Shown piece after piece: positions 1-64,000 of a stretch of 64,000 bases of DNA. The number at the start of each line of letters is the position of its first letter. Position 1 is the first letter of the stretch. The notes beneath the pieces were generated by a model. It was not told the origin of the DNA. It was given only the letters and a program-made list of their open reading frames with translations, and ran no database searches. Made by a program: the position numbers and the translations under genes. The stretch comes from Microterricola viridarii (GTDB lineage Bacteria > Actinomycetota > Actinomycetes > Actinomycetales > Microbacteriaceae). Where the stretch lies: NCBI RefSeq assembly GCF_900104895.1, contig NZ_LT629742.1, positions 124,001 to 188,000 of the forward strand. The letters are read 5' to 3'.

Positions 1-302
1 CTGACGAAGAGCACCCGCTCCGAGCCGAACAGGCGGTCGGCCAGCCAGGCGCCGAGGATGGTGGAGAGGTAGACGGCGCCGCCGTAGGCGCCGACGATGC
101 CGGCCGCGGTCGCCTGCGGCATCCCGAGGCCGCCCTGCGTTGCCGAGAAGTACAGGTAGATCAGCAAGATGCCCTGCATGCCGTAGAAGCTGAAGCGCTC
201 CCACATCTCGACACCGAAGAGGGTGGCGAGGGCCCGCGGTTGGCCGAAGAATCTCCGATCGTCGGAGGATGTGGCTTCGGGGTGCGCGGCGGGATCGGGC
301 AT
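1..302 (-). CDS. POT/PTR-family peptide:proton symporter, N-terminal fragment (runs off window)
   Basis: About the first 100 residues of a membrane transporter read leftwards out of the window. The ATG at 302 has an AGGAGGG ribosome site just upstream. After a polar leader the protein shows EMWERFSFYGMQGIL, the hallmark of the first helix of proton-coupled oligopeptide transporters (DtpT/POT), then a second helix with a GAxLADRLFGSERVL-like loop, the usual POT motif between helices 2 and 3. The family imports di- and tripeptides with protons across the inner membrane. Only the N-terminus is visible, so completeness cannot be judged. It follows the rocD operon in the same direction, separated by a palindrome at 427-487. 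Confidence 0.85.
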   Translation of the reverse strand, partial: MPDPAAHPEATSSDDRRFFGQPRALATLFGVEMWERFSFYGMQGILLIYLYFSATQGGLGMPQATAAGIVGAYGGAVYLSTILGAWLADRLFGSERVLFV

Positions 303-426
303 TGCGACGCCCTCCTGATGACTACTCATCTTTCAAGTGTGTCACTGCCGGGGGGCGCCGGCATAATATTGCCTCCGAGCTTTCAGCCGCAAGCCCCCAC
401 TCCGAGCTCCAGCCCCGCGCCATCCC

Positions 427-487
427 TGCGCCAGTTCGCGGCCCTCTGCGCCCGTTGATGTGGCGCGGAGGCCCACGAACTGGCGCA
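427..487. terminator. Long inverted repeat after rocD (CGCCAGTTC family, copy 1)
   Basis: Outer arms TGCGCCAGTTCG (427-438) and CGAACTGGCGCA (476-487) are perfect complements, with a further imperfect stem inside. It lies between the rocD stop (568) and the start of the peptide transporter (302), so it would fold in the rocD transcript. It has no T-run. The same outer arms recur at 27190-27250 (also 61 bp), and shorter shared arms occur at 30122-30180 and 36023-36079. A terminator role is inferred from position. Confidence 0.6.
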
Positions 488-567
488 GCGCACGGGCGAC
501 AGCGGGCGCGGACGCGGACGCGGGCGGGCCACGGCCGCCGGGAGGGCGGCGGCCGTGCGGTGGCGGG

Positions 568-1803
568 CTAGCCGGCGAGCTCCTCGAGCACGGCGCGCAG
601 CTGCTCCACCGCCCAGTCGAGGTCGTCGCCGGAGACGACGATCGGCGGGGCCAGCCGGATCGTGGACCCGTGGGTGTCCTTGGCGAGCACGCCGCGCTCC
701 ATCAGCGCCTCGCAGACGGCGCGGCCACTGGCCAGTTCCGGGTCGATGTCGATGCCGGCCCAGAGGCCCGCCCCACGCACCGCCACCACGCCATGCCCGA
801 TCAACTCGGAGAGGCCAGCCTGCAGGCGGTCGCCGAGCAGGGCGGCGCGCTCCTGCATCTCGCCCGTGGCCAGCAGCCGCACCACGGCGAGGCCGACGGC
901 GGCCGCGAGCGGGTTGCCGCCGAAGGTGGAGCCGTGCTGGCCGGGTTCCAGCACGCCGAGCACGTCGCGGTTGCCGACGACGGCCGAGACGGGCACGATG
1001 CCGCCGCCGAGCGCCTTGCCGAGCAGGTACAGGTCGGGCACGACGCCGACCAGGTCGCAGGCGAACGTCGCCCCGGTGCGGCCGAGGCCGGACTGGATCT
1101 CGTCGGCGATGAACAGCACGTCGTGTCGCGCCGTGATCTCGCGCACGGCGGGCAGGTAGCCGGCCGGCGGCACGATGATGCCCGCCTCACCCTGGATCGG
1201 CTCGAGCAGCACGGCGACCGTGTTCTCGTCGATGGCGGCCTCGAGCGCCGCCGCGTCGCCGTAGGGCACGGTGCAGAAGCCCGGCGTGAACGGGCCGAAG
1301 TCGGCGCGGGCGTCCTCGTCATCGCTGAAGCTGATGATGGTGGTGGTGCGGCCGTGGAAGTTGCCGGCCATCACGATGATGTTGGCGGCATCCGGGGCGA
1401 CGCCCTTGACCCGGTAGCCCCAGGCGCGGGCGACCTTGATGCCGGACTCGACGGCCTCGGCGCCCGTGTTCATCGGCAGCACCATGTCTTTGCGGGCGAG
1501 GGCGGCGAGCTCGGTGACGAACGGGCCGAGCTGGTCGTTGTGGAAGGCGCGGCTGGTGAGCGTGATGCGGCCGAGCTGGGCGCGCGCGGCGTCCAGCAGC
1601 AGCGGGTTGGAGTGCCCGAAGTTCACGGCAGAGTAGGCGGCCAGGCAGTCCAGGTAGCGCCGGCCGTCGATGTCGGTCACCCAGGCGCCATCACCGGATG
1701 CCACCACGACGGGCAGCGGGTGGTAGTTGTGGGCGGCGTGCTCTTCTTCGAGCTCGATCGCGGCGGCCTGCCGCGGGGTCGTTGGCATCGTTGCGTTCGT
1801 CAT
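568..1803 (-). CDS. rocD: Ornithine aminotransferase (ornithine--oxo-acid transaminase)
   Basis: A 411-residue class-III PLP aminotransferase that moves the delta-amino group of ornithine to 2-oxoglutarate, giving glutamate semialdehyde/P5C. Family signatures are visible: NTGAEAVESGIK near the cofactor site, LLEPIQGEAG, the LFIADEIQSGLGRTG block with the PLP-ring Asp, and LLGKALGGG with the Schiff-base lysine. The start at 1803 is chosen because its ATG overlaps the TGA of the upstream ddaH gene (ATGA), with GGAG upstream; an in-frame start at 1827 would lie inside ddaH. Coupled expression with ddaH is therefore likely. P5C made here can be oxidised by the P5C dehydrogenase half of PutA encoded at 6547-10239. 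Confidence 0.93.
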   Translation of the reverse strand: MTNATMPTTPRQAAAIELEEEHAAHNYHPLPVVVASGDGAWVTDIDGRRYLDCLAAYSAVNFGHSNPLLLDAARAQLGRITLTSRAFHNDQLGPFVTELAALARKDMVLPMNTGAEAVESGIKVARAWGYRVKGVAPDAANIIVMAGNFHGRTTTIISFSDDEDARADFGPFTPGFCTVPYGDAAALEAAIDENTVAVLLEPIQGEAGIIVPPAGYLPAVREITARHDVLFIADEIQSGLGRTGATFACDLVGVVPDLYLLGKALGGGIVPVSAVVGNRDVLGVLEPGQHGSTFGGNPLAAAVGLAVVRLLATGEMQERAALLGDRLQAGLSELIGHGVVAVRGAGLWAGIDIDPELASGRAVCEALMERGVLAKDTHGSTIRLAPPIVVSGDDLDWAVEQLRAVLEELAG

Positions 1804-2693
1804 CGTCGCAGCTCCAGGGTGCAGCACTTGACGCCGCCGCCGCCGAGCAGCAGCTCGGAGAGGTCGACGCCGATGGGGTTGTAGCCGTGCTCGATCAGCT
1901 GGCGCTCGAAGTCCTTGGCGCGGTTGGCGATCACGACGTTGAGGCCGTCACTGTAGGAGTTCAGGCCGAGGATGGCGGCATCCGTCTCGGTGACGATGAT
2001 GGCGTCCGGGTAGCGCTCGGCCAGGATGGCGAGGCTGGCCTCGTCGAAGGCGCTCGGCAGGTAGGCGATGTGCTCCTGGCCGGGGGTCGAGTCGAGCACG
2101 GCGAGCGCGGTGTCGAGGTGGTAGAAGCTCGGGTTGATGAGCGTGAGGGTGACGACCTCGCGGTTGTAGACGCGGGCGATCTCCTGGTGCGAGCGGGAGT
2201 CGCTGCGGAAGCCGGTGCCGGCCAGGATCGTGTCGCCGACGAGCAGGAAGTCGCCCTCGCCCTCGTTGATCTCCTCGGGCACGGCCACCTCGAAGCCGTT
2301 GTCGGCGAACCACTCCATGTAGGCGGGGCCCTCCGGCTGGCGCTCCGGGTAGGTGAAGCTGGCGCCGTAGGCGATGCCGTCGATGACCATGCCGCCGTTG
2401 GCCGCGTAGACCATGTCGGGCAGACCGTCGATCGGGTCGATCAGCTGCACGTCGAAGCCGAGGCTGATGTAGACGTCGTAGAGGGTCTGCCACTGGCGCA
2501 CCGCGAGGCTGGTGTCGGTGGGCAGCGCCGGGTCCATCCACGGGTTGATGCGGTAGACGACGGTGAAGTACTCCGGCTTGCACATGAGCACGGAGCGGGC
2601 GATGGCCTTGCGCTGCACGACGGCAGCGCTGGTGTCGCGAGCGGTGACGGATGCCGGTGCGGTGTCTATCGGCGTTGTGGCGGTTTCGGGCAT
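1800..2693 (-). CDS. ddaH: Dimethylargininase / arginine-hydrolysing guanidine-group-modifying enzyme
   Basis: A 297-residue member of the amidinotransferase/DDAH superfamily (five-fold propeller, cytosolic). Catalytic elements are visible: a NEGEGDF block with the acidic residues, the FYHLDTAL histidine, and the C-terminal GGGGVKC nucleophile (Cys290, followed by another Cys). Annotated relatives hydrolyse methylated arginines to citrulline; some relatives convert free arginine to ornithine. Pairing with rocD by a four-base overlap and with a divergent Lrp gene argues for arginine catabolism. The exact substrate cannot be read from the sequence. The start at 2693 has GGGAGG six bases upstream. 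Confidence 0.85.
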   Translation of the reverse strand: MPETATTPIDTAPASVTARDTSAAVVQRKAIARSVLMCKPEYFTVVYRINPWMDPALPTDTSLAVRQWQTLYDVYISLGFDVQLIDPIDGLPDMVYAANGGMVIDGIAYGASFTYPERQPEGPAYMEWFADNGFEVAVPEEINEGEGDFLLVGDTILAGTGFRSDSRSHQEIARVYNREVVTLTLINPSFYHLDTALAVLDSTPGQEHIAYLPSAFDEASLAILAERYPDAIIVTETDAAILGLNSYSDGLNVVIANRAKDFERQLIEHGYNPIGVDLSELLLGGGGVKCCTLELRR

Positions 2694-2875
2694 TGGGGGC
2701 CTCCCTGTTCAACGGTGAGCAGAGCCCGCGGTGCGCGAAACGGCCACCGCGAGATCCGCAAGATTTTACGGATGGCGGACCAGGTCACTCGTTGAGCCTG
2801 CGGCGATCGACCGGGGTCGCTCGCTCCAGACGCCACCCTCAGTTTCACACGGCGTGAAGCTGCGATACTCGCTGC

Positions 2876-2916
2876 ATTGCGCTGAATTTCTGCGCATATC
2901 TGCCGGTCAGCGCAAT
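2876..2916. promoter_or_regulatory. Candidate Lrp/AsnC operator between ddaH and lrp
   Basis: Perfect 10-bp inverted arms ATTGCGCTGA (2876-2885) and TCAGCGCAAT (2907-2916) are separated by 21 bp of AT-richer sequence in the divergent intergenic region. It ends 21 bp before the regulator start. Lrp-family proteins usually autoregulate from such sites. The assignment is positional inference. Confidence 0.5.
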
Positions 2917-2937
2917 GAATCGGCGTAGAGTGACGGG

Positions 2938-3375
2938 ATGGACAATCTGGACCGCGGCATCCTCGATCTCCTCCGCCAGAACGCCCGAGCGGGCTACGGC
3001 GACATCGGATCGGTCGTCGGGCTGTCGGCATCCGCCGTCAAACGCCGCGTCGACCGCCTCGTCGCCGACGGCACGATCCGCGCCTTCACCATCCAGGTCG
3101 ACCCGGCCGTCGACGGCATGAGCACCGAGGCCTATGTGGAGCTGTTCTGCCGCGGAACGGTGGCCCCCGACGAGCTGCGCCGAATCCTCTCCGCCGTGCC
3201 GGAGGTCGTCGACGCCGGCACCGTCACGGGCAGCGCCGACGCCATCGTGCACCTGCGCTCCCGTGACATCCCGAGCCTCGAGGACGCCCTGGAGCGCCTG
3301 CGCATCGCCCCCAACGTCGACCACACCCGCAGCGCCATCGTGCTCTCGCGGTTGGTGCAGCGCAGCGGCGACTAG
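2938..3375 (+). CDS. Lrp/AsnC-family transcriptional regulator
   Basis: A 145-residue regulator. The N-terminal 60 residues form an AsnC-type helix-turn-helix (LDRGILDLLRQNARAGYGDI, then recognition helix SASAVKRRVDRLV). The rest is a RAM/AsnC ligand-binding domain of the usual length. It is transcribed divergently from ddaH-rocD, an arrangement also known in mycobacteria (Rv2324 beside ddaH/rocD, from memory), so it probably senses arginine or ornithine and activates that operon. A perfect 10-bp dyad lies just upstream. Confidence 0.88.
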   Translation: MDNLDRGILDLLRQNARAGYGDIGSVVGLSASAVKRRVDRLVADGTIRAFTIQVDPAVDGMSTEAYVELFCRGTVAPDELRRILSAVPEVVDAGTVTGSADAIVHLRSRDIPSLEDALERLRIAPNVDHTRSAIVLSRLVQRSGD

Positions 3376-3489
3376 CCCGCAGCGCCACCCCGCGCGCCTC
3401 CCTCGCGGAACCACAACGCGCCCTAGCCGTCAGCGGCCGGTCGGCGCAGACTGGTGGAACCGTGTTCCCGAGGGAAGGTAAGTGCAGAG

Positions 3490-5244
3490 ATGTATTACAG
3501 CAACGGAAACTACGAGGCGTTCGCCAGGCCCAAGAAGCCGGACGGCGTCGACAGCAAGTCCGCCTACCTCGTGGGGGCCGGCCTCTCCTCGCTCGCCGCG
3601 GCGGCGTTCCTGATCCGGGACGGCCAGATGAAGGGCGAACGCATCACCGTGCTCGAGGCCTCCTCGGTCGACGGCGGAGCGCTCGACGGGGCGGGCAACG
3701 CCGAGACGGGCTGGCTGATTCGCGGCGGCCGCGAGATGGAGGACCACTTCGAGTGCCTGTGGGACCTCTACCGCTCGATCCCGTCGCTCGAGGTCGACGG
3801 CTCGGTGCTCGACGAGTTCTACTGGCTGAACAAGGAGGACCCGAACTTCTCGCTGCAGCGTGCGACGATCAACCAGGGCCAGGACGCCCAGACCGGCATG
3901 AACTTCACGCTCGGCGCCCGGGCGACCAAGGAGCTGACCGACCTCGTGCTGGCCACGCACGAGCAGCTCTACGACAAGCGCATCAACGAGGTGATGGGCC
4001 AGCAGTTCTTCGACTCGAACTTCTGGCTGTACTGGCGCACGATGTTCGCCTTCGAGGAGTGGCACAGCGCGCTCGAGATGAAGCTCTACGTCGAGCGGTT
4101 CATCCACCACATCGACGGGCTGCCCGACTTCAGCGCCCTCAAGTTCACCAAGTACAACCAGTACGAATCCCTCGTGATGCCGCTGGTCGCCTGGCTGCGC
4201 GGGCAGGGGGTGAAGCTGCAGAACAACACCAGGGTCATGGATGTCACCTTCGACATCTCCGGCGCGGCGAATGACGCGAAGAAGGTGGCCAAGCGCATCG
4301 TCTGGATCAGGGACGGCGTCGAGGGCGGGCTGGACCTCACCGAGGACGACCTGGTCTTCGTCACCAACGGCTCCCTCGTCGAGAACTCGCAGTGGGGCGA
4401 CCACAAGACCGCGGCGGCCTTCGACCCGGTCGTGCACGACGGCGGCAGCTGGCACCTCTGGCGCAACATCGCCGCACAGCACCCCTCCTTCGGTCGGCCA
4501 GACAAGTTCTGCACCAGCCCGGAGGAGTCGCAGTGGGAGTCGGCGAGCATCACGACGCTCGACGAGCGCATCCCCGCCTACATCGAGAAGATCGCCAAGC
4601 GGCCCACCCGCTCCGGCAAGGTCGTCACGGGCGGCATCGTCTCGGTCCGCGACTCCGCCTGGCTGCTGTCCTGGACGGTGAACCGGCAGCCGCACTTCAA
4701 GGCGCAGCCGGACGACCAGACCGTTGTCTGGTTCTACGGGCTCTTCACCGACGTCGACGGCGACTACGTGAAGAAGCCGATGCGGGACTGCACCGGCGAG
4801 GAGATCACCAGGGAGTGGCTCTTCCACCTCGGCGTTCCCGTCGACCAGATCGACGAGCTGGCCGCGACCGGCGCCATCACGAGGCCGTGCATGATGCCGT
4901 TCATCACCGCGTTCTTCCTGCCCCGCACCGCGGGCGACCGTCCGGAGGTGGTGCCGGAGGGCGTGGTCAACTTTGCCTTCATCGGCCAGTTCGCCGAGTC
5001 GACGCGCGACTGCATCTTCACGACCGAGTACTCGGTGCGCACCGGGATGGAGGCGGTCTACCAACTGCTCGGCGTCGACCGGGGCGTGCCGGAGGTGTTC
5101 GGCTCGATCTACGACGTGCGCCAGGTCATGAAGTCGGTGCATTACCTGCGCGACGGCAAGAACGTCCCGGTGCCCGGCTTCGCCAAGCACTATGTCGAGA
5201 AGACGATGATTGGCCAGCTGCTGGAGCAGTACAAGGTGATCTGA
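3490..5244 (+). CDS. ohyA: Oleate hydratase (myosin-cross-reactive antigen family)
   Basis: A 585-residue FAD enzyme that adds water to the cis-9 double bond of unsaturated fatty acids to give 10-hydroxy acids. The N-terminal dinucleotide fold reads YLVGAGLSSLAAAAFLI, followed by VLEASSVDGGALDGAGN and the GGREMEDHFECLWD segment typical of this family. Length matches known oleate hydratases. The start MYYSNGNYEAF matches the family N-terminus and has a purine-rich AGGGAAGG upstream; an in-frame ATG at 3454 would add 12 atypical residues. It stands alone between the Lrp gene and a convergent UPF0014 gene, so no operon partner is indicated. Probable role: detoxifying unsaturated fatty acids. Confidence 0.92.
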   Translation: MYYSNGNYEAFARPKKPDGVDSKSAYLVGAGLSSLAAAAFLIRDGQMKGERITVLEASSVDGGALDGAGNAETGWLIRGGREMEDHFECLWDLYRSIPSLEVDGSVLDEFYWLNKEDPNFSLQRATINQGQDAQTGMNFTLGARATKELTDLVLATHEQLYDKRINEVMGQQFFDSNFWLYWRTMFAFEEWHSALEMKLYVERFIHHIDGLPDFSALKFTKYNQYESLVMPLVAWLRGQGVKLQNNTRVMDVTFDISGAANDAKKVAKRIVWIRDGVEGGLDLTEDDLVFVTNGSLVENSQWGDHKTAAAFDPVVHDGGSWHLWRNIAAQHPSFGRPDKFCTSPEESQWESASITTLDERIPAYIEKIAKRPTRSGKVVTGGIVSVRDSAWLLSWTVNRQPHFKAQPDDQTVVWFYGLFTDVDGDYVKKPMRDCTGEEITREWLFHLGVPVDQIDELAATGAITRPCMMPFITAFFLPRTAGDRPEVVPEGVVNFAFIGQFAESTRDCIFTTEYSVRTGMEAVYQLLGVDRGVPEVFGSIYDVRQVMKSVHYLRDGKNVPVPGFAKHYVEKTMIGQLLEQYKVI

Positions 5245-5249
5245 CCCGC

Positions 5250-6002
5250 TCAGCTCCGGTGCGGCACCGGCTTCTGCCGCACCGGGCCGAGCGCGCTCAC
5301 CAGGGTGACGGCGACGATCGCCCCGGCGGCCAGCACGGAGGCCAGCACGACGATCTGGAAGCGGCCGGCCTCCAGCGGGGAGAGCCCACCGAAGATGGCG
5401 CCGACGAAGGCGCCGGGCAGCGTGACCAGGCCGGTCGTCTTGGTCTGGTCGATCGAGGGCACCAGGGCGAAGTGGGCGGCCCGCCTGGCCAGCGTCAGGG
5501 TGGACTGCCGGGGCGTCGCCCCCAGCGCCAGCCAGCCCTCGACCTCCTCCCAGTGATCGATCACCGCCTCGCCGAAGCGTCGCCCGGTGAGCGTGGCCAC
5601 GGTCATCGCGTTGCCGATGACAATGCCGCCGACGGCGAAGACGTAGCGCGGGGTGAACTCGATCGCCCCCGTCGCGAAGACCACGACGAGCGCGGTGGCG
5701 ACGCCGATCCCCATGGCCAGGCCGACGTCGGCGAGGTGCCGCCGGGTGAAGCCGATGCGCCGGGTGCTGGTGGCCACGGCGGCGATGAACATGACGGCGA
5801 GGCCGGCCGCCACCCAGAGCGGGTTGCCGATCACGCCGGTGAGGATGAGGCTGACGGCGGCCAACTGGGCGGCGCCGCGCAGCACGGCCAGCACGGGGGC
5901 GAACGGGGCTGGCAGGCGGAAGCGCCACGCCACCACGGTGGTGATCAACACGAGCAGCCCGACGCCGAGCAGCGTCGGGGCAAGCTCCCTCAACCAGTCC
6001 AC
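5250..6002 (-). CDS. UPF0014 / FetB-like ABC-type permease
   Basis: A 250-residue membrane protein with about seven hydrophobic helices, matching the UPF0014 (YbbM/FetB) family in length and in motifs: the conserved GNAMTVATLTGRRF block and the ATPRQST...TKTTGLVTLPGAFVG region. In E. coli the relative FetB works with ATPase FetA in iron export. No ATPase gene is adjacent here, so the partner must be elsewhere. The start is GTG at 6002 (MDWLRELAPTLL); longer in-frame extensions are arginine-rich and not family-like. It is divergent from a small GntR regulator starting at 6086, which may control it. Confidence 0.78.
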   Translation of the reverse strand: MDWLRELAPTLLGVGLLVLITTVVAWRFRLPAPFAPVLAVLRGAAQLAAVSLILTGVIGNPLWVAAGLAVMFIAAVATSTRRIGFTRRHLADVGLAMGIGVATALVVVFATGAIEFTPRYVFAVGGIVIGNAMTVATLTGRRFGEAVIDHWEEVEGWLALGATPRQSTLTLARRAAHFALVPSIDQTKTTGLVTLPGAFVGAIFGGLSPLEAGRFQIVVLASVLAAGAIVAVTLVSALGPVRQKPVPHRS

Positions 6003-6085
6003 GCACCGAGCGTAGCCGGGGTGCGGGCGTTCGCGCCGGTAGCCTTGGCCTGAACGCGCCGCAGGCGCCCGAGCAAGGAGCCGCG

Positions 6086-6451
6086 ATGGAGCTGCCGCTG
6101 AAGATCGACAAGGCCGGATCGACGCCGCCGTTCGAGCAGCTGCGGATGCAGCTTCTCGCCGCGGTGCAGAACGGAGCACTGCCGGCCGGCACCCGCCTGC
6201 CCACCGTGCGCGCCCTGGCCGGCCAGCTCGAGCTCGCCGTGAACACAGTCGCCTCGAGCTACCGCGCGCTCGAGAAGGACGGCGTGATCGAGACCCGCGG
6301 ACGCTCCGGCAGCTTCGTCGCGGCCACCGGTGACCCGACCACGGCGCAACTGCAGCTGGCCGCGCGGGCCTTCGCCGAGCGCGCCGGGCAGTTGGGCGTC
6401 GCCCCGCGCGACGCGCTGGCGGCCGTGCGCGCCGCCCTCGACGCCGGCTGA
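6086..6451 (+). CDS. Short GntR-family regulator (YtrA type)
   Basis: A 121-residue regulator with an N-terminal winged helix-turn-helix (residues about 10-75; LPAGTRLPTVRALAGQLELAVNTVASSYRALEKDGVIETRGRSG split over the fold) and only a short helical tail, as in the YtrA subgroup. These usually repress membrane-transport genes. The divergent UPF0014 permease, about 80 bp away, is the obvious candidate target. No ligand domain is present. Confidence 0.88.
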   Translation: MELPLKIDKAGSTPPFEQLRMQLLAAVQNGALPAGTRLPTVRALAGQLELAVNTVASSYRALEKDGVIETRGRSGSFVAATGDPTTAQLQLAARAFAERAGQLGVAPRDALAAVRAALDAG

Positions 6452-6472
6452 GTCCGCGCACCGGCACAAAAA

Positions 6473-6526
6473 CAGGATGAGAGCGGTGCGGGCCCTCCCT
6501 ACAGGGCCCGCACCACTCTCATCCTG
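6473..6526. terminator. Bidirectional rho-independent terminator between gntR and putA
   Basis: Stem arms 6473-6496 and 6503-6526 (24 bp each, nearly perfect, loop of 6) lie between convergent genes. A T-rich run follows on the plus strand (GGTTTTCT), and on the minus strand the AAAAAC before the stem supplies a T-run, so it can stop transcripts from both sides. Confidence 0.88.
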
Positions 6527-6546
6527 GGTTTTCTCCAGCGAACAGC

Positions 6547-9500
6547 TTAGATGACGCCCTCGCTGAGGGTGCTCGGGTTGCCGAAGCGGTGCGCGGTGAT
6601 CGAGATCGCCTGCTCGCGCAGGAACGGCAGCAGCTCGACCCGACCGGCCTGGGTGACCTCGTGGTCGTAGATCGCGACGTCGGGGCTGCCGCCGAGTGCG
6701 GCGGAGAGGGCCGCGGAGGCGCCGCCGCCGATCGCGTCGACGAGGCGCACCCGCTCGGTGCCGATGCCGGCGGATGCCGCGCGCTCCAGCCAGGCGGCAT
6801 CCGACTCGACCGCCACCGTCACGCTGCGCGACTCCAGCAGGGTGAGCACGCCGGCCGGCAGCGCGTGCGCCGTCGATACCTCGAAGCGCGAGCGGGAGAG
6901 GACGCCGGCCGCGATGACGCGCAGGGCGTGGCCGAGGCTGGCGGCCTCCGAGACGCGCACCGTGATGGGCAGTGCCCGGTAGCGGAACACGTTGCGCTCC
7001 AGCCCGAGCGCCGAGACGTCCTTCGCCGTGCCGAACTCGTCGGCCCAGGCGATCGCGTCGCTGAGCGCGGCGCGGCGCAGCACGTCGAACTCCTCGTAGC
7101 CGAGCACGGGCTGCGAGGCCTCGATGAGGGTGGTCACCCACTGGTCCAGCCCGCGCAGGTGCAGCGTCTGGCTGGTCGTGCCCGGGTCGTTGACCCAGGT
7201 GCCGAGCCCGAACAGGTAGTTCGGGCCGCCGGCCTTGGTGCCGGCGCCAACCGAGGAGCGCTTCCAGCCGCCGAACGGCTGGCGCTGCACGATCGCCCCG
7301 GTGATGCCGCGGTTCACGTACAGGTTGCCGGCCTCGACGGTGTCGAGCCAGATCGCGAGCTCCTCGGCGTCCAGGGAGTGCAGGCCGGCGGTCAGGCCGT
7401 AGTCGACGGCGTTCTGCATCCGGATCGCCTCCTCCAGCGTGCGGGCGTGCATCACGCCGAGCACCGGGCCGAAGAACTCTGTGAGGTGGAAGTAGGAGCC
7501 GGCCGCGACGCCGGTGCGGATGCCGGGCGACCAGAGCTGGCCGCTGTCGTCGAGCTGCTTGGGCTCGACCAGCCAGCTCTCGTCGGCGCCGAGCTGGGTC
7601 AGCGCGTGCAGCAGCTTGCCGGACGCCGGCTCGATGATCGGCCCCATCTGGGTCTCCGGGTTCGAGGGGTAGCCGACCTGCAGCGAGCTGGCGGCATCCA
7701 CCAGCTGGCTCTCGAAGCGGCGCGAGCGGGCGACGGAGCCGACCACGATCACGAGGCTCGCGGCCGAGCACTTCTGGCCGGCGTGGCCGAAGGCGCTCTT
7801 GATGACATCGGACGCCGCGAGGTCGAGGTCGGCGCTCGGGGTGACGATCACGGCGTTCTTGCCGCTGGTCTCGGCCAGCAGCGGCAGGTCGGGGCGGAAG
7901 GAGCGGAACAGCTGCGCGGTCTCGTAGCCGCCGGTCAGGATGACGCGGTCGACGGACGGGTGCGACACCAGCTGGCGGCCGAGCTCGTGCCGGGCCTCGC
8001 CGGCGAAGTCGACGAGGGCGAGCAGCTCGCGCGGCACACCGGCCTGCCAGAGCGCCTCGACCATGATCGCGCCGGAGCGGCGGGCCAGCTTGGCCGGCTT
8101 GATGATGACGCCGGAGCCGGAGGCGAGCGCGGAGAGCACCGAGCCGGCCGGGATGGCGACGGGGAAGTTCCACGGCGGGGTGACCACCGTGAGCTTGGAC
8201 GGCACGAAGCGCGCGCCCTGCACGGCGTCGAGCTCCTTGGCGCGCTCGGCGTAGTAGTGGGCGAAGTCGATCGCCTCGCTGATCTCGGGGTCGGCCTCCG
8301 CGATCGTCTTGCCGGTCTCGGATGCCATCACCTCGATGAGGCGGCCGCGGTTGGCGGCCAGCGCCAGCCCGGCCCGGTGCAGCACGGCTGCGCGCTCGGC
8401 GCCGCTGCGCTTGCCCCACTCGGCGCCGGTGTGGGCGACGGTGTCGATCACGCGCTCGAGCACGGCGGGGTCGCCGATCTGGGCGGCGTCGATGACGTCG
8501 GTGCCGAGGGTCGAGCCCTCGACCCTCGTCAGGATCGCGCGGCCCCAGGCCCGGTTGGCCGGCAGGGCCGGGTCGGTGTCCGGCTCGTTGCGGAAGCCGG
8601 TGTGCGCGGCGGCTTCCGGGGCAACGGCGGCGGCGACGGCGTGCGCGGCGGCCGTGACGGCCTCCGGCTCGTACGCGTCGATGGCCGCGGCCATCTCGCC
8701 CCGGCTGAGGCCGAGCACGACCTCGGTCAGGTTCGGGTCGGCGGACTCGCCGGGCTCGACGTTGGCGGGCGGGCGCAGCGCGTCGACCAGCTCGTAGCCG
8801 GCGAGGCCGGCCTTCTCGGCGGCGCGGTTCTGCAGGCGGTTCGGGCCGGGCACGACGGTGTCGAGCTCGGCCAGCGACGCCTGGAAGCGCGCGGTCTCGC
8901 GCTGTAGCAGCGCGGCGGAGGTGTTCAGCTCGAACACGGCCGACATGAAGTTCTCCTGGCTGGCGTTCTCCTCCAGGCGGCGGATCAGGTAGGCGATCGC
9001 CACGTCGAACTCGGCCGGGTTCACGACGGGCGTGTAGAGCAGCAGCTCGCCGACGTCCTTCTTCACGGCCTCGGCCTGGCCGGTGGCCATGCCGAGAAGC
9101 ATCTCGAACTCAATGTTGCTCTGCACGCCGCGCTGGCCGGCCAGCAGCCAGGCGAAGGCGACGTCGAACAGGTTGTGCCCGGCGACACCGATGCGCACGG
9201 CATCCGTGTTCTCGTAGGTGAGCGCCCAGTTGAGCACGCGCTTGTAGTTGGTGTCGCTGTCCTGCTTGGTGGAGTACGTGGCGAGCGGCCACTCGTGCAC
9301 GGCGGCGTCGACGTGCTCCATGGCCAGGTTGGCGCCCTTGACCAGGCGCACCTTGATCGGGGCGCCGCCGCGGGCCCGGCGGCGCTTGGACCACTCGGTC
9401 AGGCCCTGCAGGGCGCGGAGCGCGTCGGGCAGGTAGGCCTGCAGCACGATGCCGGCCTCGAGCTCCAGCAGCTGGGGCTGGTCGAGGATGCGCTCGAACA

Positions 9501-10239
9501 CCGCGATGGTGAGGTCGAGGTCGCGGTACTCCTCCATGTCGAGGTTGATGAACTTGGTGCGGCCGTTGACCGGCGCCGAGTTCGCCGCCAGCTCGTAGAG
9601 CGGGGTGAGCCGCTCGACGGTGCGCTCGACCTCCTCGTCGAATGACCACATGGAGAGCTGGCTGGAGACCGCGCTGACCTTGATCGAGACGTAGTCGACG
9701 TCGGGGCGGGCCAGCAGCTCGCGGGTGCCCGCGAGGCGGCGGTCGGCCTCCTTCTGGCCGAGAACGGCCTCGCCGAGCAGGTTGAGGTTGAGGCGGTTGC
9801 CGCCGGAGCGCAGCTGCTCGATCACGGGGCCGAGCTTCTCCGGCGTCGCGTCGACGACGAGGTGGCCGACCATCTCGCGGAGCACGCGGCGAGCGGCGGG
9901 GATGACGACCCAGGGCAGCACAGGGCCGAGGATGCCGCCGAGGCCGACGGCGCCCCGCATGTACCAGGGCAGGAAGCGCGGTGTCTTGCCTGCGACGGCC
10001 TGCAGGTTGTGCCCGGCGACCATGAGGTCCTCCGGCCGCATCACGCCGTCGACGAAGCCGACCGTGAAGTCGAGGCCGTTGGGGTCTTTCAGCACGCCGG
10101 CCAGGCGCTCGGCGGCCGGGTCGGCCGGGGCGTTGGCGCTGTCGGCCAGCCACTTCTTCACGAGCGCGATGGTCGCCGTCTCGAGTTCGCGGGCGTCGGG
10201 GCCATCAGCCTGGAGTTCGGTGCTGGAGGAGTGCGGCAT
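6547..10239 (-). CDS. putA: Bifunctional proline dehydrogenase / L-glutamate-gamma-semialdehyde dehydrogenase
   Basis: A 1230-residue protein oxidising proline to glutamate in two steps. The first third carries the proline dehydrogenase barrel (NLNLLGEAVLG, DYVSIKVSAVSSQ, LVKGANLAME). The second half is an aldehyde dehydrogenase with LAETSGKNAVIV (general-base Glu) and HAGQKCSAAS (nucleophilic Cys, near residue 823). There is no N-terminal ribbon-helix-helix DNA-binding segment, so it is not an autoregulatory PutA. About 200 C-terminal residues extend beyond the dehydrogenase core, as in longer PutA types. Start ATG 10239 or GTG 10245; neither has a strong ribosome site. It is divergent from a LysR gene that probably controls it. 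Confidence 0.95.
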   Translation of the reverse strand: MPHSSSTELQADGPDARELETATIALVKKWLADSANAPADPAAERLAGVLKDPNGLDFTVGFVDGVMRPEDLMVAGHNLQAVAGKTPRFLPWYMRGAVGLGGILGPVLPWVVIPAARRVLREMVGHLVVDATPEKLGPVIEQLRSGGNRLNLNLLGEAVLGQKEADRRLAGTRELLARPDVDYVSIKVSAVSSQLSMWSFDEEVERTVERLTPLYELAANSAPVNGRTKFINLDMEEYRDLDLTIAVFERILDQPQLLELEAGIVLQAYLPDALRALQGLTEWSKRRRARGGAPIKVRLVKGANLAMEHVDAAVHEWPLATYSTKQDSDTNYKRVLNWALTYENTDAVRIGVAGHNLFDVAFAWLLAGQRGVQSNIEFEMLLGMATGQAEAVKKDVGELLLYTPVVNPAEFDVAIAYLIRRLEENASQENFMSAVFELNTSAALLQRETARFQASLAELDTVVPGPNRLQNRAAEKAGLAGYELVDALRPPANVEPGESADPNLTEVVLGLSRGEMAAAIDAYEPEAVTAAAHAVAAAVAPEAAAHTGFRNEPDTDPALPANRAWGRAILTRVEGSTLGTDVIDAAQIGDPAVLERVIDTVAHTGAEWGKRSGAERAAVLHRAGLALAANRGRLIEVMASETGKTIAEADPEISEAIDFAHYYAERAKELDAVQGARFVPSKLTVVTPPWNFPVAIPAGSVLSALASGSGVIIKPAKLARRSGAIMVEALWQAGVPRELLALVDFAGEARHELGRQLVSHPSVDRVILTGGYETAQLFRSFRPDLPLLAETSGKNAVIVTPSADLDLAASDVIKSAFGHAGQKCSAASLVIVVGSVARSRRFESQLVDAASSLQVGYPSNPETQMGPIIEPASGKLLHALTQLGADESWLVEPKQLDDSGQLWSPGIRTGVAAGSYFHLTEFFGPVLGVMHARTLEEAIRMQNAVDYGLTAGLHSLDAEELAIWLDTVEAGNLYVNRGITGAIVQRQPFGGWKRSSVGAGTKAGGPNYLFGLGTWVNDPGTTSQTLHLRGLDQWVTTLIEASQPVLGYEEFDVLRRAALSDAIAWADEFGTAKDVSALGLERNVFRYRALPITVRVSEAASLGHALRVIAAGVLSRSRFEVSTAHALPAGVLTLLESRSVTVAVESDAAWLERAASAGIGTERVRLVDAIGGGASAALSAALGGSPDVAIYDHEVTQAGRVELLPFLREQAISITAHRFGNPSTLSEGVI

Positions 10240-10446
10240 GGTCACGAGACTAGTTCTTTCGACGAAGGGTCAGAGCGGGCGCTGGGGCGCGCTGGCTGCA
10301 GATCTGCTGCGGGTTTCTCCAGTGTGAGGCCACGAAACACTTCGGTAAAGCAAATGTTTCTGACGGTTATCAGTAAGTAGAATCGAATCATTGAACGGAT
10401 GTCGCGGCATCCGCCCAGCGCCTGCCCAACACCCGCCCAACGACTG

Positions 10447-10506
10447 CCCAGTTGCCGAATTTCGGGGGTGCGGCGGCCGGCGCACCCCCGAAATTCGGCA
10501 ACTGGG
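10447..10506. repeat. Perfect 25-bp-arm palindrome in the putA/lysR promoter region
   Basis: Arms 10447-10471 and 10482-10506 are exact complements with a 10-bp G/C-only spacer. The outer part begins CCCAGTTGCCGAA. A related palindrome with the CCCAGTTGCC arm occurs at 47961-48029. Here it sits between divergent genes, 30 bp before the lysR start, so it is not a simple gene-end terminator. Confidence 0.85.
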
Positions 10507-10536
10507 GAGGCGGGGCGCGGGACGAGAGGAGAGCGC

Positions 10537-11478
10537 ATGCTGGACGTGAGGCGGCTGCGGCTGCTGCGGGAAGTGAAGTTGCGGGGAACGCTCGCGGCCG
10601 TGGCCGAGGCGCTCGCCTACAGCCCGTCCTCGGTGTCACAGCAGCTCACCCTGCTCGAGAAGGAGGTCGGCATTCCGCTGCTGGCCAAGGCCGGGCGGCG
10701 CGTGCTGCTCACCCCGCAGGCCGAGCTGCTCGTCGCCCGCGCGGCGGAGGTGCTCGACACGCTGGAGCGGGCCGAGGGCGAGCTCGCCGCCTCGCTCACC
10801 ACGGTCAGCGGCACGGTGCGCCTGGCCGTGTTCCAGTCGGCCGCCCATGCCGTGATCCCCGAGGCGCTCACGATCCTGGCGGCCGAGTACCCCGAGCTGC
10901 GGGTGGAGGTGACCGAGCGCGAACCGGATGCCGGCCTGTTCGACGTCTCCGCGCGCGACTTCGACCTCGTCGTCGCCGAGCAGTACCCGGGCCACACCCG
11001 CGAGCACCGGCCGGACCTGGACCGGGTGCACCTCGTCACCGACGTCATCCGGCTGGCGACCGGTCCGGCGGCGTCCCCCGGCCCGCTCAGTGATGCCGTG
11101 CCGGGCGGGCCTGCCGAGACCCGCATCGCGACGTTGGCGGACGCCGCGTCGCGGCCGTGGGTGATGGAGCCGAAGGGCACCGCCGCCCGGCTCTGGGCAA
11201 CCCAGCTCTGCCGGGCGGCCGGTTTCGAGCCGGATGTGCGCTTCGAGACGGCCGACCTGATGACGCACATCCGGCTGATCCGCTCCGGCAACGCGGTCGG
11301 GCTGCTGCCGGACCTCGTCTGGGCCGGGGAGGCGCCGAGCGTCGAGCTGGTGGAGCTGGCCGGCAACCCGCACCGCGACGTGTTCACCTCCGCGCGCCGT
11401 TCCAGCGCCGGCCGGCCGGGCGTCGCCGCCTGCCGCGCGGCGCTCGCCCGCGCGATCGCCGGCACCGCTCACCCCTGA
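10537..11478 (+). CDS. LysR-family transcriptional regulator
   Basis: A 313-residue regulator. The N-terminal helix-turn-helix (residues about 1-60: MLDVRRLRLLREV, then GTLAAVAEALAYSPSSVSQQL) is followed by a LysR-type substrate-binding domain. A GAGAGGAGAG ribosome site fixes the start at 10537. It is divergent from putA and so likely regulates proline use, possibly as the activator. Related actinobacterial proteins of this short-HTH type are often linked to amino-acid catabolic genes; the ligand is unknown. Confidence 0.88.
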   Translation: MLDVRRLRLLREVKLRGTLAAVAEALAYSPSSVSQQLTLLEKEVGIPLLAKAGRRVLLTPQAELLVARAAEVLDTLERAEGELAASLTTVSGTVRLAVFQSAAHAVIPEALTILAAEYPELRVEVTEREPDAGLFDVSARDFDLVVAEQYPGHTREHRPDLDRVHLVTDVIRLATGPAASPGPLSDAVPGGPAETRIATLADAASRPWVMEPKGTAARLWATQLCRAAGFEPDVRFETADLMTHIRLIRSGNAVGLLPDLVWAGEAPSVELVELAGNPHRDVFTSARRSSAGRPGVAACRAALARAIAGTAHP

Positions 11479-11610
11479 GCCCGCGCTCCTGCGCATCGCG
11501 CGGGAGGCGGAGGCGGATCGGGAGGCAAACGGGAGATCGGGCGGCAGCTGCCCGCTGATTCCGGCCTCCCGATCCGCCGTCGGCCTCCGAAACGGATGCC
11601 GGGGCCGGGG

Positions 11611-11667
11611 GCGCGGCCGGGATCCGCGGCCGGGTTCCGCGGCCGGAGTCCGCGGCCGGAGTCCGCG
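11611..11667. repeat. Four-copy 13-bp G+C-rich tandem repeat
   Basis: Units at 11611, 11624, 11637 and 11650 have consensus CCGCGGCCGG(G/A)NT, plus a partial fifth abutting the stop codon of the holin-like gene. It lies in the gap between convergent lysR and the holin-like gene. No function is evident beyond possible secondary structure. Confidence 0.75.
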
Positions 11668-12075
11668 CTAGCCGATCGGCAGCGCCGAGGCGTTGCGCTT
11701 CTTCTCGACGCCCTTCTTCAGGAAGACCATCGGCAGGAAGAAGGTGGCCAGTGCGGTGACCATCCACACCAGCACGGGTGCCAGGACCCAGGTGCGCCAA
11801 CCGTCGATGGTGAGGCCGCCGGGGAAGAGCGACGCCACGAACAAGGCGACGAAGGTCGAGACGATGCCGATCCCGCCGAGGAAGGCGGGCGCGTTGCGGG
11901 CCGCCACCTTGAGCAGGAACGGGCTGATCACGCTCTGGATGACGGCGAACACCAGCACCGCCACGATGCCGCCGCTCCAGCTCAGGTTGAACTCGGGCAG
12001 CAGCCACATGGCCACGAGCAGACCGAGCGCGGCGGAGACGACGAAGATACCGGACCGAATCAGAAAGCGGATCAT
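11668..12075 (-). CDS. Phage-holin-like small membrane protein (holin 4 superfamily)
   Basis: A 135-residue protein with four hydrophobic helices (about residues 5-25, 30-50, 62-80, 95-118) and a basic C-terminus (LKKGVEKKRN). The pattern, including NLSWSGGIVAVLVFAVIQSVISPFLLK, fits the phage_holin_4_2 family common in bacterial chromosomes, where holin function is not established. No phage genes surround it. The start MIRFLIRSG at 12075 is family-like but lacks a clear ribosome site; 12114 is the alternative. Confidence 0.72.
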   Translation of the reverse strand: MIRFLIRSGIFVVSAALGLLVAMWLLPEFNLSWSGGIVAVLVFAVIQSVISPFLLKVAARNAPAFLGGIGIVSTFVALFVASLFPGGLTIDGWRTWVLAPVLVWMVTALATFFLPMVFLKKGVEKKRNASALPIG

Positions 12076-12162
12076 GTGCTCATCGTAGGGGCGCCGCCGC
12101 GGCATCCGGGTCACTAACGCGCAACGAAATGCCCGGCCGCGGCTCGGAACGGCCAGATCGGC

Positions 12163-13725
12163 TCAGAACGGCCAGATCAGCGGCACGTAGAAGGTCGCGA
12201 CGGCCAGGAAGAAGACGAGCAGCGGCAGGCCGAGCTTCCAGTAGTCGGTGAACCTGAAGCCACCCGGCCCCATCACCATCATGTTCGCCGGGGTGGCGAT
12301 CGGGGTGAGGAAGGAGGCGGCGCCGGCGACCGTCAGCGCCATCAGGAACGGCAGCACCGAGACGTCTTTCGTCGCGGCCACCGAGACGGCCACCGGGATG
12401 ACGATCAGCACCGTGGCCGTGTTGCTGATGAGCTGGCCGAGCACGACGGTGATCAGGCAGAGCGCGAACAGCGCCACCTGCGGGCCCGCGTCGCCGACCA
12501 TGCCGAGCAGCCCGTCGGCGATGAGGTCGGCCGCGCCGGTCTGCATGAACGCGGTCGAGAGCGGGATCATGCCGGCCACGAGCACGACCGTCGTCCACGA
12601 GATGCTGCGGTAGGCCTGCGTCACCGACACGGCGCGGGTGAGCACCATGGCCATCGCCGCCACGAGGCCAGCGATGACCGCCGGCACGAGGCCCGTCGCC
12701 AGCGCGGCGATCATGGCGGCCAGGATGCCGATGGCCCAGCCGGCGCGCGGGCCGAGCGGCACCGTGCGGCGCAGCACATCCGGCGGGTCGACGACGAGGA
12801 CATCGGGGTCGGCGGTGTGCTCGTCGAGCGCATCCCAGCTGCCCTCGAGCAGCAGGGTGTCGCCGGCGGCCAGCGTCGCATCCGGCCCCTCGACCTGCTC
12901 GCCCCCGCGCTGCACGGCCAGGATGACCAGAGAGCCGCTCGGCGTGCACATGCCAGGGAAGACCTTGAGCCCGATCAGGCTGGACCGCGGCGGGATGACG
13001 ACCTCGGCGATGCCGCCCTCGGCGCCGATCAGCTCGTTCGGCGGCGTGGCGAGCTCGTACTGCGAGCGCAGCACGCGGGCGTGGTCACTCAGGTCGCGCG
13101 GCATGACGCTGGCCGCGCGCACGGGGACGAGCCTGCTGCCGAGGAGCATCGTGATCAGCAGCGTGCCGACGACAAGCGGCACCCCGACGAGGCCGAACTC
13201 GAAGAATCCGAACGCGCGATCGCCGGCCTCGACGGCCGCCTCGGAGACGATGATGTTGACCGGGGTTCCGGTGAGGGCGAGCAGCGAGCCCGCGTGCGCG
13301 GCGAAGGCCAACGGCAGCAGCAGCCGCGAGGGGGCGAGGCCGGCGCGCACCGCGACGACCACGACGACGGGCAGCAGCGCGGCGACGGCGCCGTTCACGC
13401 TGATCAGCGCGGTGAGCACCGCGACCAGCAGCATGATGTAGACGAGCAGCTTGCGGGTGCTCGTGCCCGCCGCGCCGATCACCTTCTGGCCGGCCCAAGC
13501 GGTCACACCGGTCGCGTCCAGTCCCTCGCTCACCACGAACAGCGAGGCGATGAACAACACCGTCGGGTCGGCGAAGCCGGCGAGCGCCTGACCCAGGGTG
13601 AGGATGCCCGTCGCCCAGAGCGAGATGGCCACGGCGAGGGCGACGATCCCGACCGGAACCCTGTTCGACACGAAGGCGATGACAGCAACCAGCAGGATGG
13701 CCAGCGTGATCGCGATGGGGTCCAT
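12163..13725 (-). CDS. SLC13/DASS-type anion transporter with TrkA-C (RCK_C) domain
   Basis: A 520-residue transporter with about ten membrane helices split by a soluble domain. The first half contains the NGAVAALLPVVVVVA and GSLLALTGTPVNIIVSE motifs typical of divalent-anion/sodium symporters (sulfate, dicarboxylate). Residues about 230-310 form a TrkA-C-like regulatory domain (VIPPRSSLIGLKVF, TLAAGDTLLLEG). The second half repeats the fold (ISWTTVVLVAGMIPLS; PIATPANMMVMG). Substrate is not decidable. A 19-bp direct duplication covers its stop codon (12140-12177). It is monocistronic, divergent from a META lipoprotein. Confidence 0.82.
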   Translation of the reverse strand: MDPIAITLAILLVAVIAFVSNRVPVGIVALAVAISLWATGILTLGQALAGFADPTVLFIASLFVVSEGLDATGVTAWAGQKVIGAAGTSTRKLLVYIMLLVAVLTALISVNGAVAALLPVVVVVAVRAGLAPSRLLLPLAFAAHAGSLLALTGTPVNIIVSEAAVEAGDRAFGFFEFGLVGVPLVVGTLLITMLLGSRLVPVRAASVMPRDLSDHARVLRSQYELATPPNELIGAEGGIAEVVIPPRSSLIGLKVFPGMCTPSGSLVILAVQRGGEQVEGPDATLAAGDTLLLEGSWDALDEHTADPDVLVVDPPDVLRRTVPLGPRAGWAIGILAAMIAALATGLVPAVIAGLVAAMAMVLTRAVSVTQAYRSISWTTVVLVAGMIPLSTAFMQTGAADLIADGLLGMVGDAGPQVALFALCLITVVLGQLISNTATVLIVIPVAVSVAATKDVSVLPFLMALTVAGAASFLTPIATPANMMVMGPGGFRFTDYWKLGLPLLVFFLAVATFYVPLIWPF

Positions 13726-13849
13726 GGCTCGAGAGTAGTGCTGGCGCTAACGTTTTGATCCCATTGCTCGCATACCCGCTGCGCACGGGCTACCGTGGAG
13801 CGCATCGGGCCCGGCCACGGCCGGCACACATCGCGAACGGACGCCACAG

Positions 13850-14308
13850 ATGACGAGTACCCTCCCCCGCCACAGTTCAGGCCGACGGACCGTTGGCGCC
13901 CGCGCCGGCCGCACCCGCGCGGCGGTTGTCATCGCCGTCGCGGCTGTCGCGGCCCTCGGGCTCTCCGGTTGCGCGAACAGCGGCGCCGGCACGCCCGGCG
14001 GCCCGGACCCGGTCGGCACCTGGGGCACCGTCGACACGACGGGCGTTCCGTTCCTGACCTTCTCGGATGACGGCAGCTTCACCGGCTCCGACGGCTGCAA
14101 CACCTTGAACGGCGGATGGCAGCTGGACGGCACCACGATCGACTTCGAGAACGTCGCGACGACACTGAAGGCCTGCGAGGGCGTCGACACCTGGCTGTCC
14201 GCGCTGAACACGGCGACGATCGAGGGCACGACGATGACGGTCTTCAACGACGCGGACGCCGAGATCGGAACCCTGGACAACGCCGACTCCAGCAACGGCG
14301 GATACTGA
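13850..14308 (+). CDS. META-domain (HslJ-like) lipoprotein
   Basis: A 152-residue secreted lipoprotein. The N-terminus has a basic region, a hydrophobic stretch and the lipobox LSGC (lipidated Cys near residue 41). The mature part reads VGTWGT...LTFSDDGSFTGSDGCNTLNGGWQLDG, the META/HslJ pattern with the GCN turn. Such proteins are envelope-exposed with no defined enzymatic role. It is followed 50 bp later by a co-directional FAD oxidoreductase, with no clear functional link. Confidence 0.82.
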   Translation: MTSTLPRHSSGRRTVGARAGRTRAAVVIAVAAVAALGLSGCANSGAGTPGGPDPVGTWGTVDTTGVPFLTFSDDGSFTGSDGCNTLNGGWQLDGTTIDFENVATTLKACEGVDTWLSALNTATIEGTTMTVFNDADAEIGTLDNADSSNGGY

Positions 14309-14358
14309 GCCGTCCGGGGCCGGGCTGGGGCGGCATCCGCAGCCTCTAGGCTCGATCC

Positions 14359-15972
14359 ATGACTGAAGCTACTCACGACGTTGTGATTGTCGGCGGCGGG
14401 CACAACGGACTCGTTGCGGCCGCCTACCTCGCCAAGGCTGGCAAGAGCGTGCTCCTGCTCGAGCGCGAGGAGCGGCTGGGCGGCGCGGCCGTCTCGGCCG
14501 CGCCGTTCGAGGGCGTCAACGCCCGGCTCTCGCGTTACTCGTACCTGGTGAGCCTGCTGCCGAAGCGCATCATCGACGAGCTCGGCCTCGACATCCGCCT
14601 GGCCCACCGCCGCTTCAGCTCGTACACCCCGAACCCGGCCGATACCGAGACCGGCCTGCTCGTGGACAACAGCAACCGCCGGGCTACCCGCGCCTCCTTC
14701 GCCCGGGTCGGCGCCGCCGGCGACTTCGCCGCCTGGAACGATTTCTACGCCGACACCGCGCGCGTGGCGGAGGCCCTGTTCCCGACCGTGTGCGAGCCGC
14801 TGCCGACGCGCAGCGAGGTGCGCCGCCTGGTCGACGACGACGCGCTCTGGGCCAGCTTCTTCGAGCGCCCGCTCGGCCAGGTGATCACCGAGCGCTTCGA
14901 CAGCGACCTCGTGCGCGGTGTCGTCGCCACCGACGGGCTGATCGGCACCTTCACCTCAAGCGACGACCCCTCCCTGGACGCCAACCGGTGCTTCCTCTAC
15001 CACGTGATCGGCAACGAGACCGGGGACTGGCACGTGCCGATCGGCGGCATGGGCGCCGTCTCGGGCGAGATCGAGCGCGCCGCCCGACTCGCCGGGGCGC
15101 GGATCGTCACCGGCGCCGATGTGGTCAGCGTCACCGCCGACGGCGCCGTGCGCTACCTGCGCAACGGCCACGAGCGGGTCGCGGTCGGCACCACGGTGCT
15201 CGCGAACATCTCCCCCTACGTGCTGGACCAGCTGCTGGCCGCCGGCGGGGCATCGAGCGCCCGCGTCGGGGTGCCGGCCAACGCCCCGGAGGATGCCGTC
15301 GCCGCCCGCCCGGAAGGTGCGCAGGTCAAGGTGAACCTCATGCTGAAGCGGCTGCCGAAGCTGCGCGACACCACCGTCACGCCCGAGGCAGCCTTCGGCG
15401 GCACCTTCCACATCAACGAGCTGTACAGCCAGCTGGAGGGCACATACGCCGAGGCCGCGCGCGGCGAGATCCCCGACATCCTGCCGTGCGAGATCTACTG
15501 CCACACGCTGGCCGACCCGACGATCCTCGGGCCGGAGCTCGCGGAGTCCGGAGCGCACACGCTCACCATCTTCGCCCTGCACGCGCCGGACCGCTGGCTG
15601 ACGGAGGAGAACAACGACGCCACCCGCGAGCGCCTGCAGGCGGCCGTGCTGGCCTCGCTGAACTCAGTGCTGGCCGAACCGATCGAGGACGTCGTCATGC
15701 TGGATGCCGCCGGCAACCCATGCATCGAGACGAAGACGACGCTCGACCTCGAGCACGCGCTGAACCTCTCAGGCGGCAACATCTTCCACGGCCCGCTGTC
15801 CTGGCCGTTCCTGGAGGACGACGCGCCCCGCGACACGGCGGCGGAGCGCTGGGGCGTCGCGACGGCGCACCCGCGCGTGCTGATCTGCGGCTCCGGCGCG
15901 GTGCGCGGCGGGGCAGTCAGCGGGCTGGGCGGGCACAATGCCGCCATGGCCGTGTTGGAGGAGTCGCTCTAG
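14359..15972 (+). CDS. NAD(P)/FAD-dependent oxidoreductase, PYROXD2/phytoene-desaturase-like
   Basis: A 537-residue flavoprotein. The N-terminal Rossmann motif is VVIVGGGHNGLVAAAYLAKAGKSVLLLE. Further landmarks are GGAAVSAAPFEG, the IGGMGAVSGEIERAA middle motif and a C-terminal ICGSGAVRGGAVSGLGGHNAA flavin-binding block. The overall pattern matches the bacterial PYROXD2-like group rather than true CrtI; the substrate is unknown. It is directly followed by the repeat array. Confidence 0.8.
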   Translation: MTEATHDVVIVGGGHNGLVAAAYLAKAGKSVLLLEREERLGGAAVSAAPFEGVNARLSRYSYLVSLLPKRIIDELGLDIRLAHRRFSSYTPNPADTETGLLVDNSNRRATRASFARVGAAGDFAAWNDFYADTARVAEALFPTVCEPLPTRSEVRRLVDDDALWASFFERPLGQVITERFDSDLVRGVVATDGLIGTFTSSDDPSLDANRCFLYHVIGNETGDWHVPIGGMGAVSGEIERAARLAGARIVTGADVVSVTADGAVRYLRNGHERVAVGTTVLANISPYVLDQLLAAGGASSARVGVPANAPEDAVAARPEGAQVKVNLMLKRLPKLRDTTVTPEAAFGGTFHINELYSQLEGTYAEAARGEIPDILPCEIYCHTLADPTILGPELAESGAHTLTIFALHAPDRWLTEENNDATRERLQAAVLASLNSVLAEPIEDVVMLDAAGNPCIETKTTLDLEHALNLSGGNIFHGPLSWPFLEDDAPRDTAAERWGVATAHPRVLICGSGAVRGGAVSGLGGHNAAMAVLEESL

Positions 15973-16009
15973 CTGCTCCTGCTGCGTGGGTGTGGGTGTC
16001 GGGCGATGT

Positions 16010-16547
16010 TGGCTTCGGTCGCTGGCGCTCCCTCGAGCCAACGGGAGGATCGCACCCCACCGCTGGTCGAGTAGCGAGGAACGAGCGTATCGAGACCCCG
16101 CACTCGACACAGTTTCACGCCCTGCCAGGGCCTCGATACGGCCCTAGCGGGCCTACTCGACCAACGGGAGCGGCGCTGTTGGCTTCGGTCGCTGGCGCTC
16201 CCTCGAGCCAACAGGAGGGTCGCACCCCACCGCTGGTCGAGTAGCGAGGAACGAGCGTATCGAGACCCCGCACCCGACACAGCCCCCCGCTGAAAACCGG
16301 GTCTCGATACGGCCCTGGCGGGCCTACTCGACCAACGGGAGCGACGCTGGCTTCGGTCGCTGGCGCTCCCTCGAGCCAACGGGAGAGAGGCCCCACCCCG
16401 CTGGTCGAGTAGCGAGGAACGAGCGTATCGAGACCCCGCACCCGACACAGTTTCACGCCCTGCCAGGGTCTCGATACGGCCCTAGCGGGCCTACTCGACC
16501 AACGGGGGCGGTGTTGGCTTCGGTCGCTGGCGCTCCCTCGAGCCAAC
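16010..16547. repeat. Tandem array of three ~169-bp intergenic repeat units plus a fourth leading module
   Basis: Each unit has two parts. Module A (33 bp, TGGCTTCGGTCGCTGGCGCT...) starts at 16010, 16180, 16348 and 16515. Module B is a ~103-bp imperfect cruciform from CTGGTCGAGTAGCGAGGAAC to ...CTACTCGACCAAC at 16063-16165, 16233-16335 and 16401-16503. In module B the outer and inner stems pair while the middles differ. Copies are nearly identical except for the B loop. Related modules occur at 23032-23133, 23179-23211 and 37998-38029. This fills the gap 15973-16637 between a FAD oxidoreductase and pepA (convergent). No gene is seen in it; no spacer/cas pattern supports CRISPR. Confidence 0.93.
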
Positions 16548-16556
16548 GTGCAGATG

Positions 16557-16625
16557 CACGTCGGCTGGAGGGAGCCGCGCCGCGACGAAGGAGCAGCGCA
16601 GCCCCTGAAGCCCGGGAGCCAACGT
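16557..16625. repeat. Repeat module C, copy 1
   Basis: About 68 bp beginning CACGTCGGCTGGAGGG and containing GACGAAGGAGCAGCGCAGC closes the array next to the pepA stop codon. A close second copy lies at 23252-23310. It appears to be a third component of the same repeat family. Confidence 0.8.
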
Positions 16626-16637
16626 GGGCGGGCGCCC

Positions 16638-18215
16638 CTACTGAACGCGCGTGAAGTTCAGCGCGAAGTCGGCGAGCAGGCGTGCGCCGTAGCCGGTCGC
16701 CCCGGCCGAGCGCCACGCGTCGTCGGAGTCGGACTGCATCGTGCCGGCGATGTCCAGGTGCGCCCAGGGCAGCCCGTCCACGAACTCGTTGAGGAACAGT
16801 GCGGCGGTCGTCGCGCCGGCGAAGCGGCCGCCGATGTTGCCGAGGTCGGCGATGTCGGAGTCCAGCTGCTTGCGGTACTTCTTCTCCAGCGGCAGCTGCC
16901 AGGCCGGCTCGTCGACGGTGGCCGCCGCATCCAGCAGCTGGTCGACGACGTCCTGGTTGTTGCCGATCACGCCGGCCGTCGCCTGGCCGAGTGCCATCAG
17001 CACGGCGCCGGTGAGCGTGGCGATGTCGACGATCGCGTCGGGCTTCTCCTCCGCGGCGAGCGCGAGGGCATCCATCATGACCAGGCGGCCCTCGGCATCC
17101 GTGTTCTTCACCTCGACGGTGGTGCCGTTGCGGGCGATCAGCACGTCGCCGAGCTTGGTCGCCGTGCCGGAGGGCATGTTGTCGGTGCACATCAGGAAGC
17201 CGGTGACCTCGGTCTCCACGCCGAGGTCGCGGAGCGCGGTGAACGCGCCGAGCACGGCCGCCGCGCCGCCCATGTCCATCTTCATCAGCAGGTGCATGGG
17301 GTCGGAGGGCTTGAGGCTGATTCCGCCCGAGTCGTACATGATGCCCTTGCCGACGAGGGCCAGGTGGCCGCGCTCGGCGGGGGCACCGGATGCCGGCGTG
17401 TAGTGCAGCTTGACCATGCGCGGCTCTTCGTGGCTGCCGGCGTTGACGCCGAGCAGGCCGCCGCAGCCGAGCTCGATGAGCGCCTGCTTGTCGAACACCT
17501 CGGCACTGAAGCCGTGCTGGGCGGCCAGCTCGACGGCGAGGTCGGCGATGTTCGTGGCGGTCAGGTGGCCGGGAGGGTTGTTGCAGAGGTCGCGCGCGAC
17601 GTTGGCGGCGCGGGCGCCGATCACGGCGTGGCGCACGGCCTCGGCGGCGCCGTCGATGTGGGCAGCGCCGCGCAGCTCGAGCGTCTCCAGCGCGGTGCCC
17701 TTCGGCTTCGCCTTGAGGGCGTTGAAGCGGTAGCGGGCCAGCAGCACGCCCTCGACGAGTGCGTCGACGCCGGCCGCGTCGAGCGCGGCAGAGGATCCGA
17801 GCGCGCTGATGGAGGCGAGGTCCAGCCCGATGCGGGCGTGGCTGGCCGCGGCGCGCGCGAAGGCGGCGCCGGCGTCGCGCAGGGCGTTCGCGGCGGCATC
17901 CGCTGCGTCGGCGTCGACCTGCTCACCCTCCAGCGCGGCCAGCTCGAGGCTGCCGAGCCCGACCGCGATCGCCAGGGCGCCGGATGCCGTGAGCACGGTC
18001 TGCGTCTGGCCGGCCTTGCCCTCGAAGCCGAGCGTCGCCAGCTGCTCGCGCGTGGCGCCGAGCTGCGGGGCGACGTCGCCTTCTGCGGCGACAAAGTAGC
18101 CCGTGGCGTCCAGCTCCGGCGAGAACTCGTCGACGAAGACCACCGTGGCGGGCGCCGCCTGGGAGGGCAGCCGGGCGAAGTCGCCCGGGATGAGGGTGTG
18201 GTCGAGTTCGGGCAT
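16638..18215 (-). CDS. pepA: Leucyl aminopeptidase, M17 family
   Basis: A 525-residue cytosolic zinc/manganese aminopeptidase. The catalytic domain shows KGIMYDSGGISLKP (metal-binding Lys and Asp), KMDMGGAAAVLGA and NTDAEGRLVMMDAL, the NTDAEGR signature of M17. The N-terminal domain is the less conserved hexamer-forming part. Length is normal. GAGGAGA lies just before the ATG at 18215. Upstream is an array of GTTC-GCGC-like units (18229-18312). It releases N-terminal residues during peptide turnover. Confidence 0.95.
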   Translation of the reverse strand: MPELDHTLIPGDFARLPSQAAPATVVFVDEFSPELDATGYFVAAEGDVAPQLGATREQLATLGFEGKAGQTQTVLTASGALAIAVGLGSLELAALEGEQVDADAADAAANALRDAGAAFARAAASHARIGLDLASISALGSSAALDAAGVDALVEGVLLARYRFNALKAKPKGTALETLELRGAAHIDGAAEAVRHAVIGARAANVARDLCNNPPGHLTATNIADLAVELAAQHGFSAEVFDKQALIELGCGGLLGVNAGSHEEPRMVKLHYTPASGAPAERGHLALVGKGIMYDSGGISLKPSDPMHLLMKMDMGGAAAVLGAFTALRDLGVETEVTGFLMCTDNMPSGTATKLGDVLIARNGTTVEVKNTDAEGRLVMMDALALAAEEKPDAIVDIATLTGAVLMALGQATAGVIGNNQDVVDQLLDAAATVDEPAWQLPLEKKYRKQLDSDIADLGNIGGRFAGATTAALFLNEFVDGLPWAHLDIAGTMQSDSDDAWRSAGATGYGARLLADFALNFTRVQ

Positions 18216-18228
18216 TGGCGTCTCCTCG

Positions 18229-18312
18229 GTTCGGCGCGGTTCTTCTGCGCGGTTGTTCGGCGCAATTGTTCAGCGCTGTTCAGCGCAGTTGTTGAGCGCA
18301 ATTGTTCAGCGC
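18229..18312. repeat. Seven-unit degenerate repeat upstream of pepA
   Basis: Units of the form (GTT)GTTC(A/G)GCGC start at about 18229, 18239, 18252, 18266, 18278, 18288 and 18301, spaced 10-14 bp. The array spans roughly -14 to -97 relative to the pepA start, just beyond the ribosome site. It could be a row of protein-binding sites or replication slippage; no regulator can be named. Confidence 0.7.
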
Positions 18313-18381
18313 GGTGTCTCAGTGTGGTTCCTGCGGGCGGAGGCGTGAGCGTGGCCCGTACTCCTCAGGCTAACGCTGCGG

Positions 18382-20073
18382 CTAGCGCGCGTCGGCTTCG
18401 GCCGCGGCGATCTCCGCGTCGTCCCGCTCCTCGTCGCCGCGCCGCGGGTTGGTCTCCAGCAGCTCGGGCAGGTCGCCGGGCAGGCGGTTCGGCATCCGCC
18501 CCGCCGGCACGATCGCGAGCAGCGCGATGCCGGCCAGGCCGAGCAGCGAGATCTGCAGAGCGCGCAGGCGCGCCTCGGCGTTGATCTCGAACGCGGCATC
18601 CGCCTGGACCTGGTCCGCGGTCGTCGCATCGAGCACAACGGCCAGCTGCTCGTTGGTGAGGAAGTTGACGTTGTTCATGTCGACCTGCTCGATTAGCGAG
18701 GAGGGGATCTCCGGGTGGTCGTCGGCGGCGGTCTGGATGAGCGTGCCGAGCAGGGTCACGGCGAAGACGCTCGCGACGGCGATGCCGACGGAGCCGGACA
18801 TGTTGTGCACGAGACCGCGCCAGGCGCCGACGTCGCCGGCGAGGCGCTTGGGGGCGGCGGAGAGCAGCGTGTTGAAGACGAGGGCGACGATCGAGCCCTG
18901 GCCAAGGCCGAGCGTGATGAGGCCGATCACCACGAACGCCTGGCCCCAGCCGTACTGGATGGTGAAGGCGAGCAGGATCAGTCCGAAGGCCACGACGACG
19001 AAGCCGGCGCGGGCGATCTGCCGCGGCGGGAAGCGCTTGTACAGGCTGGCGACGAAGGTGCTGGCCAGGAAGATGGACAGCGTGTAGGGGATGATCGCGA
19101 GCGAGGTCTCGAAGCTGGTGCGGCCCTGCACCACCTGCAGGTACAGCGGGATGAGGAAGTTCGCGGCGGTGCCGACGAAGAGCATCATCGCCATGCAGGC
19201 GGTGATCGCCTTCTCCTTGCTGCTCTTCAGCACGGCCAGGTCGAAGATGCGCGGCTTGCCGGCCTTCTGCTGCTTGCGGATCCAGGAGAAGAACAGCTGG
19301 CCGACGATGATGCCGGCCACGATCAGGACCGGGGCCGGCGAGACCCCGAGAATGTTGAACGGCGCGTCATCCGTCGCCAGAACGGCGCCCCAGCTGGCCA
19401 GGCCGCTGAAGCCGAAGCTGAGCAGGATCACCGACACGGCGGCGTAGAGCGCGCCCACCCAGTCGATGAGCAGGTCCTTCTGCGGCTCGATCCTCTTCAG
19501 CCGGAAGCTGAGGGCGAGGTTGATGACGGCGAGGCCGACGATGAGCGCGAACGACCAGCGCCAGCCGATCGTCGACGCGAAGGCGCCGGCGATGAGCAGC
19601 GCGAGCACGCCGGCCGCCGGGATGGCGGCGGCGAGCAGGCCGATCGAGCGGGCCTGCTGCTCGCCCTTGAAGTTGCTGGCGATGAACACGGTGAGGGCGG
19701 GCGCGATCAGGGCGATCACGGCACCGGATGCCGCCTGCGCCACGAACAGCATCGCCGGCGTCTGGGCGAGCGCCACGACCGCCATCGCCAGTCCGTGGAT
19801 GACGACGGCGATCTGGAACACCAGGCGGGTGCCGAAGCGGGCGCCGATCTTGGCGCCGAGCAGGATGAACGCCGCCATGGCGAAGGTGCCCGCCGTGATC
19901 GCGGTGCCGACCGACGTGGCCGGCGTGTCCAGGTCGCTCGTGATGCCGGCCATCGACACGGTGAGCGCGTTCACGGCGAAGGACGCCTGGATCTGGGTGA
20001 GGACGACGACGATCAGGGGTAGCCACGAGGCTTTCGCCGCCACGTTGACGGCTGCACTGGACTTCGTGGACAT
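18382..20073 (-). CDS. MFS transporter, DHA2-like (14-helix) drug exporter
   Basis: A 563-residue protein with about 14 hydrophobic helices, the count of the DHA2 drug:proton antiporter group. The loop between helices 2 and 3 reads GAKIGARFGTRLVF, an MFS motif-A variant, and the GVLALLIAGAFASTIGWRWSF segment is the antiporter motif C region. The C-terminus is a long acidic cytosolic tail. Substrate unknown. The gene sits between pepA and doxX, all on the minus strand, with gaps of 110-170 bp, so it is probably transcribed by itself. Confidence 0.85.
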   Translation of the reverse strand: MSTKSSAAVNVAAKASWLPLIVVVLTQIQASFAVNALTVSMAGITSDLDTPATSVGTAITAGTFAMAAFILLGAKIGARFGTRLVFQIAVVIHGLAMAVVALAQTPAMLFVAQAASGAVIALIAPALTVFIASNFKGEQQARSIGLLAAAIPAAGVLALLIAGAFASTIGWRWSFALIVGLAVINLALSFRLKRIEPQKDLLIDWVGALYAAVSVILLSFGFSGLASWGAVLATDDAPFNILGVSPAPVLIVAGIIVGQLFFSWIRKQQKAGKPRIFDLAVLKSSKEKAITACMAMMLFVGTAANFLIPLYLQVVQGRTSFETSLAIIPYTLSIFLASTFVASLYKRFPPRQIARAGFVVVAFGLILLAFTIQYGWGQAFVVIGLITLGLGQGSIVALVFNTLLSAAPKRLAGDVGAWRGLVHNMSGSVGIAVASVFAVTLLGTLIQTAADDHPEIPSSLIEQVDMNNVNFLTNEQLAVVLDATTADQVQADAAFEINAEARLRALQISLLGLAGIALLAIVPAGRMPNRLPGDLPELLETNPRRGDEERDDAEIAAAEADAR

Positions 20074-20203
20074 TCGTTCCCCTCACTCATGGACGGTGCG
20101 CCGTGACCGTGCACCGGAGCATCGCTGCCCCCTGATTACTCGCGATGCTAGCGCAGACGACACGCCGCGCCCCGCACGCCCCGCCGCGCCCCGCAGGCCG
20201 TTC

Positions 20204-20563
20204 TTAGACGAGCCAGAGCACCCCGACGGCCAGTGCGAAGACGGCGAGCACGCCGTTGATCGGCAGCGAGGAGAACTCCCGGCGGCGCACGTGCACGACG
20301 GCGGCCACGATCTGCACGAGGACGAGTGCGAAGGCGGCGACGACCGTGAGCCACGGCAGGATCCCGGTTGCCTGCGGCAGGACGAGGCCCAGGCCGCCGA
20401 GGACCTCGAGCACGCCGATGGTCTTCACCTGGCTCGGCTTGAAGCTGTTCACCCACGGCATCTTCGTGCCGATCGTCTCGTAGGGCGTCGTGGCCTTCAT
20501 GAACCCGGCCAGCAGGTAGAGGGCGGCGAGGACGCCGGTGGCGATCCAGAGTGCGATGGTCAT
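20204..20563 (-). CDS. DoxX-like membrane protein
   Basis: A 119-residue four-helix membrane protein with the DoxX pattern: ALYLLAGFMKATTP after helix 1, then a VLEVLGGLGLVLP segment and two more helices. The start MTIALWIATG at 20563 has GGGAGA upstream. The family is poorly understood; some members are quinone-linked. It is divergent from an HxlR regulator, and an operator-like dyad lies between them, so it is probably an HxlR target responding to an electrophile or redox signal. Confidence 0.85.
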   Translation of the reverse strand: MTIALWIATGVLAALYLLAGFMKATTPYETIGTKMPWVNSFKPSQVKTIGVLEVLGGLGLVLPQATGILPWLTVVAAFALVLVQIVAAVVHVRRREFSSLPINGVLAVFALAVGVLWLV

Positions 20564-20600
20564 GTGTTCTCCCAGAGTCGGTGGATGCGGGCATCCGATG

Positions 20601-20619
20601 GTTACGATTAGTGAGTAAC
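20601..20619. promoter_or_regulatory. Candidate HxlR operator between doxX and hxlR
   Basis: GTTAC (20601) - 9 bp - GTAAC (20619) forms a dyad in the divergent promoter region; a second dyad GGTGCG-TCA-CGCACC lies at 20666-20680. HxlR proteins typically bind such TAC/GTA inverted sites. Inferred from position and symmetry only. Confidence 0.4.
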
Positions 20620-20707
20620 GCACGGACAGTCAGTCATCATTCCGCACTGGGGCCCTGCACTTCTCGGTGCGTCACGCACCTGAAGGTAAGTAATGGAGGC
20701 GTTCGAC

Positions 20708-21106
20708 ATGGCTGAGACAGGCATCGATGGGACCCTGGAGGACCGGGGGCCGTGCAGCGCCGGCCATTCGGGCAGCGGCCTGATCAAGGACGTGCTGGCC
20801 CGCATCGGCGACAAGTGGAGCCTGCTCGTCATCGGCATGCTCGACGCCGGCCCGCAGCGCTTCACCGCGCTTCACCGCAACGTGACCGGCATCTCGCACC
20901 GCATGCTCACCCACACCCTGCGCCAGCTACAGCGCGACGGGCTCGTCTCGCGCACCAGCTACCCCGAGATTCCGCCGCGCGTCGAGTACGAGGTCACGCC
21001 GCTCGGGCGCACCCTGATCGAGCCGGTGCTCGGCCTCGTGCGCTGGGCGGATGCCCACCACGACGAGATCCAGCAGAGCAGGGCGGCGTACGACGCGGAG
21101 CTCTGA
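20708..21106 (+). CDS. HxlR-family winged-helix regulator
   Basis: A 132-residue MarR-like regulator. Typical HxlR landmarks: CSAGHSGSGLIKDVLARIGDKWSLLVIGML, then RFTALHRNVTGISHRMLTHTLRQLQRDGLVSR as the recognition helix and wing (each written here as the visible block pieces RIGDKWSLLV and ISHRMLTHTL). A Cys at the start of the fold is the usual redox-sensing position. Start choice: ATG 20708 follows GGAGG by eight bases; ATG 20693 follows GAAGGT and would add five residues. It likely represses the divergent doxX. Confidence 0.87.
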   Translation: MAETGIDGTLEDRGPCSAGHSGSGLIKDVLARIGDKWSLLVIGMLDAGPQRFTALHRNVTGISHRMLTHTLRQLQRDGLVSRTSYPEIPPRVEYEVTPLGRTLIEPVLGLVRWADAHHDEIQQSRAAYDAEL

Positions 21107-21235
21107 GAGCTCGCCCCGCGCCGGGCGAATTATTCCTTGCCCTTCGCCAGCATCGTGGGGGTAGCCTGAAGCAAAGAATGACTCGGTGGGGTGTTGTTCC
21201 CCCGGGCCTGGCAACTGCAGCACGCGGAGGTCGAC

Positions 21236-21742
21236 ATGTCACCCAAGCCCACCGGACGATTCGCCCACCGCGATGACGGCCTCTACCTGCTGCTGGACCG
21301 GCTCTTCGCCGCACCGATCGCGGACGTCTGGTTCAGCCTGACGAATCCGCACGAGATGGAGAAGTGGATCGGCACCTACACCGGGCAGCCGTACACGGGC
21401 GGGGTCAAGTTCCGCATGACCAGCGAGCCGGAGGCCGAGTGGGAGTACGTGAGCATCCTGGAGTGCCACGCCCCGCACAGCTTCCTGGCCGAGTCGCGGG
21501 AGGGGCCGGACAAGATGCGCGTGTTCTGCCACCTCACCGAGGCCGGCGGCCTGACCACGCTGACCCTCGGCCAGCGCCTGCACAACCCCACTGAGGCCGC
21601 GACCATGGGCCCCGGCTGGGACTACTACCTCGACCGGCTGATCGCCGCCCGTGCGGGCAAGACGCTGCCGGAGTGGGAGCACTACTACCCCGCGCACGCC
21701 AGCTATTACAAGGAGCTGGTGGTTCCCGGCAAGAGCGCGTAG
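21236..21742 (+). CDS. SRPBCC (AHSA1-like) domain protein
   Basis: A 168-residue soluble protein with the START/AHSA1 hot-dog-like pattern: LYLLLDRLFAAPIADVWFSLTNPHEMEKWIG at the start (beta strand, then the FxxPxxxVW helix), FRMTSEP...WEYVSILE and a C-terminal long helix around GWDYYLDRLI. GGAGG fixes the start at 21236. The family binds hydrophobic ligands; no enzymatic role can be named. It is co-directional with a membrane transporter gene starting 90 bp downstream. Confidence 0.8.
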   Translation: MSPKPTGRFAHRDDGLYLLLDRLFAAPIADVWFSLTNPHEMEKWIGTYTGQPYTGGVKFRMTSEPEAEWEYVSILECHAPHSFLAESREGPDKMRVFCHLTEAGGLTTLTLGQRLHNPTEAATMGPGWDYYLDRLIAARAGKTLPEWEHYYPAHASYYKELVVPGKSA

Positions 21743-21832
21743 GCGCGTCAACGCGGCATCCGCTCCCCCGGCAGGACATACTGTTGGCAACGAGTCGGTC
21801 GCCACGAGGCTGCCACAACGAGGGGGCCACCC

Positions 21833-22933
21833 ATGCCACGCGGAACGATCGTGCACCGCGCACGCGCAGAGCAGCACAACCCGAAGCCGAGCATGTTCCA
21901 CGAGCACCCGCTGCGCTGGGGCTTCACGGTGACGATCGGCGTGCTCATCGCGCTGGTGCTCGCGCTCACGCTGTTCAACCTCAGCTCGGTGCTGATCTCG
22001 GTTTTCGCCGCGCTGTTCATCGCCCTCGGGCTCGACCCACTGCTGCGTTGGTTCCAGAAGCTCGGGCTGCCGCGGGGCTGGGCGATCGTCACCGTGATCG
22101 CGCTCATCGTCGGGCTGATCGCCACGATCCTGCTCATCGTGATCCCGTTCCTGGTCGGTCAGATCCAGGAATTCGTGCGCACAGTGCCCGCGCAGTTCGC
22201 TGCGCTGGAGTCGAGCGGCTGGTTCGCCCAGCTCGACGAACGCACCGGCGGCGTCATCGGCAACATCACCGACTGGGCCCAGAAGACGATCTCCGACCCG
22301 AAGTTCTGGGCGACGATCGGCGGCGGGGCGCTGCAGGTGGGCGTCGCCGTGACGGATGCCGTGAGCAGCGCCTTCTTCGTCGCGGTGCTCACCATCTGGT
22401 TCGTGGCGGGCCTCGACACCATGAAGATCGCCGCCTACTCGCTCGTCGCGGCATCCCACCGTGAGGTGTTCAGCGGGTACGCCAACAGGATCTTGGACTC
22501 GGTCGGACGCTACCTGAGCGGCATGGTCGTGCTGGCGTTCATCAACTCGGTGTTCAGCGTGATCGTGCTCAGCCTGGTCGGCGTGAGCTTCGCGTTCATC
22601 GTCGGCGTCATCGTGTTCTTCATCACGCTGATCCCGCTCATCGGTACGGTCATCACGACGGCGTTCATGACGGTCATCGCGCTCTTCGTCTCGCCGACGG
22701 CGGCACTGATCACCCTGATCTCGATGCTGATCTACATGCAGGTGGAGGCGTACATCCTCACCCCGCGCGTGATGAGCAAGGCGGTGCAGGTGCCCGGCTC
22801 GATCGTGCTGATCTCGGCCCTCGCCGGCGGCACGCTGGCCGGCCTCGGCGGCGCGCTCGTGGCGATCCCGATCTCGGCCGGCATCATCCTGCTGATCCGC
22901 GAGGTGCTGATCCCGGCGAAGGCCCGCAGCTAG
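21833..22933 (+). CDS. AI-2E family transporter (PerM/TqsA-like)
   Basis: A 366-residue membrane protein with the eight-helix layout of the AI-2E/UPF0118 family. Helix pairs near the N-terminus are followed by an amphipathic domain (residues about 105-160), then FFVAVLTIWFVAGL, a GRYLSGMVVLAFINSVF block and the LIPLIGTVI motif. Members export the autoinducer AI-2 or act as cation antiporters; the substrate here is open. The start is ATG 21833. Confidence 0.83.
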   Translation: MPRGTIVHRARAEQHNPKPSMFHEHPLRWGFTVTIGVLIALVLALTLFNLSSVLISVFAALFIALGLDPLLRWFQKLGLPRGWAIVTVIALIVGLIATILLIVIPFLVGQIQEFVRTVPAQFAALESSGWFAQLDERTGGVIGNITDWAQKTISDPKFWATIGGGALQVGVAVTDAVSSAFFVAVLTIWFVAGLDTMKIAAYSLVAASHREVFSGYANRILDSVGRYLSGMVVLAFINSVFSVIVLSLVGVSFAFIVGVIVFFITLIPLIGTVITTAFMTVIALFVSPTAALITLISMLIYMQVEAYILTPRVMSKAVQVPGSIVLISALAGGTLAGLGGALVAIPISAGIILLIREVLIPAKARS

Positions 22934-22981
22934 GGGATCCCGCGGCTCCCCTCCCCACGTCGACTCCCCTCCCCACGTCGG

Positions 22982-23311
22982 CTGAGGGAGCGAGGAACGA
23001 GCGACCGAAGCCCCGGAGCCAACCCGAACCGCTGGTCGAGTAGCGAGGAACGAGCGTATCGAGACCCCGCACGAGAGACGGTCTCCCGCCGGAAACCGGG
23101 TCTCGATACGGCCCTAGCGGGCCTACTCGACCACCGGGAGATCTGCACGTCGGCTCGAGGGCGCCGGTCTCGCGCGGTTGGCTTCGGTCGCTGGCGCTCC
23201 CTCGAGCCAACGGGACTGGGTCGACCCGCGCCGCCCCTCCGCTCCCCACGTCGGCTGGAGGGCGCCGCGCCGCGACGAAGGAGCAGCGCAGCGCCCGAAG
23301 CCCCGAGCGGA
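22982..23311. repeat. Second patch of A/B/C intergenic repeats
   Basis: It contains one cruciform B module (23032-23133), one A module (23179-23211), one C module (23252-23310), and an inverted A-like stretch (about 22976-23022). It lies between the convergent AI-2E transporter and copper ATPase genes and accounts for most of the gene-free stretch 22934-23345. No coding signal was seen in it. Confidence 0.88.
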
Positions 23312-23345
23312 TCCACGGACACCGCAGCCTGCGGCATCCGCGCGA

Positions 23346-25652
23346 TCAGGCGACCGGCGCGCGCTGCCCGCGCACGGCCGGGGCGAGGCGCGCGGGGTCG
23401 AGGTTGATGCGGCGCAGCAGCTGGGCGTTCAGCGCGACGACGATCGTCGAGAGCGACATCAGCACGGCTCCTGCCGCGGGCGAGAGCACGAAGCCGACCC
23501 CGGCCAGCACTCCGGCGGCCAGCGGCACCGAGATGACGTTGTAGCCGGCCGCCCAGACCAGGTTCTGGATCATCTTGCGGTAGCTCGCGTGCGAGAGCTC
23601 GATGATCGAGAGCACGGCCCGCGGGTCGTTGGCGGCCAGCACGACGCCGGCCGACTCGACGGCCACGTCGGTTCCGGCTCCGATCGCGATGCCGACGTCG
23701 GCGCGGGCCAGCGCGGGGGCGTCGTTCACGCCGTCGCCGACCATCGCCACCGTGAGTCCGCGCGCCTGCAGCTCGGCCACCTGCGCGGCCTTGTCGCCGG
23801 GCAGCACCTCGGCGAACACCTCGTCGATGTCGAGGTCGGCGCCGACCGCATCCGCCACCTGCTTGGCGTCACCCGTGATCATGGCGACCCGGATGCCGCG
23901 CGCGTGCAGTGCCGCGATGGCCGCGCGCGACTCGGCGCGCACCTCGTCCTGCAGGGCGAAGGCGCCCAGCACAGCGGCCGCGGGCACGGCTGCCGCGGGC
24001 ACGGCTGCCGCGGGCACGGCTGCCGCGGCGGAGCCGGCGCGCACCAGGTACAGCACGGAGGCGCCGCGGGCCTTCCACCCGTCGACCTCCTGCTGCATTT
24101 CGGCCGGCACCTCGAGGTTCTCGTCCGCGAGCAGGCGCGGGCCGCCGACCGCGTACTCGGCGCCGTCGACGACGGCGCGCACGCCGATGCCGGTGAGGGA
24201 ACGGAAGTCGGCGACGTGGCCGAAGCGCGCCTCGTCCTCTGGCGCGGCGGCATCCGCACGCTGGGCGGCCTCGGCGAGCGCGGCGGCCACGATGGCGCGG
24301 GCCACCGGGTGCTCGCTCGACTGCTCGGTCGCGGCGGCCAGGCGCAGCACCTCGCCGCGCTGCTGACCGCCGGCGACGGCGACATCCGTCACCGCGTGCT
24401 CGCCCTTGGTGAGGGTGCCGGTCTTGTCGAACAGCACGACCTCGACGTGGCGCATGCGCTCGAGGGCGAGGCGGTTCTTCACGAGCACGCCGGCGCGGGC
24501 CGCGCGCTCGGTCGAGATCGCGATGACCAGCGGGATCGCCAGGCCGAGGGCGTGCGGGCAGGCGATCACGAGCACCGTGACGGTGCGGGTGATGGCGTCG
24601 TCGACGCTGCCGAGCAGCATCCAGGCGATGAAGGTGAGGACGCCGGCCCCGGCGGCGAAGTAGAACAGCAGCGCCGCGGCGCGGTCGGCGAGCGCCTGGG
24701 CGCGCGAGCTGGAGGCCTGGGCCTCGGCGACGAGGCGCTGGATGCCGGCGAGCGCGGTCTGGTCGCCGACGGCGGTCACCCGCACCCGGATGGCGCTGTC
24801 GGTGGCGACGGTGCCGGCCACGACCGTGTCGCCGACGGCGCGCGGCACGGCGGCGGACTCCCCCGTGATCATCGACTCGTCGAGTTCGGCGGCGCCGTCG
24901 ACGATCACGCCGTCGGCCGGGACGCGGGCACCGGAGCGCACGAGCACGACGTCGCCGGCGGCGAGCTCGCCGATGGCCACCTCGGTGATGTCGTTGCTGG
25001 TGGCGGCGCCGTTGACTCTCTCGGCGGTGTCCGGCAGCAGGGCCGCGAGGGCGTCGAGGGCCCCGGATGCCGCGCCGAGTGCCCGCATCTCGATCCAGTG
25101 GCCGAGCAGCATGATGACGATGAGGAGCGCGAGCTCCCACCAGAAGTCGAGGTCGAGCCCCCAGCCGAGGCTCGTCGCCCAGGAGGCGATGAAGGCGACC
25201 GAGATCGCCATCGAGATGAGCGTCATCATGCCGGGCTGGCGGCTCTTGAGCTCGCGCACCGCGCCCTGCAGGAAGGGCAGGCCGCCGTAGAAGAAGATGA
25301 CGGTGCCGAGCACCGGGGCGATCCAGGTGGATCCGGGGAACTCGGGCAGGTGGTAGCCGAGCAGGTGCGCGACCATCGGGCTGAAGATCACGACGGGGAT
25401 GGAGAGCACCAGGCTCCACCAGAACTTGTCGCGGAACATCGCGACGCTGTGCCCGGCGTGCTCGCCATGCGAGTGCACGGCGTGGTCGTCCATGTCGTGG
25501 CCGGCGTGGCCGCTCATGTCGTGGCCGGCGTGCTCGTGGGCGGCCATGTCGTGGGCACCGTGCTCGTGCGAGCCCGGGTAGTGGCCGGTCATCTCGTGGC
25601 TGGCATGGCTCGTGTGCGCGTCATCCGCCCCGTGTCGTGTCTCGTTCTGCAT
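23346..25652 (-). CDS. copB: Copper-translocating P-type ATPase, CopB-like
   Basis: A 768-residue P1B ATPase. The first 70 residues are a His/Met/Asp-rich cytosolic metal-binding tail (repeated HAGHDM-like units) instead of a CxxC domain. The membrane metal site is CPH (ACPHALGLAIP), the CopB group motif. Other landmarks are the TGES actuator (MITGESAAV), the phosphorylated Asp in DKTGTLTKGE, SEHPVA in the nucleotide domain and GDGVNDAPAL. An in-frame run of four AAAVP-like units from a 15-bp tandem repeat (23980-24030) extends the nucleotide-binding domain. A near-perfect CsoR operator lies 33 bp upstream, but no csoR gene is nearby. Role: copper export. Confidence 0.92.
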   Translation of the reverse strand: MQNETRHGADDAHTSHASHEMTGHYPGSHEHGAHDMAAHEHAGHDMSGHAGHDMDDHAVHSHGEHAGHSVAMFRDKFWWSLVLSIPVVIFSPMVAHLLGYHLPEFPGSTWIAPVLGTVIFFYGGLPFLQGAVRELKSRQPGMMTLISMAISVAFIASWATSLGWGLDLDFWWELALLIVIMLLGHWIEMRALGAASGALDALAALLPDTAERVNGAATSNDITEVAIGELAAGDVVLVRSGARVPADGVIVDGAAELDESMITGESAAVPRAVGDTVVAGTVATDSAIRVRVTAVGDQTALAGIQRLVAEAQASSSRAQALADRAAALLFYFAAGAGVLTFIAWMLLGSVDDAITRTVTVLVIACPHALGLAIPLVIAISTERAARAGVLVKNRLALERMRHVEVVLFDKTGTLTKGEHAVTDVAVAGGQQRGEVLRLAAATEQSSEHPVARAIVAAALAEAAQRADAAAPEDEARFGHVADFRSLTGIGVRAVVDGAEYAVGGPRLLADENLEVPAEMQQEVDGWKARGASVLYLVRAGSAAAAVPAAAVPAAAVPAAAVLGAFALQDEVRAESRAAIAALHARGIRVAMITGDAKQVADAVGADLDIDEVFAEVLPGDKAAQVAELQARGLTVAMVGDGVNDAPALARADVGIAIGAGTDVAVESAGVVLAANDPRAVLSIIELSHASYRKMIQNLVWAAGYNVISVPLAAGVLAGVGFVLSPAAGAVLMSLSTIVVALNAQLLRRINLDPARLAPAVRGQRAPVA

Positions 25653-25684
25653 GGCGCATTCCCTCCGTCAGACGATTCAACCAT

Positions 25685-25701
25685 ATACCCCCTAGGGGTA
25701 T
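25685..25701. promoter_or_regulatory. CsoR-type copper operator upstream of copB
   Basis: Arms ATACCCC and GGGGTAT flank a CTA centre (25685-25701), matching the known CsoR-family operator pattern. It lies 32 bp before the copB start, overlapping the likely promoter. Copper-released repression by a CsoR repressor is the expected mode; the repressor gene is not in the window. Confidence 0.75.
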
Positions 25702-25755
25702 TCCGGGCTGGTTGGGCGGCGCGGTGGGCCGGAACGGTCGCAGAGCGGATGCCGC

Positions 25756-27153
25756 TCAGCCGCGTCGCGGTCCGAGCGCACGGGCCCGGTTCAGCAGCAG
25801 GGCGCGGTCTCGCTCGTTGCCGGCGAGCGCCGCCGCGCGCTCGTACTCCTCCCGAGCTTCCTCCCGCCGACCCAGTTTCTGCAAGAGGTCGGCGCGCACG
25901 CTCGGCAGCAGGTGGTAGCCGGCGAGCCGGCCCTCGGCGACGAGCGCGTCCACCAGCACGAGCCCGACGGCCGGCCCGCGCGCCATCGCGAGCGCGACCG
26001 CGCGGTTGAGGTCGACGACGGGCGAGGGCACCCGCCGGGCCAGCCGCGCATAGATGTCGGCGATCTGCGCCCAGTCGGTGGCATCCGCCGTCAGCGCGCG
26101 GGCATGGCAGGCGGCGATCTCGGCCTGCAGCTGGTAGCCCCCGGGCTCGGTCCCGCGGGCGGCCGCGCAGCGCTCCGCCCGCTCGAGGGCGGCGAGGCCG
26201 CGCCGGATCAGCAGCTGGTTCCAGCGGCCGCGGTCCTGTTCGAGCAGCAGGATCGGCTCGCCCTCCCGCGTGGTGCGCGCGCCCAGCCGCGAGGACTGGA
26301 TCTCCATCAGGGCGACGAGCCCGTGCACCTCGGGCTCCCGCGGCAGCAGCTCGGCGAGCACGCGGCCGAGCCGCAGAGCCTCCCGGCAGAGCTCCGGCCG
26401 CATCCAGTCGTCGCCGGAGCTGGCCGAGTAGCCCTCGTTGTAGATCAGGTAGACCACGGCGAGCACCGAGTCGAGCCGGGCGGCGAACTCGGCCCGCTCC
26501 GGCACCTCGAACGGCACCCCGGCGGCGGTCAGCGCCTTCTTGGCGCGCACGATGCGCTGCTGAATGGTCGCGGTCGGCACGACGAAGGCCCGGGCGATCT
26601 GCTCGGCCGTGAGCCCGCCGAGCAGGCGCAGGGTGAGCGCGACCCGGGCGTCGCGGCCGAGCACCGGGTGGCAGGCGATGAAGATCAGCCGCAGCAGCTC
26701 GTCGTCGATCGGCTGCAGCACGGCGAGGTCCGGTCGGGTCTGCACCGACAGCGGGGCCCCGGCCAGCGCGCTCGCGGCGGCGGCGGCCGGCGCGGTTCCG
26801 GATGCCGCGGCGGCCGCCTCGGCCGCGGCATCCGCGACCCGCAGCTCCTCGGCGAGCGCCGCGGCCCGGTGCTCGAACGCGGCCTGCCGGCGCCACTGGT
26901 CGATCGCCCGGCGCTTGGCGACGGTGGTGAGCCAGGCCCCCGGGTTGCGTGGGACGCCGGAGCGCGGCCACTGCTCGAGCGCGTCGACGAGGGCGTCCTG
27001 GGCCAGTTCCTCGGCCTGGCCGACGTCACCGGCAAAGCGCACCAGCGTGGCGATCAGGCGGCCGGACTCGATCCGCCACACGGCCTCGACGGCGCGGCGC
27101 GCGGATGCCGCGGCCTGCGCAGCGTCCGGCGCGTCCGCGGCGGCGCCCGTCAT
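25756..27153 (-). CDS. ECF42-type RNA polymerase sigma factor with TPR-like C-terminus
   Basis: A 465-residue sigma factor. Region 2 (RLIATLVRFAGDVGQAEELAQDALVDALEQW) and region 4 (GGLTAEQIARAFVVPTATIQQRIVRAKK; quoted for location only) are split by an Ala-rich linker of about 50 residues. The C-terminal 230 residues are helical repeats ending in PVVDLNRAVALA, which is typical of ECF42, the group paired with DGPF/YCII proteins instead of anti-sigma factors. That partner is encoded next door at 27266-27682 (same strand). The start is ATG 27153; further upstream extension runs through the palindrome. Confidence 0.88.
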   Translation of the reverse strand: MTGAAADAPDAAQAAASARRAVEAVWRIESGRLIATLVRFAGDVGQAEELAQDALVDALEQWPRSGVPRNPGAWLTTVAKRRAIDQWRRQAAFEHRAAALAEELRVADAAAEAAAAASGTAPAAAAASALAGAPLSVQTRPDLAVLQPIDDELLRLIFIACHPVLGRDARVALTLRLLGGLTAEQIARAFVVPTATIQQRIVRAKKALTAAGVPFEVPERAEFAARLDSVLAVVYLIYNEGYSASSGDDWMRPELCREALRLGRVLAELLPREPEVHGLVALMEIQSSRLGARTTREGEPILLLEQDRGRWNQLLIRRGLAALERAERCAAARGTEPGGYQLQAEIAACHARALTADATDWAQIADIYARLARRVPSPVVDLNRAVALAMARGPAVGLVLVDALVAEGRLAGYHLLPSVRADLLQKLGRREEAREEYERAAALAGNERDRALLLNRARALGPRRG

Positions 27154-27189
27154 CCGGCACCCCTGCTGCTGTGCACGCGCATGCCGCCG

Positions 27190-27250
27190 TGCGCCAGTTC
27201 GCAGGCCTCCGCGCCACATGGTGTGGCGCGGAGCACCACGAACTGGCGCA
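27190..27250. repeat. Long inverted repeat inside the YCII-sigma operon (CGCCAGTTC family, copy 2)
   Basis: Outer arms 27190-27201 and 27239-27250 are identical to those at 427-487, and both elements are exactly 61 bp. An inner stem pairs 27207-27218 with 27222-27233. It lies between the YCII stop (27266) and the sigma start (27153). In this place it may attenuate sigma expression relative to YCII. Confidence 0.8.
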
Positions 27251-27265
27251 GGGCGGCGGCGTGGC

Positions 27266-27682
27266 TCACGCGGTGCGCGACGTGCCCATCTCCTCGCGCC
27301 AGGCCTTCTCCTTCTGCACGTACTCGTTGCTCTGGTCGAAGTCGGCGAGCTCGAACACCTGGCGCACCTCCACCTGGCCCTCCGGCAGCGGGATGCGCTT
27401 GGCCCACTCGATCGCCTCCTCCTTGGAGGCGACGTCGATGATCCAGAAGCCGGCCAGCAGCTCCTTCGACTCGGTGAACGGGCCGTCGACCACGGTGCGG
27501 TCGTCGCCGTCATAGGTCAGGCGCACGCCCTCCGACGTCGGGTGCAGGCCCTCGCCGGCCAGGATCACGCCGGCCTTGAGGAGCTCCTCGTTGTACGCGC
27601 CCATCCGGTTGAGCGCCTCCTCCTCCGGGCCGTTGGTGACGGAGTTGGACTCGTCGGACTGCAGCAGCATCATGAACTTCAT
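27266..27682 (-). CDS. YCII/DGPF-domain protein
   Basis: A 138-residue protein with the DGPF signature (TVVDGPFTESKELLAGFWIIDVAS) and the MLL...Y.EE-KAG N-terminal strand-helix of YCII-related proteins. It is the standard genetic partner of ECF42 sigma factors; its biochemical role is unclear. The start MKFMML at 27682 is preferred because GAGAGGG lies seven bases upstream; ATG 27688 sits directly against that site. Confidence 0.88.
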   Translation of the reverse strand: MKFMMLLQSDESNSVTNGPEEEALNRMGAYNEELLKAGVILAGEGLHPTSEGVRLTYDGDDRTVVDGPFTESKELLAGFWIIDVASKEEAIEWAKRIPLPEGQVEVRQVFELADFDQSNEYVQKEKAWREEMGTSRTA

Positions 27683-27835
27683 GGTCATACCCTCTCGATC
27701 GGTGTGAGGCAGAACCGCCTCACACCCAGACGTCGAACGGGCGGGGCCCGGATCGACACGGCATCCGAAATTCTCCGAAAAGTTTTCGGTTGGCTCCACA
27801 GTACGAGCCCGGATGCCGCCGCGACAGTGCCCCGG

Positions 27836-28210
27836 CTACTCCCCGCGCCGCTCTGCACCCGCCTCGGCGGGTGCAGCGGCCTCCGCGGCGGCCTTGATCG
27901 AGGCGAGCCGCTCATCCCAGCCGCTGGCCACCCGCTCGAGCCGCCGTGCGGCCTCGCCGAGCGCGGCGCCGACGGCCCGGTAGCGCAGCTCGCGGCCGTG
28001 CCGCTCGGCCTCGACCAGGCCGGCTCCGCGCAGCACCTCGAGCTGCTTGGCGAGGGCCTGCCTGCTGATCGGGAACTCCGTGCTCAGTGCCGACGCTGAG
28101 GCCGGCTCCGCGCCCAGTCGCACCAGGATCTGCCATCGGGTGTCGTCGCCGAGGGCGGCGAAGACGGCGGTCAGCGGGGCCGGCCGGGCCCCAGACGGCG
28201 CAGCACTCAT
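27836..28210 (-). CDS. ArsR-family winged-helix repressor
   Basis: A 124-residue regulator with the ArsR core: FAALGDDTRWQILVRL, then SISRQALAKQLEVLRGAGLVEAERHGRELRYR (pieces PISRQALAKQL and GLVEAERHGR visible), and a C-terminal amphipathic helix. No metal-binding ELCVCDL motif is present. Its ATG overlaps the stop of the upstream SRPBCC gene (ATGA), so the two are translated as a pair, a frequent ArsR-AHSA1 arrangement. Two identical dyads upstream of the pair are the likely autoregulatory operators. Confidence 0.87.
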   Translation of the reverse strand: MSAAPSGARPAPLTAVFAALGDDTRWQILVRLGAEPASASALSTEFPISRQALAKQLEVLRGAGLVEAERHGRELRYRAVGAALGEAARRLERVASGWDERLASIKAAAEAAAPAEAGAERRGE

Positions 28211-28683
28211 ACCGCGGCCGCTTCGAGGTGGGCCTTGGCCGCGTCGAGCTCGACCTCCCAGCCCTCCGTGTTGTTCTCGAGGGCGGCGCGGCGCTTGGCC
28301 GCGTCGACGGGGAGCGCGGCGAACCCGGTCTCCAGCACGCGCAGGGTGACGCCGCCCGGCCGCTCGCTGATCCAGAACTCGACGAGGGTCGTCGCCTCCG
28401 TGGCATCCGAGCCCGAGCGGTCGACGCCCTCGAGGTTGAACCATCGGAAGGCGGCGTAGCGCGGGGGCTCGAGGGCGACGGTGCGCAGCGGGAACTCGCC
28501 GTACGTCGGGTCAATCACCACGACGTAGCCGTCCTCCTGGCGGATCTCGTGCTCGACGACGGTGCCGGTGTTGATGTACCAGCCCGGCTCCGCGATCAGC
28601 GCCCAGACCCTCTCGGCACTGGCGTCAATCTCGATGCTGCGCTCGATGCTGTCCAGCTCGTCGCGCTCCACTGTCTCGGTCAT
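28207..28683 (-). CDS. SRPBCC/AHSA1-type protein paired with ArsR
   Basis: A 158-residue START-fold protein: SIERSIEIDASAERVWALIAEPGWYI at the N-terminus, then FRWFNLEGVD and the C-terminal NNTEGWEVELDAAKAHLE helix of the AHSA1 group. GGAAGGGA gives the start at 28683. It is the first gene of a two-gene operon with an ArsR regulator, divergent from a hypothetical gene at 28827. Likely a ligand-binding or stress protein; no catalytic residues can be pointed to. Confidence 0.83.
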   Translation of the reverse strand: MTETVERDELDSIERSIEIDASAERVWALIAEPGWYINTGTVVEHEIRQEDGYVVVIDPTYGEFPLRTVALEPPRYAAFRWFNLEGVDRSGSDATEATTLVEFWISERPGGVTLRVLETGFAALPVDAAKRRAALENNTEGWEVELDAAKAHLEAAAV

Positions 28684-28703
28684 GGTGAATCCCTTCCTCG
28701 ACC

Positions 28704-28754
28704 TGCAACCACATAATTGCACGACGAAACGCGTCCTGCAACCGTTTGTTTGCA
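28704..28754. promoter_or_regulatory. Two direct copies of a TGCAA-N8-TTGCA operator
   Basis: Copy 1 is 28704-28721 and copy 2 is 28737-28754. Both are TGCAA-N8-TTGCA with identical arm length and spacing, 33 bp centre to centre (about three helical turns). They lie directly before the SRPBCC-arsR operon and in the divergent promoter region of the gene at 28827. Strong candidate binding sites for the ArsR protein. Confidence 0.7.
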
Positions 28755-28826
28755 CGTCTGTGTGCGGCGGCATCCGTCGGGCCGGCGCGCTGCCGCTGCC
28801 ACCGCCACCGCCGCTAGGCTCTGGCC

Positions 28827-30113
28827 ATGAGCGCGCAGGAGGATCTGTTCGACGGCCCGGCCGTGCCAATGCCGGAGCCCGGTGGCGGCAGCTTCGGCTG
28901 GGCGATCTTTAGCGCGGAGGCGGATGCCGCACCCGTCGCCGTCCCGGCCCCGGTTCGCCACGTCGAGGGCTACACCCCCTTCCTCGCCTTCGCGCGGGAA
29001 CACGGGGTCAGCCCCGCCGGTCTCGCCGGCGACCCGCTCGCCCTGCTGCGCTTCGCCCAGAGGCACAGCGCCGCGCTGAACGAGGACCCGCGGCTGCGCG
29101 CGGCGGCGACGGTCTTCCTCGGCAACACCATCGCCGCACTGCGGACAGATGCGAACTGGCGCGCGATCGGGGTGGGGCGGCCGGGCGAGGTCGGTGCCGG
29201 GCGGATGAGCTTTGACGTCGGGAGCATTCTCGATGCGATCACCGCGATACCGCCGAACAGCGCCGGCACGGTCGCGGGCTCCGACACACCGCCGCCAGAG
29301 GGCGCCGCCGCGATGCTCGCTGAGTGGGCCGCCGCAGAACAGGACGACGCACGCGACGCCGCCGCGCAGGAGCGCCGGCTTGAGCGACTGCGCGCCTGGT
29401 CGGCGCCGCAGCCCGCGCCATCCGGGGCTCCGCGCTACACCCGGCCGATCCTGCCCGCAACCGACTACTCCGATACCGCTGGGCAGCCGATCCCCTATGG
29501 CAACCGCTGGGGCGCGGACGGCCCGGACCCCGACAGCTACAGCCGGGTCAGCCACCCCGAGCGCTTCGCCGGGCTGCACACCGTCACGAACGCCCTGATC
29601 GACTATCTCCAGCAGGCCTACGCGGTGAGCGTGCGGCGCGAGAGCGCGGTGCCCGACGCCCCCGGCGGCGGCTTCGACCCGCCGCTGCTGCACGCGCAGG
29701 ACGACGTGGTCGAGGTCGTGCGGGTCGTCCCGGAGAGCCCGGATGCCGCGCCGCTCAGCTTCGCGTTCACCGCGTTCCCCGGCGTCTTCGTCGAGGCCGG
29801 CGTGCTGCACACCTTCCCGCACCCGATCTGCGGCTGCGACGCCTGCGACGACACCGTCGAGGCGCAGGCCGAGGAGCTCGAGGAGCTCGTGCTGGCGGTG
29901 GTGAACGGCGCCTACGCGGAGGAGCTGGGCTCCGGGCCGGGCGCCGAGGTGAGCCACAGCCTCGTGTTCTTCGACGAGGACGGGGCACAGACCGGCTCCC
30001 GCAGCGGCAGCGGGGGCGCCCCGACGACGGTGTCGGCCGAGCGGCTGGCTGCGGCATCCGCCACCCTGGCCGCACTGCCCCACGGCTGGCGGGCCTGGCC
30101 GCGGCGCGGCTGA
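28827..30113 (+). CDS. Two-part hypothetical protein with a C-terminal DUF6226-like domain
   Basis: A 428-residue soluble protein without signal peptide. The N-terminal part (residues about 40-130) is helical, with YTPFLAFAREHGVSP and FLGNTIAALRTDANW. A proline/alanine-rich linker leads to the C-terminal part (about 210-425): YGNRWG...YSRVSHPERFAGLHTVTNAL, an RVVP segment, and CGCDACDDT, a Cys cluster that could bind metal. The C-terminal part resembles the uncharacterised DUF6226 family as I recall it. It is divergent from the ArsR operon and ends at a large palindrome shared with the convergent sulfatase gene. Function unknown. Confidence 0.72.
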   Translation: MSAQEDLFDGPAVPMPEPGGGSFGWAIFSAEADAAPVAVPAPVRHVEGYTPFLAFAREHGVSPAGLAGDPLALLRFAQRHSAALNEDPRLRAAATVFLGNTIAALRTDANWRAIGVGRPGEVGAGRMSFDVGSILDAITAIPPNSAGTVAGSDTPPPEGAAAMLAEWAAAEQDDARDAAAQERRLERLRAWSAPQPAPSGAPRYTRPILPATDYSDTAGQPIPYGNRWGADGPDPDSYSRVSHPERFAGLHTVTNALIDYLQQAYAVSVRRESAVPDAPGGGFDPPLLHAQDDVVEVVRVVPESPDAAPLSFAFTAFPGVFVEAGVLHTFPHPICGCDACDDTVEAQAEELEELVLAVVNGAYAEELGSGPGAEVSHSLVFFDEDGAQTGSRSGSGGAPTTVSAERLAAASATLAALPHGWRAWPRRG

Positions 30114-30121
30114 ACCCTCCT

Positions 30122-30180
30122 ACGCCAGTTCAGCACGGAGTGCGCCAGCTCAGCTGGCGCACTCCGTGCTGAACTGGCGT
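30122..30180. terminator. Perfect 29-bp-arm palindrome between convergent genes (CGCCAGTTC family, copy 3)
   Basis: Arms 30122-30150 and 30152-30180 are exact complements about a single centre base. The core repeats GCGCCAGCT-C-AGCTGGCGC. It lies between the stops of the DUF6226-like gene and the sulfatase gene, so it would form a very stable hairpin in both transcripts. There is no T-tract. Copy 4 (36023-36079) shares the core and outer arms. Confidence 0.75.
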
Positions 30181-30232
30181 GGGTGGCCGGCACGCGACGG
30201 CCGCGACGAGCCGCGCGGACCGCGGCGGCCGC

Positions 30233-31684
30233 CTAGGCGGCCGGCTCCGCGCGCTCCAGCCCGGCGGGCACCGGCTGGCTGTGGTGCGGCTCGTCGCCGA
30301 GTGACGCCTGCAACTGCCACAACTGCACGGTCAGCTCGTCGATCACGTGCGCGTACTCGGCCGAGTGGTAGACGTTCACCAGCTCCTCGGGATCGAGCTG
30401 CATGTCGTAGAGCTCCCACTCCGGCGGGTAGACGTGCTCGGAGCTGCCGGGCAGCCCCATTCCGTCGTTGTAGAAGTAGATCAGCTTGTACCGCTCGGTG
30501 CGGATGCCGTAGTGCGCCAGCGCGTGGTGGTGCTGGTCGTCGTTCTCGTAGTACCGGTAGTACACGCCGTCCCGGGTGGGCGCGTCCGGCGAGTGCGTCA
30601 GCTGCGGCCAGAAGCTCACCCCCTGCATTCGCTCGGCCGGCTCCACTCCGGCCGCCTCCAGGATCGTCTGGGCGAAGTCGACGTTCGTCACCATCTGCTC
30701 CAGCGGCTCGCCCGGCTCGATCGCGTTCGGGTAGCTCAGCACCAGCGGCATCAGGATCGACTCCTCGTACATGAACCGCTTGTCGAACCAGCCGTGGTCG
30801 CCGAGGAAGAAGCCCTGGTCCGAGGTGTACATCAGCAGGGTGTCGTCGAAGTCGCCGCGCTCCCGCAGCCAGTCGGTGACCCGGCCGACGTTGTCGTCGA
30901 CCGAGGCCACGCAGGCCAGGTAGTCCTCCATATAGCGCTGGTACTTCCACAGCCCCAGCTCCTCCGGGGTGAGCCCCTCCGGCGGCGCGACCTTGAGGTC
31001 TTTCATGGTCAGGTATTCGGCGACCCGCATCGTCGCGTGCTTGGCGGCGCTGGAACGGCCGGCGTAGTCGTCGTCGAACGTGGCCGGCACCGGGATCCGC
31101 TGGCCGGCGTACATGCCCTGGTGCTTCTCGTCCGGCTCCCAGGAGCGGTGCGGCGCCTTGTGGTGGATGAGCAGGCACCACGGCTCCTCCCCCTCTAGGG
31201 AGTTGACCCAGTCCATCGACAGGTCGGTGATGATGTCCGTGGCGTAGCCCGGCTCGATCCGGATGCCGTCGGCGCTGAGGATCTGCGGATTGAAGTACTC
31301 GCCCTGCTCGCGCAGCACCGCCCAGTAGTCGAAGTCCTGCGGGTCGTGCCCCTCGCCCTCGCCCATGTGCCACTTGCCGACGATGCCCGTGCGGTAGCCC
31401 TGCGCCTTCAGCAGCGACACGAACGTCGTCTGCGAGGCGTCGATCGGGGTGTCCAGCGTCGTCACACCGTTGACGTGACTGTGCGTGCCGGTCAGGATCG
31501 ACGCCCGGCTCGGCGTGCACAACGCGTTGGTGCAGTAGCAGTGGTCGATGCGACGCCCCAACGCGGCGATCTCATCGATGCGCGGGGTCTGGTTGACCAC
31601 CGAGCCGTACGCGCTGATCGCGTGCGCGGCGTGGTCGTCGGTCAGGATCAGCACAATGTTGGGGCGCTTGCTGGGTGTCTTCAT
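30233..31684 (-). CDS. Type I sulfatase (aryl- or alkyl-sulfate ester hydrolase)
   Basis: A 483-residue alkaline-phosphatase-superfamily sulfatase, cytosolic by lack of a signal peptide. The formylglycine site is CTPSRAS (Cys56), the metal Asp pair is in NIVLILTDDHA (Asp16-Asp17), GKWHMGEGEG supplies the catalytic Lys/His, and YTSDQGFFLGDHG the second metal site. A formylglycine-generating enzyme must act in trans; none is in the window. It is the last gene of the ROK-ABC cluster, separated from the binding-protein gene by a strong hairpin. With that importer it would release sulfate from an imported organosulfate; the substrate is unknown. Confidence 0.9.
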   Translation of the reverse strand: MKTPSKRPNIVLILTDDHAAHAISAYGSVVNQTPRIDEIAALGRRIDHCYCTNALCTPSRASILTGTHSHVNGVTTLDTPIDASQTTFVSLLKAQGYRTGIVGKWHMGEGEGHDPQDFDYWAVLREQGEYFNPQILSADGIRIEPGYATDIITDLSMDWVNSLEGEEPWCLLIHHKAPHRSWEPDEKHQGMYAGQRIPVPATFDDDYAGRSSAAKHATMRVAEYLTMKDLKVAPPEGLTPEELGLWKYQRYMEDYLACVASVDDNVGRVTDWLRERGDFDDTLLMYTSDQGFFLGDHGWFDKRFMYEESILMPLVLSYPNAIEPGEPLEQMVTNVDFAQTILEAAGVEPAERMQGVSFWPQLTHSPDAPTRDGVYYRYYENDDQHHHALAHYGIRTERYKLIYFYNDGMGLPGSSEHVYPPEWELYDMQLDPEELVNVYHSAEYAHVIDELTVQLWQLQASLGDEPHHSQPVPAGLERAEPAA

Positions 31685-31743
31685 CGGTTCTCGTCCTGTT
31701 GTGAAGCGGTGTTGCGGTGTGGTGGTGACGGCGTGAGCGCGGG

Positions 31744-31777
31744 TGCCGCGGCGCCAGTGCGTACTGGCGCCGCGGCA
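31744..31777. terminator. Hairpin between binding-protein gene and sulfatase
   Basis: A perfect 15-bp stem (31744-31758 with 31763-31777) with a GCGT loop lies in the 125-bp gap after the binding-protein stop and before the sulfatase start. No T-run follows on the minus strand. It could partly terminate, or protect the 3' end of the transporter mRNA. Confidence 0.6.
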
Positions 31778-31809
31778 TCCGGTGCCCGCCGGGGCGGGCG
31801 GGTGCTGCG

Positions 31810-32837
31810 TTACTTCGTGCCGGCGGCGAGGAACAGCTCGCTGGTGAAGTACGTGGCGGGGTCGGCCGGGTCGGTGACCTTGCCTGCGCCCACGAAGTAG
31901 TTGTTCATGCCGGTGAGCCAGCTGTGAACGGTGCCGTCCTCGATCAGGGCGTCGAGCTCAGCCGAGTCGAAGTAGGTGACGTTGCCCGCGTCGGTCTTGA
32001 CGACCTCGGGGTCGAGCTTCATCATCTTCGCGGTGAGCGCGATGACCTCGTCGAGGTTGGCCTTGCGGTAGTCGAGGGCCTCGCGCACGACCTGCAGCAC
32101 CTTGGTGGTGGCCTCGGGGTTCTCGGCGACGAAGTCGTTGGCGCCGACGAAGCCGGAGGCGAACGCGACGGTGTCCTTGAAATCCTCGTTGGAGGCGAGG
32201 ATGTTGAGGTCGGGAACCTGCGTCTCGATGGTGCTGATCAGCGGGTACCAGAGGCCGGCGGCGTCGACCTGGCCGGAGGCGAAGGCGGCGACGGCCGTGG
32301 CCGGGTCCATGACGACCTTCTCGACGTCGGCGATGGTCATGCCCGCCGACTCGAGGGCGAGGTTGAGGATCATGTCGCCAGAGGTGCCCTCCGGCACGGC
32401 GACCGTCTTGCCCTTGAGGTCCTTGATCGACTCGATGCCGGGCTGCGCGATCACGCGGTCGCCGTTGCCGGTGGCGTTGACGGAGATGACCTGGGCCTGG
32501 CCGGAGGCGGGCAGCCACATGGCGCCCGGGCCGACGTAGCCGAAGTCGAGGTCGCCGGTGCCGAGGGCCTGGATCTGCAGCGGGCCGTTGGTGAAGACGG
32601 GGGTCTCTGCCTTGAGGCCGTACTTCTCCCACAGGCCGAGCTCCGCGGCGATGGCGTGGACGCTGGCGCCGTTGAAGTCGGCGATGTAGCCGAAGGTGAT
32701 CTCGATGGGCTCCTCGGCGGGAGCGGCGCTCTCGGCACCGCCGCTGCGGGGGTGTCGCCGGCGGCGCAGCCGGTGAGAACGAGGGCGGCTGCCGCGAACG
32801 CTGCGACCATTCCGCGCTTGAGTGCAGTGTGCTTCAT
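31810..32837 (-). pseudogene. NitT/TauT-type substrate-binding lipoprotein, interrupted by a one-base frameshift
   Basis: The start MKHTALKRGM at 32837 (AGGAGA upstream) gives a signal peptide with lipobox LTGC. The frame then continues into arginine/serine-rich nonsense. Shifting by one base near 32748-32752 restores a full binding protein: EEPIEITFGYIADFNG, then LGTGDLDFGYVGPG and the long mature part ending at 31810. The simplest cause is loss of one base from the C5 run (minus strand) in the linker after the lipid Cys. The downstream frame is free of stops. As sequenced, no secreted mature protein is made; it may be a sequencing error or a recent mutation. Family role: periplasm-side capture of sulfonate, sulfate ester or similar anions. 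Confidence 0.85.
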
Positions 32838-32892
32838 TGCTTCTCCTGTGGTTCGGGCCGTCGCTGTTGACGGCGCGGTGGTGGGCGGATGC

Positions 32893-32914
32893 CGGCAGAC
32901 GCTGTTGTCTGCCG
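32893..32914. other. Small hairpin between ATPase and binding-protein genes
   Basis: Stem CGGCAGAC (32893-32900) with GTCTGCCG (32907-32914), loop of six. It is in the 106-bp gap of the operon; possible mRNA processing or stability element. Low certainty. Confidence 0.4.
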
Positions 32915-32943
32915 CGCCCGTCGGTGCTGCTGGGGTGGTGGGG

Positions 32944-33744
32944 TTAGTGGTTGCCGTCCTGGTGGTACACCGCGTGCCAAACCCGGTTGCGCAAGGCGGT
33001 GAACTCGGGGCTGAGGCGCATGTCCTCCGTGCGCGGGTAGGGCAGGTCGACGTCGATGATCTCGTGGATGCGGCCGGGGCGGGCCGCCATCACGACGACG
33101 CGGTTGGCGAGGTAGACGGCCTCGTCGACGTCGTGGGTGATGAACACGACGGTGCGCTTCTCCTGGCTCCACGTCTCGAGCAGCTGCTCCTGCAGCTTGA
33201 CCCGGGTGAGGGCGTCGAGGGCGCCGAACGGCTCGTCCATCAACAGGATCGAGGGGTTCACGGCGTAGGCGCGGGCGATGGCGCAGCGCTGCTTCATGCC
33301 GCCGGAGAGCATCTTCGGCAGGGCGTCGGCGAACTGGCTGAGCCCGACCAGGTTGATGAAGTGCTCTGCCCGCTCCCGGCGCTCCGCGCGCGGGACCTTG
33401 GCGGTCTTCAGCCCGAACTCGACGTTCTTGCGCACGGTGAGCCAGGGGAAGAGCGCGTACTGCTGGAAGATCACGCCGCGCTCCGGGCCGGGGCCGTCGA
33501 CGGCGACGCCGTCGACGAGGGCCTGGCCGGTGCTGACCGTCTCGAGGCCGGCGAGCACGTTCATCATGGTGGACTTGCCGCAGCCGGAAGGCCCGACGAT
33601 CGTGACGAACTCGTTGTCGGCGACGTCGAGCGACACGTTGTCGAGGGCGGTGAACACCTCGTTGCCGAGGGGGAACGTCTTGGTGACGCCGCGCACGGAG
33701 ATCTTGGCGGCAGCCGTTGCGGGCTGAAGGGTGCTGGTGGTCAT
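32944..33744 (-). CDS. NitT/TauT-family ABC transporter ATPase (SsuB/TauB-like)
   Basis: A 266-residue ATPase: Walker [11 protein letters not shown]-loop [15 protein letters not shown], signature LSGGMKQR, Walker [14 protein letters not shown] and switch FITHDVDEA. The FPWLTV and [13 protein letters not shown] features belong to the nitrate/sulfonate/taurine importer group. The start at 33744 overlaps the permease stop (ATGA), with AGGAA upstream; ATG 33759 is an alternative. It works with the permease at 33741-34610 and the frameshifted binding protein. Confidence 0.92.
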
Positions 33745-34610
33745 CGACGTTCCTGCCATCCGGTGAGCTTGATTTCGGCGAACAGCAGGATGCGGTCCAT
33801 GAGGAGGCCGAAGATTCCAATGGTGATCAGCCCGACGAAGATCGTGGGCAGGTCGTAGTACATCTGCGCGGCCTGCATGCGGGCACCGAGGCCGACCTGG
33901 GCGGCGATGAGCTCAGCCGCGACGACCGTTGCCCACGCGGCTCCGAGGCCGACGCGCATGCCCACCAGGATGAACGGGGTGGATGCCGGCACGACGACGC
34001 GGACGAAGATCGCCGGGTCCTTTGCGCCCAGAACCCTGGCCGCGTTGATGAGGGTGCGGTCGACGCTCACGACGCCCTGGTAGGTCGAGATCACGCTGGA
34101 GAGGAACGCGGCGAGGAAGATCACGAAGATCTTGGGCTGCTCGCCGATGCCCATCAGCACGATCACGAGCGGGATGATCGCGAGCGGCGGGATGGTGCGG
34201 AAGAACTGGATCCACGGCTCCATCAGCCCGCGCGCGACCCAGTACCAGCCCATGAGGAAGCCGACCGGGATGGCCAGGGCGGTGCCGAGGGCGAAGCCGG
34301 CGAGCACGCGGCCGAGGCTGGCCCCGGCATCCACGAACAGGGTGCCGTCGATGGTCAGCTGGATGGCGCGCTCGAGCACCTGCGGCGGCGTCGGCAGGCG
34401 GAAGCCCGAGACCGAGAGCACCCACCAGATGCCGATGCCGGCCACGACGGAGAACACGTTGAGGGCGAGCATCTTGCCCGAGCGCTGCGAGCGGCGCTTC
34501 TTCTCGGCTCGCACACCCTGGGGCGAGACGGTCGCCGTCAGGGTGGTCGCCGTTTCGGGCGCCTGGTGTTTGCCGGGCGTAGCCGTGCCAGCGGCGGCTG
34601 TAGCCGTCAT
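33741..34610 (-). CDS. NitT/TauT-family ABC transporter permease
   Basis: A 289-residue permease with a basic cytosolic N-terminus of about 45 residues and six helices. The family EAA-like loop is visible as [28 protein letters not shown], and the ending [23 protein letters not shown]... is typical of SsuC/TauC. The start ATG 34610 has GAGGT nine bases upstream; GTG 34619 is possible. It follows the ROK regulator gene by 46 bp and overlaps the ATPase gene by four bases. Confidence 0.9.
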
Positions 34611-34656
34611 CGCGCGCACCTCGCCCTCTGCTCTGCTCGGGGTGCGTTGCGGCCGA

Positions 34657-35916
34657 TCATGTGGTGCTCCTTTGCAATGAAACTGGCGACTGAAAATCTG
34701 TGGGGGCGGATGCCGGGGCGCTCTGATAGCGCTCGAGCAGCGACGACCGGCGCAGCACCGCTGCGACGGCGCCGCGGGCCCCGTCGTCGGAGCCGAGGGT
34801 CGCCGCGCGCACGACCGGCTCCGCCTGCGGGATGGGGAGAAGCTCGTAGGCGATGGAGGCGCGCGCCTGGTCGACGATCATCGGTGCGGCGAGCGCGAGC
34901 GGGCCACCGATCACGATCTCGGCCGGGTCGAGCGCGGTGGCGAGGCCGCCCAGCACGCGGCCGACGGCGACGCCAACCTCTCGCAACACGGCGGTGACGA
35001 TGGGGTCGCCGTTCTCGGCTGCGCCCTGCAGGGCGTCCAAGTCGGGGAGGGTGGCCCCGCGGCGGGCGCACTCGGCGAGCACGGCGGGGATCGAGGCGAT
35101 GGTCTCCAGGCAGCCGCGCTTGCCGCAGCGGCAGTCCAGGCCGTCGACGGCGACCGTGATGTGGCCGATCTCGCCGGCGTAGCCGGACGCGCCCGTCTCC
35201 AGGGTGCCGCCGAGCACCAGGCCGCCGCCGAGGCCCTGCGAGAGGCGCAGGTAGAGCAGGCTGGACGAGGGCGTCTGGCCGCCCCAGATCGCCTCGGCGA
35301 GGCCGGCGAGGCGGGCGTTGTTGTCGATGTGCACGGGGGCGGCGAAGCGCTCGGTGAAGCACTGCAGCAGCTCGCGGGCGCCGTCCACCGCGGAGGTGTC
35401 GCGGCGGTCGCGGCCGAGGGCGAGGCGGGCGCCGTTGGCCGAGAAGGGGCCGGGGAAGCCGAGGCCGATGCCCTGGAGGGCGCCGTAGTGCACCTCGTGC
35501 TGGGACTTCAGCCGGTCGAGCAGGGCGAAGGCGATCTCGGCGCGCTCGGTCCAGGCGGAGCCGGTGCCGTAGTCGGCGACGCCGGCGGCGATGATCTGCT
35601 GGCTCGCGTCGACGACGACGGCGTACACGCGGCCGTGGCTGAAGTCGATGCCGATGACCTGGCCGGCCCCGGGGTCGAGCACGAGGCGCTCGGCGGGGCG
35701 TCCGCGGCCGGCGCGCTCCGCGGCATCCGGGGCCACGACGACGATCGCGCGGCGCTGGATGAGCTCGGCCGTGATCTCGGAGGTGGTGGTGCGGGAGAGG
35801 CCGACGCGCTCGGAGATCTCGGCCCGACTGAGGGCGCCGAGCTCGCGCAGGGCACGCAGAACTCGCTCCTCGTGGGTCCTCCTCACGAGGGCATGCGCAC
35901 CTTCGAGCTCAGCCAT
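34657..35916 (-). CDS. ROK-family transcriptional regulator
   Basis: A 419-residue regulator. An N-terminal winged helix-turn-helix ([22 protein letters not shown]) precedes a sugar-kinase-like ROK domain with [16 protein letters not shown] (phosphate-1 loop), the [13 protein letters not shown] Asp region, the ROK signature [23 protein letters not shown] (in pieces) and the [10 protein letters not shown] zinc cluster. ROK repressors usually sense sugars. Lying first in the ABC-sulfatase cluster, it hints that the imported compound may be a sulfated sugar. Confidence 0.88.
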
Positions 35917-36000
35917 GCCTGAAACCCTAAGTGAGCTTATTTTTTCCGTAAACACTCCGGCAAAATTACACGGTGTTTTTGTTACTCATTCGTCATAATT
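35917..36000 (-). promoter_or_regulatory. AT-rich promoter/operator region of the ROK-ABC operon
   Basis: This is the only strongly AT-rich stretch nearby, with an A/T run at 35937-35952 (TTATTTTTTCCGTAAA on the plus strand), like the T-rich sites bound by NagC/ROK repressors, and a TAATTT -10-like box on the minus strand. Inferred from composition and position. Confidence 0.35.
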
Positions 36001-36022
36001 GCCGGCGGAGAACGGCAGGTTG

Positions 36023-36079
36023 CGCCAGTTCGGCCGGGTCTGCGCCAGCTCAGCTGGCGCAGGCCCGGCCGAACTGGCG
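36023..36079. terminator. 28-bp-arm palindrome after the thioesterase gene (CGCCAGTTC family, copy 4)
   Basis: Arms 36023-36050 and 36052-36079 pair with one mismatch (G-T). It shares the GCGCCAGCT-C-AGCTGGCGC core with 30122-30180. It lies 25 bp after the thioesterase stop and upstream of the ROK promoter, so it would insulate the two transcription units. Confidence 0.7.
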
Positions 36080-36103
36080 TGGACGCATCGGAACGGGGTT
36101 CGC

Positions 36104-36664
36104 CTAGCTCCAGACGGAGGGCGCCTCGGCACGGGTGGCCGGCAGAGCGACATCCGGGGCCCAGCGCAGCAGCCACTCGGGCAGCTCCATCTCATCCGGC
36201 ACGGCACCGACGGCCTCGAGCAGCTCCTCGATCGGCACGACGCCGCCGCTGCGCTTGAGGAAGCGCCCGCGGATGAAGCCCTGGGCGTAGATCTCGGGGT
36301 TGCCGTCGGCATCGGGGCGCACGAAGCGCTGCTCGACGTAGACGGCCTTGTCGTCGAAGCCGAGGATGCGCGACTCGATCGTGAAGCGCTGCCACGGCTC
36401 GAGCGACTTGCGGAAGCTGATCGTCTCGGCGACGACGACCGGGTACCAGCCGCGCTCCTTGAAGATCGCCCAGACGCCGTTGCGCACGAGCATGTCGAAG
36501 CGGGCGACGTCCATGATCGACAGGTAGACGCCGTTGTTCATGTGGTTCAGGATGTCGAGGTCGGTCGGCAGCACCCGGAAGTTGGTGTGGGCGACGTCGT
36601 AGTGGCCGAGGCGCGGCTTGCGCCGCGAGAACACCAGCATGTGCATCATCGTGCGGAAGAACAT
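36104..36664 (-). CDS. Acyl-CoA thioesterase (hot-dog fold, 4HBT/FcoT-like)
   Basis: A 186-residue thioesterase. The region VLPTDLDILNHMNNGVYLSIMDVARFDMLVR (pieces DLDILNHMNNGVYLSIMD) is the 4HBT active-site helix with the conserved Asp and His-Met-Asn-Asn-Gly. The later VEQRFVR strand and the C-terminal tail fit thioesterase-like (THEM6-like) proteins. Start choice is uncertain: ATG 36664 has GTGAGG nine bases upstream; ATG 36670 and an upstream GTG-like extension to 36703 are possible. Substrate unknown. Confidence 0.8.
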   Translation of the reverse strand: MFFRTMMHMLVFSRRKPRLGHYDVAHTNFRVLPTDLDILNHMNNGVYLSIMDVARFDMLVRNGVWAIFKERGWYPVVVAETISFRKSLEPWQRFTIESRILGFDDKAVYVEQRFVRPDADGNPEIYAQGFIRGRFLKRSGGVVPIEELLEAVGAVPDEMELPEWLLRWAPDVALPATRAEAPSVWS

Positions 36665-36816
36665 GTGCATGCGCCTCACGCTATCTGCGAGGTGCAGATT
36701 CACCGGAATCTGTTGTGCGAATCCTCAAAGCCCGCGCGCCTCCGATCTGAGGCGAGAGCCTCACGCCCTGCGCCACCGCACTCGCCATCCGGCCCGCCGG
36801 CGATGCGGCCTCCCCG

Positions 36817-37893
36817 TCATTCGGAAATCTTCACCAATGGAGCCTTGCGGAGAAGTAGCCTCTTCACCCCCGTGGCATCGAATCGGACCGACGCTATCCG
36901 GTTGAGCTCTGTGCCATCCACTTTAAGAACCGTTCCTACCCCGAGGGTGTCGTGCCGCACCAAGTCGCCATGTGCCAGCTGGATCGTTTCCAACTCGTAG
37001 CGTCCAGGATTCGGAGCGACTCGCCGCTCCTCGTGCCACTCAAAGCTGCTCTGTTGGTCAACTTTTGCGATAGACGGCGGAAACTTTGAGAACAGAGGAG
37101 AAAGCAGCATCGCTGGGTACACGACGAGGATGAAGACGATCCCAAACCCTCCAACTATGAGGTTTACGATCCGCACGCCCTCAGCGTTTTGATTGGAGCG
37201 CGCTTCAAGCCCAACCACCTGTCCGAGGTCAATGTCTAGAAACGGTAGGACTGCTGGTCCGAGGATCATGAGCCCAGAAAGCAGCAACATCGCCAGCAGC
37301 CATCGGCGGCCCTGATAGACATCGCCGAATCGAGCCTTCATCGGCATTTGAGCCCGCGCACGCGCACGAGCGCTAAGGCTGATTCCAGTCACCTCACGCA
37401 AATCGCCACCTTTGAGAGTGCCGGTAAGTATTGGTGGCGAATTCTCCTCATGCAGGATTTCGACGATGAACCCATCCTTGGGGTCGAGGAAATCGAAGCC
37501 GAGAGTTGCAACGTTCTTGGAAGCCCCCTGATTCACTCGAACCGAGGGTTGAATCTGCGAGCGACTCATTGCCACGACACGTGCAGAAAGCACCGAATCT
37601 CCCAGTGAGAGTTCGATTCTCAATGGATCCACGGCAGTCAAGTCGCTCTGCCGGACAGTGTCGCCTCGCTTTTGCCAAACGCCGACGTATGTGCGACAGA
37701 GGCGCTGCAATTTGGCACCTCGAAACGTCAGCCCAAGCCCTCCGCTGACGAGTGAGTCTTCGGGCGCGATCAACTCCTCTTGGTCTATCGCGAAGCGCAA
37801 GTCCGGGCGCTGCTTGTTCCGTCTACCGAGTATCCATGCCACTGGTATGCCAACCACGAACAGCACGATTGTTAGCCACTCTGCAAACCCCAT
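36817..37893 (-). CDS. Membrane protein with a C-terminal PcrA/UvrD-type Tudor-like domain
   Basis: A 358-residue protein of unknown function and clearly lower G+C than its neighbours. Helix 1 spans residues 3-23. A soluble domain follows (about 30-180), including RLCRTYVGVWQKRGD and DPLRIEL, a pattern I recall from uncharacterised one-helix proteins. Helices 2 (197-218) and 3 (242-264) come next. Residues about 305-356 read HGDLVRHDTLGVGTVLKV...SVRFDATGVKRLLLRKAPL, which closely resembles the small Tudor-like domain ending PcrA/UvrD helicases, where it contacts RNA polymerase. No helicase motifs are present. Start ATG 37893 after GGGGG. A repeat fragment lies at its 5' side. Probably horizontally acquired. 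Confidence 0.72.
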   Translation of the reverse strand: MGFAEWLTIVLFVVGIPVAWILGRRNKQRPDLRFAIDQEELIAPEDSLVSGGLGLTFRGAKLQRLCRTYVGVWQKRGDTVRQSDLTAVDPLRIELSLGDSVLSARVVAMSRSQIQPSVRVNQGASKNVATLGFDFLDPKDGFIVEILHEENSPPILTGTLKGGDLREVTGISLSARARARAQMPMKARFGDVYQGRRWLLAMLLLSGLMILGPAVLPFLDIDLGQVVGLEARSNQNAEGVRIVNLIVGGFGIVFILVVYPAMLLSPLFSKFPPSIAKVDQQSSFEWHEERRVAPNPGRYELETIQLAHGDLVRHDTLGVGTVLKVDGTELNRIASVRFDATGVKRLLLRKAPLVKISE

Positions 37894-37997
37894 TAAGTAC
37901 CCCCAAACACGCAACCAATGCGCATGATTGGAGCTTAGTGGCGACTCCAGGAGCAGCCCGGAGATGTGACTCGAGCCCAGCTCCGCAGTGTCCGGCC

Positions 37998-38029
37998 GAT
38001 ACGCTCGTTCCTCGCTACCCGACCAGCGG
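37998..38029 (-). repeat. Half of a module-B intergenic repeat
   Basis: The stretch beginning GATACGCTCGTTCCTCGCTA is the reverse complement of the left arm of module B (compare 16063-16098) with one mismatch; the right arm is absent. It lies between the atypical membrane protein and prpC, at a composition boundary, and may be a relic of a rearrangement. Confidence 0.8.
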
Positions 38030-38041
38030 AGGTGGAGCCAG

Positions 38042-39163
38042 CTACGCCGGCAGCTCCCGCTGGTCGACGCCGTTGTACACCGACAGCGGCCGGATCAGCG
38101 CGTTGGACGCGAGCTGCTCCATCACGTGCGCCGTCCAGCCGACGACGCGGGCGGCCACGAAGATCGGCGTGAACGTCTCGGTGTCGAAGCCCATCAGGTG
38201 GTAGGTCGGGCCGGCCGGGTAGTCGAGGTTCGGCTTGATGTTCTTGCGCGACACCATGGCGGTCTCCAGCGCCTCGTAGAGCTCGAGCATGTCCGGCCGC
38301 TCGTAGTGCGCGGCCATCGCCTCCAGCGCGGTGCGCATCGTCGGGACGCGCGAGTCGCCGTTCTTGTAGACGCGGTGCCCGAAGCCCATGATCTTGGCCT
38401 TGCGGGCGAGGGCCTCCTCAAGCCACGCCTCGGCCTTGTCGGCGGAGCCGATCTCGTCGAAGGTGTGCATGACGGCCTCGTTCGCCCCGCCGTGCAGCGG
38501 GCCCTTGAGCGCGCCGATCGCGCCGGTCACGGCCGAGTAGATGTCGGAGAGCGTCGAGGCGATCACGCGCGCCGTGAAGGTGGAGGCGTTGAACGAGTGC
38601 TCGGCGTAGAGCACCAGCGACACCCGGAACGCATCGACGACGGCCGGGTCGGCCTCCTCGCCGAACGTCATCCAGAGGAAGTTCTGCGAGTAGTCGAGGT
38701 CGGCGCGCGGCTCGACGAGTCCCTGCCCGTGGCGGCGGCGCTGGTCGTACGCGACGATCGCCGGAAGCTGGGCGAACAGGTGCTTCGCCTTGCGCAGGTT
38801 CTGCTCCGGCGCGTTGTCCTCGGCATCCGGGTCATTGGCCCCGATGATGCTGACGGCGGTGCGGCAGACGTCCATCGGGTGCGTGCTGAGCGGCAGGTCG
38901 TCGATCGCGCGGCGCACGTTCGGGGCGAGCGCGCGCGACGCCCGCTCCTCCGCCATGAAGCCGTCCAGCTCGGCACGGGTGGGCAGCTCGCCGTACCAGA
39001 GCAGCCAGGCGACCTCCTCGTAGCTGCACATGGAGGCCAGCTCCTGCACCGGGTAGCCGCGGTAGAGCAGCGAGTTGGTGTCCGGGTTCACCTTGGAGAT
39101 CGCGGTGAAGTCCACAGGCACCCCGGCCAGGCCCTTGAAGATGGTGGGAGTCTCGTCAGTCAT
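38042..39163 (-). CDS. prpC: 2-Methylcitrate synthase / citrate synthase family
   Basis: A 373-residue short-form citrate synthase. Catalytic elements: GPLHGGANEAVM (His), GFGHRVYKNGDSR (His, Arg) and the Asp in the NLDYPAGPTYHLMGF neighbourhood. Short length and linkage to prpB and prpD favour condensing propionyl-CoA with oxaloacetate. The start MTDETPTIFKGL at 39163 is family-like; 76 bp separate it from prpB. Confidence 0.92.
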   Translation of the reverse strand: MTDETPTIFKGLAGVPVDFTAISKVNPDTNSLLYRGYPVQELASMCSYEEVAWLLWYGELPTRAELDGFMAEERASRALAPNVRRAIDDLPLSTHPMDVCRTAVSIIGANDPDAEDNAPEQNLRKAKHLFAQLPAIVAYDQRRRHGQGLVEPRADLDYSQNFLWMTFGEEADPAVVDAFRVSLVLYAEHSFNASTFTARVIASTLSDIYSAVTGAIGALKGPLHGGANEAVMHTFDEIGSADKAEAWLEEALARKAKIMGFGHRVYKNGDSRVPTMRTALEAMAAHYERPDMLELYEALETAMVSRKNIKPNLDYPAGPTYHLMGFDTETFTPIFVAARVVGWTAHVMEQLASNALIRPLSVYNGVDQRELPA

Positions 39164-39239
39164 CGTCGTCTGATTCCTTTGCTCGTGGTGCGGGGGTGGT
39201 GCGGATGTCGCGGCCGGATTCACGCCGGCCCGCAACACA

Positions 39240-40139
39240 CTATTTCGTGACAGTGAAGTTGAACACTCCGGAGTCGAAGTGGTTGTAGCCCTCGTAGTCG
39301 ATCAGCTCGTAGAGGTCTGCCCGGTGCTGCATCTCGCCGAGCAGGGGCTCGAGCGTGCCGGCATCCGTCAGCGAGTCGAGGCCGCGCGCGGTGGCTCCCA
39401 TCGCCAGGCGCAGCATCGACACCGGCCAGATGACCATGTTCATGCCGATGCCCTGCAGCTGCTCGACGGTGAAGAGCTCGCTCTTGCCGAACTCGGTCAT
39501 GTTGGCCAGCAGCGGCACGTCCACGGCCGCGCGCATCGCCGCGAACTCCTCGAGCGAGCGCATCGCCTCGGGGAAGATGGCGTCGGCGCCGGCGTCGACG
39601 AGGCGCTTGGCCCGGTCGATCGCGGCGTCCAGGCCGTCAACCGCGGCGATGTCGGTGCGCGCCATGATGAGGAAGTTCGGGTCGCGGCGGGCGTCGACGG
39701 CGGCGCGGATGCGCTTGATCGCCGTGTCGGAGTCGACGACCTGCTTGCCGTCGAGGTGGCCGCAGCGCTTCGGGTTGATCTGGTCCTCGATGTGCATGCC
39801 GGCCAGGCCGGCATCCTCCATCTCCTGCACGGTGCGGGCGACGTTCATCGGCTCGCCGAAGCCGGTGTCGGCGTCGACGATCGCGGGCAGCTCGGTCATC
39901 CGGGCGATCTGTTTGGCCCGGCCGGCCACCTCGGTGAGCGTGGTCAGGCCGATGTCGGGCAGCCCGAGGTCGGCGCTCAGCACGGCGCCGGAGATGTAGA
40001 CGCCGTCGAAGCCCTTCTTCTCGATCAGCCGGGCCGAGAGCGGGTTGAACGCGCCGGGGAAGCGCAGCAGCTCGCCGCTGGCGAGGCCGGCGCGGAACGC
40101 GACGCGCTTCTCGGCCGGGGTGGTCTGGGCGTACAGCAT
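39240..40139 (-). CDS. prpB: Methylisocitrate lyase
   Basis: A 299-residue lyase splitting 2-methylisocitrate into succinate and pyruvate. The active-site loop is PKRCGHLDGK (KRCGH signature of isocitrate-lyase relatives). Metal-binding Asp residues lie in PAIVDADTGFGEP, and IEDQINPK precedes the loop. Its ATG shares one base with the prpD stop (TAATG), so the pair is translationally coupled. Confidence 0.94.
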   Translation of the reverse strand: MLYAQTTPAEKRVAFRAGLASGELLRFPGAFNPLSARLIEKKGFDGVYISGAVLSADLGLPDIGLTTLTEVAGRAKQIARMTELPAIVDADTGFGEPMNVARTVQEMEDAGLAGMHIEDQINPKRCGHLDGKQVVDSDTAIKRIRAAVDARRDPNFLIMARTDIAAVDGLDAAIDRAKRLVDAGADAIFPEAMRSLEEFAAMRAAVDVPLLANMTEFGKSELFTVEQLQGIGMNMVIWPVSMLRLAMGATARGLDSLTDAGTLEPLLGEMQHRADLYELIDYEGYNHFDSGVFNFTVTK

Positions 40140-41677
40140 TAGAAGATCCCCTCTGGGGTGGCGACGGAGGAGAGCACACCGGGGGTCGCCTGGAAGGTGA
40201 GCCCGCCGAGCTCGGCCGGGCTGAGCTCCGGCAGGCGCTCGGCCAGGGCGATGAAGCGGTCGATCTCGGCGCCGGAGAGCACCGGCTCGGCCAGCATCCG
40301 GAACTTGTTGATGTAGTCGGCGCGGGCGAAGGGGCGGGCGCCGAGCGGGTGGGCGTCGGCGACGGCGATCTCGTCGACGATGGTGCTGCCGTCGGTCAGG
40401 GTGATGACGACCTTGCCGCCGAAGGCCTTCTCGTTCACGTCGAGCGAGTGGTAGCGGCGGGTCCACTCCGGGTCCTCGACGGTGCTGAACTTGTTCCACA
40501 GCGCGACCGTGTCCGGGCGCTGGGCGCGGGCCGGGGCGTAGGAGTCGACGTGGTGCCAGCTGCCGTCCTGCAGGGCGACGGTGAAGATGTACGGGATCGA
40601 GTGGTCCAGCGTCTCGCGGCTGGCCGTCGGGTCGTACTTCTGCGGGTCGTTCGCGCCGGAGCCGATCACGTAGTGCGTGTGGTGCGAGGTGTGCAGCACG
40701 ACGCTTGCGATGTTCTCGACGTGGTCGAGGATCAGCGGGTAGTTGTTGTGCAGGCGGCGGGCCAGGTCGATGATGGCCTGTGCCTGGTACTCGGCCGAGT
40801 GCTCCTTGGTGTAGCTGTCGAGGATGGCGCGCTTGGCCTCGCCGCGCTCGGGCAGAGACACCTCGTATGCGGCATCCGGGCCGTCGAGCAGCCAGGCGAT
40901 CACGCCGTCCTCGCCCTCGTAGATCGGGGTCGGGCTTGTCTCGCCGCGCATCGCCCGGTCGACGGCCTCGACGGCCATCTTGCCGGCGAAGGCCGGGGCG
41001 TGCGCCTTCCAGGAGGAGATCTCGCCCTTCCGCGACTGGCGGGTGGCTGTCGTGGTGTGCAGCGCCTGGCCGATGGACTGGAAGATCGTGTTGACGTCGA
41101 GGCCGAGCAGGGTGCCGATGCCGGCGGCGGCGCTCGGGCCGAGGTGGGCGACGTGGTCGATCTTGTGCTTGTGCAGGCTGATCGCCTTGACCAGGTCGAT
41201 CTGGATCTCGTAGCCGGTGGCGATGCCGCGCACCAGCTCGCGGCCGCTCAGCTCGCGCTTCTCGGCGAGGTGCTGGGCGACGGCGAGGATCGCCGGGATG
41301 TTGTCGCCGGGGTGCGAGTACTCGGCGGCCAGGAAGGTGTCGTGGTAGTCGAGCTCGCGCACGGCGACGCCGTTGGCCCAGGCGGCCCACTCTGGGCTGG
41401 TGCGCCGGGCCGGGTCGAGGCCGAAGACGTTGGCGCCGGCGCCGTGCACCGAGACGGGGTGCGAGGTGGCCTGCGAACGGGCCGACACGACGGGCGCGCG
41501 GGTGAGGGATGCCGCGGCGACGGCGGCGTTGTCGATCACGCGGTTGATCACCATCTCGGTGACCTCCTCGCTCACCTCGACGGGGTCGGCGGCGAGCTCG
41601 GCGAGCTTGTAGGCCAGCTGGTTCTCGCGGGCGAGGTTCTCGTCGCTGCGGTGCACTCGAAGGTGGTGAGTCTGCAC
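40139..41677 (-). CDS. prpD: 2-Methylcitrate dehydratase
   Basis: A 512-residue MmgE/PrpD-family enzyme that dehydrates 2-methylcitrate. Family features: the N-terminal helical domain ([12 protein letters not shown]...), [32 protein letters not shown], and a [15 protein letters not shown] segment; the C-terminal domain contains [18 protein letters not shown] start at 41677 with AAAGGA upstream. First enzyme gene of the prpDBC operon, 38 bp after the GntR regulator. No prpE is seen. Confidence 0.93.
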
Positions 41678-41715
41678 GGATGGTCCTTTCGTCGTGCTGC
41701 CGCTGGGCGGCGGGG

Positions 41716-42402
41716 CTAGTGGGTGGCGCTGAGGACGCCGGCGGCATCGCCGGCGTCGCTCGTCTCGCTCGCCGAGCTGGCGAGGGCGTTGGTCAGGCTC
41801 TTGTGCAGGTGCACGTGGGTGGCGTGGCTGGCGAGCGAGGCGTCGCCGGCCAGGATCGCCTCGACAATCAGGAGGTGCTCGGACGCCGCCTGGCGGAGGC
41901 GCTCGTGGTCGTGACTGGCAAGCCGGCGGATGCGGCTGGAGTGCAGCCGCACGCTCTGCAGCGCGGCCACGAGGTAGTCGTTGTCGACGGCGTCGTCTAT
42001 GGCCTGGTCAATGTCGTCGACGAGGGCGAAGTACTGGCGCAGGCCCTCGTCGCCCTTCTCGAGGAGTGTCGGGGCGCTGCCGAGGCGCTCGCGCAGCCGG
42101 CGGAAGGCCACGTCGTCGCGGCGGCGGGCCGCCAGCATGGCGGCCTGGCCCTCCAGCGCCTGGCGCAGCTCGTAGAGCCCGACGATGTTGTCCGGCGAGA
42201 TCTCGCTGACGACGAGGCCGCGGCCGGAGAGCGCCGTGACGAGCCGGTCGGCGGTCAACCGGGTGAGGGCCTCGCGCACCGGGGTGCGGGAGACGCCGAG
42301 CCGGGTGGACTGCTCCACCTCGGCGAGCACGGTGCCCGGGCGCAGCACGCCGTCGAGGATCTCGCTGCGGAGCGTCTCATACGCCCGATCTCCAGCGCGC
42401 AT
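41716..42402 (-). CDS. GntR-family regulator with FCD domain (probable prp operon regulator)
   Basis: A 228-residue regulator: a GntR winged helix (residues about 5-70, [22 protein letters not shown] and [19 protein letters not shown] as the recognition part) and an FCD ligand domain of helical bundles with metal-ligand-type His residues ([27 protein letters not shown]). It heads the prpDBC operon. The start at 42402 has GGAGAGGGGG. Two GTATAC dyads upstream are its likely operators; the effector is presumably a methylcitrate-cycle intermediate. Confidence 0.88.
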
Positions 42403-42448
42403 GTCGCCCCCTCTCCGATTCCACGTTCTGCGGCCTCGAGTGCCGCTG

Positions 42449-42519
42449 TGTATACATAGTAAGCAGATATCGCCGACACGCGCCACTCACGCAGCGAGAT
42501 GGCACTGAAATGTATACAC
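42449..42519. promoter_or_regulatory. Paired GTATAC dyads upstream of the prp operon
   Basis: TGTATACAT (42449-42457) and TGTATACAC (42511-42519) are inversely related (extended TGTGTATACAT versus ATGTATACACG) and spaced 62 bp, about six helical turns. FadR-subfamily GntR proteins bind TNGTATACNA-type sites. They lie between the divergent prp operon and the CPBP protease genes, so both could be controlled. The rest of the 252-bp gap shows nothing else. Confidence 0.6.
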
Positions 42520-42654
42520 GACACGCCGCGTGCTCCCGACGAATCCCACACCCTCCCCCGCCTTCCCGACGGCGCGCCAGTTGAGGCCGCAACGCCCGAA
42601 TCGCTACTCTCGGGAACGGCCGCACCACTTCTGCTCGCACGGAACGGAGCCAAA

Positions 42655-43503
42655 ATGCCCGACGCTGCATCGATGTCCCCCTGGAAGCGCTTCTGGGAGC
42701 GGGGCGGCGGGTGGAAGGCCCTCCTCCTCGTCGTCGTCTACTACGCGCTGTACCAGGGCGGCGGGTTCGTCTTCCTGCCGCTCCTGCAGCAGGTGGACCC
42801 GCAGAGCGCGGCATTCGTCCTCGTCGGAACCGCCCTGCCCGTGCTCCTCGGCTGCGTCCTGCTCCTGGTGTTCGGCCTGTCACTCGGGTGGCTGCGCGAG
42901 CTCTTCGGCCCGCAGCCGATCCGCGGGAGCTGGTGGATGTGGATCGCCGTCGCCGCGGTGCTCCTGTTCAACATCCTGCGCTTCGCCACCATTGACTACG
43001 CGGAGGCCGGCTTCGACGTCGTGGCCACGTGGCTGCTGGCCGGCCTGTTCATCGGCTTCGCCGAGGAGGTGCTCACCCGCGGCTACGTCGTGAACCTCAT
43101 GCGCAAGGCCGGGCACCCCGAAATCCTGGTCGCGGTCGTCTCCGCCGCGCTCTTCGCCGGCCTGCACTCCGGAAACCTCTTGACCGGCCAGCCGCTCTTC
43201 GCGACCCTCATTCAGGTGGGCTACACCTTCGGCTTCGGCATCTGCATGTACCTCGCGCTGCGCGTCACGGGCAACATCATCTGGCCGATCCTGCTGCACG
43301 CCACCACCGACCCGAGCATCTTCCTGCAGACCGCCTACCCGGCCGACGGTGCCCTCACCTCGATCGCGGGGCTCGGCAACATCGTCGTGATCATCGTGGG
43401 CCTCGTGCTGCTCATCTTCATCCGCGGCCGCATCACCGCCCGCGAGGGCGACCCCGCCCTCGCTTCGCAGCCGGTGCCGCCGATCACGAACGCCGGCGTG
43501 TGA
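42655..43503 (+). CDS. CPBP-family intramembrane glutamic protease 1
   Basis: A 282-residue protein with eight hydrophobic helices. The CPBP (CAAX/bacteriocin-processing) motifs are present: EEVLTRGYVV (paired Glu and Arg), the FAGLHSGN block (motif 2, FxxxH) and LLHATTD (motif 3 His). The start at 42655 follows GGAG; an upstream ATG (42499) would add 52 atypical residues overlapping the operator dyad. It overlaps a second protease gene of the same family by four bases. Confidence 0.87.
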   Translation: MPDAASMSPWKRFWERGGGWKALLLVVVYYALYQGGGFVFLPLLQQVDPQSAAFVLVGTALPVLLGCVLLLVFGLSLGWLRELFGPQPIRGSWWMWIAVAAVLLFNILRFATIDYAEAGFDVVATWLLAGLFIGFAEEVLTRGYVVNLMRKAGHPEILVAVVSAALFAGLHSGNLLTGQPLFATLIQVGYTFGFGICMYLALRVTGNIIWPILLHATTDPSIFLQTAYPADGALTSIAGLGNIVVIIVGLVLLIFIRGRITAREGDPALASQPVPPITNAGV

Positions 43504-44357
43504 GCTCCCCGGCCCGGGCGGCGGCCCCGGCGGCGGATGCCAGGCCGCAGCCCCGAATCCCGCAGCGGTTCTGGATCGGGCTCGTCGCGGTCATCGCCTA
43601 CGTCGCTCTCGCGGCCGGGGTCAGCAGCCTCCTGGTCGACTGGCTGGCGCCGGAGGGTGAGCTCGCGGAGTTCGCTCTCAGCCACATACCCGTTCTCCTC
43701 CCGCTGATCATCGCCGGGCTCGTCTTCGCCCGGCGCTCCGGGTGGGCCGAGATCTGGCGCACCCCGGCCGCCTACGAGACGCGACCGCGGCGCTGGTGGA
43801 TGCTGGCGATCCCGCTGCTGATGCTCGCGCAGTCGGCCATCATGCTCACGCTCACCCCGTGGAGGAACTGGGACATTCTCGGCATCGCGCTCGTCGCGCT
43901 TGTCACGGCGATGGTCGGGTTGGGTGAGGAGCTGTACTTCCGCGGGATCCTCCGCAGCAGCCTCCGCGCCCACCACGGCGAGACGCTCACGCTCCTCGTC
44001 ACCGCGCTGCTGTTCGGCGCAGCCCACTCCTTCGGCAGCGCCATCCACGGCGAACCGGCGGGAGCGATCGCCTTCCAGGTGGGCGTCACGATGCTCGACG
44101 GCGCACTGTTCTACGCGGCGTTCCGCGCCACCGGGCGGCTCTGGGTCGCCATCGCCCTGCACGCACTCAGCGACTTCACGCTCTACCTCTCGAGCACCGA
44201 CCTGGCCGATCAGACTGCGATCGACGTGTCCACCGTTCCGGCGAACATCGTGATCCAGGTGGCCCTGTGGGCGCTCGTCGCCGTGCTGTTCGTCAGCGCC
44301 ATCCGCCAGGACCTCGCGGCGCGGCGGAGCCAGAGGGGCGAGGCGCAAGCCGACTAG
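43500..44357 (+). CDS. CPBP-family intramembrane glutamic protease 2
   Basis: A 285-residue paralogue: GLGEELYFRGILRSSL (EExxxR), FGAAHSFGSA (FxxxH) and ALHALSDFT (His-x-x-x-Asp). GTG 43500 overlaps the upstream stop (GTGA), so it is coupled to protease 1. Divergence from protease 1 is large, so the tandem is an old duplication or co-recruited pair. Substrates are unknown; no bacteriocin or prenylation genes lie nearby. Eight hydrophobic segments are visible. Confidence 0.87.
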   Translation: MSSPARAAAPAADARPQPRIPQRFWIGLVAVIAYVALAAGVSSLLVDWLAPEGELAEFALSHIPVLLPLIIAGLVFARRSGWAEIWRTPAAYETRPRRWWMLAIPLLMLAQSAIMLTLTPWRNWDILGIALVALVTAMVGLGEELYFRGILRSSLRAHHGETLTLLVTALLFGAAHSFGSAIHGEPAGAIAFQVGVTMLDGALFYAAFRATGRLWVAIALHALSDFTLYLSSTDLADQTAIDVSTVPANIVIQVALWALVAVLFVSAIRQDLAARRSQRGEAQAD

Positions 44358-44384
44358 GCCCGCGCCACCGGGAGGTGTGGGCCG

Positions 44385-45458
44385 CTACCAGAGCGGCTCG
44401 GCCGGGCGGTGCGCGAGGGCGGACGCCGCGGCATCCGCCGGCAGCGCGGCGAGGGTCGCCGGCTGCCACCGGGGGCGGCGGTCCTTGTCGATCAGCTGGG
44501 CGCGCACCCCTTCCGCGAAGTCGGGCTGCTCGAGCAGCCAGGCGCCGACGCGGTACTCCTGCTCGAGGGCCGCGCGCAGGCTCGGCAGCCGGCGCGCAGC
44601 GCGCAGCGCGGCCAGGGTCACGCTGAGTGCCGTTGGTGAGAGCTGCTCCAGCTCATCGGCCGCCCGGTGCGCCGCCGCCTCCGGTCGCGCGCGCAGGCAC
44701 CCCAGGATGCCGGGGACCGAGTCGGCCGAGTAGCAGGCGTCGATCCACTCGCGGCGCGCGCGCAGGGACTGCACAGTCTCGGTGTCGGCGGTCAGCGGCT
44801 CCGGCGTCTCGTCGAAGAGCATCACGATCTCCGCCGGCGAGCCCGGGTCCGCGCGCTCGGCGAGCGCCTGCAACAAGTGCGGCAGCAGCGCGCTGGGCAG
44901 ATAGAAGTCGGCGAAACCGCTGTCGACGGCATCCGCCGCCGCCATGCTCGCGGAGTTCAGCGCGAGGTAGGTGCCCAGCTCGCCCGGGGCGCGGGAGAGC
45001 AGCCACGTGCCGCCGACGTCCGGGCAGAATCCGATGCGGGTCTCGGGCATGGCCAGGTGGGAACGCTCGGTGACGATGCGGATCGAGGCGTGACCGGCCA
45101 GGCCGATGCCACCGCCCATGGTGATGCCGTCCATCAGCGCGACGACAGGCTTGGGGTATTCGGCGATGAGGGCGTTCAGGGCGTACTCGGCGCGGAAGAA
45201 GGCGCGGGCGTGCTCGTGCTGCCCGGCCCGGCTGTGCTCGGCCAGCTCGCGAATGTCGCCGCCGGCGCAGAAGCCGCGCTCGCCCGCGCCGTCGAGCACG
45301 ACCACGGACACCTCGCTGTCGGTGGCCCAGGCCGTCAGCGTCGTGGTCAGCGTCTCGACCATGGCCGCGTTCAGCGCGTTGAGCACCCGCGGCCGGTTGA
45401 GGGTGAGCCGGCCGACCCCGTCGGCAACCCTGACCAGTACCTGCGGCTCTTCACTCAT
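44385..45458 (-). CDS. 3-Hydroxyisobutyryl-CoA hydrolase (enoyl-CoA hydratase superfamily)
   Basis: A 357-residue crotonase-fold enzyme. Motifs: GERGFCAGGDIRELAEH (oxyanion hole), DGITMGGGIGLAGH and the PETRIGFCPDVGG block, with Glu and Asp in the positions typical of HIBYL-CoA hydrolases rather than simple hydratases. The longer C-terminal domain (about residues 250-340) also fits. It releases free 3-hydroxyisobutyrate in valine breakdown, which feeds propionyl-CoA and thereby the prp operon in this window. ATG 45458 (MSEEPQ) is preferred over GTG 45464. Confidence 0.88.
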   Translation of the reverse strand: MSEEPQVLVRVADGVGRLTLNRPRVLNALNAAMVETLTTTLTAWATDSEVSVVVLDGAGERGFCAGGDIRELAEHSRAGQHEHARAFFRAEYALNALIAEYPKPVVALMDGITMGGGIGLAGHASIRIVTERSHLAMPETRIGFCPDVGGTWLLSRAPGELGTYLALNSASMAAADAVDSGFADFYLPSALLPHLLQALAERADPGSPAEIVMLFDETPEPLTADTETVQSLRARREWIDACYSADSVPGILGCLRARPEAAAHRAADELEQLSPTALSVTLAALRAARRLPSLRAALEQEYRVGAWLLEQPDFAEGVRAQLIDKDRRPRWQPATLAALPADAAASALAHRPAEPLW

Positions 45459-45479
45459 CCCCACACGCTATCGCCCCAG

Positions 45480-45490
45480 CCCCCCCCCCC
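45480..45490. repeat. Homopolymer of eleven C
   Basis: An uninterrupted C11 run (45480-45490; G11 on the minus strand) lies about 22 bp upstream of the hydrolase start. Such runs are slippage-prone and are the longest in the window. It may shift spacing in the promoter or leader. Confidence 0.85.
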
Positions 45491-45592
45491 GATTCCGCGG
45501 AGAGCGGTCACATGGCCGGACAACGGGCCCGGAAGCGGCCAGTTGACGGCCCTCGACGGACGCACCGGGCGGGGCAGGAGTAGCATTCCGGC

Positions 45593-46294
45593 ATGGTTCC
45601 GTGGCCCAACCTGCTCGCCTTCGCGCTGGCGTCGATCGCGCTCATCGCCCTGCCCGGCCCGAGCGTGCTGTTCGTCATCGGCCGCACGCTGACCCTCGGC
45701 CGCACCGGCGGCCTGCTCAGCGTGCTCGGCAACTCGCTCGGCGCCCTGCCCGCCCTCGTGCTCGTCGCGCTCGGCGTCGGCACCATCGTGGCGCAATCGG
45801 CGACGCTGTTCACGGTCATCAAGTTCGCCGGCGCCGGCTACCTCGTCTACCTCGGCGTGCAGGCGATCCGGCACCGCAAGGATGCCGCCGGCTCTGCCTC
45901 CGCAGAGGAGACGCCGTCCGGCATCACGCCGTCCGAGGCGCCGCAGAGCCGCGGCGCCCGCTTCGGCCGCGCGTTCCGGCACCCCACCACCCGCATCCTC
46001 GGCGAGGCGTTCCTCGTCGGCCTCACCAACCCGAAGACGATCGTGTTCTTCGTGGCCGTGCTGCCCCAGTTCGTCGACTACGGCGCGGGCATGATCCCGT
46101 TGCAGCTGGCCGAGCTCGGCCTGGTCTTCATCGCGCTCGCCCTCATCGGCGACAGCCTGTGGGCGCTCACCGCCGGCGCCGCCCGCGACTGGTTCGCGCA
46201 GAGCCCGAAGCGACTCGAGCGCCTCGCCGGCGCCGGCGGAGCCATGATGATCGGCCTCGGCGGTGTGCTCGCCCTCACCGGCAACAAGAGCTGA
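45593..46294 (+). CDS. LysE/RhtB-family amino-acid exporter
   Basis: A 233-residue membrane protein with the LysE motif at the N-terminus: ALPGPSVLFVIGRTLTLGRTGGLLSVLGNSLG (GPS/GxxxG). Six hydrophobic segments, a hydrophilic central loop of about 40 residues (SASAEETPSGITPSEAP), then FLVGLTNPKTIVFFVAVLPQF, the conserved NPK signature. It exports amino acids or derivatives; substrate not predictable. An AGGAG sits about 12 bases upstream of the start. Confidence 0.88.
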   Translation: MVPWPNLLAFALASIALIALPGPSVLFVIGRTLTLGRTGGLLSVLGNSLGALPALVLVALGVGTIVAQSATLFTVIKFAGAGYLVYLGVQAIRHRKDAAGSASAEETPSGITPSEAPQSRGARFGRAFRHPTTRILGEAFLVGLTNPKTIVFFVAVLPQFVDYGAGMIPLQLAELGLVFIALALIGDSLWALTAGAARDWFAQSPKRLERLAGAGGAMMIGLGGVLALTGNKS

Positions 46295-46323
46295 CGGCAT
46301 CCGCGACCACCGGCGGATGCCGC

Positions 46324-46872
46324 CTAGTCGGTCGTCGCGGTTCCGGTGAGCGTGCCGCGGGCCAGCGTGTGGAAGTGCAGGTTGAAGCCGAGGGTCGCCG
46401 GGGTTGACTGCGGGTCGAGCTCGAGCCTGGCCACATCGACCGCGTGCACGGCGAAGATGTAGCGGTGCACGCCCGTCGTCGGCGGCGGGCCGGCGCCGAC
46501 GAAGGAGGTGAGCCGGCGCTCGTTCGGCAGGGTGAGGCTGCCGGCCGGCAGCAGCGCGCCGCCCGGCGCCCCGGCGTTCTCGGCCAGCGACGTGACGCTC
46601 GCCGGGATGTTGCAGACCGCCCAGTGCCAGAAGCCGGAGCCGGTCGGGGCGTCCGGGTCGAAGCAGGTGACGGCGTAGCTCAGCGTGCCGGCCGGGCCCG
46701 CGCTCCAGCTCAGCTGCGGCGACGTGTCGCTGCCCGCACCGCCGGGGCCGCCGCCCGCGCCCCACTGGGCGGGCGCCAACGGTTGGCCGTCGCGCAGCTG
46801 CTCGCTCGTGACGGTGAGCGGCGCGAACTGCTTGAGCGTGGCCAACTCGGCGTAGGGGTCGTAGCTGAACAT
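46324..46872 (-). CDS. YbhB/YbcL (PEBP, Raf kinase inhibitor-like) protein
   Basis: A 182-residue cytosolic PEBP-family protein. Signatures: SDTSPQLSWSAGP, CFDPDAPTGSGFWHWAVCNIP (DPDAP and HW motifs) and a late GVHRYIFAVHAVDV strand. GGAGAA upstream sets the start MFSYDPYAEL. Bacterial members have no settled function. It is convergent with the LysE gene. Confidence 0.9.
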   Translation of the reverse strand: MFSYDPYAELATLKQFAPLTVTSEQLRDGQPLAPAQWGAGGGPGGAGSDTSPQLSWSAGPAGTLSYAVTCFDPDAPTGSGFWHWAVCNIPASVTSLAENAGAPGGALLPAGSLTLPNERRLTSFVGAGPPPTTGVHRYIFAVHAVDVARLELDPQSTPATLGFNLHFHTLARGTLTGTATTD

Positions 46873-47023
46873 CGTCGTTCTCCATTCAGGGCGGGGCGGC
46901 TGCGCCGCGACATCCGGATGCCGCCAGCCTACGTCGCCGCGGGCGGCGGCACCCGGTGGGCACCCGGGCTTCGCTCGTTTCCCGCTCAGGCGTCGTGGAG
47001 GGCGCAGTCCGTAAACTTGGCTC

Positions 47024-47941
47024 GTGGCCACAGCCAAAATCCTCCTCTATTACGCATTCACGCCCCTCGCCGACCCCGAGGCCGTGCGCCTCTGGCAGCG
47101 CGACCTCGCCGAGTCGCTGGGCCTGCGCGGCCGCATCCTGCTCTCCGAGCACGGCATCAACGGCACCCTCGGCGGCGACATGGCTGCGCTCAAGCGCTAC
47201 GTCCGCAAGACCAAGGACTACGCGCCGTTCAAGGGCATCGACTTCAAGTGGAGCGAGGGCACCGGCCTCGACGAGACCGGTGCGAGCCTCGACTTCCCGC
47301 GGCTCAGCGTGAAGGTGCGCGACGAGATCGTCAGCTTCGGCGCGCCCGGCGAGCTCGCGGTGGACGCCGACGGCGTGGTCGGCGGCGGCACCAAGCTGGC
47401 ACCGCGCGAGCTGAACGCCCTGGTCGCCGAGCATGCGGCATCCGGCACCGAGGTCGTCTTCTTCGACGGCCGCAACGCCTTCGAGGCCGAGATCGGGCGC
47501 TTCAAGAATGCGATCGTGCCGGATGTCGCCACCACCCGCGACTTCGTCAGTGAGCTGGACAGCGGCAAGTACGACCACCTCAAGGACACGCCGATCGTCA
47601 CCTACTGCACGGGCGGCATCCGCTGCGAGGTGCTCTCCGGCCTGATGAAGAGCCGCGGCTTCGAGAACGTCTACCAGCTCGACGGCGGCATCGTGCGCTA
47701 CGGCGAGGCCTTCGGCGACTCCGGCCTCTGGGACGGCTCGCTCTACGTCTTCGACCAGCGCGGCTCGGTCGACTTCGGCGCGAACACGGCCGTCATCGGC
47801 GCCTGCGTGCGCTGCGGCGCGGCCAGCAAGCGCATGCAGAACTGCAACGACCTCTCCTGCCGCGAGCAGATGGTGGTCTGCGCCGACTGCGCCGCCGAGT
47901 CGGAGACCTTCTGCGGGGAGCACGCCCTCACCGCCCAGTAG
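47024..47941 (+). CDS. trhO: tRNA uridine(34) hydroxylase (rhodanese-like)
   Basis: A 305-residue protein: an N-terminal acylphosphatase-like fold ([34 protein letters not shown]), a rhodanese domain ([22 protein letters not shown], with YCTGGIRCE holding Cys195 and Cys201) and a C-terminal cysteine-rich zinc motif ([26 protein letters not shown]). It makes 5-hydroxyuridine at tRNA position 34. GTG start at 47024. Monocistronic. Confidence 0.93.
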
Positions 47942-47960
47942 CTCGCACCCGCCCCCACAC

Positions 47961-48029
47961 CCCCACCCAGTTGCCACAAATCGGGGGTGGGCGCCCCCCG
48001 CACCCGTGATTTTCGGCAACTGGGTGGGG
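47961..48029. terminator. Inverted repeat between convergent genes (CCCAGTTGCC family, copy 2)
   Basis: Outer arms 47961-47975 and 48015-48029 are perfect complements (15 bp), with a further imperfect G/C-rich stem within. It ends at the stop codon of the minus-strand gene. It shares CCCAGTTGCC with the palindrome at 10447-10506. Likely a bidirectional terminator. Confidence 0.7.
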
Positions 48030-48503
48030 TTAGGGGGCGAGGGCGGGCGCGGGGTCGTTGCGCCGCGCGAACGCGCGCGCGGCCCGACTGGAGAGCGCCA
48101 ACAGGATCAAGATGTCGAGCGCCAGGCTGAGCAGCGTCGTGCGCAGGGTGATCTCCAGACCGGACTGCCACCACTCGAAGAACGACACCAGAATGCTCAC
48201 CGTGGCGAACAGCATGGCGGCGACGCGCGCCCAGTTGACCCCGCGCAGCACCAGCCAGGCCAGGACGAGGTAGAACAGCAGCCACGCGCCGTAGCCGATC
48301 ATGAGCACGTCAACGAAGGCGCTGGCCGCGGCCCGCTCCTCGGCGGTCGCCTTGGCGCCCTCGAAGATGACGTCGTTGAGGAAGTCCTCTCTGTCGCCGA
48401 ACGCGACCGCGATGACGAGCACGCCCGCGAGGGCCCGCAGGCACATGAGCACCGCCCCCATCGTGGTGGGCGCCGGCCGCTTCCGGCCGGACGCGGCGCT
48501 CAC
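48030..48503 (-). CDS. Small four-helix membrane protein, unknown function
   Basis: A 157-residue protein with about four hydrophobic helices (around residues 20-36, 66-86, 90-112, 120-140) and a basic, Pro-rich C-terminus. Between helices 1 and 2 is an acidic loop (DREDFLNDVIFEGAKAT). GTG 48503 overlaps the stop of the LssY-like gene (GTGA), so both are translated together. No family recognised. Confidence 0.75.
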   Translation of the reverse strand: MSAASGRKRPAPTTMGAVLMCLRALAGVLVIAVAFGDREDFLNDVIFEGAKATAEERAAASAFVDVLMIGYGAWLLFYLVLAWLVLRGVNWARVAAMLFATVSILVSFFEWWQSGLEITLRTTLLSLALDILILLALSSRAARAFARRNDPAPALAP

Positions 48504-49438
48504 GACAGCCCCCGGAGCTCGGTCGTGCGCGGCTCGTCGCCGGCGGCCTCGCCGGCATCCGCGCCCGCGCCCTCGGTCGCGCCCTCGCCCTCGCCCTCGG
48601 CGAGCGCGACCCGGCGCAGGTCGATCACGGGCAGATCGCCGTCCGTGTGAATCGAGTCACCGCCGCCGTTGCGGGCGTGATAACCGGTCGAGAAGTCCCG
48701 GATGACGACGAAGCGCGCCTTCGGCTCGGCCTCGCGCACCGTCGCGACGATGTGGTCGCGCTCGATGTCGGTGTTCGCGTCGATCTTGTGAGTGACCTGC
48801 AGGGTGAACAGCGAGAAGCCGACGGCCCGGTCGAAGGTGCCGGCTGCCAGCCAGTCGACGCGGTGGCCTCCCGGCAGCATCCAGCCCTCCGGGCACCTCC
48901 AGAAGCGCACGTGGTGGCGCTTGGACGGGTTGCCCTCGACCTCCTGCTGGTAGGCGAAGTCCTGCTGCCGGCCGAAGAGGAACAGCGGGCTCACGGGCGC
49001 CTCGTCATAGCTCTGCCGCGTCAGCGTGGAGGTGATGATGCGCCAGCTCGACGCGCCCGTCACCTGGTCGGCGCGCGTCCAGCCCGCGGCGTCCATCGTC
49101 TGCTCCAGCTGTTCGGAATCCCCGAGCAGCGCCAGGTTGACCGGGTCGCCGAGCAGGCCGTCGCTCGTGCGGGCCCGCCCGATGAAGTAGTTGGGCACGT
49201 AGAGCTGGGTGAGGATGCGGTGCAGCCGCGGCAGAACCAGGTAGGCCAGCAGCAGCCAGAACGCCAGTGCGAACCAGATCGCGCCCCAGCCCCACTCCAG
49301 GCTGTCGGAGGCCAGCAACACGGCGAGCCACACGGCGGCGAGGCCACCGAAGACGAAGAAGAAGTTGTCGAGTGCCGCGCTCAGCGAGCGGCGCTTGGTG
49401 CGCGTCGGCCTCGTGTGCTGCGTCGCCGTGGCAGGCAT
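48500..49438 (-). CDS. LssY C-terminal-domain membrane protein
   Basis: A 312-residue protein. Two N-terminal helices (about 27-45 and 52-72) are followed by a soluble domain that fits LssY_C: DPVNLALLGDSEQLEQTMDAAGWTRADQV, APVSPLFLFGRQQD and KRHHVRFWRCPE. The acidic Gly/Ala/Glu tail is low complexity. The domain occurs in envelope proteins, with no proven activity. Coupled by overlap to a small membrane protein downstream. Confidence 0.82.
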   Translation of the reverse strand: MPATATQHTRPTRTKRRSLSAALDNFFFVFGGLAAVWLAVLLASDSLEWGWGAIWFALAFWLLLAYLVLPRLHRILTQLYVPNYFIGRARTSDGLLGDPVNLALLGDSEQLEQTMDAAGWTRADQVTGASSWRIITSTLTRQSYDEAPVSPLFLFGRQQDFAYQQEVEGNPSKRHHVRFWRCPEGWMLPGGHRVDWLAAGTFDRAVGFSLFTLQVTHKIDANTDIERDHIVATVREAEPKARFVVIRDFSTGYHARNGGGDSIHTDGDLPVIDLRRVALAEGEGEGATEGAGADAGEAAGDEPRTTELRGLS

Positions 49439-49484
49439 GACGCCATGCTAACCGCTGGCCCCCTCGGCCGTCGGCAACGGCCGC

Positions 49485-50243
49485 TCAGCTGTAGTAGTAG
49501 CCGATGCGCTGGCCGGCGATCTCGCAGACGTCGATCGGCATGCCGTAGATGTTCGCGAGCACCGCGTTCTGCATGATGTCGTCGATGCCGCCGTGCGCGA
49601 GCACGCGCCCCTTCTGCATGGCGATGATCTCGTCGGAGTACACCGACGCGAAGTTGATGTCGTGCAGCACGATCACGACGCGCTTGTCCATCTCGTCGGC
49701 GACGCGGCGCAGCAGGCGCATGATCTCGACGGCATGGCGCAGGTCGAGGTTGTTCAGCGGCTCGTCGAGCAGCACGTACTTGGTGTCCTGGGCGAGCACC
49801 ATGGCGATGAAGGCGCGCTGCCGCTGGCCACCGGAGAGCTCGTCCAGGTACCTGCCCTCGAGGCCGCCGAGGTCGAGGAACGCGAGGGCGTTCTCGATGT
49901 GCTCCCGGTCGAGAACCGTGAGCCGGCCCTTGGAGTGCGGGTAGCGCCCGAAGGCCACGAGCTCGCGCACGGTCAGGCGCGCGGCCAGGTGGTTGTCCTG
50001 GCGCAGCACCGCGATGCGGGTGGCGAGCTGCGAGCCGGCCGTCGTGACGACGTCGAGCCCGTCGATGGTGATGGTGCCGTCATCCATCGGCAGGAGCCGC
50101 GCAATCATCGACAGCAGGGTCGACTTGCCCGCGCCGTTCGGCCCGATCAACGAGGTGATGCCGGAGCCGCCGAGCTCGAGTGAGACGTCGTCGACGACGG
50201 CGGTGCGCCCATAGCGCTTGGTGACTCCGCTGATGCTGATCAT
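49485..50243 (-). CDS. Siderophore ABC importer ATPase (YclP/FecE-like)
   Basis: A 252-residue ATPase: Walker A GPNGAGKST, Q-loop RQDNHLAARLTVRELVAFGRYPHS, signature LSGGQRQRAF, Walker B YVLLDEPLNNLD and switch VLHDINFAS. The FGRYPHSKGR segment is characteristic of iron-chelate importers. ATGA overlap with the permease gene. Last gene of the operon read leftwards from 53342. Confidence 0.93.
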   Translation of the reverse strand: MISISGVTKRYGRTAVVDDVSLELGGSGITSLIGPNGAGKSTLLSMIARLLPMDDGTITIDGLDVVTTAGSQLATRIAVLRQDNHLAARLTVRELVAFGRYPHSKGRLTVLDREHIENALAFLDLGGLEGRYLDELSGGQRQRAFIAMVLAQDTKYVLLDEPLNNLDLRHAVEIMRLLRRVADEMDKRVVIVLHDINFASVYSDEIIAMQKGRVLAHGGIDDIMQNAVLANIYGMPIDVCEIAGQRIGYYYS

Positions 50244-51286
50244 CGAATGCCCTTTCTGAGAAGCAGGACGATAAAGAGGATGCCGCCGACGAACTCGATC
50301 ACGACGCTGAGCACCGTGCCGAGGCCGAAGACCTGCTCGAGCACGAACTGGCCGCCGACGAGGCAGATCACGCCGAGGAAGATCGTGGCGGGCAGCACCA
50401 GCGCATGCCGGCTGTTGCCGACGATGAGGTACGCGAGATTGGCCACGATCAGCCCGAAGAAGGTGATGGGGCCCACCAGCGAGGTCGACACGGCCACCAG
50501 GATCGCGATCAGCACGAGCAGGATCGTGACGGTGCGCCGGTGGTTGACGCCCAGAGCGATGGCCTGCTCCTCGCCCAGGTTGAGCACATCGAGCACGGGC
50601 AGCAGGCGCAGCGCCACGACGCACACGGCGATGACGGCGATCGCCGAGAGCCAGAGCTGCGCCGGGTCGACCGCGTTGAACGTGGCGAAGAAGCTGTCCT
50701 GCAGCACGGCGAAGGCGGCGGGGTCGAGCATGCGCTGCATCATGCTGGCCAGGCTGCGGAAGAACACGCCGAAGACGATGCCGACCAGCACGAGGAGGTA
50801 GATGCTGCGCTTGGCGCCGACGAACAGCCAGCGGAACAGCAGCCCGGCGAACCCCACCATCAGCGCCACTTCGCCCAGCCAGACGAGGCGCGAGTCGACG
50901 CTGGTGAAGGCCGACGCCCCGAACACGAACATCAGCGTCGTCTGCACGAGCAGGTACAGCGCGTCAAACCCCATGATCGACGGCGTCAGGATGCGGTTGG
51001 CGGTGATCGTTTGGAACAGCACGGTCGACACGCCGATCGCCACGGCCACCAGCACCATGGCCGCCACCTTGCGCCCCCGGAACGGAATCGCGAAGTCCCA
51101 GCTGCCGGTGATGCCCACGAACAGGAACAGGGCGATGGATGCCAGGGCTGCCAGCGCCAGCAGTGCAACGCGCACGCGCGGCGAACGCAGCGCCGCGGCC
51201 AGAGACGCACGGGCGCGGGCGGCGCGCGATGACGCCGGCGACGCGGCATCCGCCCCGCGCCGAAGAAGTGGTGGGCTAGTGGGCAT
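50240..51286 (-). CDS. Siderophore ABC importer permease 2 (YclO/FatC-like)
   Basis: A 348-residue FecCD-type permease with about nine or ten helices. The conserved stretch GLIVANLAYLIVGNSRHALVLPATIFLGVICLVGGQF is the FecCD coupling and helix region; FQTITANRILTPSIMGFDALY is the NxLxxPxxLG-like motif in the variant seen for catecholate/petrobactin importers. It overlaps permease 1 by 11 bp. Confidence 0.9.
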   Translation of the reverse strand: MPTSPPLLRRGADAASPASSRAARARASLAAALRSPRVRVALLALAALASIALFLFVGITGSWDFAIPFRGRKVAAMVLVAVAIGVSTVLFQTITANRILTPSIMGFDALYLLVQTTLMFVFGASAFTSVDSRLVWLGEVALMVGFAGLLFRWLFVGAKRSIYLLVLVGIVFGVFFRSLASMMQRMLDPAAFAVLQDSFFATFNAVDPAQLWLSAIAVIAVCVVALRLLPVLDVLNLGEEQAIALGVNHRRTVTILLVLIAILVAVSTSLVGPITFFGLIVANLAYLIVGNSRHALVLPATIFLGVICLVGGQFVLEQVFGLGTVLSVVIEFVGGILFIVLLLRKGIR

Positions 51287-52352
51287 GGCTCGACCTTCTG
51301 AGCAGGAGGTAGAGGAAGAGGGCTGCGCCGACGACGCCCACGACGATGCCGAGCGGAATCTCGTAGGGGTAGCGCAGCACGCGACCCAGGATGTCGCAGG
51401 CCACCACGAAGATGGCGCCGATCAGCGCGACCCACGGCAGCGTGCGGCGCATGTTGTCGCCGAAGATGATGCTGACGACGTTGGGCACGACGAGGCCGAG
51501 GAACGGGATGACCCCGGCGGTCACCACGACGATGGCGGTCACGATCGAGACGATCACGAGGCCGAGCGTGAGGACGCGGCCGTAGTTGAGGCCGAGGTTC
51601 GTCGTGAACTCCTGGCCGAGCCCGGCGACGGTGAACCGGTCGGCGGCGAGCCAGGCGACCAGTGTCATCGCGAACGCCAGCCAGAGCAGCTCGTAGCGGC
51701 CGCGCAGCACGCCGGAGAAGTCGCCCGTCATCCACGTGTTGAGGCTCTGCAGCAGGTCAAGGCGGTAGGCGAAGAAGGTGGTGACCGCGGCGATGATTCC
51801 GCCGAGCATCATGCCGACGAGCGGCACCAAGACGATCGAGCGCACCGGGATGCGCCGCAGGATCAGCAGGAAGAGGCCGGTTCCGGCGAGCGCGAACACG
51901 GCCGCGACCCCCATCTTGCCGAGCAGGCCCATCGACGGGGCGAAGATCGTGACCACGAGCAGGCCGAGCATGGCCGACTCGGTGGTGCCCGCCGTGCTCG
52001 GCTCGACGAATTTGTTGCGCACGAGCAGCTGCATGAGCATGCCAACGATGGCCATCGACGCCCCGGTGAGAACGAGCGCCAGGGTGCGCGGCAGGCGGCT
52101 GGCCAACAGCAGCTGCATGGCCTCGCCGTCGATGCCGCCAGCCAGGAGCGACGCGGGGGTGACATCGCTGACGCCGATGAACGTGCTGACGACGGCGAGC
52201 AGCACGAGCAGGGTGCCGGCTCCGATCAGCAGCCACGGCGAGCGGGCGCGGTCGGCCGGGTGCGCCGCAGGCGGCCGCCCGCCCGCCGTCGGGGCGCGCA
52301 ACACACCGCCCCGCGTGGCGCGGGGCGGTGTGTTGGCGGTGTCAGAGCTCAC
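51276..52352 (-). CDS. Siderophore ABC importer permease 1 (YclN/FatD-like)
   Basis: A 358-residue FecCD-type permease: LLVRNKFVEPSTAGTTESAMLGLLVV (NKFVEPSTAG) and PFLGLVVPNVVSIIFGDNMRRTLPW. The annotated GTG start at 52352 has no ribosome site, and its first 17 codons are inside a strong hairpin (52300-52334). GTG 52304 at VLRAPTAGG would be the nearest alternative. Operon gene two. Confidence 0.88.
   Translation of the reverse strand: MSSDTANTPPRATRGGVLRAPTAGGRPPAAHPADRARSPWLLIGAGTLLVLLAVVSTFIGVSDVTPASLLAGGIDGEAMQLLLASRLPRTLALVLTGASMAIVGMLMQLLVRNKFVEPSTAGTTESAMLGLLVVTIFAPSMGLLGKMGVAAVFALAGTGLFLLILRRIPVRSIVLVPLVGMMLGGIIAAVTTFFAYRLDLLQSLNTWMTGDFSGVLRGRYELLWLAFAMTLVAWLAADRFTVAGLGQEFTTNLGLNYGRVLTLGLVIVSIVTAIVVVTAGVIPFLGLVVPNVVSIIFGDNMRRTLPWVALIGAIFVVACDILGRVLRYPYEIPLGIVVGVVGAALFLYLLLRRSSHAH
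52300..52334. other. 16-bp hairpin at the start of the siderophore permease gene
   Basis: Perfect arms 52300-52315 and 52319-52334 with a 3-base loop, about 40-75 bases past the binding-protein stop. It overlaps the assumed first codons of the permease. Candidate intra-operon mRNA stabiliser or translation modulator. Confidence 0.6.
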
Positions 52353-52373
52353 GATGCGGGGAGGGGGGACGGC

Positions 52374-53342
52374 CTAGGCCAGCGCGTCGGCAACCTCGTC
52401 GATCATCGTGTTGATGGCGGTGAGGCCGGAGATCACGATGTACCAGGCGGTGCCGTCGAGCTGCGTGACCTGGTCGCTCTGCCATGCGGTCGTGCCGGCG
52501 ACAACCTCGTTGTCGAGCACGGTGAGCGCGGCGGCTCCACCGGACTCGCCGACGGCGACATCGCGGTCGACGACGAAGAGCCAGTCGGGGTTGGCCTCGC
52601 GGATGAACTCGAACGAGATCGGGTCGCCGTGCGTGGAGGCGTCGACGTCGGGCACGGCGGCCGTGAGGCCGAGTTCGGTGTGCAGCCAGCCAAAGCGCGA
52701 GCCCGGGCCGAAGGCGGTGACCTCACCGGCGTTGGTCATGACGATGAGGCCGGTCCCGGCATCCGGGGTCAGCTTCTGCACGGCGGCGATCTTCTCGTCG
52801 ATGGCCGCGAAGGCGGTGTCGACCTCGTCCTGCTTCTCGAAGATCTCGCCCAGCGTCTCGGCGTTGGCGCGGAAGCTCTCGAGGTAGTCGGCCGGGTCGG
52901 TGCTGAGGTCGATGGTCGGCGCGATGGCGCTGAGCTCGGGAAGAGCGGATGCCGAGCGCTGCGCGACGATGATGAGATCGGGGGCGGCGGCGTTGACGGC
53001 CTCGTAATTGGGCTCCTTGAGCGAGCCGAGGTCAACGTAGTCGTCGCCCGCGTAGCTCGTGAGGTAGGTCGGCAGGTTCTGCTTGGGCACACCGGCAACA
53101 TCGACATCGAGCGCGTCGAGGGTGTCGAGCACGCCGAAGTCGAGCACGAGGACGGTCTGCGGGTTGACCGGGACGACGGTCTCGCCCTGCGCGTGCGTGA
53201 CGGTGATCTCGCTCGCAGCCTTCTCGGTTGCCTGCGGAGGCGTCCCGGCCTCGCCCTGCGGGTTGGCGCAGCCGGCGAAGAGCAGCGCGCCGGCCGCGGC
53301 GAGCGCGAGGGCGCCAAGAGGTCGAATCTGGGCGTGCGTCAT
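52374..53342 (-). CDS. Siderophore-binding lipoprotein (YclQ/FatB-like)
   Basis: A 322-residue lipoprotein with signal peptide and lipobox FAGC (Cys25). The mature part is a TroA/FecB-type binding protein: VPVNPQTVLVLDFGVLDTLDALDV, VAGVPKQNLPTYL and the characteristic LTAAVP...HGDPISFEFIREANPDWLFVVDRD. This resembles the petrobactin/catecholate group (YclQ, CeuE). GGAG seven bases upstream of the ATG. First gene of the importer operon; a DtxR/IdeR box lies 115 bp upstream. Confidence 0.91.
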   Translation of the reverse strand: MTHAQIRPLGALALAAAGALLFAGCANPQGEAGTPPQATEKAASEITVTHAQGETVVPVNPQTVLVLDFGVLDTLDALDVDVAGVPKQNLPTYLTSYAGDDYVDLGSLKEPNYEAVNAAAPDLIIVAQRSASALPELSAIAPTIDLSTDPADYLESFRANAETLGEIFEKQDEVDTAFAAIDEKIAAVQKLTPDAGTGLIVMTNAGEVTAFGPGSRFGWLHTELGLTAAVPDVDASTHGDPISFEFIREANPDWLFVVDRDVAVGESGGAAALTVLDNEVVAGTTAWQSDQVTQLDGTAWYIVISGLTAINTMIDEVADALA

Positions 53343-53456
53343 GAGGGTGCTCCAATGCGGTGGGGTTTCTGGGGGCTGCAGTGCGCAACGCCGACGTGCC
53401 GCGGGGCGGGTGAACCAGGAGCGGGCCGAAGCCGTCGCCAGGCAATCCGAGACAAC

Positions 53457-53475
53457 ATTGGATAGGCTAACCTAA
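53457..53475. promoter_or_regulatory. DtxR/IdeR-type iron box
   Basis: The 19-bp site ATTGGATAGGCTAACCTAA matches the consensus TTAGGTTAGGCTAACCTAA at about 15 positions, including the entire right half. It lies upstream of the siderophore importer operon (start 53342) and 150 bp from a divergent gene. Predicts iron-dependent repression of the importer. Confidence 0.8.
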
Positions 53476-53627
53476 CTTTCCTCTGGCTGTCGAACCGACT
53501 CGGCTCCTTCCATGGCTTTTACCCTACGCCGCCGGAGCGCTGAGCTGCGCGGCTTCGCCTCGGCCGGCGACGGTGAGGTCCGTTTCCCGCCGACCGCGCA
53601 GCAGGTGCCGCGGCTACGGTGAGGGGC

Positions 53628-54413
53628 ATGACCGACATCGACACCACCGCCGCCCGCGCCACCGACCTCCTCCGCCTGCACGAGGCACCGGAGCTGTTGC
53701 AGCTCGTCAACGTCTGGGACGTGGTGAGCGCCCGCGCCGTCGCGGCCCTGCCGGAGACCCGCGCCCTGGCCACCGCGAGCCACTCGATCGCGGCGAGCTT
53801 CGGCTACCCGGACGGCGAGGCCATCCCCCGCGAGCTCATGCTGGACATGGTCGGCCGCATCGCGGCCAGCACCGAGCTGCCGCTGACCGCCGACCTCGAG
53901 GCCGGCTACGGCGACGCCGGTGACACCACCCGCCGCGCGATCGCCCTCGGCGTCGTCGGCGCGAACATCGAGGACGAGCTGAAGCCCCTCGCCGAGTCCG
54001 TCGCCGCCATGACCGCGGTGGTCGCCGCCGGCGCGGCCGAGGGCGTCCCGTTCGTGCTGAACGCCCGCACCGACGCGTTCCTGCGCGGCGGCGACCGCCC
54101 GCTCGAGGTGATCGTCGCCGACGCCATCGAGCGCGGCCGCGCCTACCTGGACGCCGGCGCCGCCTGCGTGTTCGTGCCGGGCAACTTCGGCGAGGACGTC
54201 GTTGCAGAGCTCGTCGAGGCCTTCGGCCCGCGCCGCCTCAGCGTGATCGGGCTGCCGCTGCTGCCCTCCCCCGCCCGCCTCGCCGAGCTGGGCGTCGCCC
54301 GCGTCTCCTACGGGCCGTACGTGCAGCGCGTCGCCCTGACCGCGCTGCAGGATGTCGCGGGCGCCCTCTACGCCGGCGGCGAGATCCCGGCCGACACCCG
54401 CGCCCTCAACTAG
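53628..54413 (+). CDS. PEP mutase / isocitrate lyase family enzyme
   Basis: A 261-residue TIM-barrel enzyme. Motifs: [33 protein letters not shown] (metal-binding acidic cluster), [11 protein letters not shown] and [11 protein letters not shown]. The KKCG-type catalytic loop of true isocitrate lyases is absent, so it belongs to the broad carboxyphosphonoenolpyruvate/oxaloacetate-hydrolase-like group. ATG 53628 (MTDIDTT) is preferred over GTG 53619. Substrate unknown. Confidence 0.85.
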
Positions 54414-54471
54414 CCCGAGCGCCCGCCACCGCGCCGATGCCCGCTGCGGAGCGCGAGTAGGCTGGATGCTC

Positions 54472-54879
54472 GTGCTCAGAACCATGCTCAGCGGCAAGAT
54501 CCACCGCGCGACCGTCACCCACGCCGACCTCGACTATGTCGGCTCGATCACGATCGACCGGGACCTGCTCGAGGCGGCCGGCATCCTGCCCGGCGAGCAG
54601 GTCGCCGTCGTCGACGTCACGAACGGCGCCCGGCTCGAGACGTACACGATCGCCGGCGAGCGCGGCAGCGGCGTCGTCGGCATCAACGGCGCGGCCGCTC
54701 ACCTCGTGCACCCGGGCGATGTCGTCATCATCATCGCCTACGGACTGATGCCGAGCGACGAGGCAATCGCGTTCACCCCGCGCGTCGTGCACGTCGGCGC
54801 AGCCAACGAGATCATCCACCTGGGCACGGATGCCGCGGAGTCGGTCGTGGCCGGGCTGCAGCGCCCGCCGCACGCATAG
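54472..54879 (+). CDS. panD: Aspartate 1-decarboxylase (pyruvoyl enzyme)
   Basis: A 135-residue proenzyme that makes beta-alanine for pantothenate/CoA. It self-cleaves at Gly24-Ser25 in DYVGSITID to form the pyruvoyl group. [20 protein letters not shown] is the second conserved block. The GTG start at 54472 gives the usual MLRTML N-terminus; ATG 54466 is an alternative two codons earlier. No panB/panC neighbours. Confidence 0.95.
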
Positions 54880-55062
54880 CGCGACACGAAGCGCCGCGAA
54901 ACGCGGCAGCCACCTCCACGGAAGCCGGTGGACAGCGACCGCTGCTTGGCGGGTTTCGACTGCCCCGCGCGTCCCACCGCGTGACTGCTCCACCCCGCTT
55001 CACGTCTGTAACGAAATGATCTCCGCTGCCGTGCATCGCCGGCGTCGTGACACGATCTCCAC

Positions 55063-55518
55063 ATGAAGCCTTTTCGATTTGGGACGGTTGCGGGCGCAGT
55101 GGCGGTGGTGGCCGGGCTGTTCACGCTCACGGGGTGCGCGACGGGCCTGCCCGGGCCAGGCGTCTTCGGCGATGGGTCGCACGCGGAGCGAGTCGAACGC
55201 GGAATCCCCGACGGCTGGGAGGGGCCGAATCCCGATCTTCTCGATGGTGTGCCCGTCGTCGGATGGGTGAGCGACACAGAGTTCGGGGTGGTCACGATGG
55301 GAAGCGGCAGTTGCCCGGCTGTCGCCGGTGAACTGCAGATCCTCGGCGACGACAGTGTGCGGATCGAGTTCGGCCAGTCGCCGCGCAACCCCTGCACGGC
55401 AGACTTGCGGGCGACCACGCACATCTATCAGTTGCCGTCGGAGGTGGCTGTGCGGCCGGTGACCGTGACTGTCTGGTACGACGACTTCGACACGGAGTAC
55501 ACGCTCGAACTCGGCTGA
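55063..55518 (+). CDS. Hypothetical lipoprotein
   Basis: A 151-residue secreted protein with a signal peptide and lipobox LTGC (Cys near residue 25). The mature domain has two further cysteines (GSGSCPAVAGEL and RNPCTADLRAT) that could form a disulfide, and a beta-rich C-terminus. No family recognised. Between panD and it (54880-55062) no other feature is seen. Confidence 0.75.
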   Translation: MKPFRFGTVAGAVAVVAGLFTLTGCATGLPGPGVFGDGSHAERVERGIPDGWEGPNPDLLDGVPVVGWVSDTEFGVVTMGSGSCPAVAGELQILGDDSVRIEFGQSPRNPCTADLRATTHIYQLPSEVAVRPVTVTVWYDDFDTEYTLELG

Positions 55519-55662
55519 TCGTGCGGCGTCTCCCCCGACCGGCCGAGCGGGTGACGGGCCTGGCGCAGAATCCCCCGCGCGACGGATGCAGCGGGCGCCG
55601 GGGCCTCAATAGGGTGGAGGCGTGGCGGGGGTCCCTGCCGAGCACAAGGCAGAGAGGATTCC

Positions 55663-56565
55663 ATGCCCATCGGAGTGCCCATCGAGTTCGCCGGGGTGAC
55701 GAAGCGCTTCGGCGCCGTCAACGCCGTCAACGACCTCTCCTTCACCGTGGAGCCGGGCCGGGTCACCGGCTTCCTCGGCCCGAACGGTGCAGGCAAGACC
55801 ACGAGCCTGCGCATGCTGCTCGGCCTCGTGCGACCCACCAGCGGAACCGCCACCTTCGGCGGAGTTCCCTACCGCCAGCTGCCGAACCCGCTCACCGCGG
55901 TCGGCGCGGCGCTCGAGGCGGCCAGCTTCCACCCGGGGCGCACCGCCCGCAACCACCTCGGCGTCTACGCCGCCGCGGCCGGCCTCGACAAGACCAGGGC
56001 CGACATCGTGCTCGACAAGGTCGGGCTCAGCGAGTACGCCGATCGCCGCGTCGGCGGCTACTCGCTCGGCATGCGCCAGCGCCTCGGTCTGGCCGGCACC
56101 CTGCTCGGCGACCCGGGCGTGCTCGTGCTGGACGAGCCGATCAACGGCCTGGACCCTGAGGGCATCAAGTGGATCCGGCTGTTCCTGCGCGAGCTCGCGG
56201 CAGAGGGCCGCACCGTGCTGGTCAGCTCCCACCTGCTCAGCGAGGTGCAGCAGAGCGTCGACGACGTCGTCATCATCGCCAAGGGCCAGCTCGTGCACCG
56301 CGGCCCGCTCTCCAGCCTCGACACCGAAGCCACCCCGCACGTCATCGTCAACTCCCCCACCCCCGAGGCACTCGCCGCCGCGCTCACAGCGGCCGGCCTC
56401 AGCCACGCCCCGGCCAGGGCCGGGCTGCTCGTGGCGGCATCCGACCCCGCCCAGATCGGACACATCGCCTTCGCGGCCGGTGTTGAGATCAGCGTTCTGC
56501 ACCGACAGGAGACCGGCTTGGAAGACTCCTTCCTCAGCTTGATCGCGGGAGGTGGCGAGCGATGA
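55663..56565 (+). CDS. ABC-2 type exporter ATPase
   Basis: A 300-residue ATPase: Walker A GPNGAGKTT, signature YSLGMRQRLGLAG, Walker B VLVLDEPINGLDPEG, switch LVSSHLLSE. The C-terminal 80 residues match the drug/bacitracin-exporter type. It overlaps the permease gene at ATGA. Possibly self-protection or antibiotic efflux; no synthesis genes or two-component system adjoin. Confidence 0.92.
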   Translation: MPIGVPIEFAGVTKRFGAVNAVNDLSFTVEPGRVTGFLGPNGAGKTTSLRMLLGLVRPTSGTATFGGVPYRQLPNPLTAVGAALEAASFHPGRTARNHLGVYAAAAGLDKTRADIVLDKVGLSEYADRRVGGYSLGMRQRLGLAGTLLGDPGVLVLDEPINGLDPEGIKWIRLFLRELAAEGRTVLVSSHLLSEVQQSVDDVVIIAKGQLVHRGPLSSLDTEATPHVIVNSPTPEALAAALTAAGLSHAPARAGLLVAASDPAQIGHIAFAAGVEISVLHRQETGLEDSFLSLIAGGGER

Positions 56566-57389
56566 CCTTCACCCGCGCCCTCTCGGCCGAGTTCCTCAAG
56601 TTGTTCAGCACCCGCCTCTGGTGGATCCTGGCGCTCGTCCTCTTCCTCTACGTCGGCGTCATGGCCGGCGGGCTCGGCGCACTGTTCGGCTGGGCCGCCA
56701 GCGGCGGCGACGCCTCCGCTGCCGGGGTCAGCCCGCTCCCGCCCGGGATGAACCTGCACGCCGTGATCTACAGCATGGCGTCCTCGATCGGCTACGTGTT
56801 CCCGGTGCTGCTCGGCGCCTTTGCCGTCACGGGCGAGTTCCGGCACCAGACGCTCACCCCGACGTTCCTGGCCACCCCGCGGCGCGGCATCGTGCTGGGT
56901 GCGAAGGTCGTCGCCATGCTGCTCGTCGGCGCCCTGTTCGGCGTCATCGCCTGGGCGTCGACGGTCGGCCTCGGTGCCGCGGCACTCGGTGCCTTCAACC
57001 TCGACACCGCGCTCGACAGTTCGGACACCTGGGCGATGGTCGGCCGCGGCGTGCTGGCGATGGCGCTCTGGGCGGCTGTCGGCGTCGGGCTCGGCGCGCT
57101 CGTGCCGAGCCAGGTCGCCGCGCTGATCATCGTGATCGCCTTCACCCAGTTCCTCGAGCCCGTGCTGCGCCTGGTCTCCTCCTTCAACGAGGTCACCGCC
57201 AACATCGCGCGCTTCCTGCCCGGCGCGGCGAGCGACTCCCTCGTCGGCGCGAGCTTCTACTCGGTCGCCATGCCCGGCGGCTCCGCCGAGACGCTGTTCT
57301 GGTGGCAGGGCGGCCTCGTGCTGCTGGCCATCGCCATCGTCACGACCGTCGCCGGCTATTTCACCAGCTGGCGCCGCGACGTCACGTGA
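56562..57389 (+). CDS. ABC-2 type exporter permease
   Basis: A 275-residue membrane protein with six hydrophobic segments. The N-terminal RALSAEFLKLFSTRLWWILALVLFLYVG and TGEFRHQTLTPTFLATPRR motifs are typical of ABC-2 exporters of the NatB/bacitracin-like class. Coupled by ATGA overlap to the ATPase gene; together they form a complete exporter. Confidence 0.9.
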   Translation: MTFTRALSAEFLKLFSTRLWWILALVLFLYVGVMAGGLGALFGWAASGGDASAAGVSPLPPGMNLHAVIYSMASSIGYVFPVLLGAFAVTGEFRHQTLTPTFLATPRRGIVLGAKVVAMLLVGALFGVIAWASTVGLGAAALGAFNLDTALDSSDTWAMVGRGVLAMALWAAVGVGLGALVPSQVAALIIVIAFTQFLEPVLRLVSSFNEVTANIARFLPGAASDSLVGASFYSVAMPGGSAETLFWWQGGLVLLAIAIVTTVAGYFTSWRRDVT

Positions 57390-57442
57390 TCGGATCGCCC
57401 ATGCCCCCGGCTTGAACCGGCCCCGCTGATTAGGCTGGGGGC

Positions 57443-58492
57443 ATGAGCGATCAGTTCCGGGCCATCGTCGTCGATTCCGTGGCGGATGTCGCGGGCACGG
57501 GCCCCCGGCAGCGCGGCACGCTGCGCACTCTCGACCAGGATTTCCTCACCGCCGGCAGCGACGAGCACCCGGCCGCGATCACCCTCGAGAGCGGCGTCGC
57601 CCTCGACGTCGAGTACTCGGGCGTCAACTACAAGGACGGCCTGGCCGTCGCCGGGCGCCCGGGCGTCGTGCGGCGCACCCCGCTGATCGCCGGCATCGAC
57701 GTCGTCGGCACGGTGCGCTCCAGCCCCGACGCGCGCTGGGCTGCGGGCGAGCGCGTCGTGCTGAATGGCGCCGGCCTCGGCGAGGGCCTGCACGGCGGGC
57801 TCAGTGAGCGCGCCCTCGTCAGCCCGCACTCCCTGGTGCGCCTGCCCAGCGCGATCAGCGCCCGCCGGGCCGCCGCCATCGGAACGGCCGGCTTCACCGC
57901 GATGCTCTCGCTGATGGCGCTGGAGAAGCAGGGCATCGGCCCGCGCTCCGGCGAGATCCTGGTCACCGGCGCGGCCGGCGGCGTCGGCTCGGTGGCCATC
58001 ATGCTGCTGGCCCGCGCCGGGTACAGCGTGACGGCGGCATCCGGCCGGGCGGAGTCAGAGGGCGACTACCTCCGCGAGCTCGGCGCGAGCAGCGTCATCG
58101 ACCGGGCAGAGCTCTCCGAGCCCGGCCGCCCGATGCAGAGCACCCGCTGGGCGGGCGCCATCGACTCCGTCGGCGGCACGATCCTCGCCAACGTGATCGC
58201 CCAGACCGGCTACGGCGGATCCGTCACCAGCTGCGGCCTGGCCGCCGGCGTCGAGCTGCCGAGCACGGTGCTGCCGTTCATCCTGCGCGGGGTGAACCTG
58301 CTCGGCGTGAACTCGGTCGACGCCCCGCTCGCCCTGCGCGAGGCGGCCTGGATGCGGCTGGCCGCCGAGACGCGCTTTGAGCTGCTCGACGAGCTCAGCA
58401 CCGAGATCGGCCTCGCAGCCGTTCCGGAGGCGGCGGAGGCGATCCTCGCCGGCACCGTGCGCGGGCGCACCGTCGTCAACGTCCGCGCGTAG
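57443..58492 (+). CDS. acuI: Acrylyl-CoA reductase-type medium-chain oxidoreductase (YhdH/AcuI family)
   Basis: A 349-residue NADPH-dependent enzyme: VEYSGVNYKDGLAVAGRPGVVRRTPLIAGIDVVGTV, then GAAGGVGSVAIMLLARAGYSVTAASGR (nucleotide binding), with no zinc ligands. Matches the YhdH/YhfP group, in which AcuI reduces acrylyl-CoA to propionyl-CoA. That product could feed the prpDBC operon of this window. Physiological substrate inferred from family only. Confidence 0.85.
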   Translation: MSDQFRAIVVDSVADVAGTGPRQRGTLRTLDQDFLTAGSDEHPAAITLESGVALDVEYSGVNYKDGLAVAGRPGVVRRTPLIAGIDVVGTVRSSPDARWAAGERVVLNGAGLGEGLHGGLSERALVSPHSLVRLPSAISARRAAAIGTAGFTAMLSLMALEKQGIGPRSGEILVTGAAGGVGSVAIMLLARAGYSVTAASGRAESEGDYLRELGASSVIDRAELSEPGRPMQSTRWAGAIDSVGGTILANVIAQTGYGGSVTSCGLAAGVELPSTVLPFILRGVNLLGVNSVDAPLALREAAWMRLAAETRFELLDELSTEIGLAAVPEAAEAILAGTVRGRTVVNVRA

Positions 58493-58503
58493 GGCCGGCC
58501 GCC

Positions 58504-59625
58504 GTGACCGCGCAGCTGAGCCGTAGCCAAGCCGTCGCGCACCGGATGAACAACCACGCCCTCTGGTCGCCGCGCGCCGGCCCGCCCGGCGAGCTGGTGC
58601 GCCGCTTCGTCGCCATGCAGGCACAGGAGTACAGCTACGCGCTCTGGGCGATCGCGCAGCGCCTGCGCGGCACGCCAGACGCGGCAGGCCTCGCCGTCGC
58701 CGCCGACCGCGGCGAGATCCTGCGCACCCATGTGCTGCGCCCGACCTGGCACTTCGTGACGCCCGCGGACGCCGACTGGCTGCTGCGGTTGACCGGGCCG
58801 CGCGTGCAGCGCATCAATGCGGCCTATCTGCGCCGCACCTCCGTCGACGCGACAACGCTCGACCGGGCGTTCGCGCTCATCCTCGCCGAGCTCGCCGGCG
58901 GGCGGCACCGCACCCGCCCCCAGCTTGCGGACGCACTCCGCGCCCACGGGCTCGATCTCGGCGGGCTGGCGCTCAGCCTCGTCATGATGGAGGCCGAACT
59001 GCAGCGCCTCGTGATCAGCGGCGCCTCCAGCGGCAAGCAGCGCGGGTATGCGCTCTTCGAGGAGCGCGTGCCGGATGCCGGCGGGCCGTTCGAACGGGAG
59101 CGGGCGCTGGCCGAGCTGCTCGCGCGCTTCATCGCCACCCGCGGGCCCGTCACCCTTAAGGACTTCGCGGTGTGGAGCGGGCTCACCCTGGGCGACGCGC
59201 GGGCGGGGCTGGCAATCGTGCGCGAGCAGGAGCCCGGCCGATTCGAGCCGGTGGCGGTCGAGGGCTTCGACTGCTGGTGGCAACCCCCGGCAGCAGTGCC
59301 GGTCGCCGCGCCGGCTGGTGAGAGCACGCTTCAGCCGCGCGTCGATCTCGTGCAGGGCTACGACGAGTACGTGATGTCGTACACGCCCAGCAAGGTGCTC
59401 ATGCAGTTATCGGAATATGAATTCGCCGGCGGCACACTGCTGCACACCGTGCTGGTCGACGGCGTCATGGCCGCGCAATGGAAGCACGTGCTGCGGGCCC
59501 GCGACGCGACGGTCGTTGTCGACCGCCTGCGGGCGATGTCGTCCGCCGAGCGCGCCGCGGTCGAACGGTCGACGGAGGCCTACGGCCGCCACCTCGGCGT
59601 GCCGGTGCAGGTGGAGTGGTTGTGA
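58504..59625 (+). CDS. HTH_42 DNA glycosylase-like protein (AlkX/AlkZ family)
   Basis: A 373-residue protein with an N-terminal winged-helix repeat region and the QAQ motif (FVAMQAQEYSYALWAIAQRL), which in AlkZ/YcaQ supplies the catalytic glutamines that excise bulky or crosslinked bases. LRPTWHFVTPADADWLL is another family landmark. GTG start. It follows acuI by 11 bp. Could be a repair enzyme for alkylated or interstrand-crosslinked DNA; activity is inferred. Confidence 0.83.
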   Translation: MTAQLSRSQAVAHRMNNHALWSPRAGPPGELVRRFVAMQAQEYSYALWAIAQRLRGTPDAAGLAVAADRGEILRTHVLRPTWHFVTPADADWLLRLTGPRVQRINAAYLRRTSVDATTLDRAFALILAELAGGRHRTRPQLADALRAHGLDLGGLALSLVMMEAELQRLVISGASSGKQRGYALFEERVPDAGGPFERERALAELLARFIATRGPVTLKDFAVWSGLTLGDARAGLAIVREQEPGRFEPVAVEGFDCWWQPPAAVPVAAPAGESTLQPRVDLVQGYDEYVMSYTPSKVLMQLSEYEFAGGTLLHTVLVDGVMAAQWKHVLRARDATVVVDRLRAMSSAERAAVERSTEAYGRHLGVPVQVEWL

Positions 59626-59664
59626 GAACCCGGTCGTAACTGGTTCGACCAGTTACGCGTTCTC
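59624..59664. terminator. Hairpin between convergent genes
   Basis: Nested arms GAGAAC/GTTCTC (59624-59629/59659-59664) and CGTAACTGGT/ACCAGTTACG (59635-59644/59648-59657), loop TCG. It overlaps the stop codons of both the glycosylase-like gene and the PH-like gene. Confidence 0.7.
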
Positions 59665-60294
59665 GGTGCCGTCGGCCACCGCGCTCTTCGCGTCGGCATC
59701 CGCCACCGCGGAGCTCGCAGGTTCGGAGCTCGCGTCGTCGGCGCTCTGCGCGGCAGTGCCCTGCGCGTCAGCGCTCTGCGCGGCAGTTCCCTGCGCATCG
59801 GGTGCCTTCGTCTTGGCGGCGCGGGCGAGGCGCGGCAGCCGCACGGCACGGGCCTTCGGGTCCTTCGTGGGCGCAGCCCCCTCGGCGCCCGCGCCGGCCG
59901 CTGCCTGCGCCGCGGCCGCGGCCAGGGCAGCTGTCTCGGCGTCGCCGGGGCTCACGTTCAGTGCCCGCACCAGCTCAGCCGCGTGGTTGGTGCTGACGAT
60001 GTGGCGGGCATATTCCCCATCGGCAATATCAATGATGACGGCCTGGCGCTTGTTCTTGATGACGAGGAAATCCTTGCCGCCGTGAAACTTCCAGGTGCCG
60101 ACGGCGAGCACCAGCGGAACGAGCGAACCGGGCGCCCGAATCCCACGGATCCAGATCCACGGGTCATCGGTGATTGTGACGGAGCGGATGGCAGACCGCG
60201 GCACCGAGATCTCGTCCCGGCGCAGCGCAAGCGCCTTCTCGGCGGGGGTGAGTTGAATCTCAAGCCGGTCGGGGTGCACACGCAATGAAGCCAT
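59653..60294 (-). CDS. Hypothetical protein with an N-terminal PH-like domain and Ala-rich tail
   Basis: A 213-residue soluble protein. Residues about 1-100 form a beta-rich fold (MASLRVHPDRLEIQLTPAEKALALRRDEISVPRSAIRSVTI, pieces; then PWIWIRGIRAPGS and GGKDFLVIKNK) that resembles bacterial PH domains. The rest is an Ala/Asp/Gln-rich linker-like tail containing two near-identical DAQGTAAQSA units from a 30-bp duplication (59741-59770, 59771-59800). The start MASLRVHPDR at 60294 has no clear ribosome site. Function unknown. Confidence 0.68.
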   Translation of the reverse strand: MASLRVHPDRLEIQLTPAEKALALRRDEISVPRSAIRSVTITDDPWIWIRGIRAPGSLVPLVLAVGTWKFHGGKDFLVIKNKRQAVIIDIADGEYARHIVSTNHAAELVRALNVSPGDAETAALAAAAAQAAAGAGAEGAAPTKDPKARAVRLPRLARAAKTKAPDAQGTAAQSADAQGTAAQSADDASSEPASSAVADADAKSAVADGTENA

Positions 60295-60427
60295 GCCCCT
60301 AGTCTGCCAAGAGCTACCGACATTCGCCTTGTGCGAAACCTCACAATGCGGTGACGATGCACTGTGTGGCAGCGCCGTGTGGCAAAACTCAGGGGCAGCG
60401 CCGTCGGGCGCCGCCCCTGCTCCCCGG

Positions 60428-61744
60428 CTACTCCGGCTGCGCGGCGGCCGCCGCCTTGGCGGCATCCGGCAGCGCCTCGAGAATGCGCGCGATCACGGTG
60501 TCGTCGTGCGCAGCCGTGACAAACCAGGCCTCGAACACCGACGGCGGCAGCGAGATGCCGCTGGCCAGCATCGACTGGAAGAACGCCGGGTAGCGGTACG
60601 CCTCCTGGGTGAGCACCTCCGCGTAGGATCGGGCGCCGGATGCCAGGTGCGCGCCGAACACGAAGCTGAACAGGTTGCCCGCCCGCTGCACGTGGTGGGC
60701 GACGCCCTCCGCCGCGAGTGCGGCAGAGACGGCCTCCGAGATGAGCAGCGCACTCGCGTTGAGCTGGGCGTAGAGCGCGTCGTCGGCCAGGCGCAGGGTC
60801 TCCAGACCGGCGGCCACGGCGACCGGGTTGCCGGAGAGCGTGCCGGCTTGGTAGACCGGGCCGAGGGGGGCGAGGTAGTCCATCACCTCGGCGCGGCCGC
60901 CGAGCGCGGCGACGGGGAGGCCGCCGCCGATGACCTTGCCGAAGGTGAACAGGTCCGGCGCGTAGCTCTGGCCGTGCGCATTCTCCAGGCCCCAGTAGCC
61001 GGCCGAGCCGACGCGGAAGCCGGTGAGCACCTCGTCCATGATCAGCAGCGCGCCGTGGGCGTGCACGATGTCGGCGAGGGCCGCGTTGAAGCCGGGGTCG
61101 GGCGCGACGACGCCCATGTTGGCGGCGGCGGCCTCGGTGATGACGGCGGCGATGTTGTCGCCGTGCTCGGCGAATGCGGCGCGCACGGCGTCGAGGTCGT
61201 TGTAGGGCAGCACGAGTGTCTGCGCCGCCGTCGCTGCGGTCACCCCGGCGGAGCCCGGCAGCGCGAGCGTGGCGAGACCGGATCCGGCGGCGGCGAGCAG
61301 GCCGTCGGAGTGGCCGTGGTAGTGCCCGGCGAACTTCACCAGCAGCTCGCGGCCGGTGAACCCGCGGGCGAGGCGGATGGCGGTCATCGTCGCCTCGGTG
61401 CCGGTCGAGACCAGGCGCACCTTCTCGACGGGGGCGACGCGCTCGGCGATCAGCTCAGCCAGCTCGGTCTCGGCCGGCGTGCTGGCGCCGAAGGAGAGGC
61501 CGCGGGCTGCCGCGTCCTGCACCACACGGACTACCTGCGGGTGGGCGTGGCCGAGGATGGCGGGACCCCAGCTGGCGACGAGGTCGACGTAGCGGCGGCC
61601 GGCCGAGTCGGTGACGTAGGCCCCGGAGGCCTCGACGAGGAACAGCGGCGTGCCACCGACGGAGCGGAAGGCGCGCACCGGCGAGTTCACGCCGCCGGGG
61701 ATGGCGGCCTGGGCGCGCTCGAAGAGGTTCTCGTTGGTGCTCAT
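60428..61744 (-). CDS. hemL: Glutamate-1-semialdehyde 2,1-aminomutase
   Basis: A 438-residue PLP enzyme of the C5 heme pathway, giving 5-aminolevulinate. Motifs: [16 protein letters not shown] (PLP phosphate), [12 protein letters not shown] (Asp) and [18 protein letters not shown] (Schiff-base Lys). ATGA overlap with hemB, so co-translated. Homology of the C-terminus is intact; normal length. Confidence 0.96.
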
Positions 61745-62730
61745 GCGAAGTCTCCATTGTTCAGCCAGCCGGCGAGTTCGGTGGCCCAGTACGTGAGCAC
61801 GACGTCGGCGCCGGCCCGGTGAATGCCGAGCACCGATTCGTGCACGGCGCGCTTGCGGTCGATCCAGCCCTGCATGGCGGCGGCCTCAATCATCGAGTAC
61901 TCGCCGGACACCTGATATGCCCAAACTGGAATATCACTGGCGGCTGCGACGTCGGCGAGCACGTCGAGGTAGCTGCCTGCCGGCTTCACCATGACGACGT
62001 CGGCACCCTCCTCGATATCGAGCATGGCCTCGCGCAGACCCTCCCGACGGTTGCCGGGGTCGAGCTGGTAGCTGCGGCGGTCGCCGTCCAGCGTCGACTC
62101 GACGGCATCGCGGAACGGACCGTAGAACGCCGAGGCGTACTTGGCCGAGTAGGCGAGGATGGCGGTGTCGACGAACCCGGCTCCGTCGAGCGTCTCGCGC
62201 ACGGCGGCCACCTGGCCGTCCATCATGCCGGAGAGGCCGAGCAGCGCCGAGCCGGATGCCGCCTGCACCAGCGCCATCTCGCGGTAGCGCTCGAGCGTCG
62301 CGTCGTTGTCGACCCGGCCGAGGGCGTCCAGCACCCCGCAGTGGCCGTGGTCGGTGAACTCGTCCAGGCAGAGGTCGGTCTGCACGACGAGTGCGTCGCC
62401 GACCTCGTCTGCGACCACCCGGGTGGCGCGGTTGAGGATGCCGTCCGGGTGCGTGGCGCCGCTGCCCGTCGCATCGCGCACGCTGGGCACGCCGAAGAGC
62501 ATCACGCCGCCGATTCCGGCGGCCGCGGCGTCCTGAACCGCCCCCCTCACGCTGTCGAGCGTGTGTTGCACGACGCCCGGCATCGAGGCGATCGGCATCG
62601 GGCCACCCTCCTCACGAACGAAGAGCGGGAGCACCAGCTGGGCCGGGTGGAGGCGCGTCTCTGAGGCGAGGCGGCGGATCCCGGGATTGGCGCGCAGACG
62701 ACGGGGGCGAATACGGGGGTTTGCGGTCAC
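61741..62730 (-). CDS. hemB: Porphobilinogen synthase (delta-aminolevulinic acid dehydratase)
   Basis: A 329-residue enzyme joining two aminolevulinates. Motifs: [12 protein letters not shown] at the start, [16 protein letters not shown] metal/active-site region, [15 protein letters not shown] (Lys) and [11 protein letters not shown] (Schiff-base Lys). GTG start at 62730 overlaps the stop of the prenyltransferase gene (GTGA). Confidence 0.96.
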
Positions 62731-63659
62731 CCGAACAGACTACGTGTATCGACTGCGCTGAAGATGAGAAGGAGCGTCGCGAGGAACCCGACCGCGTAGT
62801 TGACCCAGAGGAAGTGCCGCCAGCCGCCCGTGGCCGCCGCCGAGTCGGCGTCGCTCACCGAGCGGTACGGCCAGGCCAGCACCAGGTAGGGCACGACGAG
62901 CAGGGCCGCGAGGGCGCCGGGCCAGCCGTAGCCCAGCGGAATCAGCAGGAGCAGCACCACCCCCGCCACCGCCCAGCAGGCCAGCGCCACGCGCACGGTG
63001 GCCGCCGCGCCGAGCGCCGTCGCGATCGAACCGATGCCCGCCGCCCTGTCTGGCTGCACGTCCTGCACGGCGCCGAAGGCGTGGCTCGCGACGCCCCAGA
63101 GGAAGAAGGCGAGCAGAACGATGACGGCCACCGGGCCGAACGGCGCGCCGGCGAGCACGATCCCGTAGACGGCGGGCGAGACGAAGTGGGTGCTCGAGGT
63201 GAGCGAGTCCAGAACCGGGATCTCCTTGAAGCGCAGCCCGGGCACCGAATAGGCGGCCACCGCGAACAGGCTCACCGCGAGCACCAGCCAGGAGGCCGGC
63301 GAGCCGAGCAGCACCAGCGCCAGCACGAACGGGGCGCAGAGCAGCACGGCGGCCAGCAGCGTCGCCCGGTGCAGCCGAGGCGCCAGCAGTGCGCCGTGTG
63401 CGCCGCCCTTGCGTGGGTTGGCCACGTCGGAGGCGTAGTCGAACACGTCGTTCACGCCGTACATGGCCAGGTTGTACGGCACCAGGAAGAACAGCGTGCC
63501 AATGACGAGGGCCGCGTCGATCCGGCCAGTGCTCAACAGGTAGGCCGCGGCAAAAGGGAACGCCGTGTTGATCCAGCTCAGCGGCCGCGAGGCCAGCAGC
63601 AGCTGGCGGGGCAGGCTCTGGCTGGGCGGGCTCTGCCTCGTGCTGCTCTCAGCCGACAT
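62727..63659 (-). CDS. crtEb: UbiA-family prenyltransferase, C50 carotenoid lycopene elongase
   Basis: A 310-residue membrane protein with about eight or nine helices. The first Asp motif is [12 protein letters not shown], the second DVQPDRAAG; the order and short loops fit lycopene elongases that add two C5 units to lycopene. Location next to a lycopene cyclase subunit (crtYf) supports decaprenoxanthin/sarcinaxanthin-type synthesis. The start MSAESSTRQ at 63659 overlaps crtYf by 11 bp; longer in-frame starts would run deeper into crtYf. Confidence 0.87.
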
Positions 63660-63993
63660 CCGCGCTCTCCTTGACTGTGACCGGGCGGCGCGCCGGGCCG
63701 AGCAGCGCCCAAAGCGATGGCAGCAGGATGACGGCCGCCAGCGGGTAGGCGAAGTCCTCGATCGGGGCCAGGCCGATCGACCAGCCAAGCAGGTGTTCCC
63801 CGCTGTACTCCATCAGCCCGCCGGCGATCATCAGGCTGTCGAACAGCGCCGTCAGCACGAACAGCGCCGCGGCCGTGACGCCCGCGGACGCGAGGGCCGT
63901 GCCGAGCCGGGCCGGCCGCCGCAGCAGCAGGGCGGATGCCGCGACCAGCAGCACCACGGCGAGCATCACCAGGTTCAGCACCGTGTACGTCAT
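63649..63993 (-). CDS. crtYf: C50 carotenoid cyclase subunit
   Basis: A 114-residue three-helix membrane protein of the heterodimeric lycopene cyclase family. The conserved APIEDFAYPL motif follows MEYSGEHLLGWSIGL. It needs a partner subunit (CrtYe), expected just outside the window: a TGA at 63992-63990 overlaps the ATG, fitting an ATGA junction with that gene. Confidence 0.87.
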   Translation of the reverse strand: MTYTVLNLVMLAVVLLVAASALLLRRPARLGTALASAGVTAAALFVLTALFDSLMIAGGLMEYSGEHLLGWSIGLAPIEDFAYPLAAVILLPSLWALLGPARRPVTVKESADVG

Positions 63994-64000
63994 GCCGGCC

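Follow-up and report, generated by a model that had tools for sequence, protein, structure and literature searches.

Gene locus and protein layout

The window, i.e. the whole 64,000-nucleotide stretch of Microterricola viridarii DNA that was analysed, carries on its reverse strand a gene for a 358-residue membrane protein, here termed P0001, and the features of the gene and its surroundings are collected in Table 1. The start of P0001 is assigned to an ATG preceded a few nucleotides 5′ by GGGGG, and an alternative start is possible at a TTG that lies 21 nt upstream of this ATG. A reading of the sequence alone (the sequence-only reading) had described a three-helix membrane protein with a soluble middle domain, and this layout is borne out by hydropathy for the helices and by the predicted model for the beta domain. 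In the model, helix 1 extends over residues 4–26 with a block pLDDT of 68–81. The same reading had noted the absence of a helicase, in agreement with a score of 26.7 bits to the PcrA equivalog TIGR01073 against a cut-off of 911. Pfam and NCBIfam scans of P0001 likewise reveal no SF1 helicase motor, with alignment limited to the C-terminal stretch, and no Y-family polymerase domain was found in the Pfam scan. The neighbouring genes in the window look like ordinary metabolic genes; between 38042 and 41677 citrate synthase, PrpB-like and PrpD-like genes follow in a row, which from their sequences we take to be a methylcitrate cycle operon. No RNA families were found across 35500–39500.

Table 1. 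Features of the P0001 locus, in window coordinates
Feature	Position	Strand	Basis or remark
Inserted stretch, 1257 bp	36740..37996		BLAST of flanks; 74 nt instead in sister species G182
Dispersed REP-like repeat copy, clipped at the insertion edge	37997..38029		70 further places; longer copy at the G182 empty site
Gene for P0001, 358-residue membrane protein	36817..37893	-	Open frame; RBS-like GGGGG before ATG 37893
First transmembrane helix, residues 4-22, then five K/R	37828..37884	-	Hydropathy and charge count
Soluble beta domain, residues 31-167, Ig-like beta sandwich, family motif FDFLDPKDGFIVEILH	37393..37803	-	Model, family alignment and fold match
Second transmembrane helix, residues 198-216	37246..37302	-	Hydropathy; low-confidence model helix 185-215
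Third transmembrane helix, residues 240-258	37120..37176	-	Hydropathy; low-confidence model helix 237-263
PcrA/UvrD-type Tudor domain, residues 309-355	36829..36969	-	PF21196 above cut-off; predicted fold matches solved Tudors

The C-terminus of P0001 is a PcrA/UvrD-type Tudor domain

The proposal that the C-terminus corresponds to the small C-terminal domain of PcrA/UvrD helicases is upheld by profile comparison, in which residues 309–355 match PF21196 at 2.2e-9 and 37.4 bits (gathering score 23.9), and the last 57 residues by themselves reach 42.2 bits. Within its own genome the Tudor of P0001 finds a match only at the end of the host PcrA/UvrD, a helicase-sized frame (42% identity over 53 residues). 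The final 66 residues were modelled from an alignment with 22 helicase Tudors, giving a mean pLDDT of 83 with values below 50 only in the first 8 residues. Foldseek places the solved PcrA/UvrD Tudors 5dma, 9dqs and 7egs at the top, with E values from 6.6e-5 (5dma) to 2.0e-4. A structural aligner gives Z values of 10.0 (9dqs), 9.6 (7egs), 9.4 (5dma) and 8.4 (7egt, the UvrD CTD with UvrB, 7egs being the UvrD CTD with the RNA polymerase lobe), and the first entries other than UvrD/PcrA appear at Z 7.2. With 5dma the model shares the five-stranded Tudor fold, with an rmsd of 1.1 over 52 residues. A structural check set in advance, in which a missing Tudor fold was to count as refutation, returned the fold, at Z 8.4–10.0 to solved UvrD/PcrA Tudors. 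The Pfam match, the own-genome match and the fold together rule out a chance similarity of the C-terminus.

The gene is a foreign-looking single-gene insertion

In the sister species G182 the flanks are 97.8% and 97.9% identical to the window on the two sides of the insertion, and the gene is absent from all four of the other genomes (species) of the genus, of which G182 is the nearest. The lower G+C noted from the letters alone is confirmed, as the inserted stretch has a G+C of 0.58 vs 0.70 and 0.69 in its flanks. Relatives of the N-terminal part of P0001 (the core, see below) follow this trend in their own surroundings, the core gene having a G+C below that of its own locus in 12 of 13 loci, with the thirteenth, the degenerate L064, left out. 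At third positions the Tudor has a G+C of 0.67, and equal windows of the core span 0.55–0.72; as the value for the Tudor falls within the core range, Tudor and core seem to have come in together as a single unit. Recent capture of the Tudor from the host PcrA was considered and is unsupported (42% identity, compared with 54% to a listed helicase Tudor of G016, with G+C following the core and not the host).

The dispersed repeat that begins at 37997 recurs at 70 further places at E < 1e-5. A half copy of a genomic repeat had been reported just outside the gene; the clipped repeat is real, but it is not a half copy, as full copies read GAGGTCTCGATACG... and the copy in the window starts at CGATACG, ∼7 bases short. 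Beside its longer copy in G182 there is a second repeat, which is missing altogether from the window. No direct repeats bounding the insertion were found, and the sole inverted pair lies within the insertion. The intergenic stretch 36740–38041, from a thioesterase-like to a citrate-synthase-like gene, differs in all five species of the genus compared (L049–L052 and the window), several of which have their own REP-like repeats in this interval, as if it were a site of turnover.

Residues 1–300 belong to a sporadic membrane-protein family

Residues 1–300 of P0001 are characterized by one helix, an Ig-like beta domain with the motif FDFLDPxDG or a variant of it (e.g. FEYIEPRQG) and usually two further helices, an arrangement that defines a sporadic family. 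P0001 itself has the beta-domain motif and three helices. In an alignment of 13 sequences (A6), M1, F133, G141, H148 and G158 are invariant, and a simple hydropathy scan missed one helix in 3 of the 13 aligned members. No model of its own for this core family was found in Pfam, PHROGs or PADLOC. Pfam gave no match above cut-off outside the Tudor in the six core members scanned, P0001 included. PHROGs gave weak single matches for the 13 aligned members, one member each to the holin family phrog_4237 (E 0.0054) and to an unnamed family (0.0079), and the best PADLOC match among the same 13 is a weak one to PbeD (E 0.025, one member). P0001 matched none of the PADLOC profiles at E ≤ 10.

The family is rare, being present in 3 of 394 genomes of a class sample and 2 of 297 of an order sample, with the window's own genome counted in both. 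Within the host's class, core relatives were found in the four genomes G032, G443, G620 and G1037. Plasmids supplied others, with 14 records from Agrobacterium and a single one from Paraburkholderia, and one Sphingomonadaceae and one Paenibacillus genome also have a relative (n = 2, from a genome-contig search that finds close relatives only). Alignment searches detected relatives in seven viral contigs, two of which carry the same protein. When the viral contigs were searched with the single sequence no core relative was returned, and a search with one core member returned only that member and its twin. In 50,697 annotated phage records no core relative was found at E 0.01. In G443 (L063 10813–11396) a 34-bp tandem repeat of 17.2 copies (99% match) lies directly upstream of the core-family gene.

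The beta domain is predicted with block pLDDT mostly of 87–93, falling to 64–66 over residues 41–60. The Foldseek and VIA lists for this domain contain common Ig-like sandwiches (integrin, adaptin mu, CBM2/3 and CLIPPER 9ifr). The beta domain is given no family, since the best solved match, 9ifr, reaches only Z 9.1 and the remainder fall below 8. Among predicted viral proteins the best match, at E 1.8e-9 and 14% identity, comes from ‘virus sp. ctah610’; this protein has 168 residues and is uncharacterised. The CBASS 2TM-beta effector (Cap15-like) combines a cyclic-nucleotide-binding beta barrel with two helices; this type is not among the fold matches listed for the beta domain, which are Ig-like sandwiches.

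The Tudor domain is an addition to the core

The Tudor is absent from all 13 other core members read (L003, L004, L005, L034, L035, L041, L043–L047, L063 and L092), a count that omits the twins L036 and L042, the G620 copy (frame cut) and the Paraburkholderia match, and it is therefore an addition in P0001. In 12 of these 13 members the last helix region is followed by just 8–56 residues. No orthologue of P0001 with a Tudor was found, and the architecture is seen in one genome. PF21196 is matched in 177 of 198 genomes of the phylum (170 over cut-off). Among the matches listed for this phylum sample there are 13 short frames (<600 aa, P0001 excluded), of which seven were examined; none of the seven is a non-helicase carrier, each having helicase sequence inside or beside the frame. 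In 398 genomes of the family the matches listed, except those of P0001 itself and G032, span the Tudor end only and lie mostly in helicase-length frames, with at least four shorter Tudor frames among them left out of the helicase check. Within these listed matches the helicase Tudor closest to that of P0001 is from G016, at 54% identity. A phage-labelled record with a Tudor proved to contain a whole PcrA-like frame, and an Arthrobacter plasmid match was left outside this search for non-helicase carriers. Among the publications listed in literature searches, none describes a membrane protein with a PcrA/UvrD-type Tudor, as far as the listings show.

Membrane orientation of the Tudor domain

The numbers of K/R before and after the helices of P0001 are 0 vs 5 at helix 1, 4 vs 0 at helix 2 and, without a clear direction, 2 vs 1 at helix 3. 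An excess of K/R after helix 1 is seen in 12 of 12 scored sequences (13 given), and several core relatives give mixed counts at the second and third helices. By the positive-inside rule, the charges at helix 1 would place the beta domain in the cytosol. With three helices and a cytosolic beta domain the Tudor would likewise be cytosolic, so that the charge pattern of the sequence suggests a Tudor on the cytosolic side of the membrane.

The binding face and candidate partners in the host

In Geobacillus PcrA, residues H681, W684, K712 and L714 were mutated in RNA polymerase pull-down tests (PMC5397179), and at least four mutations abolish the interaction according to a second study (PMC6511836). 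Counting along the 5dma chain together with the Tudor alignment places H314, L317, K344 and L346 of P0001 at these positions, respectively. Of the four residues probed in those RNA polymerase tests, three (H, K and L) are kept. The aromatic position of the face, W684 in PcrA, is F in 22 of 22 aligned helicase rows and leucine (L317) in P0001, whose Tudor retains F338 as its sole aromatic residue.

The beta hairpin to which the PcrA Tudor binds is marked by the motif [VIL]DxxTGE[VIL][VILT], which occurs both in UvrB and in RpoB, there within the SI1 insert (PMC8318588). In a profile comparison the host RpoB is without profile segment 218–299, which we take to hold the SI1 docking motif, and its sole TGE sits in NAEFMNHLTGEIKT, a poor fit to the remainder of the motif. 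In the host UvrB the corresponding sequence is LHPLTGDVV, which differs from the motif at two positions: H replaces D, and D replaces the glutamate, a residue that cannot be mutated in Bacillus without disrupting binding. The exact Bacillus docking motif is thus absent from host RpoB and host UvrB, the two proteins searched. Judged from these sequences, the leucine at the aromatic position and the missing RpoB segment would both count against RNA polymerase as the obvious partner of the P0001 Tudor. The host RpoB (L093) seems to be without SI1, the segment where B. subtilis has its PcrA docking motif, yet H, F, K and L are all retained on the Tudor of the host's own PcrA.

Ranked first among the readings, with a probability of roughly 0.4, is that P0001 is a horizontally acquired, single-gene membrane accessory protein, possibly a defence cargo, to which a cytosolic Tudor was added that docks on a partner of PcrA. 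The sporadic core, with its helix, Ig-like beta domain and two helices, is probably a defence or lysogeny cargo, and the Tudor would derive from a PcrA/UvrD helicase and have been joined to the cytosolic C-terminus of the core. The Tudor most likely docks P0001 onto a cytosolic protein that is bound by PcrA, the candidates being UvrB and the RNA polymerase beta subunit. Such docking may bring the core, acting at the membrane, to the repair or transcription machinery, or may inform the core of the state of that machinery. The PcrA/UvrD Tudor is a partner-docking module that is known mainly from the helicase, and that a mobile membrane protein carries it suggests some benefit in targeting or monitoring the site to which this module binds.

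Genomic company of core relatives and a possible role in defence

The neighbours of core relatives that were scanned with profiles were picked by hand, and counts from them are not unbiased; the neighbours at L003, L044, L047, L065 and L092 lay outside these scans. On plasmid pAtC58 the surroundings of the relative include a Gabija pair (GajA and GajB) and Qat genes, together with a SIR2-like gene that matches weakly and a gene annotated as a restriction endonuclease. Elsewhere AbiD adjoins the core gene (L046), and the core gene is found near a strong PADLOC candidate, PDC-S19 (L063), an Mrr-type nuclease that matches PADLOC only weakly (L004), a PIN-domain gene (L041), an HNH gene identified by Pfam (L043) and a cytosine methylase (L045). 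Cytosine methylases are often carried by phages anyway. At L036 the one neighbour scanned gave no Pfam match. A defence role of the core family is suggested, as a lead, solely by the placement of some relatives near defence genes.

Two further observations concern these neighbourhoods. On different viral contigs (L041 3169–7233 and L043 3980–6152) the core gene lies between an integrase-like and an HNH gene, assigned mostly by eye, possibly at the same cargo position. Near the pAtC58 relative (L034 12834–14802) the SIR2-like gene with its weak PADLOC match is accompanied by a gene without a PADLOC match whose product begins hydrophobic, and together they may form a further defence pair within this Gabija/Qat region.

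A more specific proposal is that P0001 is a membrane defence effector whose Tudor serves as a sensor on UvrB or RNA polymerase, such that a phage altering or occupying the partner would release the core, with its helices then damaging the membrane. This is consistent with the Gabija, Qat, SIR2-like, AbiD, PDC-S19, Mrr-type and PIN neighbours named above, with the integrase-like and HNH genes that bracket the core gene on the two viral contigs and with the weak holin-family match of one of the 13 core members. It is nonetheless doubtful, as the best PADLOC match among these 13 is the one to PbeD (E 0.025), no base rate stands behind the neighbours, inspection by eye of the ORFs nearest to P0001 in the window revealed no defence gene, and the core of P0001 itself matches nothing in PHROGs at E 0.01. 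In a related form, which we regard as unlikely, P0001 would be a membrane-bound guard, its Tudor keeping a membrane-acting defence core attached to UvrB or RNA polymerase until an invader disturbs the partner and the core is released; if true, this would represent a new sensing of infection via the docking site of a repair helicase.

Competition with PcrA, passenger fusion and DNA tethering

The membrane-anchored Tudor might instead occupy the PcrA site on RNA polymerase or UvrB, blunting PcrA to the benefit of a mobile element. Such a role is possible because in B. subtilis the PcrA CTD on its own wins the competition with the full-length protein for RNA polymerase, and R-loops increase two- to threefold (PMC8318588); K344, moreover, corresponds to the lysine whose mutant, K727A in that study, served as the non-binding control. 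We consider a competitor improbable, as a membrane-bound and presumably scarce protein would be a poor titrant, the aromatic contact is lost and the 13 relatives read are without a Tudor. The prospect is slimmer still that P0001 is a passenger fusion with no present function, kept briefly after insertion: its occurrence in one genome only, the loss of one cage residue and the lack of a sigma-70 promoter-like site in 36600–38150 would fit, but the frame is intact over 358 codons, an RBS-like sequence is present, and the core motif and the remaining Tudor face are kept. Least credible is a Tudor that binds DNA non-specifically and tethers it at the membrane. The E. coli UvrD-CTD does bind DNA weakly (PMC7585439), but aromatic-cage residues take part in that binding; F338 is the sole aromatic residue in the P0001 Tudor, and no DNA binding was seen for the PcrA CTD (PMC5397179).

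Comparison with known systems

The C-terminal Tudor of PcrA/UvrD (PF21196; 5dma, 9dqs, 6yi2, 7egs and 7egt) is homologous to that of P0001, with the same five-stranded fold and three of four binding residues in common; it is carried by a helicase, whereas in P0001 it is carried by a membrane protein and the aromatic contact is a leucine. For the core, the closest counterparts are uncharacterised membrane proteins, one example being WP_010974293.1 of the Agrobacterium fabrum plasmid At, which has the helix, an FDFLDPxxGF beta domain, two helices and positive charges after helix 1. Unlike P0001, it has no Tudor and ends 9 residues after the last helix region. The family to which both belong is sporadic and without a model in the libraries searched, and some of its members lie near phage-defence genes. 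That a PcrA-like Tudor can be present on a non-helicase is known from the Y-family polymerase DinX, in which the domain is designated DUF3553 (PMC6511836). DinX and P0001 are both non-helicases with this domain at the C-terminus, but DinX is a DNA polymerase that forms a defined subfamily, whereas P0001 is a laterally acquired membrane protein seen in one genome, with a new membrane-anchored architecture that joins a known domain to a core for which no library model was found.
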